Source of the DNA: Granulosicoccus sp.
GTDB taxonomy: Bacteria > Pseudomonadota > Gammaproteobacteria > Granulosicoccales > Granulosicoccaceae
Direction: 5' to 3'
Length of the DNA: 45,297 bases
Assembly (NCBI GenBank): GCA_020627685.1
Contig: JAHDGK010000004.1
Span: 121,667-166,963, forward strand
This document shows, one piece after another, positions 1-45,297 of the stretch (position 1 is its first letter; each line of letters begins with the position of its first letter). Below the pieces are notes generated by a model. It was not told the origin of the DNA. It saw only the letters and a list, made by a program, of their open reading frames with translations, and made no database searches. The translations under genes and the position numbers were made by a program.

Positions 1-8
1 GGCCGATC

Positions 9-83
9 AGCCCCTTCGGGCTGCGCAGCACAGCTGCTTGTCGCGATTTGCTGGCGCAAATCGTCGAACCTCTTTCGGTTCGA
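9..83. repeat. array of four abutting small hairpins next to a tRNA
   Basis: Four perfect inverted repeats follow one another. AGCCC/GGGCT is at 9-13 and 18-22, with loop CTTC. GCAGC/GCTGC is at 25-29 and 33-37, with loop ACA. CGATTTG/CAAATCG is at 44-50 and 57-63, with loop CTGGCG. TCGAACC/GGTTCGA is at 64-70 and 77-83, with loop TCTTTC. Spacers are 2, 6 and 0 bases. The array lies 55 bases beyond the 3' end of the minus-strand tRNA and may continue past the left edge of the window. Its function is unknown. It could be a structured RNA, a processing or termination region for the tRNA transcript, or a remnant of an inserted element. Confidence 0.6.
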
Positions 84-138
84 ATCTGAGTGTAGGGGTT
101 TTTCTGACTGGACCGCTAGGTTGGTAATTTGAAGCTAT

Positions 139-215
139 TGGCGCGCCCGGAAGGATTCGAACCTCCGACCACTTGGTTCGAAGCCAAGTACTCTATCCAA
201 CTGAGCTACGGGCGC
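139..215 (-). tRNA. tRNA-Arg (anticodon TCG)
   Basis: The reverse strand folds as a standard cloverleaf. The acceptor stem is GCGCCCG with CGGGCGC, and a G follows at the discriminator position. The D-arm has GCTCAGTTGGATAGAG. The anticodon stem CTTGG/CCAAG holds the 7-base loop CTTCGAA, so the anticodon is TCG (Arg, codon CGA). The T-arm is GGAGGTTCGAATCCTTC. The 3' CCA is encoded in the DNA at 141-139. The overall sequence resembles the family of E. coli tRNA-Arg(CCG) with a different anticodon arm. A near-consensus promoter lies just upstream at 243-272. Confidence 0.96.
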
Positions 216-242
216 GCGGGGCCTAGCTGATCGTGCACCGTA

Positions 243-272
243 ATTATACTCTGTTGAACTTATGGACGTCGA
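243..272 (-). promoter_or_regulatory. probable sigma70 promoter of the tRNA-Arg gene
   Basis: On the minus strand there is a perfect TATAAT (248-243), 18 bases downstream of TCGACG (272-267, 4 of 6 matches to TTGACA). The -10 ends 27 bases before the mature tRNA 5' end, a normal leader for a tRNA transcript. This is a sequence match only. Confidence 0.6.
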
Positions 273-284
273 GCACTATCTAAT
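254..284 (+). promoter_or_regulatory. possible sigma70 promoter of the YceI genes
   Basis: TTGAAC (254-259) and TCTAAT (279-284) are separated by 19 bases, about 50 bases before the first YceI start codon. It overlaps the divergent tRNA promoter, so the two could interfere with each other. The spacing is longer than optimal. Confidence 0.35.
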
Positions 285-339
285 CTTTTGTTATGGTTCT
301 CCTTAACCCCCTTTCATCCACCAAAACGAAAAGATCAAT

Positions 340-957
340 ATGACCACGATTAAGACTCTAACTTCGGGCGTTGCCTTAGGCGCTGTCATCACCCTGGCCT
401 CAGCATTTACCTCAGCTACGGCGGCAGATCTGTCAAAAGTACCTTCTGGTGCCTACAGCGTTGACGACACTCACGCATACATCAATTTCCAATATAACCA
501 TCTGGGCCTGTCCAACCCTACCCTCAGTTTTGACGACTTCACCATCGATATGAATCTGGACGTTGAGGATCCCACTAAATCCACAGTCTCTGTATCGATC
601 GATACCGACAGTGTCATTACTGGCTCGGCAATTTGGAAAGACCATCTTACTGGTGGCAAATGGCTGAACACAGCCGAGTACCCGAAAATTACTTTTCAAT
701 CCAATAGCATTGAAGCGAACGAAGACGGTACCTATGCGGTTAACGGCGATGTCACAGTCAAAGACGTCACTCAACCTCTGACCATGACCATCACTATCAA
801 TGGCGCCATGAATCACCCAATGAACGGCAAACCGGTTGTTGGTGTAGACGGCACTGGAAACCTGCTACGCTCTGCGTTCGGCTTAGGCAAAAACGCACCT
901 TTTATCAGCGACGAAGTGGCCCTGAACATCAGTGCGGAAATGTTTAAGAACCAATAA
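340..957 (+). CDS. secreted YceI family protein
   Basis: This 205-residue protein has a signal peptide (Lys5 followed by a hydrophobic Ala-rich stretch and a likely cut after ATAA, about residue 29). One YceI lipocalin-like beta-barrel follows. Family hallmarks are visible: YSVDDTHAYINFQYNHLG at the barrel start, WLNTAEYPKITFQS in the middle and DVTVKDVTQPLTMTI later. YceI proteins bind long isoprenoid or amphiphilic ligands in the periplasm. Their physiological role is poorly defined, although several are linked to stress or quinone metabolism. The next gene starts 25 bases downstream and carries a second YceI-like domain, so the two are probably cotranscribed and may share a ligand. Family assignment is firm; the ligand is unknown. 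Confidence 0.93.
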   Translation: MTTIKTLTSGVALGAVITLASAFTSATAADLSKVPSGAYSVDDTHAYINFQYNHLGLSNPTLSFDDFTIDMNLDVEDPTKSTVSVSIDTDSVITGSAIWKDHLTGGKWLNTAEYPKITFQSNSIEANEDGTYAVNGDVTVKDVTQPLTMTITINGAMNHPMNGKPVVGVDGTGNLLRSAFGLGKNAPFISDEVALNISAEMFKNQ

Positions 958-982
958 TTCTCCTCACTGAGTAGGTTGTTTT

Positions 983-2128
983 ATGGGTCGTTCTCCCGGT
1001 CTCCGTTATGGAGATACTGCGGTTTTCTTTCATTGGATAATTGCTTTTCTTATCATTGGGCTTTTAGCTGTCGGCAAATTCATGACACAGCTGGAGGAGA
1101 ACGACCCGCTTAGATTTGAACTCACCCAATGGCATAAAAGCTTTGGGATCTCAGTTTTAGTGTTGTCGGTGTTGCGCATCTTCTGGCGTATCACCCACAA
1201 GCCACCACCGGAACTCGACACTATCCCGGCGTGGCAACAAAAAATAGCAAACACCACACATTGGCTGCTTTATGGCCTCATGTTTGCCCTGCCTGTATCC
1301 GGGTGGATTATGGTGTCTGCCTCACCACTGAATATCGACACCATACTGTTTGGCCTCGTAGACTGGCCACATCTTCCTCTGCATGGAGTTGACGATAAAG
1401 AGTCACTATCAGCGGCATTCCATGAATACCATGAATGGGCCAGCACGGCGCTCATACTGTTGCTACTGGCTCACATCGGCGCTGCGCTAAAACACCACTT
1501 TATCGATAAAGACACCGTACTGAGGCGCATGCTCCCAGAACTCTCGTCCAAGCGTTTCTGGGGAAAACTTGCCTTGTTGATCACACTGGTTGCGGCGAGC
1601 TCAATAGTGCTGCCATGGGTAATGCACGATGGACATAAACTAGTTGCAGGAGATAGCGAAGTCAGCTTCATCGCTGACGTCACTGGCGAAGAGACGCTGG
1701 GTATTTTCACAGAAACCTCCGTTACAGCCGAAATTGAAAAATCTAATTTACCGGGCAGTAGTATTGTTGCTCGAGTACAAACCGCTTCTGTGGTGAGTGA
1801 TAACGATCAAGTTGCAGGCTCCTTGCCCGATGCTGACTGGTTTGATGTCGAAAGCTATCCAGAGGCCATGTTTCAATCAACCGCTATAGAATTTGTATCC
1901 GACGGAGAAGTAAGCGTCACGGGTGATCTGACACTTAAAGCCACCACGCAAAGCATCACTTTTCCGATGACACTCGCTGAGGAAGACGAAGTAATCGTTG
2001 CCCGCGGAGAGTTTGCCGTTGACCGGCGTGAGTATGACATTGGTATGCAGAGTCAGGATAACGACGACTTCGTTGGATTTAATGTCATCATCAAATTTCG
2101 TTTCGACACAAAAAGAGCAGCTGAATAA
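983..2128 (+). CDS. cytochrome b561 fused to a periplasmic YceI-like domain
   Basis: The protein has 381 residues in two parts. Residues 1-210 form a four-helix cytochrome b561 domain of the bacterial CybB type. It has candidate heme-ligand histidines at H17 (FFHW), H51 (QWHKSFG), H150 (HEYHEW) and H164 (LLAHIGA). After a last membrane segment (about 193-213), residues 225-381 form a YceI-like barrel, shown by WFDVESYPEAMFQSTAIEF and TGDLTLKATTQSITFPM. The barrel should face the periplasm. The expected role is electron transfer between quinone and a periplasmic partner, with the barrel perhaps holding a quinone-like ligand (inference). The stand-alone YceI gene upstream supports a shared pathway. 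The architecture is not unique, but its substrate is unknown. Confidence 0.9.
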   Translation: MGRSPGLRYGDTAVFFHWIIAFLIIGLLAVGKFMTQLEENDPLRFELTQWHKSFGISVLVLSVLRIFWRITHKPPPELDTIPAWQQKIANTTHWLLYGLMFALPVSGWIMVSASPLNIDTILFGLVDWPHLPLHGVDDKESLSAAFHEYHEWASTALILLLLAHIGAALKHHFIDKDTVLRRMLPELSSKRFWGKLALLITLVAASSIVLPWVMHDGHKLVAGDSEVSFIADVTGEETLGIFTETSVTAEIEKSNLPGSSIVARVQTASVVSDNDQVAGSLPDADWFDVESYPEAMFQSTAIEFVSDGEVSVTGDLTLKATTQSITFPMTLAEEDEVIVARGEFAVDRREYDIGMQSQDNDDFVGFNVIIKFRFDTKRAAE

Positions 2129-2138
2129 CATCAAGACT

Positions 2139-2172
2139 AGCACTACTCATCTGCGTATTTTCACGTAGTGCT
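2139..2172 (+). terminator. weak hairpin after the b561-YceI gene
   Basis: AGCACTAC (2139-2146) pairs perfectly with GTAGTGCT (2165-2172) across an 18-base loop, 10 bases after the stop codon. There is no T-tract, so factor-independent termination is uncertain. Confidence 0.3.
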
Positions 2173-2239
2173 TGCTACGTAATGTGCCAACTACAGTACC
2201 TATTACTGCGAATAGGCCAACTGAGTTCCATGCTGTTTA

Positions 2240-2277
2240 ATCGTCGTGCCCACTATCTGGTGGCCTTGCTCGACGAT
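2240..2277 (+). promoter_or_regulatory. inverted repeat in the TRAP operon leader
   Basis: ATCGTCG (2240-2246) and CGACGAT (2271-2277) are perfect complements. They enclose a smaller imperfect pairing, GCCCAC (2248-2253) with GTGGC (2260-2264). The element ends 8 bases before the strong Shine-Dalgarno of the binding-protein gene. It could be an operator for the downstream response regulator or an RNA hairpin in the leader. Neither is shown. Confidence 0.3.
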
Positions 2278-2296
2278 AAACACTTGGAGGTAGTTC

Positions 2297-3355
2297 GTGA
2301 AAAAACACTTAAAATCGGCGCTGTGCGTGCTGGCACTCAGCTGCACATCAATCGTAAACGCTGCAGAAATCAACCTGAAGCTGGCTCACTCATGGCCTAA
2401 AGGGTTTCCTATTTTCGGTACATCGGTGGATGAATATGCACAGATGGTCGAAGAACTTTCAGACGGCCGAATTGCGATAAAAGTTGATAGCAGAAACAAG
2501 CATAAGGCTGCGTTCGGTATCTTTGATTTCGTAAAATCCGGTCAGTACGATATCGGTCAATCTGCTTCGTACTACTACGGCGGAAAGGACCCGGATACTT
2601 TGTTCTTTACCACGATGCCATTTGGCATGACCGCTCTTGAACAGTATGCGTGGTTTCATGAAGGCGGCGGTTTAGAACTCGCCAACGAAGTCTATGCGAA
2701 GCATGGAATCGAAGTTATGACGGGTGGCAACACCACGATGCAGATGGGCGGTTGGTTCTCCAAAGAGATCAACAGTGTTGACGACCTACAAGGCTTGAAA
2801 ATGCGTATTCCAGGCTTTGGTGGCAAGGTTATGTCCGGCGTCGGTGCAGTACCCACCAACATCCCGGCTGGAGAACTTTACCAAGCGTTAGAACGCGGCA
2901 CCATCGACGCCCTTGAGTGGGTAGGACCTTCTTTAGATCTGCGCATGGGTTTTCATAAAATTGCGCCTTACTACTACACCGGCTGGCATGAGCCAAGCAC
3001 GGAACTCATGTACTTTTTTAATAAAAAGAAGATGGACTCACTGCCGGCCTGGGCACGTTCTGTACTACTCAATGCAGCCAAGCTAACCGGCTTCAACATG
3101 ACGGTTCAATCACAACACGAGAGCAGCATTAACTGGGCAACCATCACTAGCGAATACCCGAACATCAACGTACGGGATTTTCCTGAAGATGTTATCGATG
3201 CGCTTCGAGCCTCCAATACAGCTCTGTTAGATGCTGAAAAGGAAAGAAGCGACATAGCGAAACGAATCATTGAATCACAAGCCAGCTATTTAGAGAACGC
3301 CAGAGCCTGGACTGCGATTGGTGATCAAGCCTATTTAAACAACATCGGGAAGTAG
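2297..3355 (+). CDS. TRAP transporter substrate-binding protein, 2-oxoacid (TakP/FcbT1) type
   Basis: The 352-residue precursor has a signal peptide cut near residue 23 (SIVNAAE). The start is GTG, chosen because a strong GGAGG lies 6 bases upstream. The mature part is a DctP-family periplasmic binding protein. The conserved substrate-binding stretch LKMRIPGFGGKVM carries R170, the family arginine that forms a salt bridge with the carboxylate. It is followed by a GTIDALEWVGP motif (E207, W208). This motif set and the YYYTGWHEPS region match the branch that includes TakP, which binds pyruvate and other 2-oxoacids, and the mannitol/chloroaromatic group, rather than C4-dicarboxylate DctP. The adjacent pyruvate carboxylase gene agrees with pyruvate-like substrates (inference). 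A hairpin separates it from dctQ. Confidence 0.9.
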   Translation: MKKHLKSALCVLALSCTSIVNAAEINLKLAHSWPKGFPIFGTSVDEYAQMVEELSDGRIAIKVDSRNKHKAAFGIFDFVKSGQYDIGQSASYYYGGKDPDTLFFTTMPFGMTALEQYAWFHEGGGLELANEVYAKHGIEVMTGGNTTMQMGGWFSKEINSVDDLQGLKMRIPGFGGKVMSGVGAVPTNIPAGELYQALERGTIDALEWVGPSLDLRMGFHKIAPYYYTGWHEPSTELMYFFNKKKMDSLPAWARSVLLNAAKLTGFNMTVQSQHESSINWATITSEYPNINVRDFPEDVIDALRASNTALLDAEKERSDIAKRIIESQASYLENARAWTAIGDQAYLNNIGK

Positions 3356-3381
3356 CCTCTGGCTGACGGAGGACAAACTCA

Positions 3382-3412
3382 GGCGGCGTTGAGAATAATG
3401 CTTAACGCCGCC
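3382..3412 (+). terminator. strong hairpin between the TRAP binding-protein and membrane genes
   Basis: GGCGGCGTT (3382-3390) pairs perfectly with AACGCCGCC (3404-3412) around a 13-base loop, 26 bases after the stop codon. Only TTT follows, so it looks like a partial terminator or an RNA-stabilising hairpin. It could give more binding protein than membrane subunits, as expected for periplasmic binding-protein systems (inference). Confidence 0.6.
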
Positions 3413-3456
3413 TTTGGCTCATGAATGTTTTCATTCCCTATTAGTTTTATACGCTC

Positions 3457-4053
3457 ATGCTTAACATCATCGAATCTACCATCAATGCCATTCTAGATTT
3501 AACGGGAAAAGTGGCGTCGTTCCTTCTGATTGTATTGGTAGGAATTATTGCCTTTAACGTTATCAACCGCTACGCATTTAATGCCTCATCTATAGCACTT
3601 GAAGAACTGTCATGGCATTTGTATGCCAGCATCTTTTTGCTAGGAATTTCCTATGCGGTAAGAACCAGCTCACATGTCCGCGTTGACCTGATCTATGAAT
3701 CCAGAGCGGCTAAGACGAAAGCGATCATTGATATTGTTGGAACACTGGTTCTACTGTTGCCGTTCGCAGGCATCATGATGTACTACGGGTATATATTTGC
3801 TAACGAGTCCTATAGCTTCGGCCCTCATGCAGACACTCTGAGCGGCCTTGTTGAACAGTTTTTTACAACCGGTATCGGTGAGCGTAGTCAGGATCCAGGG
3901 GGGCTAAACAATCGATTCGTCATCAAGAGCGTTATCCCGCTCGCCTTCACGCTTACATTGTTAAGTGGTTTGTCAGTGCTCATTGCCAACTTCAAACGAC
4001 TCAAGGCACTTAAACAGAATTCAGAATTAACTGACACGGGAGCAGACGCATGA
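3457..4053 (+). CDS. TRAP transporter small membrane subunit (DctQ type)
   Basis: This 198-residue membrane protein has four hydrophobic segments (roughly 14-34, 46-66, 87-110 and 160-182). The DctQ signatures are the N-terminal FNVINRYAFNASSIALEELSW stretch, with its conserved asparagine-arginine-tyrosine and Glu-Glu-Leu pattern, and the SSHVRVDL segment. Together with DctM it forms the inner-membrane complex that imports the substrate delivered by the binding protein, driven by a sodium gradient in characterised members. Its last 4 bases overlap the start of dctM (ATGA), so the two are translationally coupled. It is longer than minimal DctQ proteins because of an extended loop around residues 120-155. 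Confidence 0.9.
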   Translation: MLNIIESTINAILDLTGKVASFLLIVLVGIIAFNVINRYAFNASSIALEELSWHLYASIFLLGISYAVRTSSHVRVDLIYESRAAKTKAIIDIVGTLVLLLPFAGIMMYYGYIFANESYSFGPHADTLSGLVEQFFTTGIGERSQDPGGLNNRFVIKSVIPLAFTLTLLSGLSVLIANFKRLKALKQNSELTDTGADA

Positions 4054-5372
4054 TCGGTGTCGCGATCTTTTTACTCGCCCTTGCGCTACTGCTGTTTGGC
4101 TATCCAGTCGCATTTACTTTCGCAGGCGTTGGTCTGTTCTTCGTCATTACATTTGCAGACCCGTCCACGTTGGCGCAACTGCCCTACCGCGTTTATTCGT
4201 TGATGGGAGATAACGGTGATGGCACCGTTTTAATGGCTATCCCTTTGTTCGTATTCATGGGTCTAATACTCCAACGTACCGGTTTAGCAGAACAACTCTT
4301 AGAATCAATGGGCGGATTGTTCGGCTCAATCCGCGGTGGACTGGCTGTATCGACTGTCCTTGTCGGAGCACTACTGGCAGCCTCGACCGGTGTCGTCGGC
4401 GCCAGTGTCGTGGCAATGGGCCTGATTTCTCTGCCGGTCATGCTCAAATACGGCTACGATCCGAAGCTCGCGTCCGGATCTATCTGTGCCGCAGGTACGC
4501 TCGGTCAGCTCATACCTCCGTCCATCGTGTTGATTGTTCTCGGGGATGTATTAAACGTTCCGGTAGGAGATTTGTTTCAGGCCGCACTATTCCCAGGGCT
4601 CGTGTTGGTGCTTTGCTATATCGCCTACATTTTGCTGTACGCAAGGATTAATCCCGATGCCACCCCTCTGGTTACCGATCTAGACGACGGTAAAAGCCCA
4701 ACAATGCGCATTCTTATTGCGCTAAAAGCGATAATCCCGCCAATTGCGCTCGTATTAGTGGTACTCGGATCGATCTTCTACGGAATTGCCACACCGACAG
4801 AGTCCTCGGCTTTGGGCTGTGTGGGGGCTGTTGTATTAGCCATTATCTACCGCAAATTCAACCTCTCAATGCTTTGGGACAGCGCTAACGAATCTGTGAA
4901 AATCACCGCAATGGTTTTCACGGTTTTGCTGGGCGCCTCAGTTTTTTCCATGGGCTTCTCTTACACTGGTGGCGAGGAAGAAATCGAACACTTGCTACTC
5001 AGCATTCCCGGAGAGAAATGGGGCTTTCTAATCTTTACCATGGTGCTCATAACGATTCTGGGCTTCTTTCTGGACTACATAGAAATTTCCTACATCGTAT
5101 TGCCACTTATTTATACTGTTTTGGACGAGCTAAGCATCAACCTGGTTTGGTTCGCAATTCTGGTGGCTATGAACTTACAAACGTCTTTTCTAACGCCACC
5201 GTTTGGCTTTGCCCTGTTTTATCTCAAGGGAGTTGCGCCCGACGGGTTCAAAACAACCCATATTTACAAAGGGGTCATACCGTTCATCATCATTCAACTA
5301 ATGGTATTGACATCAATCATCGTGTTTCCCGGCTTTTATGGATTAAGCAGCGAAGCAGTCAGTTTATGGTAG
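4050..5372 (+). CDS. TRAP transporter large membrane subunit (DctM type)
   Basis: This 440-residue, highly hydrophobic protein has about 12 predicted membrane helices and the normal length for DctM. Family features include the N-terminal FLLALALLLFGYPVAFTFAG helix, the AASTGVVGASVVAMGLISLP stretch, the GTLGQLIPPSI motif and the late FLTPPFGFALFYLKGVAP motif, which lie in the re-entrant transport core of this superfamily. It forms the conducting subunit with the preceding DctQ. The start overlaps the dctQ stop by 4 bases. The sensor kinase gene begins 10 bases after its stop, so importer and regulator are probably one transcript. Confidence 0.94.
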   Translation: MIGVAIFLLALALLLFGYPVAFTFAGVGLFFVITFADPSTLAQLPYRVYSLMGDNGDGTVLMAIPLFVFMGLILQRTGLAEQLLESMGGLFGSIRGGLAVSTVLVGALLAASTGVVGASVVAMGLISLPVMLKYGYDPKLASGSICAAGTLGQLIPPSIVLIVLGDVLNVPVGDLFQAALFPGLVLVLCYIAYILLYARINPDATPLVTDLDDGKSPTMRILIALKAIIPPIALVLVVLGSIFYGIATPTESSALGCVGAVVLAIIYRKFNLSMLWDSANESVKITAMVFTVLLGASVFSMGFSYTGGEEEIEHLLLSIPGEKWGFLIFTMVLITILGFFLDYIEISYIVLPLIYTVLDELSINLVWFAILVAMNLQTSFLTPPFGFALFYLKGVAPDGFKTTHIYKGVIPFIIIQLMVLTSIIVFPGFYGLSSEAVSLW

Positions 5373-5382
5373 TAAAAAGACC

Positions 5383-6768
5383 ATGACAGTCAGACACAAA
5401 ATACTTTTGTTGACACTTGTGCCAACACTGGTGTGTCTGCTGTTAATTGGTTTTTTAGTGCAACACCAGACACGTAGTTTATTTGAACAACAGTCTGTTG
5501 TTTTTCACCAAACGCTTAAAGCCATACGTGAAGCTGAGCTTAAAAATTATATTCAGCTGGCTCGTTCCTCTATTGCCCATATCTATGAAAATCCGCAATT
5601 AACAACGACCCAAAAGCATACGCAAGCAAAGGAAATTCTAACCAACCTAGCGTATTCCAGTGATGGGTACTTTTACGCCTATGCCGAAGACGGCACTAAC
5701 TTAGTACACCCGAAGCAACCCTACCGTATTGGGAAAAACTGGTTGTCGTTAACCGACAGCGAAGGGAAACAAATCATTCAGGAGCTCATCGCTAAAGCCC
5801 AAAACGGTGGTGGCTACACGGAATATTTGTGGGAACAGCCCTCTTCCGGCGAGATAGAGAAAAAGCTCGGATATTCTGAAATGCTCAGCGATTGGGACTG
5901 GATGTTCGGAACCGGCCTATACATGGACGACATCGAAAAGCAGGTTAACGAGATCAATACAGTTTTCGACAAACAGATTCGGGCTACCTCTTTCATCATT
6001 ATTTTAATTTCAGCCGCAGCGGTGGCAGCCGTTTTCGGGTTCGGGCAGTTGTTCCAACTCAATGAACGTCGACAAACCGACAGTAAGCTTCAGCAACTCA
6101 ATAAACGAGTCATCAATTCACAAGATGACGAGCGGCGCCGGGTATCACGCGAACTGCATGATGGTATTAGTCAAAGACTGGTGGCGATTAAATACTCGTT
6201 AGAAGAAGCCTACAGCCGAATTTCGGAATCGCCATCGAACAGCCATCAGTTGATAAAGAATTGCGAAAATCATATAGATGACACCATCGCTGAAATACGT
6301 CGAATTTCTCACGATTTGCATCCCAGCGTGCTCGATGACCTAGGACTTATGGCAGCAGTCCAAGGTCTCTCCGAGCAGTTTGAACAGCGCACAGGCATCA
6401 GCGTACACCTGGAAAAAATGCCCTTCCGAAACCTGCTACCAACGGATGCAAAGACGGCCCTTTACCGAATTGTTCAGGAGGCATTAACCAATATCGAGAA
6501 ACACGCGATGGCCACGAAAGTATCCATTCAATTCGAGTTCAAAAAAGGCTGGTTTAGACTCAGCATCAATGACAACGGACGCGGATTTAATACCAGCACC
6601 ACCGACAAAGGTGATTCCGGACTCGGACTTCGCAATATGTCAGAGCGTATGGGATATTACAAAGGTACCTTCGAAGTCATGTCCTCCCCGACCGGCACTA
6701 ACGTCACAGCAGCGATTCCTCAGAGCACAATTAGTATCGAAAATCAGGCTAAAAGTATTCAATCATGA
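5383..6768 (+). CDS. Cache-domain sensor histidine kinase, NarL-pathway type
   Basis: The protein has 461 residues. Membrane helix 1 is at about 7-26. A periplasmic single Cache domain spans about 30-190 (DGYFYAYAEDGTNLVHPK, then WDWMFGTGLYMDDIEKQV). Helix 2 is at about 200-222. A HisKA_3 dimerisation domain has the phospho-acceptor H259 in RELHDGISQRL. The HATPase domain shows EALTNIEKHA (N-box), NDNGRGFN (G1) and GLGLRNMSERM. sCache domains of this kind commonly bind small carboxylates. Since the gene follows the TRAP importer by 10 bases, it probably senses the imported 2-oxoacid or a relative (inference). It overlaps its cognate regulator by 4 bases. Confidence 0.93.
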   Translation: MTVRHKILLLTLVPTLVCLLLIGFLVQHQTRSLFEQQSVVFHQTLKAIREAELKNYIQLARSSIAHIYENPQLTTTQKHTQAKEILTNLAYSSDGYFYAYAEDGTNLVHPKQPYRIGKNWLSLTDSEGKQIIQELIAKAQNGGGYTEYLWEQPSSGEIEKKLGYSEMLSDWDWMFGTGLYMDDIEKQVNEINTVFDKQIRATSFIIILISAAAVAAVFGFGQLFQLNERRQTDSKLQQLNKRVINSQDDERRRVSRELHDGISQRLVAIKYSLEEAYSRISESPSNSHQLIKNCENHIDDTIAEIRRISHDLHPSVLDDLGLMAAVQGLSEQFEQRTGISVHLEKMPFRNLLPTDAKTALYRIVQEALTNIEKHAMATKVSIQFEFKKGWFRLSINDNGRGFNTSTTDKGDSGLGLRNMSERMGYYKGTFEVMSSPTGTNVTAAIPQSTISIENQAKSIQS

Positions 6769-7397
6769 GCATCATAAAAACTCTCATCGTTGACGATCAC
6801 CCCTTGGTGCGCGACGGGCTCAAGGCACGCATAAACCGATCATCAGAAGTGTCGGTCATTGGTGAGGCCTGTGATGGTACCGAGGCATTAACACTGCTGG
6901 AAGAATTAAAGCCGGACGTGGTTTTAATGGATATCAACATGCCCAATCTCAACGGCATTCAGACCACTGAAGCCATTCTCGACTTGTACCCGGACATTCT
7001 CATTTTAGTGTTAAGCATGCACGATGACCGCGAATACGTCTCAAGCGTCATTGATGCGGGCGCTCGCGGCTATGTCCTGAAGAGTGCTTCTGCCGAAGAA
7101 ATGTTTAACGCCATAAAAGCCGTCTATTTCGGTGGTATTTACTATAGCCCGGCTATAGCCGAATCTCTTGCGCAGAAAACCGAAGACCCTGTGGACTCAC
7201 TGACAGATAGAGAACAGGTAGTTCTGGACATGCTCGCTAAAGGTGCATCGAACAAAGAATGCGCTAATTCATTGGGCATCAGCGCCCGAACGGTGGAAAC
7301 CCATCGGCGAAACATCAAACAAAAGCTGAATCTTCGCTCGACACCCGCCCTTATCCGCTTTGCTATCGACTCAGGTTTGGGTAAAAGCAATAGTTAG
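6765..7397 (+). CDS. LuxR/NarL-type response regulator
   Basis: The 210-residue protein has a receiver domain (1-120) with acidic D10 and D11, phospho-acceptor D56 in VVLMDINMP, and lysine in YVLKSAS. The LuxR-type helix-turn-helix (about 145-205) shows LTDREQVVLDMLAKGASNKE and SARTVETHRRNIKQKL. It is the obvious partner of the upstream HisKA_3 kinase, whose stop it overlaps by 4 bases. The likely target is the TRAP operon promoter region (2129-2296) and perhaps the pyruvate carboxylase promoter downstream. Targets are inferred from position only. Confidence 0.94.
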   Translation: MSIIKTLIVDDHPLVRDGLKARINRSSEVSVIGEACDGTEALTLLEELKPDVVLMDINMPNLNGIQTTEAILDLYPDILILVLSMHDDREYVSSVIDAGARGYVLKSASAEEMFNAIKAVYFGGIYYSPAIAESLAQKTEDPVDSLTDREQVVLDMLAKGASNKECANSLGISARTVETHRRNIKQKLNLRSTPALIRFAIDSGLGKSNS

Positions 7398-7422
7398 CAT
7401 TTGTTTCACTAGGCGCAAGCCT

Positions 7423-7451
7423 CTGACTTAACAAGTATATCTCGGTAGAAT
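7423..7451 (+). promoter_or_regulatory. probable sigma70 promoter of the pyruvate carboxylase gene
   Basis: CTGACT (7423-7428) and TAGAAT (7446-7451) are separated by 17 bases. The -10 ends 35 bases before the chosen TTG start. This suggests the gene can be transcribed independently of the TRAP/two-component operon. Sequence match only. Confidence 0.5.
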
Positions 7452-7486
7452 ACTCGCTATCCGACCACCATCAGGAGACTCACGTT

Positions 7487-10400
7487 TTGCCGATCCAAAA
7501 GATTCTCGTCGCAAACCGTTCTGAAATCGCCATAAGAATTTTCCGTGCTGCTAACGAGCTCGGTATCAAAACGGTGGCTATCTGGGCCGAAGAAGACAAG
7601 CTAGCCCTGCATCGATTCAAGGCTGATGAAGCGTATCAAGTTGGATCAGGCGCTCATCTAGACAAAGCCATGGGGCCCATTGAGTCCTATTTGTCTATCG
7701 AGGAAGTCCTGCGAGTCGCAAAGCTCTCCGGTGCCGATGCTATCCACCCCGGCTATGGCCTGCTCTCAGAGAGTCCGGAATTTGTCGATGCGTGCGATGC
7801 AGCCGGCATTACGTTTATCGGTCCACGGGCAGACACCATGCGACGCCTGGGCAACAAAGTAGCGGCCAGGAATCTTGCTGTCGAGGCTGGCGTGCCAGTG
7901 GTACCTGCAACCGAACCACTGCCGGACGATCTCGACACCATCAAATCCATGGCTGCAGAAATCGGATACCCCATAATGCTCAAGGCGTCCTGGGGCGGCG
8001 GTGGACGCGGCATGCGTACCATTCGCAGTGAAGACGATCTGGCCAAAGAGGCCAACGAAGCCCGTCGCGAAGCAAGAGCCGCTTTCGGGAAAGACGAAAT
8101 TTATCTGGAAAAACTGGTAGAGCGTGCGCGACACGTTGAAGCGCAAATTCTCGGTGACAAGCACGGAAACGCAGTTCACCTTTTTGAACGAGATTGCACG
8201 GTACAACGTCGCAATCAAAAGGTGGTTGAACGCGCACCTGCCCCGTATTTAAACAATGAGCAACGAGCAGAATTAAGTGGCTATGCCTTAAAGATTGCTA
8301 ACGCAACGTCCTACCTAGGTGCAGGAACCGTGGAATTCCTGATGGACATGGACACAGGTGCGTTCTACTTCATTGAGGTCAACCCTCGCGTGCAAGTTGA
8401 GCATACGGTGACAGAGGAAGTCACTGGCATCGATATCATCAAAGCGCAGATTCATCTGGTTGAGGGTGCCGTCATCGGAACACCTGAATCAGGCGTTCCG
8501 GCTCAAAAAGATATCGCGCTGAATGGTCATGCCATGCAATGCCGCATCACAACCGAAGATCCTGAACAAAACTTCGTACCCGACTATGGCCGAATCACAG
8601 CCTATAGGGGTGCATCGGGCTTTGGAATCCGACTCGATGGTGGAACCGCCTACTCTGGTGCAGTCATCAATCGTTTTTATGATCCGCTGCTGGAGAAAGT
8701 CACGGCTTGGGCACCGACCTCCGATGAAGTCATTAAACGGATGGACCGTGCTCTGCGTGAATTCCGAATTCGTGGTGTTGCCACGAACTTAACGTTCCTC
8801 GAAAACGTTATCGGACATCCGGAGTTTCTCGACAACTCCTATACCACGCGTTTTATCGACACGACTCCAGAGTTGTTCGAGCAAGTCAAACGAAAAGACC
8901 GGGCAACAAAATTATTGCATTACATTGCTGATGTTTCTGTCAACGGGCACCCTGATGCTCGCGACAGAGCAAAGCCTCGCGAAGATGCACTGGCACCTCA
9001 GTCCCCGTGGATTGGCAAGCCGATACAACCGGGTACCAAAGATCGGCTTGACAGAGACGGCCCTGAGAAGTTTTCACAATGGTTACGGGAATCACCACAG
9101 GTGATGCTCACTGATACCACTATGCGTGATTCGCATCAGTCTTTGCTGGCAACTCGCATGCGAACACACGACATTGTTGGCGTCGCCGATGCCTACGCTC
9201 GCGGACTACCAGAATTACTGTCTTTAGAATGCTGGGGCGGCGCAACGTTCGATGTCAGCATGCGCTTCTTAACTGAAGACCCTTGGGAACGCTTAGAACA
9301 GATACGCGAACGTGCGCCGAATATTCTGCTGCAAATGCTCATTCGAGGAGCCAACGGTGTCGGGTATACAAACTACCCAGACAATGTTGTTCAACACTTC
9401 GTAAAACGCGCTGCGGCCACCGGTATCGATCTTTTCCGGGTATTCGATTGCTTTAACTGGATCGAGAATATGCGCGTTTGCATGGACGCCGTACTCGAAG
9501 AAAACAAGCTGTGTGAAGCGACCATTTGCTACACCGGCGATATGTTGGACGCCGCCCGTCCTAAATACCAGCTGAAGTATTACCTCGATTTAGCCAAAGA
9601 GTTGGAAAAAGCAGGCGCACATATTCTTTGCATCAAAGATATGGGCGGCTTGATGAAGCCAGCGGCTGCTACGCAGTTGTTTAAGGCTATGCGCGAAGAA
9701 GTCTCCCTGCCACTGCATTTCCACACACACGATACGTCAGGCATTTCGGCAGCAACCGTGTTAGCGGCTGTTGAAGCCGGTGTCGATGCCGTCGATGCAG
9801 CTATGGACGCTTTATCGGGCAACACATCGCAACCCTGCTTGGGTTCCATCGTCGCAGCACTTAAGGGCAGCGACCGAGACCCGAACCTAGACAGAGAAGC
9901 TATCGAAAAAATCTCCTTTTACTGGGAAAGTGTTAGACATCAGTACGCCGCATTTGAAAGCGATCTCAAAGGACCGGCATCTGAAGTCTATATGCACGAA
10001 ATGCCAGGTGGACAATTTACTAACTTAAAGGAACAAGCACGATCAATGGGCTTGGATTCTCGCTGGCATGAAGTTGCTCGCGCCTATAGTGATGTGAATG
10101 ATTTATTCGGCGACATTGTTAAAGTGACTCCGTCATCCAAAGTAGTGGGTGATCTTGCGCTCATGATGATCAGTCAGGATCTCACCATCAGTGATGTTGA
10201 AAACCCCGATAAAGATATCGCCTTCCCTGATTCAGTTGTATCAATGATGAGAGGCGAACTCAGCCAGGTTCCCGGTGGTTTTCCAAGCACGATTCAAAAC
10301 AAAGTGCTCAAGGGCGAAGCTCCCTTGGCGGAACGTGCCGGCGCCACACTTGCTCCAGCGAATCTTGACGCACTGCGTTCATCACTCAGTGAAGACCTAG

Positions 10401-10954
10401 ACCGCGAGATTAGCGAGAATCAACTGGCGTCGTACAACATGTACCCGAAAGTCTTTACAGACTTTATTGCGGCACAAGACACTTACGGCCCAACCAGCAC
10501 GCTACCAACTCCGGTCTACTTCTATGGTTTGAATGTGGGCGATGAAATTTTTATCGAAATAGAAAAAGGTAAAACACTGGTCGTCCGATGCTTAGCGTTT
10601 GGCGATGTAAACGACCAAGGCATGGTGCGCGTCTTCTTTGAGCTTAACGGCCAACCTCGTTCCATTGCTGTTCCAGATCGTCTGCATGGAGCCACAGGTG
10701 CTGCAACGCGTGCCAAAGCGGATCCAGACTTACCGGGACATGTTGGCGCACCAATGCCAGGTGTTGTATCAACTGTTAATGTCAGTCTGGGCCAAAGCGT
10801 TCAAACGGGCGATGTACTGCTTTCCATTGAAGCCATGAAAATGGAGACGGCTATCTACGCAGAAGTTGACGGCGTGATTGAAGAGATGCTCGTCAAAGCC
10901 GGTGATCAAATTGACGCCAAAGACTTGATGGTGCGTATTGAGGGTTCCTCCTAA
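7487..10954 (+). CDS. pyc: pyruvate carboxylase, single-chain
   Basis: This 1155-residue enzyme makes oxaloacetate from pyruvate, bicarbonate and ATP. Its length is normal for the alpha4 single-chain form. Domain order is biotin carboxylase (1-455; KILVANRSEIAIRIFRAANE at the start, ATP-grasp loop KASWGGGGRGMR, EVNPRVQVEHTVTEEVTG), then the carboxyltransferase barrel (about 535-810; MLTDTTMRDSHQSLLATRMR, IKDMGGLMKP, FHTHDTSG with metal-ligand histidines). The tetramerisation/PC-binding region and a biotinyl domain follow, with K1118 in EAMKMET. The start is TTG, supported by AGGAG 9 bases upstream and by alignment to the conserved N-terminus. The enzyme supplies anaplerotic carbon, fitting the adjacent 2-oxoacid importer and the PEP synthase further along. 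Confidence 0.97.
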   Translation: MPIQKILVANRSEIAIRIFRAANELGIKTVAIWAEEDKLALHRFKADEAYQVGSGAHLDKAMGPIESYLSIEEVLRVAKLSGADAIHPGYGLLSESPEFVDACDAAGITFIGPRADTMRRLGNKVAARNLAVEAGVPVVPATEPLPDDLDTIKSMAAEIGYPIMLKASWGGGGRGMRTIRSEDDLAKEANEARREARAAFGKDEIYLEKLVERARHVEAQILGDKHGNAVHLFERDCTVQRRNQKVVERAPAPYLNNEQRAELSGYALKIANATSYLGAGTVEFLMDMDTGAFYFIEVNPRVQVEHTVTEEVTGIDIIKAQIHLVEGAVIGTPESGVPAQKDIALNGHAMQCRITTEDPEQNFVPDYGRITAYRGASGFGIRLDGGTAYSGAVINRFYDPLLEKVTAWAPTSDEVIKRMDRALREFRIRGVATNLTFLENVIGHPEFLDNSYTTRFIDTTPELFEQVKRKDRATKLLHYIADVSVNGHPDARDRAKPREDALAPQSPWIGKPIQPGTKDRLDRDGPEKFSQWLRESPQVMLTDTTMRDSHQSLLATRMRTHDIVGVADAYARGLPELLSLECWGGATFDVSMRFLTEDPWERLEQIRERAPNILLQMLIRGANGVGYTNYPDNVVQHFVKRAAATGIDLFRVFDCFNWIENMRVCMDAVLEENKLCEATICYTGDMLDAARPKYQLKYYLDLAKELEKAGAHILCIKDMGGLMKPAAATQLFKAMREEVSLPLHFHTHDTSGISAATVLAAVEAGVDAVDAAMDALSGNTSQPCLGSIVAALKGSDRDPNLDREAIEKISFYWESVRHQYAAFESDLKGPASEVYMHEMPGGQFTNLKEQARSMGLDSRWHEVARAYSDVNDLFGDIVKVTPSSKVVGDLALMMISQDLTISDVENPDKDIAFPDSVVSMMRGELSQVPGGFPSTIQNKVLKGEAPLAERAGATLAPANLDALRSSLSEDLDREISENQLASYNMYPKVFTDFIAAQDTYGPTSTLPTPVYFYGLNVGDEIFIEIEKGKTLVVRCLAFGDVNDQGMVRVFFELNGQPRSIAVPDRLHGATGAATRAKADPDLPGHVGAPMPGVVSTVNVSLGQSVQTGDVLLSIEAMKMETAIYAEVDGVIEEMLVKAGDQIDAKDLMVRIEGSS

Positions 10955-11038
10955 GCATCACGCTACGCACAGCTTCTACCAAAGCCTCTGGCTTACAGCG
11001 ATCACCCGAAATACAAACCCCTCTGTAAAAACTACATT

Positions 11039-11082
11039 GAGCGTTATATAGACTGTACTTTAGTATAGTTTATATAACGCTC
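11039..11082. repeat. 44-bp near-perfect palindrome between pyc and the GGDEF-EAL gene
   Basis: The left arm 11039-11059 and right arm 11062-11082 are 21 bases each with a 2-base centre. Nineteen of 21 pairs are Watson-Crick, including 12 outer pairs (GAGCGTTATATA with TATATAACGCTC). The two exceptions (11051 with 11070, 11055 with 11066) are G-T. They would be G-U wobbles in a plus-strand RNA, but C-A mismatches in a minus-strand RNA. It lies 85 bases after the pyc stop. No T-tract follows on the plus strand, so it is not a textbook terminator. It may be an RNA stability element, an operator, or a copy of a dispersed palindromic repeat. Confidence 0.75.
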
Positions 11083-11191
11083 TTGACGCCTCAGAAGGTA
11101 AATTAAGAGCCCCAACGGCCGATTGAAATATATGGCATGCATCGGCAGTTGAATCCTTTGATGTACGGGTTGTTAATTTAGGGTTTTCTAC

Positions 11192-13594
11192 TTGGGCTTT
11201 CTTACTTCTATTCGCAGTAGTCTACTGATCACTAGCTTCACGGCTATTGGACTTATACTGTGGCTGAGTGTCAGCTTCTGGTACACAGCCTACGTCGAAC
11301 GGCTAGATTCATCGCAACTGCTGGAAAGTATCGAAACAGAAGATTTACTGTTTGAAACTGCAAGAAACCTGTCCAGCCAACGATCATTCGTCCATGTGCT
11401 ACTTAGCGGCAGGTACGCTGCGCGCGAAGACGAACTCATCAAGTTGAAAGATGACATTGCAACCACACAAACTCAGTTTGAAAAAATTCGCAGAAATACG
11501 AGTCAGTCCCTGACCGATGATTCGCTAAGAGATCGTTTTACGTTTATCGACTCAGAGATCCGAGAGGTATTTAGAGACGTTGTAGCTACCTATTTAGATC
11601 TCCTTAGTAAAGAGGAAAAAATCCTAGCGCAGTCATCTGTGATGCTTATAGACCGGGATTCATCATTTCAGAATGAAATATTCTCGCAATATTCAGCTCT
11701 AATTGAATCAACACAACTCCTGAGATGGGGTACGCACTTTGTACCACGACACAATGCCCTGGACATTGATCATCTTCAGGAATTAAGAATAGCCAACTGG
11801 CATTTCGGTGAGGCAATTGCCCGTGAAGCATCGCTTATCAGCGGTGTGCTTGCATCTGGAATGCGTTTAAGCCAAGCAGAACAAAAGAAAATTGAGTCAT
11901 TACACATTGAGACTCTCGCAACCTGGAGAACACTTCAGCAATACCGAACCAAACGTGGTTCGATACCCGAGCTCTCGAATGCAATCACCGAAATAGAAGA
12001 AACATACTTCGGCGATTTTGTAGACCTGCTAAATATTATTCTCTCTGCAGAAGATCCGCGACAAAGAAGTCCAATGACTCTGGGCCATTGGTTATCAGTA
12101 GAAAAGCGCACCACACAACTACTCGATCAACTGGATTCCTTGAATAGCGATGAAATTCGGAGTGTCGCTATGAAAGTTGAAGAGCGCGCAATACGAAACC
12201 TGCTGATAGATACCGCAGTCGTTCTGATTTGTTTATTAATCGGTGCTGGGGTTATCGGTATCCTAAGAAAGATACGCCATCTGGCTACTCATGATGACCT
12301 GACAGGACTACCCAATCGAATCTATTTCGATAGCTTGTTGGATGAACAAATAGAATCATCACAAGGACAGCCAGTCGCTGTGCTATTCATTGATCTAGAC
12401 GGATTCAAACACGTCAACGACACACTAGGCCACGAAATCGGCGATAAGCTGCTTAGGCGTGTCGCTAAACGGATGACGAATAGCATCGCTAAACGCGGCA
12501 TCGTATCGCGGCATGGTGGAGATGAGTTTTCGGTGCTCATACACGAGTATGCAGAACGGGATACCGTATTTTATATCGCTAAAATGCTGGTTGAAGCATT
12601 TGATGATGACTTCAATGTCGAGGGTTTCAGCATCAGCATCGGCGCCAGCATCGGCATTAGTTTCTACCCTGAAGATGCAAAGTCTGCTCTTGAATTAAAA
12701 AGAAACGCGGACTTTGCTATGTATTTTGCTAAGTCTCAAGGGCGCGGCCGCATCTATGAGTACGATGAGGAGATAGCCTCTGAATACAAGAAAAGATTGG
12801 AGATTAAAGACGATCTAAAAACCGCCATCGCAGAAAATCAGTTCGAGTTAGCCTATCAACCTCAGGTGGGGATCAAAGCGCAAGCGGTGGAAGGATTAGA
12901 AGCGTTAATTCGCTGGCAGCATCCCGAAAAAGGCTTTATTCCACCTGACGTGTTCATTTCCATTGCGGAAGAATCTGGTCAGATTCAAGAAATTGGAGAC
13001 TGGGTACTCGACGAAGCTTGCCGACAAATGGCCAGCTGGCACAAATCGGGACTTGCGAATATGCAAATCGCCGTGAACGTTAGCGCAATGCAATTCATGC
13101 GACCTGACTTCATAAAATACGTAGAAGAGACGTGCAAAAAGCATGAGCTCAATCCAGCCTTTCTTGAACTGGAAATCACTGAAAGTGTTTTAGTAACTGA
13201 TGTGCAACTGGTTATCGACACCTGTCACCGTCTGCAGGCAATGAATATCAAAGTAGCTATTGATGATTTTGGAACCGGTTACTCTTCTCTCAGTTATTTG
13301 CAAGATCTACCTGTCGATACGCTAAAAATAGATCGAGCATTTGTCTCCGGTTTAGATGACATCACCAGTAAATCCGTGGCTCGTACCATTGTTACGCTGG
13401 CGCAATCATTCGGCCTCGAAACCGTCGCAGAGGGTGTTGAAACCGATGGGCAAGCGGATATGATTGCCGAACTAGGATGTGACTATATCCAGGGCTACTA
13501 CTATTCCAAGCCGGTGTCTTCAGAGCAACTACCTAAGCAGGTTGCCTCTATCAACGAGTACTGCCAGCAGAACTCGAGCAGTCGCGCAGCGTAA
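11192..13594 (+). CDS. membrane GGDEF-EAL cyclic-di-GMP enzyme
   Basis: The protein has 800 residues. A membrane helix at about 10-30 and another at about 333-355 enclose a largely helical periplasmic sensor region of about 300 residues, which I cannot assign to a family. The GGDEF domain (about 365-525) keeps the full motif at 442-446 (RHGGDEF) and DDLTGLPNR. The EAL domain (about 545-790) keeps EAL at 570-572, the NVSAMQF asparagine, EITES and DDFGTGYSSLSYL, so both activities look intact. The start is TTG, with AGGG 8 bases upstream; the next good start would remove the first helix. It stands alone, converging on the CoA-transferase gene. The signal sensed is unknown. Confidence 0.92.
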   Translation: MGFLTSIRSSLLITSFTAIGLILWLSVSFWYTAYVERLDSSQLLESIETEDLLFETARNLSSQRSFVHVLLSGRYAAREDELIKLKDDIATTQTQFEKIRRNTSQSLTDDSLRDRFTFIDSEIREVFRDVVATYLDLLSKEEKILAQSSVMLIDRDSSFQNEIFSQYSALIESTQLLRWGTHFVPRHNALDIDHLQELRIANWHFGEAIAREASLISGVLASGMRLSQAEQKKIESLHIETLATWRTLQQYRTKRGSIPELSNAITEIEETYFGDFVDLLNIILSAEDPRQRSPMTLGHWLSVEKRTTQLLDQLDSLNSDEIRSVAMKVEERAIRNLLIDTAVVLICLLIGAGVIGILRKIRHLATHDDLTGLPNRIYFDSLLDEQIESSQGQPVAVLFIDLDGFKHVNDTLGHEIGDKLLRRVAKRMTNSIAKRGIVSRHGGDEFSVLIHEYAERDTVFYIAKMLVEAFDDDFNVEGFSISIGASIGISFYPEDAKSALELKRNADFAMYFAKSQGRGRIYEYDEEIASEYKKRLEIKDDLKTAIAENQFELAYQPQVGIKAQAVEGLEALIRWQHPEKGFIPPDVFISIAEESGQIQEIGDWVLDEACRQMASWHKSGLANMQIAVNVSAMQFMRPDFIKYVEETCKKHELNPAFLELEITESVLVTDVQLVIDTCHRLQAMNIKVAIDDFGTGYSSLSYLQDLPVDTLKIDRAFVSGLDDITSKSVARTIVTLAQSFGLETVAEGVETDGQADMIAELGCDYIQGYYYSKPVSSEQLPKQVASINEYCQQNSSSRAA

Positions 13595-13611
13595 GCATCG
13601 ACTACGCGCAG

Positions 13612-14748
13612 TTACTTTTCCAGACCGAACTCTTCTCGCAAGGATTGCCCGTGCTCATTTAAAGCCGGCACACTGGGTATCGTTGTTTTGGTGTCGTAAC
13701 CTGCGTGCTTGACTGGATGAGCCGGCATAATCACCTCATGGTTCATTGAATTAGAGACAGCACGTTGTTGTAGTGCCGCATGATTCAATAGGTCCGTTAC
13801 CGAATTCAAACCACCAAACGCTATAGATGCCTGCATCAACGCAGCTCTAAACTGATCGGTACTAAGCGTGCTTGTTATAGACTCTATGTGCGCATCGAGT
13901 GTATCCCGATGAATGACGCGTTGGTCGTTACTCGAATACCGATCATCATCCAAAAGCTCAGGCGCATTCAACACCTGAGTACATAGACGTTCCCATTCGC
14001 GTTCGTTTTGTATGGATATCAGCGTTAAGATCGATTCTGCATCTTTAAAGGCACCGTAGGGTGCTATTGAAGGATGTTTCAGCCCTGCCCGTTTCGGCGA
14101 TTGCCCATTGGCGGCATGCAAAAATGGAACGCTCATCCATTCGGCAGCCACGCCAAACAAAGAGACATCAACGTGCCCACCTTGATGAGTTTTACCCCGA
14201 CGAATCAATGCTTCTAATATTCCGGTGTAGGCTGTAACGCCTGCACCGATATCACACAGTGACACGCCAATTCGCCCCATTTCACCAGGACCACCCGAGA
14301 TACTGATTAAGCCGGACTCTGCCTGAACCAGTAAGTCGTATGCTTTCATCTCTTCGAGTGATTCGATGTCACCGTAACCTGAAATACTGCAAGTTATAAG
14401 CGCTGGGTAATCGTCGCGTAAACGCTGTAAATCAAAACCTGAACGACTTAATGCGCCAGGTGCAAGATTTTGAACAAGCACATCAGCCTGTGCAATCATG
14501 CGTTCCAATAAAGCCCCGTCTCCTTCTGACTTGAAGTCCAGGACGACAGACTCTTTGCCATGATTTATCCAGGCAAAATAACTGCTGTCACCTTTCGCCG
14601 CTACATCGTAGGTACGGCCGAAATCGCCCCCCGCACGCTCTATTTTTATAACCCGTGCACCAGCGTCTGCAAGCCTTGCAGTGCATAAAGGTGCGGCAAC
14701 CGCTTGCTCGATACTGACGACAGTGAGTCCGTCAAGCGGTAGGGTCAT
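13612..14748 (-). CDS. class III (CaiB/BaiF) CoA-transferase in the sarcosine oxidase operon
   Basis: The 378-residue protein begins LDGLTVVSIEQAVAAPLCT, the typical family opening. It has VIKIERAGGDFGR, QNLAPGALSRSGFD and D138 in KAYDLLVQAESG, at the position of the catalytic aspartate that forms the acyl anhydride and CoA thioester. The family moves CoA between carboxylic acids, for example carnitine/butyrobetaine, oxalate/formate and mesaconate. The substrate cannot be told from sequence. The start lies 2 bases after the soxG stop, so translation is coupled and the gene is part of the sox operon. It is not a standard sox gene. Carnitine breakdown leads to glycine betaine and then sarcosine, so a CaiB-like role is one option (inference). 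Confidence 0.9.
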   Translation of the reverse strand: MTLPLDGLTVVSIEQAVAAPLCTARLADAGARVIKIERAGGDFGRTYDVAAKGDSSYFAWINHGKESVVLDFKSEGDGALLERMIAQADVLVQNLAPGALSRSGFDLQRLRDDYPALITCSISGYGDIESLEEMKAYDLLVQAESGLISISGGPGEMGRIGVSLCDIGAGVTAYTGILEALIRRGKTHQGGHVDVSLFGVAAEWMSVPFLHAANGQSPKRAGLKHPSIAPYGAFKDAESILTLISIQNEREWERLCTQVLNAPELLDDDRYSSNDQRVIHRDTLDAHIESITSTLSTDQFRAALMQASIAFGGLNSVTDLLNHAALQQRAVSNSMNHEVIMPAHPVKHAGYDTKTTIPSVPALNEHGQSLREEFGLEK

Positions 14749-14750
14749 GG

Positions 14751-15416
14751 CTAGCTATCCAGCAAAGACAACTGGATGTCGTACTCACTTCCTGCGCGTT
14801 GTAACCACAACCACACATAGTCAGCAAAACTGCGACGCACGATAATTTCAAAGGCATCGTCAGCTAGTGCCCGTAGTGTCACCTGAGATTTTGCGAGAAG
14901 CGTATTGACCACTTTGCCTTCTGGAAAATTCTCGGGATTAACGTCATAAACACTACTTTTCCTGAGTACGTTGCGCGCATCCGCACCGGATAGCTTAAAG
15001 ACACTAAAACCACCAGAGACATTGACCACGGCGATGTGTCCGTCCACCTCCGAGCGAAGCGACGTTTCCAGCTCAAATGCCTGATTAATGGGGCACGACA
15101 AAAGCCATTCGTCCGGAGTCATCCAGCGCGCACAATAATCGCCATTTTCTGCGCTTTGCAATCTATCGGGTAAATGTATATTTGCAGCTTTATTTAACAC
15201 CTTCGACAAGGCATCTTTAGCGTCATTAGCTCGTAAGACAACCAATCCACATAATGCCTGCTCCGTTAAGGCTACGCTAGAACCAGCACCCTTTTTCGCT
15301 TGAGCATTAACAGCATCACGCATGTGCTCCATGGGTGTGTGCGCCGCGTTGCAAGCATTGGTTGCAGTGGCATTAGCTACTAAATTCATGATCACCGTGT
15401 TGTTGGAGTTGCTCAT
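14751..15416 (-). CDS. soxG: sarcosine oxidase gamma subunit
   Basis: This 221-residue subunit belongs to heterotetrameric sarcosine oxidase. Recognisable stretches are CARWMTPDEWLLSCP, VVNVSGGFSVFKLSGADA, RNVLRKSSVYDVNP and the C-terminal EIIVRRSFADYVWLWLQRAG, all typical of the GcvT-like fold of SoxG. The gamma chain is structural and helps bind the folate-handling half of the alpha chain. The start codon overlaps the soxA stop by 4 bases (ATGA), and the CoA-transferase start follows its own stop by 2 bases. The N-terminal 40 residues are poorly conserved, so a later start is possible, but the overlap favours this one. Confidence 0.92.
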   Translation of the reverse strand: MSNSNNTVIMNLVANATATNACNAAHTPMEHMRDAVNAQAKKGAGSSVALTEQALCGLVVLRANDAKDALSKVLNKAANIHLPDRLQSAENGDYCARWMTPDEWLLSCPINQAFELETSLRSEVDGHIAVVNVSGGFSVFKLSGADARNVLRKSSVYDVNPENFPEGKVVNTLLAKSQVTLRALADDAFEIIVRRSFADYVWLWLQRAGSEYDIQLSLLDS

Positions 15417-18400
15417 GATTTCTGCCTCGTGGAATCAGCATCCAGAAAAACCGTGGAACAAATCGTAGCCTCAACGGTTGTTCCGTCTACCAATGGGAAA
15501 TAGACTTTCTCGCCCATACGTTGCAAGCCATCTTTGATGACGCCCATGGCGATACGTCGCCCTAAAAACGCACTGTGATAACTGGACGTCACGTGCCCTA
15601 CCATTGTCATGGGTATTTCCTGTTCGGGGTCGCGTACGGCCTGAGCACCTTCGGGTAAATTAACTGACGGATCAGTTGTTAATAGTCCGACCAGCTGTTT
15701 ACGATCGGATCGCAAGCAATCTGCTCTATTCATGCCGCGTTTGCCGATAAAACTAAACGGCTTATTGTTGGCAACCGCCCAACCGTGATTCAAGTCTTCC
15801 GGTGTCACAGATCCGTCTGTGTCTTGCCCGACAATAATGAACCCTTTCTCCGCACGTAGCACGTGCATAGTCTCAGTGCCGTATGGAGTCAGGTTGTATT
15901 CAGCACCCGCTTTGAACAGTGCTTTCCAAACATGCAAACCGTATTGTGCTGGAACGTTTATTTCGTAAGATAAATCACCGGTGAATGAGATTCTAAAAAT
16001 CCTGGCTGGAACACCTGCGACATTCGCAGCACGCCAGTCCATAAAACCGAAGGCCTCAGCGGATAGATCGATCTCCGTTAAGCTTGCCAACAGCTTGCGG
16101 CTGTCAGGGCCTGCAATAGACATCGTCGCCCATTGATCAGTCACACTGTTGAAATACACTTCCATCTCAGGCCATTCAGTCTGATGGTAAATCTCTAACC
16201 ACGACAGGACTCTGGCAGCACCGCCCGAGGTTGTCGTCATCAGAAAATGATTCTCATCGAGGCATGACGTCACGCCGTCGTCCATGACCATGCCGTCTTC
16301 GCCGCACATCAATCCGTAGCGGCATCGACCAGGGGCTAACTTCGCCCAGGCATTGGTGTAAACACGTCCTAAAAATTCCCGCGCATCTTTACCTTGAATA
16401 TCAATTTTGCCCAGCGTTGATGCATCCAGAATACCGACGTTATTTCTCGTCGCTAGCTGCTCTCGCGCTATCGCCTCTTCCATGGTCTCGCCGGTTGTCG
16501 TGTAGAAGAGCGGTCGCTTCCATTGACCCACGTTTTCAAACTGTGCGCCGTTTTCCAAGTGCCAAGTATGCATAGGTGTAAAACGCTGAGGATCAAACAG
16601 TGCGTCGGTATGAGCACCGGCAACAACCCCGAAACTCACAGGTGTGTAGTTGGGTCTGAAAACGGTAGTACCGGTCTCCTCAATCGTTTTGTTCAAACTT
16701 TTAGCAACAATCGCCATACCGTTGATATTGCCGGTCTTGCCTTGATCGGTTCCAAAACCCAATGCGGTGTAGCGCTTTACATGCTCAATCGACTCGAAGC
16801 CTTCGCGGGTTGTCATCTCAATGCCAGCAGCGGTGACGTCATTTTGCATATCAACAAATTGTTTGGGCGCACGGCTGACAGGTTTTGTATGAGGTACCAA
16901 ATAGATAGGCATGGTGTCACCGACAACATCATTGCCCGATGCCGCAACCGGCAGATTGATATCGTCATTGGACTGATGTCCTGCTGCGGCCGCCGCAACA
17001 CGTCCTTGGGAGGCTCCATCTGCCAGACACTCATTGACAGTAGCCTTACCCGAGATAGAACCTGCGGTGTATCGCTGCTCTGTCGTGGGTCCAGGTACAA
17101 ACCCTAAAACGTCTTCAGACCAAACCGGGCGACTACCTGTGTGACATGACAGATGCACAACTGGACTCCACCCACCGCTACTAGCAATGGTGTCGCACGG
17201 AAGCCATCGAGTATCTCCTGTCACGAAGGTACCTTGGGCATTGATAGGGGCAACAACAGCACCGGACACGCGCTTACGCCCTTTGGCTTCAATAATGACA
17301 GAACCGGTAAGCACACGTATCCCACGCTCCAGGGCAAGATCTACCACTCGTCCTTCCGGTGATTTACGTGTATCGACAATAGCGACAACTTTACGACCCG
17401 CATCCAACCAATCAATAGCACTTTGATAAGCGCTGTCATTGTTAGTCATCAAAACCAGCGAATTACCTGGAACGACTGCAAAGCGGTGAATATAGTGACT
17501 TAAGCTTGAAGCGATCATGCAACCCGGTAAATCGTTATTCGCAAATACCAGGGGTCTCTCATGAGCCCCGGTGGCAAGCACAACACTACCGGCACGCACC
17601 TTATGGAATCTGTGGCGTGCCGTTCCATCTGGTGACGTGTCACCAAGATGATCAGTGCGACGCTCACTAATAGTTAAAAAATTATGATCGTGATAACCGT
17701 TCACGGTCGCTCGCGTCAGCATCGTTACCTTCGGGTTGTCAGACAACTCATTAACAACGGATTCAACCCAGTCCATAGGCTCCATGCCATCAATACGCTC
17801 AAGGCTATGCAGTAAGGATCCACCAAACTCAGACCGCTCATCGGCCAGCAACACCCTCGCACCCTGACGAGAAGCTTGCAAAGCCGCCATTAAACCTGAA
17901 GGGCCAGCACCCACTACCATGACATCTGCGTGATGATGCATATGGTCATAACGATCGACGTCGGGCTTAGTAGGGGCCTTACCCAGTCCAGCGGCACGAC
18001 GAATAAATTTTTCGTAGTTCTCCCACTGTGACTTTGGCCACATGAAGGTTTTGTAGTAGAAACCCGGGCTCATTAGTGCGCCGCCAAGCTTGCCAAACAA
18101 TCCCATGACATCATGGTCAGCACTTGGCCAACCATTAACAGGGCTACTGACCAAGCCGTGATATAGCGATTGCTCAGTCGCTTTTACATTGGGAATTTGC
18201 GTGCTTTCAGTGCTGCCGATTTGCAACACGGCATTCGGCTCCTCAACACCTGCGGTCATGATGCCACGTGGCCGGCCGTACTTAAAGCTTCGACCAACAA
18301 CATCAATACCATTCGCCAACAGAGCCGAGGCCAACGTATCGCCCTCGTACCCCATCAGCCTTCGGCCGTCAAAGTTAAAAATTAAAGGCTTGCGACGATT

Positions 18401-18463
18401 AATTCTTCCACCGGATGCCAAGCGATTGCGTTGCTGAAGTTTCAGCTGATGGGTAGACATCAT
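15413..18463 (-). CDS. soxA: sarcosine oxidase alpha subunit
   Basis: The large chain has 1016 residues, the usual length. The N-terminal 2Fe-2S-ferredoxin-like domain (about 20-105) includes GYEGDTLASALLANG and SFKYGRPRGIMTAG. The NAD-binding Rossmann domain begins at VMVVGAGPSGLMAALQAS (about 181-198). The C-terminal half (about 620-1010) is a GcvT-type folate-binding aminomethyltransferase domain, shown by GILDASTLGKIDIQGKDARE, FTGDLSYEINVPA and GFIIVGQDTDGSVTPEDLNH. The complex oxidises sarcosine to glycine, passing the one-carbon unit to tetrahydrofolate and electrons to oxygen. Its start overlaps the soxD stop by 4 bases. Two adjacent ATG codons occur at the start; the first is taken. 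Confidence 0.97.
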   Translation of the reverse strand: MMSTHQLKLQQRNRLASGGRINRRKPLIFNFDGRRLMGYEGDTLASALLANGIDVVGRSFKYGRPRGIMTAGVEEPNAVLQIGSTESTQIPNVKATEQSLYHGLVSSPVNGWPSADHDVMGLFGKLGGALMSPGFYYKTFMWPKSQWENYEKFIRRAAGLGKAPTKPDVDRYDHMHHHADVMVVGAGPSGLMAALQASRQGARVLLADERSEFGGSLLHSLERIDGMEPMDWVESVVNELSDNPKVTMLTRATVNGYHDHNFLTISERRTDHLGDTSPDGTARHRFHKVRAGSVVLATGAHERPLVFANNDLPGCMIASSLSHYIHRFAVVPGNSLVLMTNNDSAYQSAIDWLDAGRKVVAIVDTRKSPEGRVVDLALERGIRVLTGSVIIEAKGRKRVSGAVVAPINAQGTFVTGDTRWLPCDTIASSGGWSPVVHLSCHTGSRPVWSEDVLGFVPGPTTEQRYTAGSISGKATVNECLADGASQGRVAAAAAGHQSNDDINLPVAASGNDVVGDTMPIYLVPHTKPVSRAPKQFVDMQNDVTAAGIEMTTREGFESIEHVKRYTALGFGTDQGKTGNINGMAIVAKSLNKTIEETGTTVFRPNYTPVSFGVVAGAHTDALFDPQRFTPMHTWHLENGAQFENVGQWKRPLFYTTTGETMEEAIAREQLATRNNVGILDASTLGKIDIQGKDAREFLGRVYTNAWAKLAPGRCRYGLMCGEDGMVMDDGVTSCLDENHFLMTTTSGGAARVLSWLEIYHQTEWPEMEVYFNSVTDQWATMSIAGPDSRKLLASLTEIDLSAEAFGFMDWRAANVAGVPARIFRISFTGDLSYEINVPAQYGLHVWKALFKAGAEYNLTPYGTETMHVLRAEKGFIIVGQDTDGSVTPEDLNHGWAVANNKPFSFIGKRGMNRADCLRSDRKQLVGLLTTDPSVNLPEGAQAVRDPEQEIPMTMVGHVTSSYHSAFLGRRIAMGVIKDGLQRMGEKVYFPLVDGTTVEATICSTVFLDADSTRQKS

Positions 18464-18819
18464 GAGCTTTGCTCCTTAGTGATGTCAGAGGCTCCGTGCG
18501 CCATATTCAGAATGGATCCAGTCTCAGTGACCGTTGGATTCTCAGGAAGGTCCAAGGTCTCACCGCTTTTATAGGTGGCGTAAATTTCATACGTTTGCGT
18601 ATTACGCGCAACGTTAAAAAACTTGCGACAGCCCGCAGCGTGTACCCACATCTCACGATGGACTCCTCGCGTATTTTTTCGGTAATACAACCAATGTCCC
18701 CATTCTTCGTCGGTCATGGAATCCGGATCGAGAGGTCTGGGTAAATGCGCCTGGCCGGTCGCATGAAACTCTTCTTCTTCGCGGTGCTCACCACAGTAAG
18801 GGCAATGAATTAGGAACAT
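18460..18819 (-). CDS. soxD: sarcosine oxidase delta subunit
   Basis: This small 119-residue chain opens with MFLIHCPYCGEHREEEEF. The CPYC pair and the later HAAGC cysteine (near residue 64) are the zinc-binding residues of SoxD. EEWGHWLYYRKNTRGVHREM is also characteristic. The subunit is structural in the heterotetramer. The protein is slightly longer than many SoxD chains because of a C-terminal tail rich in Thr and Glu. It lies 53 bases after soxB and overlaps soxA by 4 bases, the classic soxB-D-A-G order. Confidence 0.95.
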   Translation of the reverse strand: MFLIHCPYCGEHREEEEFHATGQAHLPRPLDPDSMTDEEWGHWLYYRKNTRGVHREMWVHAAGCRKFFNVARNTQTYEIYATYKSGETLDLPENPTVTETGSILNMAHGASDITKEQSS

Positions 18820-18872
18820 GGCAAAGTCTGTCTAGTTATCGTACAAAAATAGGTGGATAAGAGATTCGCAAA

Positions 18873-20126
18873 TCAATGCGCGACACCGGCGGCGCCGTGC
18901 TCATCAATCAAAGAACCATCCTGAAAACGCCAATAGTTAAACGCCTGACTCAAGGTATTGGGTTCTCCAGTAGCCAACATGTCCGCAAACACATGGCCTG
19001 AACCCGGCGTCGCTTTAAATCCGCCCGTACCCCAACCACAATTAAAAAATAGATTTTCCACGGGTGTTTTTGAAATAATCGGGCAGGCATCTGGGGTGGT
19101 GTCAACGATACCGCCCCACTGACGGTTCATGTGCACACGTGAGACAACCGGAAACAACTCAATGATGGCCTGCATCGTATGTTCTATGACCGGGAACGAG
19201 CCTCGCTGCCCGTAGCCAACATAGCCATCAATTCCGGCACCTATTACAAGATCGCCTTTGTCAGATTGAGACATGTATCCGTGAACCGCATTGGACATAA
19301 CAACCGTATCCAAAATGGGTTTTATAGGCTCAGAAACATACGCTTGTAGCGGGTGTGACTCTATCGGTAGCTCGAAGCCTGCGTAGCCTGCAAGCACCCC
19401 TGAATTACCGGCAGCAACACAACCAATACGATCGGCTTTTATCATTCCGTGTTGCGCGGTCATAACGCCCACCGCAGCGCCGTCTTCAACAACAATGTCA
19501 GTCACTTCTGTTTGTTGAATGATATCGACGCCGTAACTGTCAGCACCTCGGGCATAGCCCCACGCAACTGCATCATGGCGTGCCACGCCCGCTCTGGGTT
19601 GCCAGGATGCTCCCATGATGGGATATCGCGTTGAACCGGAGCAATCCATGATGGGCACGATTTCCTGACACTGCTTCGCGTCGAGTACTTCTCCGTCAAT
19701 ACCGTTCAAACGATTCGCGTTAACACGGCGCTGAATATCACGCATGTCTTGCAGGTTATGTCCAAGGTTCATAACACCGCGTTGCGAGAACATGACGTTG
19801 TAGTTGAGATCCTGGGATAGCCCTTCCCAGAGCTTCATGGCGTGCTCATACAGGTGCGCTGCTTCGTCCCATAAATAATTGGATCTGACAATGGTGGTGT
19901 TACGACCCGTGTTTCCGCCGCCAATCCAGCCTTTCTCGATAACTGCGACATTAATCTTGTCGTGCAGTTTTGCCAGGTAGTACGCCGTAGCCAAGCCGTG
20001 ACCGCCGCCACCGACGATGATGACATCGTAGTGCTTTTTCGGCGTGGGATTGCGCCACATGCGCTGCCAGTGTTCCTGATGCTTAAACGCCTGTTTTATC
20101 AGGCCAAATCCGGAAAAACGATTCAT
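18873..20126 (-). CDS. soxB: sarcosine oxidase beta subunit
   Basis: This 417-residue DAO-fold flavoprotein is the catalytic subunit that oxidises sarcosine. The dinucleotide-binding motif is at about 34-46 (VIIVGGGGHGLATA), followed by GWIGGGNTGRNTTIVRSNY. H184 in GVARHDAVAWGYARGAD sits where the family's covalently bound FMN histidine is found. The C-terminal FFNCGWGTGGFKATPGSG is the conserved flavin-contacting end. It is the first gene of the minus-strand sox operon, divergent from an AraC-type regulator. A probable weak promoter lies at 20189-20161. Confidence 0.97.
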   Translation of the reverse strand: MNRFSGFGLIKQAFKHQEHWQRMWRNPTPKKHYDVIIVGGGGHGLATAYYLAKLHDKINVAVIEKGWIGGGNTGRNTTIVRSNYLWDEAAHLYEHAMKLWEGLSQDLNYNVMFSQRGVMNLGHNLQDMRDIQRRVNANRLNGIDGEVLDAKQCQEIVPIMDCSGSTRYPIMGASWQPRAGVARHDAVAWGYARGADSYGVDIIQQTEVTDIVVEDGAAVGVMTAQHGMIKADRIGCVAAGNSGVLAGYAGFELPIESHPLQAYVSEPIKPILDTVVMSNAVHGYMSQSDKGDLVIGAGIDGYVGYGQRGSFPVIEHTMQAIIELFPVVSRVHMNRQWGGIVDTTPDACPIISKTPVENLFFNCGWGTGGFKATPGSGHVFADMLATGEPNTLSQAFNYWRFQDGSLIDEHGAAGVAH

Positions 20127-20160
20127 TGCGTTTACTCGACACTCGGTTCGGTGAGGCTAG

Positions 20161-20189
20161 ACAATATTGTGTACGCCAAACGTGCTCAA
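20161..20189 (-). promoter_or_regulatory. possible activator-dependent promoter of the sox operon
   Basis: On the minus strand TTGAGC (20189-20184) and TATTGT (20166-20161) lie 17 bases apart, 35 bases before the soxB start. Each hexamer matches 4 of 6, as expected for a promoter needing an activator. The -10 lies in a perfect 10-base palindrome, ACAATATTGT (20161-20170). Confidence 0.35.
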
Positions 20190-20239
20190 GAACTGACTCT
20201 TTACGCACATTTTTTGCTCTTGGGCGTCATATATAGCAT

Positions 20240-20258
20240 TATGCGACAAAATCGCATA
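20240..20258. promoter_or_regulatory. inverted repeat, possible operator of the sox regulator
   Basis: TATGCGA (20240-20246) and TCGCATA (20252-20258) form a perfect repeat around CAAAA. It lies in the divergent soxB-regulator region, about 72 bases upstream of the putative sox -10 and just before the preferred regulator start at 20271. This position suits an activator site that also controls the regulator's own gene. No binding evidence is available from sequence alone. Confidence 0.45.
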
Positions 20259-20270
20259 GCATGCACGGGC

Positions 20271-21317
20271 ATGAACGAAAAAGTAGACCCACATTCGACC
20301 CCTGATTCTACCTCGCTGACGGTAGTCTTTCTGCTGCAACCACATTTTAGTTTGCTGGCCTTCACTGCGGCCGCAGATGCGCTCACCACGGCTAACTTAG
20401 TGATTGGTGAAAAACGATTTAAATTCAGAACCGTTTCGATCGACAATGAAAAAGTGATCAGCGATTTGGGTATTCCCATCAGTAGTGATGAGGCCATTCC
20501 CGGACTTTCACTAACCGACATTCCACAGGCTGAACCCCACGTCACCGACGCAGTGTTAAAGAGCGCAGATATGCTCATCGTGTGTGGTGGCTACCGCTGC
20601 GATTTGGAAGAACACCCGGCAACCAGCGAGTTGCTTCGACTCGCACACGAACAACAGATAATGCTCGGTGGTTTGTGGAACGGAATTTTTAGCGTCGCCT
20701 GGGCCGGATTGATGGAAGGCTATGCCTGTGCCCTGCACCCGGATAATCAATCACTGGCCATAGAACAGTTTCCGGACATGTTTGTCAGGCAAGATTCGGT
20801 AGTCATAGACCGTGTTAGAGCCTCCGCTGCAGGCCCCAACAGTGCGTTTGATTTAATGCTTCTGCTCATTCAACGACACGACACCATAGAGACCGTCCAA
20901 GCGATACGCAATATTTTACGTGCCGATGCCGGTTCTGCGGAAAACGTTGAGACAGCTATTCAACGCGACGATGAGAGCCGCTTCCCGGTTAACTTACGCA
21001 ATGCTTTGCAACTCATGCGAAGCAATCTGGACGAACCGGTAGATAAGCACGTGATAGCCCAGCACATGAATATGTCGACTCGGGCTATGGAGAGAATTTT
21101 CAGACGCTATTTAAACACGAGCCCGGCGCGTCACTACATGCAGCTTAGACTGCAAAGCGCCTATGAACTTTTACAGCAAACTGATCAGAGTATCAGTGAG
21201 GTCAGTGATGCCTGCGGGTTTGTCAGTAGCGCGCACTTTAGCCGAACATTCAACCAGAAATATGGCTTCGCACCCAGCGCACTGAGAAAGTCCGTGAACC
21301 GCGTAATCGACGTTTAG
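20271..21317 (+). CDS. GlxA/GbdR-type AraC family regulator, probable sox activator
   Basis: The protein has 348 residues from the preferred start. The N-terminal DJ-1/PfpI (GATase1-like) domain (about 15-205) runs from LTVVFLLQPHFSLLAFTAAA through MLIVCGGYRC to DSVVIDRVRASAAGPNSAFD. The C-terminal AraC helix-turn-helix pair (about 240-340) shows STRAMERIFRRYLNTSPARH and SISEVSDACGFVSSAHFSRT. This architecture is shared by GbdR, CdhR and SouR of Pseudomonas, which regulate glycine betaine, carnitine and sarcosine genes, and the gene is divergent from soxB. ATG at 20271 was chosen over 20241 because the latter lies inside the inverted repeat at 20240-20258. The reading frame is open further upstream but runs into soxB. 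Confidence 0.88.
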   Translation: MNEKVDPHSTPDSTSLTVVFLLQPHFSLLAFTAAADALTTANLVIGEKRFKFRTVSIDNEKVISDLGIPISSDEAIPGLSLTDIPQAEPHVTDAVLKSADMLIVCGGYRCDLEEHPATSELLRLAHEQQIMLGGLWNGIFSVAWAGLMEGYACALHPDNQSLAIEQFPDMFVRQDSVVIDRVRASAAGPNSAFDLMLLLIQRHDTIETVQAIRNILRADAGSAENVETAIQRDDESRFPVNLRNALQLMRSNLDEPVDKHVIAQHMNMSTRAMERIFRRYLNTSPARHYMQLRLQSAYELLQQTDQSISEVSDACGFVSSAHFSRTFNQKYGFAPSALRKSVNRVIDV

Positions 21318-22612
21318 CCAATACGAACGCGTCGTTGCGTCCATACAAGAAGAAGTGCAAACGCCCACGCATACAAGGAAATAGAACCGGCGAATGCAGG
21401 TGTCGTTTCATCATCCTGTGGTAGCGCTGCTGCTATAGATGGCTCAACCTGAGTGGGCACAAAATCATTGCTTGATACGTTCGAGTTATTCGCACTATTC
21501 ATATCGGGCGTTTTTGCGCGAACAACAGCCTGGTAAGACGTCAACGCAGCATTAGGTTCTACACCCAGCGTCAGCACACTGGAACTGCTGCCAGATAATC
21601 TGTCTAGCGAGCAAATCAACGCATTAAAACTGTCAGTAATACAAGACCAACCGTTATTGCTATAGCCGCTAACTAAAGATGGATCTATGGATACCCGCAC
21701 TTCAACATCGTGTGCTCCTTGCTGATCGTTGTTAGCGACATGTATTGCGGCTTCGTTGCCAGTCTCCGTTGAGTACAAATGAGCAACAACCGATAGATCC
21801 GCCGCGTAAAGTTCAGACACTGCCGCTAAATCACCTGCACTGGGTGCAGTTCGCTGACCAATAGAATTCGCGGAACCAAAAATCGGTGTAATCGTCGGTT
21901 GACCTGCAAACGAAAAATTATATCGCCCGTAGTGCATGATGGAGCCATAGTCATACTCACCCAGCGTGCTGGAAGCAGTCGTGGCAATATCAAAATTGTG
22001 TGTCTTGTCGGCGCTGATGTTATCCCAATGAATCGTAATATGTTGATCACGATCAGGGCGAGTGTGTTCATGCTCTAAACCCAACACGTGTCCAATTTCA
22101 TGCATGACACTACCGGTTGTGCAGTTTGTTCCAACCCACACATGTTGCTCGCCACCCTGCCGGCCTACCCATGATGCGCAACCGGCATTGTTCTTAAACA
22201 GCACCGAATCTTCAATCGAGCGTTGTGCACCAGCGACTTCATCAATGCTTTTAAATGTAATGCCGGCTACTTTGTTCCAGTGGGCAATAGCCGAATTAAT
22301 GGCATCCACAGAATGTTGAGGTAATGTCGGATCAAGGCGATACGGTACAACCCCGTCTACCCATAGGTTTCGATCACTGTTAGAACCTATTCCGCGCCCT
22401 TGCAGATTCATAGATCGACGAAAAACATCTCCCTCACTCAGGGTGACCCCTTCGGCTAGACCAGCAGGATTCGCAGTTTCAGATTCATCAATGCCTGACT
22501 GCGAGAGAACGCTCATCGCCGCACACGTCAGAGCAAGACCCGCGATGCTCCTTAATCGAACTAATTTTGTAGCCAAGAACGGCAAGAACCCTACTCCGGA
22601 TAATGTAATCAC
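21314..22612 (-). CDS. secreted astacin-type (M12A) metalloprotease with a C-terminal anchor tail
   Basis: The protein is 432 residues from a GTG start; a later start is possible, but all candidates keep the signal peptide (hydrophobic core about 22-38). The catalytic domain (about 80-275) contains HEIGHVLGLEHEHTRPDRD, with zinc ligands H171, H175 and H181 and catalytic E172. The Met-turn is SIMHYGRYNFS (M226). Both are diagnostic of astacins. A DUF11/CARDB-like beta domain (about 285-390) has a possible disulfide between GWSCITDS and ALICSLD. The tail is a hydrophobic stretch SISLYAWAFALLLVW followed by TQRRVR, which resembles a C-terminal sorting or anchoring signal. It ends 4 bases inside the convergent regulator gene. 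Confidence 0.9.
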   Translation of the reverse strand: MITLSGVGFLPFLATKLVRLRSIAGLALTCAAMSVLSQSGIDESETANPAGLAEGVTLSEGDVFRRSMNLQGRGIGSNSDRNLWVDGVVPYRLDPTLPQHSVDAINSAIAHWNKVAGITFKSIDEVAGAQRSIEDSVLFKNNAGCASWVGRQGGEQHVWVGTNCTTGSVMHEIGHVLGLEHEHTRPDRDQHITIHWDNISADKTHNFDIATTASSTLGEYDYGSIMHYGRYNFSFAGQPTITPIFGSANSIGQRTAPSAGDLAAVSELYAADLSVVAHLYSTETGNEAAIHVANNDQQGAHDVEVRVSIDPSLVSGYSNNGWSCITDSFNALICSLDRLSGSSSSVLTLGVEPNAALTSYQAVVRAKTPDMNSANNSNVSSNDFVPTQVEPSIAAALPQDDETTPAFAGSISLYAWAFALLLVWTQRRVRIG

Positions 22613-22762
22613 TCAGTTCCAGAAGCGGCCGCTCAAACGCAATTCTTAACGCTGGCTAACAGGTCTTATTGACCCCACTTCGGTACTTTTCCCGGAATAC
22701 ACAACGCGAACTCTGGGCCGCGATGTACAATCAAGTAACATCTGCAACGGAGAAGTAACCCA

Positions 22763-23422
22763 ATGTCTTTACGAATCAATGATGAAGCGCCTGATTTCAC
22801 GGCCCAAACTACTCAGGGTTCAATCAATTTCCACGAGTGGATCGGCGACGGATGGGCTGTATTGTTCTCGCACCCGAAAGACTTCACTCCGGTTTGCACC
22901 ACAGAATTAGGCACGGTCGCACACCTGATGCCTGAATTCGAAAAGCGAAACTGCAAGGTGGTTGGTCTAAGTATTGACCCTGTTGAGAACCATGCAGAGT
23001 GGGCAAACGACATCCATGAAACGCAGGGTGCTAAAGTGAATTTCCCAATGATTGGCGACACGGATTTATCCGTTGCCAAAGCCTACGATATGTTTCCAAC
23101 AGACATCAGCGGCACCAGTGAGGGACGCACGGCAGCCACCAATGCAACAGTACGATCGGTTTATATCATCGGGCCGGACAAGCGCATCAAACTGATCATG
23201 ACCTATCCGATGACTACCGGCAGAAATTTCGACGAAATTTTACGGGTTATCGATTCCATGCAACTAACCGCAGCCCATCAGGTAGCCACACCTGCTAACT
23301 GGACGGATGGCAACGAAGTCATCATCGTGCCTGCGGTCAGTGATGAAGAAGCCGACAAGAAATATCCGGAAGGCTACCGTAAAGTTAAGCCGTACCTACG
23401 CTACGTAGATCAACCTAAGTAA
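22763..23422 (+). CDS. 1-Cys peroxiredoxin (Prx6 type)
   Basis: This 219-residue cytosolic protein reduces hydrogen peroxide and organic peroxides. The peroxidatic cysteine is C45 in HPKDFTPVCTTELG. The length, the FPMIGDTDLSVAKAYDMF stretch, the VYIIGPDKRIKLIMTYPM stretch and the C-terminal KKYPEGYRKVKPYLRYV are all typical of the Prx6/1-Cys group. GGAG lies about 10 bases before the ATG. It is monocistronic, converging on ppsR across a shared hairpin. Sarcosine oxidase makes hydrogen peroxide, so proximity could be useful, though peroxiredoxins are ubiquitous. Confidence 0.96.
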   Translation: MSLRINDEAPDFTAQTTQGSINFHEWIGDGWAVLFSHPKDFTPVCTTELGTVAHLMPEFEKRNCKVVGLSIDPVENHAEWANDIHETQGAKVNFPMIGDTDLSVAKAYDMFPTDISGTSEGRTAATNATVRSVYIIGPDKRIKLIMTYPMTTGRNFDEILRVIDSMQLTAAHQVATPANWTDGNEVIIVPAVSDEEADKKYPEGYRKVKPYLRYVDQPK

Positions 23423-23438
23423 TTTTTAAGTACTACGG

Positions 23439-23468
23439 GTGAAGCCTTACGTATTCGTAGGGCTTCAC
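23439..23468. terminator. shared bidirectional terminator between the peroxiredoxin gene and ppsR
   Basis: GTGAAGCCTTACG (23439-23451) pairs with CGTAGGGCTTCAC (23456-23468), 13 pairs with one T-G wobble and a TATT loop. It sits between two convergent genes. T-rich sequence occurs on both sides (GTGTTTA on the plus strand, CTTAAAAATT on the minus strand). Confidence 0.65.
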
Positions 23469-23475
23469 TACGTGT

Positions 23476-24306
23476 TTACTGCCTTTTACCCCTCTTGGTG
23501 CGATTGACAATCATGGCACCGATCTCTTCTACCGACATTCGCGTTGTGTTCAAAAAAGGCACGGCTGTTTTACGAAACAAATTTTCAGCCTGAGCAATTT
23601 CCCGCTGGCAGGTATCCGCATTACTGTAGCTTGATCCCTGATAACGTTGCTGACGAATTTGCAACAGCCTATACGGATCAATAGTCAGCCCGAATAACTT
23701 GTCTTTATGTTCCTGTAGCGCGGCGGGCAGCTCTTTGCGTTCCAACTCTTTGTCAGTTAGTGGATAGTTGGACACATACAATCCATAGTGCAGAGATAAA
23801 TACAAGGAAGCCGGTGTTTTACCGCAACGAGACACCCCGACAATAATCAAATCTGCTTTGCGGTAATGATCGATATCCAGACCATCATCTGTCTGCAAAG
23901 CAAAATGTACGGCTGCTATCCGCGACGTGTAAGCCGTTTCATCCTGCACACCATGTGACTTGCCAATGGTATGAGATGACTCAACGCCCAAACGAGCTTC
24001 CATGGGACCGATAAACGAGTCAAAAAGATCAAATACACCGATATCAGCGGCTGTGAAAAGCGCTCGAAGATCGTCATTGACCATGGTTAAGAATACCAAT
24101 GGCGCAGAACCCGTAGAGGCTCGAATCTCGAGACATCTGTCAACAATTTCTGCCGCTTTGATTTCAGTGTCAACGAAGGTGAAGGTTTCTGTTTTGAAAT
24201 CCACACTTGGAAACTGACTTAACAGACTATGTGCCATTGCCTCAGCAGTCAGACCCGTTCGATCTGAGACAATAAACGCACTTCGCTGATTTAACGTTGT
24301 CGACAT
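23476..24306 (-). CDS. ppsR: PEP synthase regulatory protein (kinase/pyrophosphorylase)
   Basis: This 276-residue protein of the former DUF299 family inactivates PEP synthase by ADP-dependent phosphorylation of a threonine, and reactivates it by phosphate-dependent removal of the phosphate. The P-loop is GVSRCGKT (157-164), followed by PASLYLSLHYGLYVSNYPL. AFIVSDRTGLTAEAMAHSLL opens the protein as expected. It is divergent from ppsA with 172 bases between starts, so substrate and regulator genes share a control region. This is the usual proteobacterial arrangement. Confidence 0.96.
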   Translation of the reverse strand: MSTTLNQRSAFIVSDRTGLTAEAMAHSLLSQFPSVDFKTETFTFVDTEIKAAEIVDRCLEIRASTGSAPLVFLTMVNDDLRALFTAADIGVFDLFDSFIGPMEARLGVESSHTIGKSHGVQDETAYTSRIAAVHFALQTDDGLDIDHYRKADLIIVGVSRCGKTPASLYLSLHYGLYVSNYPLTDKELERKELPAALQEHKDKLFGLTIDPYRLLQIRQQRYQGSSYSNADTCQREIAQAENLFRKTAVPFLNTTRMSVEEIGAMIVNRTKRGKRQ

Positions 24307-24478
24307 AAGCTAATATCTTTGATAAGCAAATTAGTGTGTCGGTGCTTCAGCCTATCAAGCCCCGAAAGCTAACCGTTACACCGTGGCTAGTGTGTATAGA
24401 CTAACTGTTCAAGCAAGCATACTTCAGGCCGCTAAACGGTTGCGCATATAAAGAAGACTCAGACTCTAAGGAGAGCAC

Positions 24479-26848
24479 GTGACCCAGTACATCCAGTGGT
24501 TCAAAGAACTTGGAATGGACGACGTTCCGGTTGTAGGTGGAAAAAACGCGTCATTAGGCGAGATGATCGCCAATCTATCCAACGCAGGCATCGCGGTCCC
24601 GGACGGTTTCGCAACCACAGCCGACGCATTTAGAGAGCACTTACAGGTTAGTGGCCTCGATAAACGCATCAATGAAGCCTTGGACTCTCTTGACACTGAC
24701 GATATGGATGCCCTGGCAAGCACAGGCTCCATGATACGTCAGTGGGTCGAAGAAACACCGTTACCTACAGGCCTAGTTGAAGCAGTCTCTGAGGCCTGGA
24801 ACATCATCAGTGACGGAGCCGGTGGAGAGGTTTCCGTGGCGGTCAGATCCTCTGCAACGGCCGAAGATTTACCCGAAGCCTCATTCGCCGGGCAACAGGA
24901 GACGTTTCTGAACGTCAGAACTCTGGACGATGTGCTCCTACGAATCAAAGAAGTGTTCGCCTCTCTCTATAATGATCGTGCAATTTCTTACCGGGTTCAT
25001 CAGGGCTTCGCACACGCCGATGTTGCGCTCTCTGCCGGTATCCAACGCATGGTACGAAGTGATATCGGCGCCAGCGGCGTCATGTTTTCAATCGATACCG
25101 AATCCGGCTTCTCTGATGCTGTATTCATAACATCGTCTTGGGGACTCGGTGAATGCGTTGTGCAGGGTTCAGTGAATCCTGATGAGTTTTACGTGCATAA
25201 GCCAACTCTGGAATCCGGTAAGCCCGCTATTTTAAAACGTAGCCGCGGAGCTAAGAAAATCAAAATGGTGTACGGCGAGACAACCGCTGTAGACACTATC
25301 GACGTCGATGAAGCTGATCAGTTGCGTTTTTCTCTGAACGATGCCGACGTGCAACACCTTGCTCGAATGGCTGTGACCATTGAAAAACATTACGGTCGCC
25401 CAATGGATATTGAATGGGGCAAAGACGGCAATGACGGCGAGCTCTACATACTCCAAGCACGTCCTGAGACCGTAGAGTCGCGAGCCAGTAAAAATGTTAT
25501 CACGCGATATCAACTGGATGCGCACAAAGCGCCTGTGCTCGCCAGCGGTCGAAGCATTGGCCAACGAATTGGCGCTGGAGTTGTTCGTATCGTAAAAAGC
25601 CTCGATGAGATCGGCAGTGTTCAGCAAGGTGATGTTCTTGTCACCGATATGACCGACCCGGATTGGGAGCCGGTCATGAAACGCGCAGCTGCCATCGTGA
25701 CCAATCGTGGAGGTCGTACCTGTCATGCGGCTATCATTGCACGCGAATTGGGTGTACCGGCCGTTGTCGGTTGTAACGATGCAACCACAGCATTAACAGA
25801 TGGCAGCCACGTGACAGTCAGTTGTGCAGAAGGTGATACCGGCTACATCTACGAAGGCAACATCGCGTTTGACATTGCAGAAACTCAGCTTGACGGGCTC
25901 CCCGAACTCCCCTTTAAGTTGACAATGAATGTCGGCAATCCAGAGCGTGCATTCGGCTTCAGCCAGTTACCGCACAATGGTATTGGACTAGCCCGCCTCG
26001 AATTCATTATCAGCAACACTATTGGTATTCATCCCAAGGCTCTGCTTAACCATGATTCCATGCCGCCAGACGTGCAGGCGCAGATTAAAGAACGGATGGC
26101 AGGCTATTCCGATCCGCAAAGTTTTTATGTCGCGAAGATCGTAGAGGGTGTATCAACATTGGCAGCAGCGTTTGCACCGCATCCGGTTATCGTTCGGCTG
26201 TCTGACTTTAAGTCAAACGAGTACGCAAACATGATCGGTGGGGATTTATTCGAGCCCAACGAAGAAAACCCTATGATCGGTTTTCGCGGAGCCTCCCGTT
26301 ATCTGTCTTCCTCTTTCGAGGATTGTTTCGAAATGGAGTGCCGTGCACTAAAGCACGTCCGGGAAGTCATGGGCCTTAGCAATGTAGAATTAATGGTGCC
26401 GTTTGTCCGTACCCTTGATGAAGCTGATCAGGTGCTGGCGCTAATGGAACAACACGGTTTGAAACGCGGCCAGCATGATTTACGCATTGTCATGATGTGT
26501 GAAGTACCCAGTAACGCGATTCTGGCAGACGAATTTTTAGAAAAATTTGATGGTTTTTCTATCGGCTCTAATGATTTAACCCAGTTGACCCTGGGGCTAG
26601 ACAGAGACTCCGGCCTTGTGGCGCATTTATTTGATGAGCGGGACCCGGCTGTGAAAAAGATGCTAGGGATGGCCATTGCCGCTGCCCGCAAACAGAACAA
26701 GTATGTCGGCATTTGCGGTCAGGGACCGTCCGATCACCCTGACCTGGCTCGTTGGCTGATGGAACAAGGAATCTCAAGCCTATCGCTGAATCCAGACACG
26801 ATCGTGGAAACCTGGCAGTTCCTGGCCAGTGAACAGCAACAGGAGTAG
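24479..26848 (+). CDS. ppsA: phosphoenolpyruvate synthase
   Basis: This 789-residue enzyme converts pyruvate and ATP to PEP, AMP and phosphate for gluconeogenesis. The N-terminal nucleotide-binding domain includes [12 protein letters not shown] and [20 protein letters not shown]. The swivelling domain has [20 protein letters not shown], with catalytic H416 and, two residues earlier, T414, the site targeted by PpsR in characterised homologues. The C-terminal PEP/pyruvate barrel shows [30 protein letters not shown] and [12 protein letters not shown]. The start is GTG, supported by TAAGGAG 5-6 bases upstream. Confidence 0.97.
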
Positions 26849-26867
26849 TGATACCATCGGTCGGTAA

Positions 26868-27278
26868 ATGAACATACCTACCGACAATCCTGATTCGCCC
26901 GCAAACAACTCAGACGCGAGTGCTGAGCATGGTGGTGCCAACGATATGGCATCCCCATCGACAGGCTCGTCAAACCATAGCAACCCGCCGGTAGATTTAA
27001 CACCAGTATTCACGGATATGGGCGCAAGCGAGCAGGAGCAACGACGACTGGCGCTTCGTTCAATGCTCGCAGCCACAGAGGCTCGCCAACAACAGGGCAA
27101 ACGATCGCGTAATCAGACTCTGGCTGCCGGGCTTCGGGTTGGTGTCAGAGCTGGCGAGCACGCCGGATCACACGGCATCATTCTCGATGCAGACTATATT
27201 CACAGCCGCGTTCTGATCGATCTCGACGATAGCGCTGCTGCGGTTTGGGTAAATTTCAACCTGGTATCCGCGCTGTAA
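26868..27278 (+). CDS. hypothetical protein with an SH3/KOW-like C-terminus
   Basis: This 136-residue protein belongs to no family I recognise. The N-terminal 45 residues are rich in Asn, Ser, Pro and Asp and look disordered. A short charged helix follows (EQEQRRLALRSMLAATEARQ). The C-terminal 50 residues (RVGVRAGEHAGSHGIILDA, then SRVLIDLDDSAAAVWVNF) read like a small beta-barrel of SH3 or KOW type. There is no signal peptide or membrane segment. It begins 20 bases after ppsA and ends 43 bases before the HTTM-DCC gene, so it is probably in their transcript. Confidence 0.7.
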   Translation: MNIPTDNPDSPANNSDASAEHGGANDMASPSTGSSNHSNPPVDLTPVFTDMGASEQEQRRLALRSMLAATEARQQQGKRSRNQTLAAGLRVGVRAGEHAGSHGIILDADYIHSRVLIDLDDSAAAVWVNFNLVSAL

Positions 27279-27321
27279 CCATGCCTGAATATCTCCACAC
27301 CTCAGAGAACAGTTCCATCTG

Positions 27322-29145
27322 ATGAAGTCATTGGCCGTGCGTGTGTTCGGTCTAGATCTTAGATCTATCGCACTATTTCGTATGTTGCTAGGCAGCTTGA
27401 TCCTGTTCGATCTGTTCCTGCGCAGCTTCGATATGAACCTGTTCTATACCGATGATGGTGTGCTGGCGAGAAAATATTTACTGGATCTCAACAGCAAGTG
27501 GTACTGGTCACTGCATAGCGCCGGAGGCGAACTTTGGTGGCAAATCATCCTGTTTACGTTTGCCGCTATTGCAGCTATTGCGCTGATATTCGGATATCGA
27601 AGTAAGCTAGCTGCGTTTGTCTCCTTTGTTTTACTAGCCTCTCTTTTAAATAGAAATGGCTTGATACTTCAAGGCGGCGATCAACTGCTCGTTATCATGT
27701 GTTTCTGGAGCCTGTTTTTACCACTAGGTGCCAGGTACTCTGTAGATGCGGCATTAACACCCGAGTATCAAACAAACCCGAACGCACACCCTGACAATTC
27801 TGCGCAACCGTATTTTTCAGTTGCGACCATCGCCATCGTTTTCCAAGTGCTGTACTTGTATATTTTTACGGCCATTATGAAAACAGGCGACGCCTGGATG
27901 GTCCGCTTTGACGCGGCCTACTACGCCGTGAGTTTGCAACAATTTGCAACCCCAATAGGTCAATGGATTAGCCAGTTCCCTGAATTTTTAAAGTTTGCTA
28001 CTCGCTACGTTATTGTTGTTGAGTATGTCGCGCCGCTACTCGTGTTATGCCCGTTTTTCTGGCCTTGGTTACGATTTACAGGACTACTGTTGCTGGCATC
28101 ATTGCATGCAGCCTTTCTTGCCATGCTTCACATTGGCTTGTTCCCGCTGATTGATTTTATGGCCCTAAGTTTGTTGTTACCGGCAGCCACCTGGCGTGCA
28201 CTTTCCTATAGCGAAAAAGCCAAAAAAAGAAAACAGCGAATCGATGCTATTCGTCTTTATTACGACGAGGACTGCGGATTTTGCTTAAAAATGTGCCTCC
28301 TGCTGCGGCTTTTTTTACTCACTAGCGAAGTAAAAATTTTGCCCGCACAGCAGCACCCGGACATCTACCCCATTATGGAAGCAAACAACTCCTGGGTAGT
28401 GACAGACGCTGAGAACAAAACCTATATTCACTGGCACGCGATGGTGTTCCTGTTTTCGGTTCGATGGCCGTTTAAGGTTTTGTCATGGATCATGGCTTTT
28501 CCGCCATTACTTGCTCTTGGAAATCGAGTATATGGCTGGGTAGCCATTAACCGGGGTGCTATGGGCACGTTTTCCAGCCGCTGGTTTGGGTATCGCAGCG
28601 TTTCTGTCCGGCCTACGCTACTCGGCTCCGCCATCGCCGCGTTTATGTTTTATGTTGTCACGAGCTACAACGTGTATACGCTGCCACAGGTGAAGCAGGC
28701 AGTACCAGATCATGTTTTGGCTGTAGCAAAAACGGCTCGACTGGATCAACGCTGGGATATGTTTGCGCCCTACCCGTTAACCATCTCCATTTATTTGCAG
28801 GTGCCGGGAAAACTACGTGATGGCAGTAGCGTTAATTTATACCCGTTGACATCCCCTGAGGAAGATTGGGTCGCCCCCACTCGCTTTACAACCTTGTACG
28901 AAAACTACCGATGGCGTAAGTATGTTGATCGGGTCAATTCACATAAGAATAATGCTGTGCGCAAAGCGTACGGCAATCATCTGTGCAAAACCTGGAATGA
29001 ACCGCCTATCGCCATCCATTCTCAGCTAGCGACCTTTGAGTTTTATATCGTGAAGCACAGAACCAACACACAGGGAAAACCCAAAGAGATATCACGCCAC
29101 AAAGTATGGCGACATTGGTGTTTTCCCGAATTCGCTAACCCTTAG
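27322..29145 (+). CDS. HTTM membrane protein fused to a DCC thiol-disulfide oxidoreductase domain
   Basis: This 607-residue protein has an HTTM-type domain (about 1-295; vitamin K gamma-carboxylase-like superfamily) with about seven membrane helices. It is recognised by GLDLRSIALFRMLLGSLILF, the GGDQLLVIMCFWSLFLPLGA stretch and FTAIMKTGDAWM. Residues about 308-430 form a DCC/DUF393 thioredoxin-like domain starting RLYYDEDCGFCLKMC, with C318 and C321 as the redox pair. A further helix (about 436-455) and a soluble 150-residue C-terminus follow. Bacterial HTTM proteins have no settled function. Fusion to a redox domain suggests quinone- or thiol-linked chemistry at the membrane (inference). Both parts match families known to occur next to each other or fused. 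Confidence 0.88.
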   Translation: MKSLAVRVFGLDLRSIALFRMLLGSLILFDLFLRSFDMNLFYTDDGVLARKYLLDLNSKWYWSLHSAGGELWWQIILFTFAAIAAIALIFGYRSKLAAFVSFVLLASLLNRNGLILQGGDQLLVIMCFWSLFLPLGARYSVDAALTPEYQTNPNAHPDNSAQPYFSVATIAIVFQVLYLYIFTAIMKTGDAWMVRFDAAYYAVSLQQFATPIGQWISQFPEFLKFATRYVIVVEYVAPLLVLCPFFWPWLRFTGLLLLASLHAAFLAMLHIGLFPLIDFMALSLLLPAATWRALSYSEKAKKRKQRIDAIRLYYDEDCGFCLKMCLLLRLFLLTSEVKILPAQQHPDIYPIMEANNSWVVTDAENKTYIHWHAMVFLFSVRWPFKVLSWIMAFPPLLALGNRVYGWVAINRGAMGTFSSRWFGYRSVSVRPTLLGSAIAAFMFYVVTSYNVYTLPQVKQAVPDHVLAVAKTARLDQRWDMFAPYPLTISIYLQVPGKLRDGSSVNLYPLTSPEEDWVAPTRFTTLYENYRWRKYVDRVNSHKNNAVRKAYGNHLCKTWNEPPIAIHSQLATFEFYIVKHRTNTQGKPKEISRHKVWRHWCFPEFANP

Positions 29146-29173
29146 CGCACTGTTTACCGCGTTCTGGAAAACA

Positions 29174-29665
29174 CTAACTGACCATGTAAGTGGCGTTGCC
29201 CGTTGCGATAAGCGTACCTTCGTCATTGTTTAGATTCATGCGACAAACCGCAACGCGTTTGCCTAGCTTGATGACAGTGGACTCTGCGATGAAATGTTTT
29301 CCAATACCTTGCCGCAGATAGTCAACCCGTAAATCTATAGTTGCCAGGTGGGAGAACCTTTGCATAACCTCGTAACTGCTCTCACTGGCATGAGACTGCG
29401 CTATCTCCATCATAACGGCCAATCCACCAGCCACATCCAGTACCGATGAAATAACACCGCCGTGCAAGCGTCCATAAAGAAAATGCCCCACCATCTCCGG
29501 GCGCATATCAAATTTAATGAGTACCGGTTGCGGTTCTAAACGTTCAATTTTGAAACCAAGAAACTCATTGAATGAGATTTTATGTTCAAACAACGTGGTG
29601 ATCGCATCTATGAGGCGTTGCTGTTCTTCTTGTGAACGCGGCGTTGCTGATGGCAACTTAGACAT
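29174..29665 (-). CDS. PaaI/hotdog-fold thioesterase coupled to the RND permease
   Basis: The protein is 163 residues from the ATG at 29665; the frame is open for 17 more codons, but that extension would run deeper into the permease gene. The hotdog domain shows FNEFLGFKIERLEPQPVLIK, then HFLYGRLHGGVISSVLDVAG, the PaaI/YbgC-type active-site helix with HGG, and ATIDLRVDYLRQGIGKHFIA. It should hydrolyse acyl-CoA or a similar thioester in the cytoplasm. The start overlaps the RND permease stop by 8 bases (29658-29665), so translation is coupled. This is an unusual third partner for an efflux pair. Confidence 0.86.
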   Translation of the reverse strand: MSKLPSATPRSQEEQQRLIDAITTLFEHKISFNEFLGFKIERLEPQPVLIKFDMRPEMVGHFLYGRLHGGVISSVLDVAGGLAVMMEIAQSHASESSYEVMQRFSHLATIDLRVDYLRQGIGKHFIAESTVIKLGKRVAVCRMNLNNDEGTLIATGNATYMVS

Positions 29666-32600
29666 GACGCGTTTCTCCGCGTTGGATAAGCCAGGAACGA
29701 AGCCGCCTGAACACACTACGTATATCCTCTAATACGAGGTAGTTCACTGGGATAAGTACTAAGGTAACGGCCGTTGCAAACAGAATACCGTACCCCAAGG
29801 ATACAGCCATTGGAATTAAGAACTGTGCCTGAGTACTGGTTTCAAAGATCAGTGGCAGCAATCCGAAAAAGGTTGTCAGCGATGTCAGGATAACTGCGCG
29901 GAAGCGCGCCACTCCTGAGTTTCTTACAGCGTCGATGAGCGGTACGCCTTGTTTCCTTTGACGATTAACCCAGTCTACCAACACTAAAGAATCGTTGACC
30001 ACGACACCGCACAGAGCCAGCATACCCATATAACTCATGAGGCTTAGGGACATCCCCATGACCATGTGCCCTAACACACCTCCGACAACTCCAAACGGTA
30101 TAACAACCATAACCAGCAACGGCTGGACATAACTTTTAAACGGTATTGCCAACAAGGTGTAAATCAATAACAACACGAACAGCAAACCCACGCGCAAACT
30201 GGCAAAGGATTCGCGCTGCTCTTTGGCTTCACCTTCCAGAGAGACACGAATATCAGGGTATTGCAGTTCGAGTTCTGAGGCGAGGCTACTGAGTGCCTCT
30301 TTGATTCCTTCTACATTCGCTGTCGATTTATCCACCTCAGCCTGAACATTCACCGTACGTTTTCGATCGACACGACGTATCTGCGAATACCCTCGCCCGA
30401 TATCCAAAACCGCAACACTGGATAGAGGAACGGTCTCACCGCCGGGAATACGAATACTAAGTCTCTCCAATTGAACCAGTGATGCTCTTTCTTCTTTCGG
30501 ATACCGCACAATCACTTTCACTTCATCGCGGTTGCGTTGAATGCTTTGAACCTCAGTACCCAAGTAGGCGGTACGCACTTGATTGGCTATATCTGCCAGA
30601 GTTAATCCAAGCTGGCGCCCAGCAGGCATCAAACTCAGTTGAATCTCCTCTTTGCCGCCTTCAAACGTATCTGTGATTTCACTAACACCCGGATAGGTGC
30701 TTAACTGCTGTTTGATCGCGCCGGCAACCTCTGTCATTTGATCAAATTCAAAACCGGATATCTCAACATCGATAGGACTTCCGCCGCGCCCGATTTCAGC
30801 TCGATAACTAAGCTTCACGGCCCCCGGAATATTACCCACCTGTCGTCGCCACTCTGACACCAACTCGCGACTGCTGATTTGCAGCGTACGTTCCTCCGGC
30901 GGGGTTATCTCAAACATCACCCGCCCCAGATGACTGGCCTTGCTACCACCACCGGCACTACCGGCCGTAGCCAAAATAGATTCGATAACACTTTCGTTAG
31001 TCACCGGATCTAAATGCTTCGCTTGTAGCTGTTGTACAACACCACTAATAGTATCGATATGTTTTTGGGTCACCTCGAACGGCGTACCCGCTGGCATTTC
31101 GAGCGTGACTCTGGCTGTCTCACTTTGCACACGCGGAAAGAAGATAAACCGTATGTGCCCGGCTGATACCAAACTAAAGATGATGATTGCGCCGCCTACG
31201 AACAAAGACAGCACCAGATATCGATTGCGAAGCGCTGCAGCCAACATGGGTTGGTATACATTTTCAACAAACCGTTCGAAGGCATCCGCTATTGCATGTT
31301 GCCCACGGGCAAACACATTCGGTTTTTTCTCCGAGTGAAAATTTAAATGACTCATGTGCGAAGGTAGAACGAACTTTGACTCAACTATTGAGAAGAGCAG
31401 CACCGGAATAACAATGAGCGGAATCTGCGCAAAAAGCTGGCCTCTAGCACCTTCAATCATCAGAAGTGGAGCAAATGCTGCCATGGTGGTAAGCACGCCG
31501 AAGGTTACCGGCATGGCCACTTCCTGCGTCCCCTCAATGGCAGCCTGTACCGGATCCTTTTTACGGCGCATATGAGAGAAAATATTTTCCCCGGTCACGA
31601 TGGCATCATCGACAACAATACCGAGCACTAAAATAAAGGCGAACAAGCTCAGTAGATTCAGCGAAACGCCAAAAAATGGCATGAGGGCGATACCGCCAAG
31701 AATAGACACCGGTACACCCACAAACACCCAAACGGCAACCCAAAAACGCAGGAAGAGCGAGAGCAGCAGCACCACCAAAATTCCACCCTGCATTGCGCTA
31801 TTGGTTAGTGTGTCCAGTCTCGCTCTGACAGTACGCGACCAATCTCGCCAATAGCCAAGGGTGACTCCGTACGGCATGGTTGATTGTGCCGTTTCAAGGT
31901 ATTCCTTAACTTCATCCGCCACCGTAATGGCACTTTGCAATCCGGTCCGGTATACATCAATCTCGATACTCGTTTGTCCGTTAAATTGCTGATCGATGCG
32001 CGCTTCTTCGAAGCCATCGTTGATATTGGCAATGTCCGCTAAGGTCACACGGGTTCCGTCCGCACCAGATCGAACAATGATGTCGCCAAAGTCTTCTGCC
32101 GTGTATGCCTGACCACGCGTACGCAGTAAAACTTCTCCACTACCTGTCGTGATAGCCCCGGCCGCTAAATCTAATGAGCTGGCTTCAATTGCCTGCGCCA
32201 CACTGGCAAGGGTCAAACCATATCCTTCCAACGCCCGTTGTGATATTTCAATTCCAATTTCATAAGATCGTGCACCGGAGACTGAAACACTCGAGACATT
32301 GGGCAATGCTTCAAGATCGTCACGCACACGCGATGCAACAATACGCAATTCTTTTTCAGGCATAGCACCTGCAACCACCACGCTGATAACTTCGCGATTT
32401 GCGGTAGGTATGGTGATACGCGGAGTTCCAACTTCGGATGAGAACGTGGTAATGCCATCCACACGTTGTTTTATATCATCGAGAATTTTCTGAGGATCAT
32501 AACCACTGGATACCTGAACGAAGACGTTTCCAACGCCTTCATTGGCGGTCGAGGTCATGGTTTTAATGCCTTCGATATCCTGAATGGCTTCCTCAACCTT

Positions 32601-32801
32601 AATGGTGACCCCTTCCTCGACTTCTCCTGGCGATGCGCCACGAAACGGAATGCTCACGTTCACACTGTCCAGCTCAAAACTGGGAAAAACTTCCAATGGA
32701 ATTTTTGTGGTGAGCGTGGACAGGCCCCACATGATGATGAATACCATCAAGAGGTTTGCCGCCACAGAATTTCTGGCAAACCAGGCAATAAGGCCGTGCA
32801 T
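29658..32801 (-). CDS. RND efflux permease (AcrB/HAE1-like)
   Basis: This 1047-residue inner-membrane proton-driven pump has the usual length for the family, with two repeats of six membrane helices and large periplasmic loops. It opens MHGLIAWFARNSVAANLLMV. Helix 4 carries the proton-relay motif VLGIVVDDAIVTGENI with paired aspartates. The matching second-repeat segment is LALCGVVVNDSLVLVDWVNR. PFRGASPGEVEEGVTIKVEE is typical of the first porter domain. It follows the adaptor gene with a 1-base overlap (TAATG). No outer-membrane channel gene is nearby, so it probably uses a channel encoded elsewhere. Substrate unknown. Confidence 0.95.
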   Translation of the reverse strand: MHGLIAWFARNSVAANLLMVFIIMWGLSTLTTKIPLEVFPSFELDSVNVSIPFRGASPGEVEEGVTIKVEEAIQDIEGIKTMTSTANEGVGNVFVQVSSGYDPQKILDDIKQRVDGITTFSSEVGTPRITIPTANREVISVVVAGAMPEKELRIVASRVRDDLEALPNVSSVSVSGARSYEIGIEISQRALEGYGLTLASVAQAIEASSLDLAAGAITTGSGEVLLRTRGQAYTAEDFGDIIVRSGADGTRVTLADIANINDGFEEARIDQQFNGQTSIEIDVYRTGLQSAITVADEVKEYLETAQSTMPYGVTLGYWRDWSRTVRARLDTLTNSAMQGGILVVLLLSLFLRFWVAVWVFVGVPVSILGGIALMPFFGVSLNLLSLFAFILVLGIVVDDAIVTGENIFSHMRRKKDPVQAAIEGTQEVAMPVTFGVLTTMAAFAPLLMIEGARGQLFAQIPLIVIPVLLFSIVESKFVLPSHMSHLNFHSEKKPNVFARGQHAIADAFERFVENVYQPMLAAALRNRYLVLSLFVGGAIIIFSLVSAGHIRFIFFPRVQSETARVTLEMPAGTPFEVTQKHIDTISGVVQQLQAKHLDPVTNESVIESILATAGSAGGGSKASHLGRVMFEITPPEERTLQISSRELVSEWRRQVGNIPGAVKLSYRAEIGRGGSPIDVEISGFEFDQMTEVAGAIKQQLSTYPGVSEITDTFEGGKEEIQLSLMPAGRQLGLTLADIANQVRTAYLGTEVQSIQRNRDEVKVIVRYPKEERASLVQLERLSIRIPGGETVPLSSVAVLDIGRGYSQIRRVDRKRTVNVQAEVDKSTANVEGIKEALSSLASELELQYPDIRVSLEGEAKEQRESFASLRVGLLFVLLLIYTLLAIPFKSYVQPLLVMVVIPFGVVGGVLGHMVMGMSLSLMSYMGMLALCGVVVNDSLVLVDWVNRQRKQGVPLIDAVRNSGVARFRAVILTSLTTFFGLLPLIFETSTQAQFLIPMAVSLGYGILFATAVTLVLIPVNYLVLEDIRSVFRRLRSWLIQRGETRHV

Positions 32802-33973
32802 TAGTTCAGCCTCTGACGTTGCTTGCCATCATCGGATTGTTCACCCAGCACATTAACCGGTGTTCCATCAGCTACCGTGCTTAGCGGTGTGATGACAAGC
32901 ATGTCGCCCGGCGACAGCCCGTCACTGATGGCAGCTTGCTCATCATCTGACCAGGCCACCGTAACCGCTCGACGTTCAATAAGGTTCTGCTCATCCATAA
33001 CGAGCACTTCACGCTCTTCACGCAGCGCCGCACGCGGGATAACGAAAACGTCTTGTAAGGTCTCACCGGCAATACGGGCGTTGACATATTGCCCTACCCG
33101 AAGCGGCTGCTGCTTGCTGTCTTGTACGCTAACGTTATACGGATCCGCAACCTGCACAATGATATTCAGTTGCTGGGTAGCGGCATCAACACCTTCTACA
33201 CGTTCTAATTTCCCGATCCAACGTTGTGCTTGACCACCAACCGTTGCGCTCAATTCAACTTCTGCTCCGCCTGCCGTATCCAGATAGGTCAGCTGTCGAC
33301 TGCTTAAGGGTAAGCGAACATCGACCGTCTCAAGCGCGTGAATTTGCCCAATAGGATTACCTCGCGCTACAAATTGGCCAGGATCGACGGAACGTGCCGA
33401 GACAATGCCGTTATAAGGTGCGATAAGCTGTGTACGTTGCAAATCCAGATCTGCGCGCAGCACCTGGGCCTCGGCCGCATCTCTATTGGCTTTTGAGGCA
33501 GCCAGCTGCGGTTCTCTCAACGTTAACGCCGATGGAGTCCCGCGACGACCCAAAGACTTCCATTCCGCACGTGCTCTTTCCGCCAGCGCTTCCTGCTCCT
33601 CCAACTGGGCATCGGCCTGCGCCAGATTGGCCTGAGCCTGAGTAAGCGCTATTTCGTAATCTCGACGATCAATTTCCACCAGAACATCACCTTTGGCGAA
33701 CTGGCCGCCAACGACAAAAGCGTAACCCACCGCGGTTACCGCGCCCGCCACCTCTGGCACTAATGTATTCGTGACAGTGGGCTGAACCGTGCCCTGACTT
33801 CGTATCACTACCGGGTATTGCGATGGTTGCAACTCAGCCACCTCTACCAGTAAGGCCGATGTTTCCGGCGGGCGTGAAAAAGGCTCTGGTTTATTCGCTT
33901 TAATGACTCTTGCAGACGCCAGAGCCGCTACAATGACAACCACGGGCAAAACAATGCTTAATAAGCGTTTCAT
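32801..33973 (-). CDS. RND efflux periplasmic adaptor (membrane fusion protein)
   Basis: The protein is 390 residues from ATG 33973, chosen because it begins directly with the export signal (MKRLLSIVLPVVVIVAALAS). Upstream codons in frame add 30 non-signal residues. The mature part has a lipoyl-like half-motif (GAVTAVGYAFVVGGQFAKGD), a coiled-coil hairpin (TQAQANLAQADAQLEEQEAL to AEAQVLRADLDLQRTQL), the second lipoyl half (PYNGIVSARSVDPGQFVARG) and beta-barrel and membrane-proximal domains. It links the permease to an outer-membrane channel. The gene is divergent from ygiQ with about 146 bases between them, which presumably contain both promoters. Confidence 0.93.
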   Translation of the reverse strand: MKRLLSIVLPVVVIVAALASARVIKANKPEPFSRPPETSALLVEVAELQPSQYPVVIRSQGTVQPTVTNTLVPEVAGAVTAVGYAFVVGGQFAKGDVLVEIDRRDYEIALTQAQANLAQADAQLEEQEALAERARAEWKSLGRRGTPSALTLREPQLAASKANRDAAEAQVLRADLDLQRTQLIAPYNGIVSARSVDPGQFVARGNPIGQIHALETVDVRLPLSSRQLTYLDTAGGAEVELSATVGGQAQRWIGKLERVEGVDAATQQLNIIVQVADPYNVSVQDSKQQPLRVGQYVNARIAGETLQDVFVIPRAALREEREVLVMDEQNLIERRAVTVAWSDDEQAAISDGLSPGDMLVITPLSTVADGTPVNVLGEQSDDGKQRQRLN

Positions 33974-34119
33974 AGTGAAGCTGGCATTCTCATTAAAAAC
34001 GTTAAAACGAGCGTATAAACTGCACAATGGAATGTTGTACGGCGCACGTCCTGAACCGATCACACGGCCAATTTTTCCGCTAAACAGTTACCATAGACGA
34101 TTAGTCTGAGATCCATTTC

Positions 34120-36357
34120 ATGTCTGCACGGCCTACTCCAGCAAAGCACCGCGCGCTTTTCGACTATCCACCCTATTGGGCGGAATGCTACGGTCGCGCT
34201 CCTTTTCTGCCTATGAGTCGGGCGGAAATGGATGAACTGGGCTGGGACAGTTGCGACATTATAGTCGTTACCGGCGATGCTTACGTCGATCACCCTAGTT
34301 TTGGTATGGCTATTGTGGGCCGCTTACTGGAGGCTCAGGGATTCCGCGTCGGCATCATCGCCCAACCCGATTGGAAGGACACCAAAGCCTTTGAGGCTCT
34401 AGGTCAGCCCAACCTGTTTTTCGGGGTCACCGCCGGCAACATGGATTCCATGATCAACCGCTACACAGCGGATAGAAAAACGCGATCAGACGATGCCTAC
34501 TCACCGGATGATGTCGGTGGCAAACGACCCGACCGCAGTTCTATCGTGTACTCGCAACGATGCCGGGAAGCCTACAAAGATGTCCCGATTATCATTGGCG
34601 GCATTGAGGCCTCCTTAAGACGCATCGCACATTACGACTATTGGCAGGACAAAGTCAGACGATCCATTCTGGCCGACGCCAAAGCCGACCTGCTTGTTTA
34701 CGGCAACGGCGAACGAGCTATCGTCGAACTTGCACACCGTATTGCTGCCGGTCATGACATTAAAGAGATCAACGATATTCGTGGCACTGCCATGATGCTT
34801 GACGAATTACCCAGCGACTGGATCGTCATTGATTCGAGCAAAGTGGATAAACCCGGAAGAATTGAAGAACCGGTAAACCCCTACATCGTGCCCGAAGACG
34901 GACAAGGCGAGGCATCCCCGTGCCAGGACGATGCTGCAGCCGCTGCAGCTTCTACCGATGCGTCTACGCAAGTTCTAACGTTTATGAGTCGTGAGGAGCG
35001 ACAGGCGATACGCCAGCAAAAACGCGATAAAACCGTTTTGCGATTGCCCTCGTTCGATATGGTCCAGAACGATAAGGTGCTTTACGCACATGCCAACCGG
35101 GTTTTACATCTGGAAACAAACCCTGGCAATGCACGCGCCTTAGTACAAAACCAAGGTGGCCAGAAGTTATGGCTTAACCCGCCGCCCATCCCGCTAACCA
35201 CCGAAGAAATGGACTACGTCTTCGATCACCCGTATGCCAGGGTCCCGCACCCCTCCTACGGCAATGCGCGTATCCCAGCCTATGAGATGATTCGCTTCTC
35301 TGTGAATATCATGCGTGGATGTTTCGGTGGCTGTACGTTTTGTTCTATTACCGAGCATGAAGGCAGAGTCATTCAGAACCGTTCTGAAGATTCAATCATC
35401 AAAGAAATTGAAACGATACGCGATGATGTCCCGGGCTTTACCGGCGTTATCTCAGATCTTGGTGGGCCTACCGCCAATATGTATCGCATTGCGTGTAAGT
35501 CACGAGAAATAGAATCCAACTGCCGATTACCCTCTTGTGTTTATCCGGATATCTGTTCGAATTTAAATACAGACCATTCTTCATTAATTGGTCTTTACAA
35601 ACGTGCACGGGAACTACCGGGTATTAAGAAGGTGCTTATCGCCTCTGGCTTACGGTATGACTTAGCCGTTAAATCACCCGAGTATGTCGAAGAACTGGTG
35701 ACTCATCATGTTGGCGGTTATCTGAAAATTGCCCCCGAACACACCGAACGTGGTCCGTTGGATAAAATGATGAAACCGGGCATCGGGGCTTATGATGAAT
35801 TTAAAGCCATGTTCGAAAAATTCACCAAGAAAGCCGGTAAGCAACAATTTTTAATACCGTATTTCATTGCGGCACATCCGGGCACTACCGACAAAGACAT
35901 GATGAATCTAGCTCTATGGCTGAAGCGTTACGGATTCCGGGCAGACCAAGTACAGAACTTCTACCCGTCACCAATGGCCACGGCCACGGCTATGTACTAC
36001 ACCGGTAAAAATCCGTTAAGCCGGGTTCGCCGAAACGGCGGTGATGTACCTATTGCGAAAAGTAGTGCACAACGCAGACTGCACAAAGCATTTTTACGCT
36101 ACCACGACCCCGACAATTGGCCGATGCTACGCGAGGCGTTGAAATCGATGGGCCGTGCTGATCTCATTGGTAACGGCAAGCAGCATTTGATACCAACGTA
36201 TCAACCCAAAACCGATAAGGGTTATCAAAGTGCCCGCAGTAAAAACAGTACGCCTGCCGAGCGCAGACGTGGACGCGGTGCTGCAAGAGTGGGAAAGGTA
36301 CGTAAGGGCCAAATACTATCGCAGCATACTGGGTTACCGCCACGGACTACGAAGTAA
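34120..36357 (+). CDS. ygiQ: YgiQ family radical SAM protein
   Basis: This 745-residue protein has the radical SAM cluster motif at C401, C405 and C408 ([13 protein letters not shown]). The N-terminal domain begins [20 protein letters not shown] and includes [20 protein letters not shown] and [20 protein letters not shown], all typical of YgiQ. The C-terminal tail is basic (about 715-745). YgiQ is widespread in bacteria, but its reaction is not established. TGAGATC lies upstream of the ATG as a weak ribosome site. Residues about 255-285 form a low-complexity insert rich in Ala, Asp and Ser. Confidence 0.95.
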
Positions 36358-36372
36358 GATTCTCCCGTTGGT

Positions 36373-36398
36373 TCGTGCGCTCAGTAGAGAGTGCACGA
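36373..36398. terminator. convergent-gene hairpin after ygiQ
   Basis: TCGTGCGCTC (36373-36382) pairs with GAGTGCACGA (36389-36398) around AGTAGA, 10 pairs with one G-T. It lies between convergent ygiQ and the DUF2059-like gene. T-tracts are poor on both sides. Confidence 0.45.
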
Positions 36399-36422
36399 TA
36401 AACACGCATAGAAGGGTTGTGG

Positions 36423-37283
36423 TTAAGCGCCCTGACCCACTCTACCGACCAGGATCTCCTGAATAGAGACGCCCAACTGCTCTGCAGCGTTAAATAAACC
36501 TTTTGTTAATCCGGTATTAAGTGCGCTTACAAAGTTCTGACCTGCAGCAGTCTGCAACACATCGGTGTAGGCTTCAATGGCCTCAATAGGTTGATCTTTA
36601 AATACAAAGGCAATAGTGGCCAAAGAACTTTTACGATACGCATGCGTTAGCTCAGTACGCTGACCTTGCGCTGCTGATAAAAGCTCCTGCGGGCTCAAGC
36701 GTTGTTCTGCGGGTAAGGCAGGACTTAAACTCACTTGCATGGCCACTTGCATACCGATCATGGCATCGACCGCGCCTTCAGTCGCCTGCATTGCGCTTTC
36801 TAGAGCTTTAACCGCCAACTGCCGATCATCATCAAGACCGTAAAAACCGGTATCGGCATACCATTGTTGAAAACGGCCGGAATGCTCAAGGATGCCATTG
36901 TTTAATTCGGCTTCGCGAAGCGATCTACCACGGTCACTGGAATAGAACTCCACCAGCAAACGAATTTCATTGGTAGACATGGCATCGCGCATTTCATTAA
37001 GCACGGTATTTCGCAAGCTTTGCGTCTGGAATACAGATGCGACTGCATGTTGCAGCTGAGGAATATCTTGTTGTTCGAAAGGCTCTACAACACCATCTTC
37101 AATCATTAGCTGCTTGAAGCTATCGTTAACAGCCTTTGGCAAAACTTCTAACTGATCATCAAAGCCACTAAGCTGCATTAACGTTTGAGCATCATAGCTC
37201 TGTACGCCAATAGCGGGGCCTGAAAAAATCAATGTCAGCAACATCCATGTTGCTGACCAAATTACTGCCGTGCGCTTGATCAT
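36423..37283 (-). CDS. exported DUF2059-like protein
   Basis: This 286-residue protein has a signal peptide (MIKRTAVIWSATWMLLTLIF, with a likely cut near residue 27). It is otherwise helical. The segment EIRLLVEFYSSDRGRSLREA (about 107-126) matches the DUF2059 core, in which a helix ends in a Phe-Tyr-Ser/Thr-Ser motif followed by Gly. The second half (about 190-270) may be a degenerate second copy, with an AIEAYTDVLQTAAGQNFVSA segment at the equivalent place. Function is unknown. A well-matched promoter lies just upstream (37335-37307). The assignment rests on one short motif. Confidence 0.65.
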   Translation of the reverse strand: MIKRTAVIWSATWMLLTLIFSGPAIGVQSYDAQTLMQLSGFDDQLEVLPKAVNDSFKQLMIEDGVVEPFEQQDIPQLQHAVASVFQTQSLRNTVLNEMRDAMSTNEIRLLVEFYSSDRGRSLREAELNNGILEHSGRFQQWYADTGFYGLDDDRQLAVKALESAMQATEGAVDAMIGMQVAMQVSLSPALPAEQRLSPQELLSAAQGQRTELTHAYRKSSLATIAFVFKDQPIEAIEAYTDVLQTAAGQNFVSALNTGLTKGLFNAAEQLGVSIQEILVGRVGQGA

Positions 37284-37306
37284 GTACCGCGCCTCTTATT
37301 ATGGTT

Positions 37307-37335
37307 TTTATCAATACGGTTGATTCTGATGTCAA
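37307..37335 (-). promoter_or_regulatory. probable sigma70 promoter of the DUF2059-like gene
   Basis: On the minus strand a perfect TTGACA (37335-37330) is followed after 17 bases by GATAAA (37312-37307, 4 of 6). The -10 ends 23 bases before the start codon, giving a very short leader. Confidence 0.5.
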
Positions 37336-37547
37336 CCTGTAAAAACTCTAACGGCACGGTTTCAAATCAGCCCATAGCTAACACTACGTTATGTGGCGAA
37401 TGCCCTAGTATGTTACATCGATTGTTAATTCCGTCACATCGCCCCCTGAGTAAGCGTGAATTCGAACACACGAAATTGCTGATTTCACACGCTCAATTGT
37501 CACCCAACTGTAAACATTCAACAAAGGGCTGCCCTAGTCTCAATTAA
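37329..37547 (+). CDS. doubtful small cysteine-rich reading frame
   Basis: Seventy-two codons from ATG encode a soluble peptide with five cysteines, two of them in LCGECPSM and two in NCKHSTKGCP. Codons look ordinary for the window, but no Shine-Dalgarno is visible. The start also overlaps the -35 of the opposite-strand promoter. It may be chance. It is recorded because it fills most of an otherwise empty region and has paired cysteines. Confidence 0.2.
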   Translation: MSTCKNSNGTVSNQPIANTTLCGECPSMLHRLLIPSHRPLSKREFEHTKLLISHAQLSPNCKHSTKGCPSLN

Positions 37548-37603
37548 AGGCCGCAGGTTCACATACCGGGGCGTGAATGCTTTTGTACATGCAATAGATG
37601 GTC

Positions 37604-37618
37604 GATAACTACGTTATC
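37604..37618. promoter_or_regulatory. inverted repeat before the carbohydrate-binding-like gene
   Basis: GATAAC (37604-37609) and GTTATC (37613-37618) form a perfect repeat around TAC, 26 bases before the ATG at 37645. It is an operator-sized element; the binding protein is unknown. Confidence 0.35.
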
Positions 37619-37644
37619 AATAAAGCCTTAAAGACTCTCAGCCA

Positions 37645-39105
37645 ATGAGCATCCTAAATAGTCACGTGTTTAAGAGAAGCCGCCGCGTAATGAATGCCTG
37701 TCGCGCATTCGCCATTCTCCCGGTATCACTAATAACGCTCTCGCATGCCGTCGCCGATACCAATCAGGTGTATCTTGAGCAAGGCGGTTATGTTCATTTT
37801 GAAGCTGAAGATGCAAGCACCGTCGGTAGCTGGGATGTCAATACAGCGTTGAATGATTACACCGGCAGCGGCTACCTTGAATGGACAGGCCCAGACTACT
37901 TCTCTGAAAACAACGCAGGCAATGGCATCATTACCTATCACTTTCGAGTAGAAACAGCCGGTAACTACGAACTAAGATGGCGCAGCAGAATTGCCAAAGG
38001 TGAAAGCAATACTGAGTCTAATGACACCTGGGTACGATTCAGCACAGGCAATGATGTGGCCGGCGAAGAGCCCTTGAGCGGTTGGACGAAAGTGTATATG
38101 GGTGAATTCGGCATCTGGTCTTGGAGTGCCCGCACGGTAGATCATGTTGCCAACCCGGTTAGACAGTATTTCTCACAAGGTGATCACACACTGGAAATTT
38201 CCGGGCGCTCTTACGGTCACGCTATCGATAGAATCGCCTTGTATCGATACGATGACGTTAACTTCGACCCAGGCTTGAACGGAACATTAGCGTTGTCGTC
38301 TTATGTAAGGCTTGATGGGTCAACAGAAGATCCTAACCCCATTGTTTCACCCAATCCAACGACAACGGAACCGCCAACCGAACCGGAGCCGGAACCTGAA
38401 ACCGAAAACGAATTAGACGAACGCAATAATGTCGCGGCGATTGGATCAAGCGCTTCTGAAAACAACGCCTCATTTTGTGCGGCAAACACATTGACGCTTG
38501 TTGCATCAGATGCGGCGACACTGAACATCAGCGGCCAATCGCCAATCTATAATCGCGATACATTACTGCTGGACGCAGATACCAGCAATGTTTTGCTCTC
38601 ATTCGACTTAACGCAAGTACCGGCATTCACGTCAGCTAAATTGCAGTACTCCACAGGCGTTGACATCAGTAACGGTACGCTGGATATCTATCTGGGTTCA
38701 AACAGCGCATGGGTGGATAACAACGCTTCAACCGCACCAGATCCAACCGTTCGTGTGGCTACGGCTCAAGGTGGTTGGGATGCCAATGCACGTTATGAAA
38801 CCAATCTCACCGCATCTTTGTTAACGCAAAGCCAAACGACGCTTATCGCATCCATTACAAGCGGTAGCGGCAACTTAAGCCTACGCAGCACAAGCGGCGA
38901 GCAGCCACTACCGGTTTTATCGATAAGTGGTGCTGCTCAATTCTGTGCTGACTGGGAGGCGAATAACAATGAAGCCACGACTGAGACGCCCGATGAAAGC
39001 GATACGGGTACTGTCAAAAAATCCGGTGGCGGTATGAGTTATTGGATGCTAGCGCTACTGCTCGCTGGAATGCGCAAGGTAGCTCCAGCTACGAAAAATT
39101 CGTAG
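37645..39105 (+). CDS. secreted protein with a CBM-like domain and Gly-Gly C-terminal sorting tail
   Basis: This 486-residue protein has a signal peptide cut near SHAVAD (about residue 37). Residues about 40-215 form a beta-sandwich resembling family 6/35 carbohydrate-binding modules (GGYVHFEAEDAS, GNYELRWRSRIAKG, SYGHAIDRIALYRYD). A Pro/Thr/Glu linker (about 232-260) and a second beta-rich domain (about 270-440) follow. An acidic Thr-rich spacer leads to KKSGGGMSYWMLALLLAGM, then basic residues. Glycines, a hydrophobic helix and a basic end match the plan of the GlyGly-CTERM signal processed by rhombosortase in other proteobacteria. No catalytic residues of a glycosidase are evident. The ligand is unknown. 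Confidence 0.8.
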   Translation: MSILNSHVFKRSRRVMNACRAFAILPVSLITLSHAVADTNQVYLEQGGYVHFEAEDASTVGSWDVNTALNDYTGSGYLEWTGPDYFSENNAGNGIITYHFRVETAGNYELRWRSRIAKGESNTESNDTWVRFSTGNDVAGEEPLSGWTKVYMGEFGIWSWSARTVDHVANPVRQYFSQGDHTLEISGRSYGHAIDRIALYRYDDVNFDPGLNGTLALSSYVRLDGSTEDPNPIVSPNPTTTEPPTEPEPEPETENELDERNNVAAIGSSASENNASFCAANTLTLVASDAATLNISGQSPIYNRDTLLLDADTSNVLLSFDLTQVPAFTSAKLQYSTGVDISNGTLDIYLGSNSAWVDNNASTAPDPTVRVATAQGGWDANARYETNLTASLLTQSQTTLIASITSGSGNLSLRSTSGEQPLPVLSISGAAQFCADWEANNNEATTETPDESDTGTVKKSGGGMSYWMLALLLAGMRKVAPATKNS

Positions 39106-39109
39106 CTGG
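39085..39109 (+). terminator. perfect hairpin spanning the stop codon of the CBM-like gene
   Basis: CCAGCTACGAA (39085-39095) and TTCGTAGCTGG (39099-39109) pair perfectly, 11 pairs with loop AAA. The stop codon (39103-39105) is inside the right arm. It may stabilise the mRNA 3' end or take part in termination. No T-tract follows directly. Confidence 0.5.
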
Positions 39110-39123
39110 CAGATACGCGTAGA

Positions 39124-39145
39124 CAGCCTTTCAAACGAAAGACTG
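39124..39145 (+). terminator. possible terminator hairpin after the CBM-like gene
   Basis: CAG-CTTTC and GAAAG-CTG pair with one internal C-A mismatch around loop AAAC. T-rich sequence (AATAATTTGTTT) follows. It lies between two convergent genes. The stem is weak. Confidence 0.35.
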
Positions 39146-39155
39146 AATAATTTGT

Positions 39156-39380
39156 TTAGTTATAAGTGACAGGCAGCTGTAAAAGCTCTTTCGCCGCAGC
39201 GGCCTGTTCTTTTTGCTTTTGCAGCCTTGCCAGAAATTCTGCTTCCGTCTCTCCGACCATAGCCATCAGAGGAAGTTTGTCAGTCTTTGCGGCCGCGTGA
39301 TTGCCGTAGTTGCAGCCTTCAGCAACAGCGGATGCTGAAAACAGGCTCAAAGCACCTGCGAGTACGAGTAGTCGTTTCAT
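39156..39380 (-). CDS. small exported protein of unknown function
   Basis: This 74-residue precursor has a clear signal peptide (MKRLLVLAGALSLFSASAVA, cut before E21). The mature part is about 54 residues with a single cysteine (EGCNYGNHAAAKTD). It has a central hydrophobic patch and an acidic/basic helix (EAEFLARLQKQKEQAAAAKE). I recognise no named family. It is monocistronic, on the opposite strand from both neighbours. Confidence 0.75.
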   Translation of the reverse strand: MKRLLVLAGALSLFSASAVAEGCNYGNHAAAKTDKLPLMAMVGETEAEFLARLQKQKEQAAAAKELLQLPVTYN

Positions 39381-39479
39381 AAGTCAATCCTGAGTGGTTG
39401 CCAGTAACGAAAAGTACGCCCTTGGTTATCTCATATTAAATACCGAAGAGCAAGCGAATCGCGGTTTCGGGTACTCTAA

Positions 39480-39503
39480 GTGCCAATGCCAGTTTCTTGG
39501 CAC
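39480..39503. promoter_or_regulatory. inverted repeat upstream of the MFS gene
   Basis: GTGCCAA (39480-39486) and TTGGCAC (39497-39503) form a perfect repeat with a 10-base spacer, 83 bases before the MFS start codon. The geometry would suit a dimeric repressor or LysR-type protein, but no regulator gene is adjacent. Confidence 0.4.
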
Positions 39504-39586
39504 CCTAAAGTCTCAGCTGGGCGGGTATAGTCCAACGATTGTCGACCTTACGAAAACTCAACTAGTTACGGTGCTCTCAAGACGAT

Positions 39587-40780
39587 ATGCAACGCAGTCA
39601 GCTTAATTTTTTATTTCTTAACGTGGGCCATTTTCTGGACCACTTTTTCATGCTGATATTTGCAACGGTTGCTGCCCTAAGGCTTAGCAACGAGTGGGGG
39701 TTAAGTTATGCAGAACTCATCCCCTACGCCACACCGGGCTTTATCGCGTTTGGCCTGTGCGCAATCCCCGCAGGTTGGCTGGCTGATAAGTGGTCCCGCG
39801 AAGGCATGATGTTGATCTTCTTTGTCGGTATTGGCTTAAGCTCCCTACTTGCCAGCCAGGCAAACAGCCCCGTAGAAATAGCACTAACCCTGACACTCAT
39901 CGGCGTTTTCGCGGCCATCTATCATCCCGTTGGATTAGCCATGGTTGTTCAAGGTAGAACGAAAACCGGTATGCCGTTGGCCGTTAACGGCGTTTTCGGC
40001 AATATGGGAGTAGCCTCTGCAGCCTTACTCACCGGCTACTTTATAGACTCCGCAGGTTGGCGAACAGCATTCGCCCTGCCCGGTGTTTTATCTATCGGCA
40101 TCGGCGTTCTTTATTGGTTTTTTATAAAAAGCCAGGCGGCAACGGAGACAACGGTTGCTAAGAAGGAAAACACTAACGTGCAAAACGCCCCTAGTGCTCA
40201 TGCAGGCAATCTATTAATTCGGGTGTTTGCGGTTATATTTTTTACGACTGCATTAGGCGGCCTTATTTTTCAAAGCACCACCTTTGCGCTGCCTAAAGTG
40301 TTTGAAGAACGCCTTCCAGACATCGCAAATACCGCGACCTTAATCGGTTGGTACGCGTTTATAGTTTTTTCGGTAGCAGCGTTTGCTCAACTGGTCGTGG
40401 GCTATCTGGTCGACAACCATTCGGTAAAGATCGTCTTTGCAGGCGTTGCGTTGCTACAAGCAATATTTTTTACAGCCATGATTCAGCTAACCGGTCTTGC
40501 AGCTCTGCTGGTTGCCATCGCGTTCATGCTGGCAGTGTTTGGCCAAATACCCATTAACGATGTACTTGTCGGAAGGATAGCGCGGAGCGAATGGCGCAGC
40601 CGTGCTTATGCGCTTCGCTACGTTATCGGGTTTTCTGTCAGTGCAACTGCTGTTCCGCTCATTGCGTGGATACACAGTACCTGGGGCTTCAACGCGCTTT
40701 TCATGACTCTGGCTGCGGGTGCAACATTGATTTTCTTAGCCACGATGACACTCCCAAAATTTATTCAAGAGACTGCCTAG
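39587..40780 (+). CDS. MFS transporter
   Basis: This 397-residue protein has about 12 hydrophobic segments in two halves with a short central loop (about 185-205). The family loop between helices 2 and 3 is seen in GWLADKWSREGM. The stretch FLNVGHFLDHFFMLIFATVA at the start and YHPVGLAMVVQGRTKTGMPL recall the Fsr/fosmidomycin-resistance-like branch, but the substrate is unknown. The last 20 bases overlap the 3' end of the convergent binding-protein gene. Confidence 0.88.
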   Translation: MQRSQLNFLFLNVGHFLDHFFMLIFATVAALRLSNEWGLSYAELIPYATPGFIAFGLCAIPAGWLADKWSREGMMLIFFVGIGLSSLLASQANSPVEIALTLTLIGVFAAIYHPVGLAMVVQGRTKTGMPLAVNGVFGNMGVASAALLTGYFIDSAGWRTAFALPGVLSIGIGVLYWFFIKSQAATETTVAKKENTNVQNAPSAHAGNLLIRVFAVIFFTTALGGLIFQSTTFALPKVFEERLPDIANTATLIGWYAFIVFSVAAFAQLVVGYLVDNHSVKIVFAGVALLQAIFFTAMIQLTGLAALLVAIAFMLAVFGQIPINDVLVGRIARSEWRSRAYALRYVIGFSVSATAVPLIAWIHSTWGFNALFMTLAAGATLIFLATMTLPKFIQETA

Positions 40781-41639
40781 CATCGAGCAACTGCTCAACC
40801 AAGCCGACAGACCATGGGCCTGCACAAATAGTCTGATTACTCGGCAAGGACAGAATCAATGGATCAAGGCCTGATTGCCGTATAGCAGGATGTTCTGTTA
40901 AAGCTTGTCCACGGGAATAGGTGCCCTCACTGTAGGGCGATTCGATCAGTGCATCGGGTGACAGATGAATTAAGTCTTCAAGACTCATGACTCCATAGGC
41001 TTCTATCCCCTTATCAGTAGCCACATTGTGCCAACCCGCGAGAGACATAATGGAACCACGCATAGAGGATGCACCCACGGTGTAGCCGTTAGCATCGTAA
41101 ACCGCAGCTTTTGGGCGACTCTTACCTGCTTTGAGCATCGCTTCATCGAGTTCAAGCCTACGGATTTCGATGTTCGCTAAATTGCTCTGAAGCGAGTTAA
41201 TCACCGATGCAGCCCTTTCTTGTTGCTGCAAAAACTCACCCACCAATCGGATGTTCTCTAGCATTGCTTCTACTGAATTGGCTATCTCTAGAGACTTGAC
41301 GTCCAGTTCCAGTTCCGCGAGCAATGCGAGTGTGTGTCTGGGCGTATAAGGACCGGTAAGCACCATATCCGGTTTGCGAGGGAGGATGTCCTCGGCCCGT
41401 GCGTCGGCCAGCGGATAGTCTTTGGCCTGCTCGTGATAAAAAGAACCGGCTTTGTCGTGGCTTAACATCGACAACGCTTTAATTTGTGCAGGTTCTGCAA
41501 GCAACATGACCATCTGGTCTGCGCACAAGTTGATCGACAAAACCGAAGGAGCCGGCTGCGATGCGCCGGCTCCCGAACTCACTGAGGTGAGTATTCCAAC
41601 GCTTATGCCGAATAAAAAATGATGAAACTTACCGGACAT
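40761..41639 (-). CDS. orphan BtuF-like ABC substrate-binding protein
   Basis: This 292-residue precursor has a signal peptide cut near GAGASQ. The fold signature of helical-backbone metal-chelate binding proteins (cobalamin, heme, siderophore) is visible: VLSINLCADQMVMLLAEPAQ, then LPRKPDMVLTGPYTPRHTLA and the long backbone helix containing VGEFLQQQERAASVINSLQ. The C-terminal half has SLAGWHNVATDKGIEAYGVM and LEDLIHLSPDALIES. No permease or ATPase gene lies in the window, so it must work with one encoded elsewhere. It ends 20 bases inside the convergent MFS gene and starts 26 bases after the 5'-nucleotidase, so it is probably in one transcript with it. Confidence 0.85.
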   Translation of the reverse strand: MSGKFHHFLFGISVGILTSVSSGAGASQPAPSVLSINLCADQMVMLLAEPAQIKALSMLSHDKAGSFYHEQAKDYPLADARAEDILPRKPDMVLTGPYTPRHTLALLAELELDVKSLEIANSVEAMLENIRLVGEFLQQQERAASVINSLQSNLANIEIRRLELDEAMLKAGKSRPKAAVYDANGYTVGASSMRGSIMSLAGWHNVATDKGIEAYGVMSLEDLIHLSPDALIESPYSEGTYSRGQALTEHPAIRQSGLDPLILSLPSNQTICAGPWSVGLVEQLLDARQSLE

Positions 41640-41665
41640 AAACGTTGGACACTTTTAAAAAACAA

Positions 41666-43270
41666 CTACTGAGAAATACGACCTTCAACCTTAGGTGCAT
41701 ACGGTGCGTTAGCAGCTAAGTACTCTGCTAATACGTCTTCCATGTTAGGACCGAAGTCGTATGCATTCTGGGCGTTGGTTGCAAACATCTTGTAACCGTC
41801 ACCGCCTCCACGCACATAGTTGTTTGAAACAACGCTGTAAGTCGCCGCAGGATCGATGGCTTTATATTCACCGCCCATATCGACCATGACTTCAGTAACA
41901 CGGCCTTCATTAGGCGCAACTGACGGATCCCATTTGAATTTCAAACCAGCTACTTGAGGAAAACGACCTTTTACTTCTTCAACCTGACTTACGCCGTTCT
42001 CAAGTGCCGCGATTACATCCGCACCACTGATATCGAATGTAGAAAGCGTATTCTGGAAAGGCAGTACCGTGAGGACTTCTCCCATCGTGACATCACCGGC
42101 ATCGATGGAAGAACGCAGGCCACCAGAATTCATAATAGCGATAGTGACACCTTGATCTTTCACACGATCCAACATGGCATCGGCAACCAGATTACCCATT
42201 TCACATTCCTGGATACGGCAAACCGCGCGATTACCTTCGATGACGGCAGCGGATGAAGCAACCACTTTGTTGCGGATTTCATCGAGAGGCTTAGCCAACT
42301 CAGCTACGCGTGCAACGATGTCTTCTTGTTCGCTGACTTCTCCATCGATAGTGATGGGCTCACCCGATGCAGAAACAACTTCACCGGCATCGTTAAATGT
42401 TACTGATAGCTCACCGATGTATTTACCGTAAGCATAAGCTTGAACAATAGCGGTATCTCCAACCATGGTTGGGTATGGACCTACAGCACGGTCACTGATG
42501 TTCGATAAGAACGTATTGGTGTGACCGCCAATGATGACATCAACACCGGTTGTCATGCCCGCAACTCGCTTATCAACCGCATAGCCCGAGTGTGAGAGTA
42601 CGATAATTTTATTGATACCTTGCGCAGTGAGTTCGTCGACCTCACCTTGAACAGCAGCAACTGGATCCGAGAACGATACGTTCTTGCCCGGGCTTGCAAG
42701 CTCACCGGTGTCTTCTGGTGTTAGTCCGATGATGCCGAAAGTATGCCCACCTTTTTTTACAACGGTGGACTTCATGATCTTGTTAGCTAATGCAGGCTCT
42801 TTGCTGACATCTGCATTGGACATAACAACAGGAAAGTTTACGTTCTCTATGAATTCACGCAGTACTTCGGGGCCATCATCAAATTCATGGTTGCCTACCG
42901 TCATGCCATCGTACTGCATGGTATTCATGATTTCTGCAGCTACCTTACCTTTGTAGTAGGTGTAGAACAAAGACCCCTGGAACTGGTCTCCGCCATCAAA
43001 CAACAGAGCATCAGGGTTACGCGAACGCGCTTCTGCCACTGCCGTTACCAAACGCGCATAACCGCCAAAGCACTTGCCTTCCGCGTTATCTTCCGCCGAA
43101 CAAGGACTATCGTACTTGCTGATGGGCTCAACGCGTGAATGAAAATCGTTGGTGTGCAATATAGTCACAGTGCTGTCAGCGTGGGCTGATACCGCACCAA
43201 ACGAGGTCATTGCAGCGACCACATAAGAGGCAGCTAAGGCTGACTTTAAGGGGAATCCGTTTAGTTTCAC
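41666..43270 (-). CDS. periplasmic 5'-nucleotidase/UshA-like metallophosphatase
   Basis: This 534-residue precursor has a signal peptide cut after AHA (residue 31). The metallophosphatase domain starts at VTILHTNDFHSRVEP, with metal ligands D42 and H44. Then come LLFDGGDQFQGSLF, MTVGNHEFDDGPEVL and VIIGGHTNTF. The C-terminal 5'-nucleotidase domain shows CEMGNLVADAMLD, IMNSGGLRSSIDAGDVTMGE and the late SVVSNNYVRGGGDGYKMF. It dephosphorylates nucleotides or related phosphoesters in the periplasm, providing phosphate and nucleosides. It is upstream of the BtuF-like gene on the same strand. Confidence 0.95.
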   Translation of the reverse strand: MKLNGFPLKSALAASYVVAAMTSFGAVSAHADSTVTILHTNDFHSRVEPISKYDSPCSAEDNAEGKCFGGYARLVTAVAEARSRNPDALLFDGGDQFQGSLFYTYYKGKVAAEIMNTMQYDGMTVGNHEFDDGPEVLREFIENVNFPVVMSNADVSKEPALANKIMKSTVVKKGGHTFGIIGLTPEDTGELASPGKNVSFSDPVAAVQGEVDELTAQGINKIIVLSHSGYAVDKRVAGMTTGVDVIIGGHTNTFLSNISDRAVGPYPTMVGDTAIVQAYAYGKYIGELSVTFNDAGEVVSASGEPITIDGEVSEQEDIVARVAELAKPLDEIRNKVVASSAAVIEGNRAVCRIQECEMGNLVADAMLDRVKDQGVTIAIMNSGGLRSSIDAGDVTMGEVLTVLPFQNTLSTFDISGADVIAALENGVSQVEEVKGRFPQVAGLKFKWDPSVAPNEGRVTEVMVDMGGEYKAIDPAATYSVVSNNYVRGGGDGYKMFATNAQNAYDFGPNMEDVLAEYLAANAPYAPKVEGRISQ

Positions 43271-43368
43271 AGTTCTCTACTCCGTGGATGGGAATTGAAT
43301 GTTGAGCGTAACAGATGCGGACTAGCGCTGCGTGACGAACGCAAGCCGGCCCACATCAGAACGCAGAA

Positions 43369-44352
43369 TTACTCGTAAATCGGGAAAAAAGTATTAAAAG
43401 CCAGCTCGGTGAAAACCCCCGGATCATTAAAGCGTTGATTTTTATTCAACGCATTGATCGCAGCCATATCATCAGCGCTTAGCTCAAAATCGAACAAGGA
43501 CGCATTTTCGACCAATCGTTCAGGCTTCGTTGTTTTAGGGATTATCGCGTTACCTCTTTGTACTCCCCAACGTAGGACCACTTGAGCCGGAGTCTTACCT
43601 AATCTGGCAGCAATACCTGCGACAGCGGGCTGTACCAGAACCGACTCATTCGCCTGTGCCATATCCAGCTCCAGGTAGGACAACGCACCCAGTGGCGAGA
43701 AAGCCGTTACCGCAATATCTTCCTCAGCACAAAAACGCATAAGCTTTTCCTGAGTCAGATACGGGTGCGATTCCACTTGCAAAACAGCCGGAGGAATGCG
43801 GGCGTAGTTCAGCAAGTCACGCATCAGGCTCACGCCATAGTTGCACACACCAATGTGCCGGGTTAAGCCACTGTCGACCAACGTTTCCATGGCTTTCCAA
43901 GTGTCGGACAAAGGTACCCTAGCGGGTTTCATGACCGGCATGTCTTCGGACGGATCATAGAACCACTCGGGCGGGTACCGGGTTTCAAAAGGGACAAATT
44001 CTAAAGCGATGGGAAAATGCACCAGGTACAAATCCAGATAGTCGACACCTAAATCGTGCAGCGTTTGATCCATCGCCATGACGACGTGATCGGGGTGATG
44101 ATAGGTATTCCAGAGCTTCGAGGTAATCCAGAGATCTTCGCGAGTGCACAGACCTTCTTCGATAGCGCGTTTAATGCCTTCGCCGACTTCTTTCTCGTTG
44201 CCGTAATCGCAGGCACTATCAAGATGCCGGTAGCCGGCGCGGATAGCTTCCACCACCGCATCGGCGACCACAGGCTTATCAATTTTCCAAAGCCCTAATC
44301 CGATAACCGGCATCTGCCCGTCAGTGCCAACATCCAGCGTAGGTATAGTCAT
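43369..44352 (-). CDS. aldo/keto reductase
   Basis: This 327-residue NAD(P)H-dependent carbonyl reductase is a TIM barrel with the catalytic tetrad D45, Y50, K79 and H112. It is seen in YRHLDSACDYGNE, LWITSKLWNTYH and DYLDLYLVHFP. QVVLRWGVQRGNAIIPKTTK near residue 265 is the cofactor-binding end. Length and the LYLVHFPIALEFVPFETRYP insert are like the xylose/aldose reductase branch. Its start is 18 bases after the Gfo/Idh/MocA gene, so the two form an operon for sugar or polyol oxidation-reduction (inference). Confidence 0.94.
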   Translation of the reverse strand: MTIPTLDVGTDGQMPVIGLGLWKIDKPVVADAVVEAIRAGYRHLDSACDYGNEKEVGEGIKRAIEEGLCTREDLWITSKLWNTYHHPDHVVMAMDQTLHDLGVDYLDLYLVHFPIALEFVPFETRYPPEWFYDPSEDMPVMKPARVPLSDTWKAMETLVDSGLTRHIGVCNYGVSLMRDLLNYARIPPAVLQVESHPYLTQEKLMRFCAEEDIAVTAFSPLGALSYLELDMAQANESVLVQPAVAGIAARLGKTPAQVVLRWGVQRGNAIIPKTTKPERLVENASLFDFELSADDMAAINALNKNQRFNDPGVFTELAFNTFFPIYE

Positions 44353-44370
44353 AAAAGTTTTTTCCAGCGT

Positions 44371-45297
44371 CTACAGCGACGTGTTCGATAAAAAGGTATT
44401 CATATCCACAACTTGACCGGTACGTATGGATTCCTGCGCCGCGGCGCCCATTCGGACAGCCTTCACGCCGTCGGTTGCAGACACTTCAACAGCACTACCC
44501 GTCAATACAGCCTGCCCGAATTGGATATGTTGATAAAACGTGGAGCCGTGATGATCTCCGGCTGCAGCCAGTGCCGGGTCAACTTCAACGACGTCGACAT
44601 CGGGTGAACTTTGATCGCGTGGGCTAAACACCACCTTCGCATGACGCTCCCCGGCTCCTGGCCAGAATCGGTCCGGGCCGGGAATATAAGCATCGAGTTT
44701 TCCCTTATCACCCAACGCAGTTAGCTGTTCTTGAGGCTCTGCTGCTTCTGCAAACATGCACAGTTCTAAAGAGGCTCTAACACCATTTTCAAAATCGACA
44801 ATAACCAAGGCGTTATCAAGAATATCCGGAGTTTTGCCATCGTAGGATTCATTCAGATGATTAACGTCCATGCCGCCGCTGGCAAAGATACGAACAGGTT
44901 CTGAGCCAGTGAGCAGACGCATTAAATCGAAGTGATGGCAACATTTTTCAACCAGCGTTCCGCCCGTGTTCTCACTGAATCGATTCCAGTCACCAACTTT
45001 TTCTAAGAACGGATAGCGATGCTCTTTAATCGTGAGCATGCGCATGTTGCCAAGCTCGCCGCTATTCAAACGCTCGATGAAACGCGCGGTCGGTGGCATG
45101 TAGCGATATTCCATCGCTACCCAAAATGGTGCAGCGTAGCCTTCCAGACGCTGCAGCAAATCATCACAGTGTTCAAGTTTTGTACAAACTGGCTTTTCAG
45201 CCAGGATAGCCTTACCGCTAGGCAGCAGTTCGGTGATGATTGCGTGGTGGGTAAAGTTCGGCGAAACAATGACAAAGGCATCGATGTCATCCATGTT
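44371..45297 (-). CDS. Gfo/Idh/MocA family oxidoreductase, N-terminus outside the window
   Basis: At least 308 residues are present; the reading frame is open to the window edge, so the N-terminal NAD-binding glycine motif is missing. Visible parts are AFVIVSPNFTHHAI, the AEKPVCTKLEHCDD segment carrying the conserved EKP, and EHCDDLLQRLEGYAAPFWVA. The substrate domain includes GGTLVEKCCHHFDLMRLLTG with the expected histidine pair. These enzymes oxidise or reduce sugars, inositols and related polyols. The methionine at 45294 is internal. It is cotranscribed with the aldo/keto reductase. Confidence 0.9.
   Translation of the reverse strand, partial: NMDDIDAFVIVSPNFTHHAIITELLPSGKAILAEKPVCTKLEHCDDLLQRLEGYAAPFWVAMEYRYMPPTARFIERLNSGELGNMRMLTIKEHRYPFLEKVGDWNRFSENTGGTLVEKCCHHFDLMRLLTGSEPVRIFASGGMDVNHLNESYDGKTPDILDNALVIVDFENGVRASLELCMFAEAAEPQEQLTALGDKGKLDAYIPGPDRFWPGAGERHAKVVFSPRDQSSPDVDVVEVDPALAAAGDHHGSTFYQHIQFGQAVLTGSAVEVSATDGVKAVRMGAAAQESIRTGQVVDMNTFLSNTSL

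Follow-up and report, generated by a model that had tools for sequence, protein, structure and literature searches.

In E. coli, bicyclomycin-sensitive (that is, Rho-dependent) transcripts are trimmed to hairpins without a run of U, according to the description of Dar and Sorek (2018) in passages of PMC13289151, and a C-rich, G-poor stretch lies downstream of the mapped ends. The same passages present REP elements as stabilisers of 3′ ends. The 3′ exonucleases are described, in a section of PMC8297930, as running until they meet stable stem-loops, and about a fifth of the 3′ ends of P. aeruginosa are estimated there to be Rho-independent. In mycobacteria, I-shaped terminators are, in an excerpt of PMC12288462, U-less hairpins located within 50 bp of the stop codon. 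Our searches found no literature combining Granulosicoccus with transcription termination.

The locus analysed here belongs to a Granulosicoccus sp. genome of 4.93 Mb in 117 contigs and lies in a stretch of 45,297 nucleotides (the window). A 44-bp palindrome occupies positions 11039-11082, between two genes of the plus strand. It begins 84 nt past the stop codon of pyc, which encodes a pyruvate carboxylase listed with 1155 aa (7487-10954; Pfam PYC_OADA, Biotin_carb_N, CPSase_L_D2, Biotin_carb_C, HMGL-like, and Biotin_lipoyl), and a further 109 nt separate its end from the TTG at 11192, the first start listed for an ORF on the same strand encoding a GGDEF-EAL protein listed with 800 aa (11192-13594; Pfam GGDEF and EAL). 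An inverted-repeat search and a check of each pair confirmed the architecture given in the first-pass annotation, with 21-nt arms (left, 11039-11059; right, 11062-11082), a 2-nt centre, and 19 Watson-Crick pairs out of 21. The two remaining positions, 13 and 17 of the arms, are G.T pairs (11051/11070 and 11055/11066), with both Gs in the left arm and both Ts in the right arm, and they become G-U in the plus-strand RNA and A-C in the minus-strand RNA, as had been noted.

About 20 consecutive pairs can form in RNA. The predicted fold has an energy of -27.0 kcal/mol (z -9.06) for plus-strand RNA and of -18.9 kcal/mol (z -7.33) for minus-strand RNA, and none of the 200 shuffles folded as well in either case, so the fold is far beyond chance and is better on the plus strand than on the minus strand. 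With a score of 15, the palindrome is the best of the window, where the next one scores 11, and no palindrome reached the cut-off of 10 in five copies of the window generated by a first-order Markov model. The tail that follows it, TTGACGCC, contains no T-tract, as previously pointed out, and a terminator scan of 10800-11400 gave none. A canonical intrinsic terminator consists of a GC-rich hairpin followed by a U-tract; the pyc hairpin lacks the T-tract and has a GC content of 32%. In Rfam 15, the palindrome had no match above the gathering score, and the only match of the window was a tRNA at 142-215. Together with the comparisons described below, these features suggest that the palindrome probably acts as a T-less 3′-end RNA hairpin of the pyc mRNA, marking and protecting the end of the message.

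The described systems resemble this locus to different degrees. As in the E. coli U-less, Rho-dependent 3′ ends of PMC13289151, at least as those passages present them, a stable hairpin without a U-tract lies at the 3′ end of a gene, adjoining a C-rich, G-poor stretch. In contrast, the C-rich stretch of pyc is upstream of the hairpin, the stem is AT-rich, and the end is here a prediction from sequence. The features expected of a U-less 3′-end hairpin of a Rho-dependent transcript that were found are the stable hairpin past the stop codon, the absence of a strong U-tract, and an encoded Rho; a C-rich, G-poor stretch downstream of the end was not found, being located upstream instead. The pyc hairpin shares with the mycobacterial I-shaped terminators, as outlined in that excerpt of PMC12288462, the position of a poly-U-less hairpin past a stop codon, but its distance of 84 nt exceeds the 50 bp given there, and it is AT-rich. 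Like REP elements, as mentioned in PMC13289151, it is proposed to block 3′ exonucleases; unlike REP elements, which are repeated with a shared consensus, it is single-copy.

Many copies in both orientations would have indicated a dispersed DNA repeat, an alternative raised in the first-pass annotation, and the palindrome was found at one place in the 4.93 Mb of its own genome when up to three mismatches were allowed (a single site that reads on both strands, being a palindrome). At the same tolerance, 26 other congeners gave no copy, nor did the remaining 368 genomes of a set of 369 from the class, and IMG/VR contained no exact match. A dispersed palindromic repeat of the REP type is ruled out by this single copy. 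That the palindrome is the relic of a mobile element, such as a miniature transposon or a repeat palindrome, would fit an inverted repeat that is long, nearly perfect, and located between genes. Nevertheless, none of these searches gave a second copy, the sole phage match was 25 nt outside the palindrome, no plasmid match was found, and no flanking duplication is seen in the sequence. The copy searches largely refute a mobile relic, which we regard as extremely improbable.

To place the palindrome among similar structures, stems were surveyed in 0.97 Mb of the 4.93 Mb of its own genome and in 1.6 Mb of the 7.78 Mb of a congener assembled as a single contig (G023), with genes called as longest ORFs for this analysis and with G.T and A.C mismatches at equal cost, so that neither strand was favoured. 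At a score of at least 10, the own genome has, per kb, 2.03 hairpins between convergent genes, 0.57 / 0.74 between codirectional genes, 0.10 between divergent genes, and 0.026 in coding sequence; the corresponding values in G023 are 0.93, 0.51 / 0.53, 0.21, and 0.033. Long hairpins are therefore concentrated at gene 3′ ends in the sampled parts of both genomes, less sharply in G023. The hairpin lies within 60 nt of a stop codon in 38/47 cases in the own genome and in 47/57 in G023. Calling a hairpin T-less when no seven positions at its 3′ side contain five Ts, and using the strand of the nearest stop for convergent hairpins, 25 of the 47 gene-3′-end hairpins of the own genome are T-less and 22 have a T-tract, and 56 of 68 are T-less in G023. 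When a T-tract on either strand is counted, it is present in 24/47 and, in a smaller G023 sample, in 12/57. The pyc palindrome thus belongs to a class of gene-end hairpins, many of them T-less. It is ordinary in kind, a usual 3′-end signal built without a run of Ts, and many of the gene-end hairpins of this bacterial group would escape a terminator finder that relies on a T-tract.

Within this class, the pyc hairpin has the second-highest score in the 0.97 Mb sampled and is the fifth most stable of the 47 gene-3′-end hairpins, with the second-lowest GC content (median 51%). Its distance from the stop codon is also long, the median being 26 nt, with at least 80 nt in 6/47. The strongest hairpin of the own-genome sample, C40:88736-88787 (L089:8736-8787), has 24 perfect pairs, a 4-nt loop, and a fold of -47 kcal/mol, and sits between convergent gene ends, 15 and 16 nt from the stops.

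The orientation of the imperfect pairs had been taken in the first-pass annotation as a sign of selection for an RNA hairpin. The RNA reading is plausible, but the two G-U pairs by themselves are weak evidence, since a transition mismatch is G-U on a given strand half of the time and two out of two are expected about once in four. Across the class, codirectional intergenic hairpins with a score of at least 10 are biased towards G-U in the sense RNA (26:6, p 0.0005; 25:6 without the pyc hairpin), as are those with a score of at least 9 (35:7). At a score of at least 10, neither convergent hairpins (9:12) nor those in coding sequence (10:14) show this bias. Codirectional hairpins with a T-tract show it without exception at that score (13:0, and 11:0 when the five outer pairs are removed); a T-rich arm may favour G.T and inflate the value for these hairpins, yet the bias persists without the outer pairs. 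For the T-less codirectional hairpins, counted with the pyc hairpin included, the ratio is 13:6 at a score of at least 10 (p 0.17; with the five outer pairs excluded, 11:6, p 0.33) and 20:7 at a score of at least 9 (p 0.019; 17:7 without the five outer pairs, p 0.064). The class-wide argument is therefore strong across codirectional hairpins, and it extends weakly, with uncertainty, to the T-less ones.

The 3′ ends of pyc were compared in 30 loci, namely the own locus and those of 29 relatives (24 congeners, four members of the family, and one of the class), weaker pyc matches without a locus being left out. The measure was the best 60-nt fold within 150 nt past the pyc stop, expressed as z against 60 shuffles. 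A z of -2 or lower was reached in 14/20 relatives in which no co-directional ORF lies within 120 nt and in 1/9 in which one does (Fisher p 0.005), and a z of -3 or lower in 9/20 and 0/9, respectively (p 0.027), these p-values being indicative only, given the common descent of the relatives and a 120-nt threshold chosen once the first results had been seen. The value of z also shifts with the shuffles, -2 or lower being found in 14/29 relatives with 40 shuffles and 15/29 with 60. The one exception among the nine is G014, whose listed ORF overlaps the hairpin and may be spurious, and the group without a close ORF includes G033, whose downstream stretch ends at 349 nt. In 6/20 relatives of that group, z did not reach -2. 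A hairpin thus tends to occur where pyc plausibly ends the transcript and to be absent where the next gene follows at once.

The sequences of these post-pyc hairpins differ among lineages, although a hairpin can be common to sister species (G008 and G019; G012, G018, and G024). The comparison for compensatory changes proposed in the earlier annotation gave a mixed picture, since two stem pairs are changed on both sides between G012 and G024 with pairing kept, and the same two pairs are broken in G018. The clustering of such hairpins at gene 3′ ends, and the frequent presence of a dissimilar hairpin after the pyc of relatives, support a role of the palindrome as RNA where pyc ends. Since the same gene end carries varied hairpins across the relatives, these loci could serve as a small natural series for asking whether the function resides in the hairpin or in the rut-like sequence.

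How the end would be produced is a separate matter. The spacer between the pyc stop codon and the palindrome (10955-11038, plus strand) contains 29 C and 11 G and is a candidate Rho-loading, rut-like stretch. Its C/G over 84 nt ranks 2 of 829 gene ends; among 826 gene ends, the rank is 47 over 50 nt, 25 over 60, 6 over 70, 2 over 84, 9 over 100, and 16 over 120, so that its extreme position depends partly on the length chosen. For the 100 nt upstream of the hairpin, (C-G)/(C+G) ranks first of 104 3′-end hairpins. The spacer also satisfies a rut-like rule that requires spaced Cs and a C/G above 2, as do 31/826 gene ends. This rule was modelled on RhoTermPredict (PMC6407284), which in addition looks for a pause element or a GC-rich stem. 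Rho is encoded in the own genome (TIGR00767 at 709 bits, cut-off 509.45). Downstream of the hairpin, no C-richness was found, the skew over 100 nt being -0.18, with 94/104 hairpins at least as C-skewed. As a possible class signature, an excess of C downstream was weak among the 47 T-less hairpins of G023 (p 0.04) and not seen among those of the own genome.

From these features, a possible course of events can be outlined. The palindrome would form the final structured part of the pyc transcript, a hairpin without a U-tract; Rho would load on the C-rich, G-poor stretch just past the pyc stop codon, and transcription would stop at the hairpin or beyond. The tail would then be trimmed by 3′-to-5′ exonucleases, which the stable hairpin would halt, setting and protecting the end of the mRNA. 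Transcription across the site, the action of Rho, the trimming, and the protection of the pyc mRNA are all steps that we infer. While the 3′-end hairpin itself is probable, Rho-dependent termination and trimming as the specific route is a tentative proposal, with slightly less than even odds. The distance of 84 nt, the AT-rich stem, the downstream region that is not C-rich, the broken pairs of G018, and the six relatives without a z of -2 or lower count against this reading, as do the non-significant G-U bias of T-less hairpins at a score of at least 10 and the dependence of the C/G rank on length. A broader generalisation would be that many transcript ends in the genus are set by U-less, fast-evolving hairpins, replaced at the pyc end by unrelated sequences that still form a hairpin, and that here Rho loads upstream, so that one element both pauses the polymerase and fixes the trimmed end; this idea is speculative and, taken as a whole, rather unlikely.

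Among the other explanations, a U-less intrinsic terminator, in which the hairpin alone would stop and release the RNA polymerase without Rho, differs from the 3′-end hairpin proposed here in mechanism only. The stability of the hairpin and the location of its class at gene 3′ ends, mostly within 60 nt of the stop (38/47 and 47/57), are compatible with it, as are the mycobacterial I-shaped terminators without poly-U, within what the excerpt of PMC12288462 describes. Nevertheless, the stem is AT-rich, hairpins with a T-tract also exist in the own genome (22/47), and, judging by its title, a paper cited in PMC12288462 finds intrinsic termination by the mycobacterial polymerase to depend on a U-tract. 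We consider this mechanism unlikely, although it deserves some weight. A duplex cut by RNase III, splitting a pyc/GGDEF-EAL cotranscript, seems very unlikely. The approximately 20 consecutive pairs of the RNA would suit it, and RNase III can cleave long duplexes.

The remaining alternatives relate the palindrome to the downstream gene. As a DNA operator, it would be bound by a dimeric protein that regulates the GGDEF-EAL gene, and its near-perfect symmetry, its AT-rich core, and its position 109 nt before the listed start would suit this role. However, a simple consensus scan of 10800-11400 found no sigma-70-like promoter, no second whole site was found in the own genome at up to three mismatches, and the half-site GCGTTATATA, searched in the window with one mismatch, gave four matches, of which two are the palindrome's own arms, where 2.2 are expected. 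The own genome also has few such palindromes between divergent genes, and an operator is improbable. The first-pass annotation had left open whether the hairpin belonged to the pyc 3′ end or to the leader of the GGDEF-EAL gene, where it could act as an attenuator or a stability hairpin of that mRNA, 109 nt upstream and on the same strand. The company of the class and the hairpins after the pyc of relatives argue for the former, while the latter found no support and is quite improbable. No promoter-like site was found upstream within 10800-11400, and among the matches listed, 11/12 near-full-length GGDEF-EAL relatives with a locus have no hairpin with a score of at least 9 in the 300 nt upstream, the remaining one (L008) having such a hairpin, though a weaker one; hairpins recur after pyc instead. 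This leader test is weak, as the relatives are 31-37% identical and of uncertain orthology. The own-genome C110 paralogue, which has no locus, was left out. A further contig search gave two distant GGDEF-EAL relatives, 35-36% identical, which were not used in the test. Among the matches listed in 57 genomes, near-full-length relatives of the GGDEF-EAL gene are at most 37% identical, and the closest one in the own genome is the 37% paralogue on C110.

Palindromes in other settings were also recorded. In the sampled part of G023, nine with a score of at least 10 lie in divergent regions, including a perfect 17-pair palindrome between divergent genes (L082:2461-2496; C1:3242461-3242496); they may be operators and not RNA ends. 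The window itself contains two more hairpins near gene 3′ ends, at 3381-3413 and 23439-23468, each with one plus-strand G.T pair; the former is located 25 nt past a stop codon and the latter between convergent genes.
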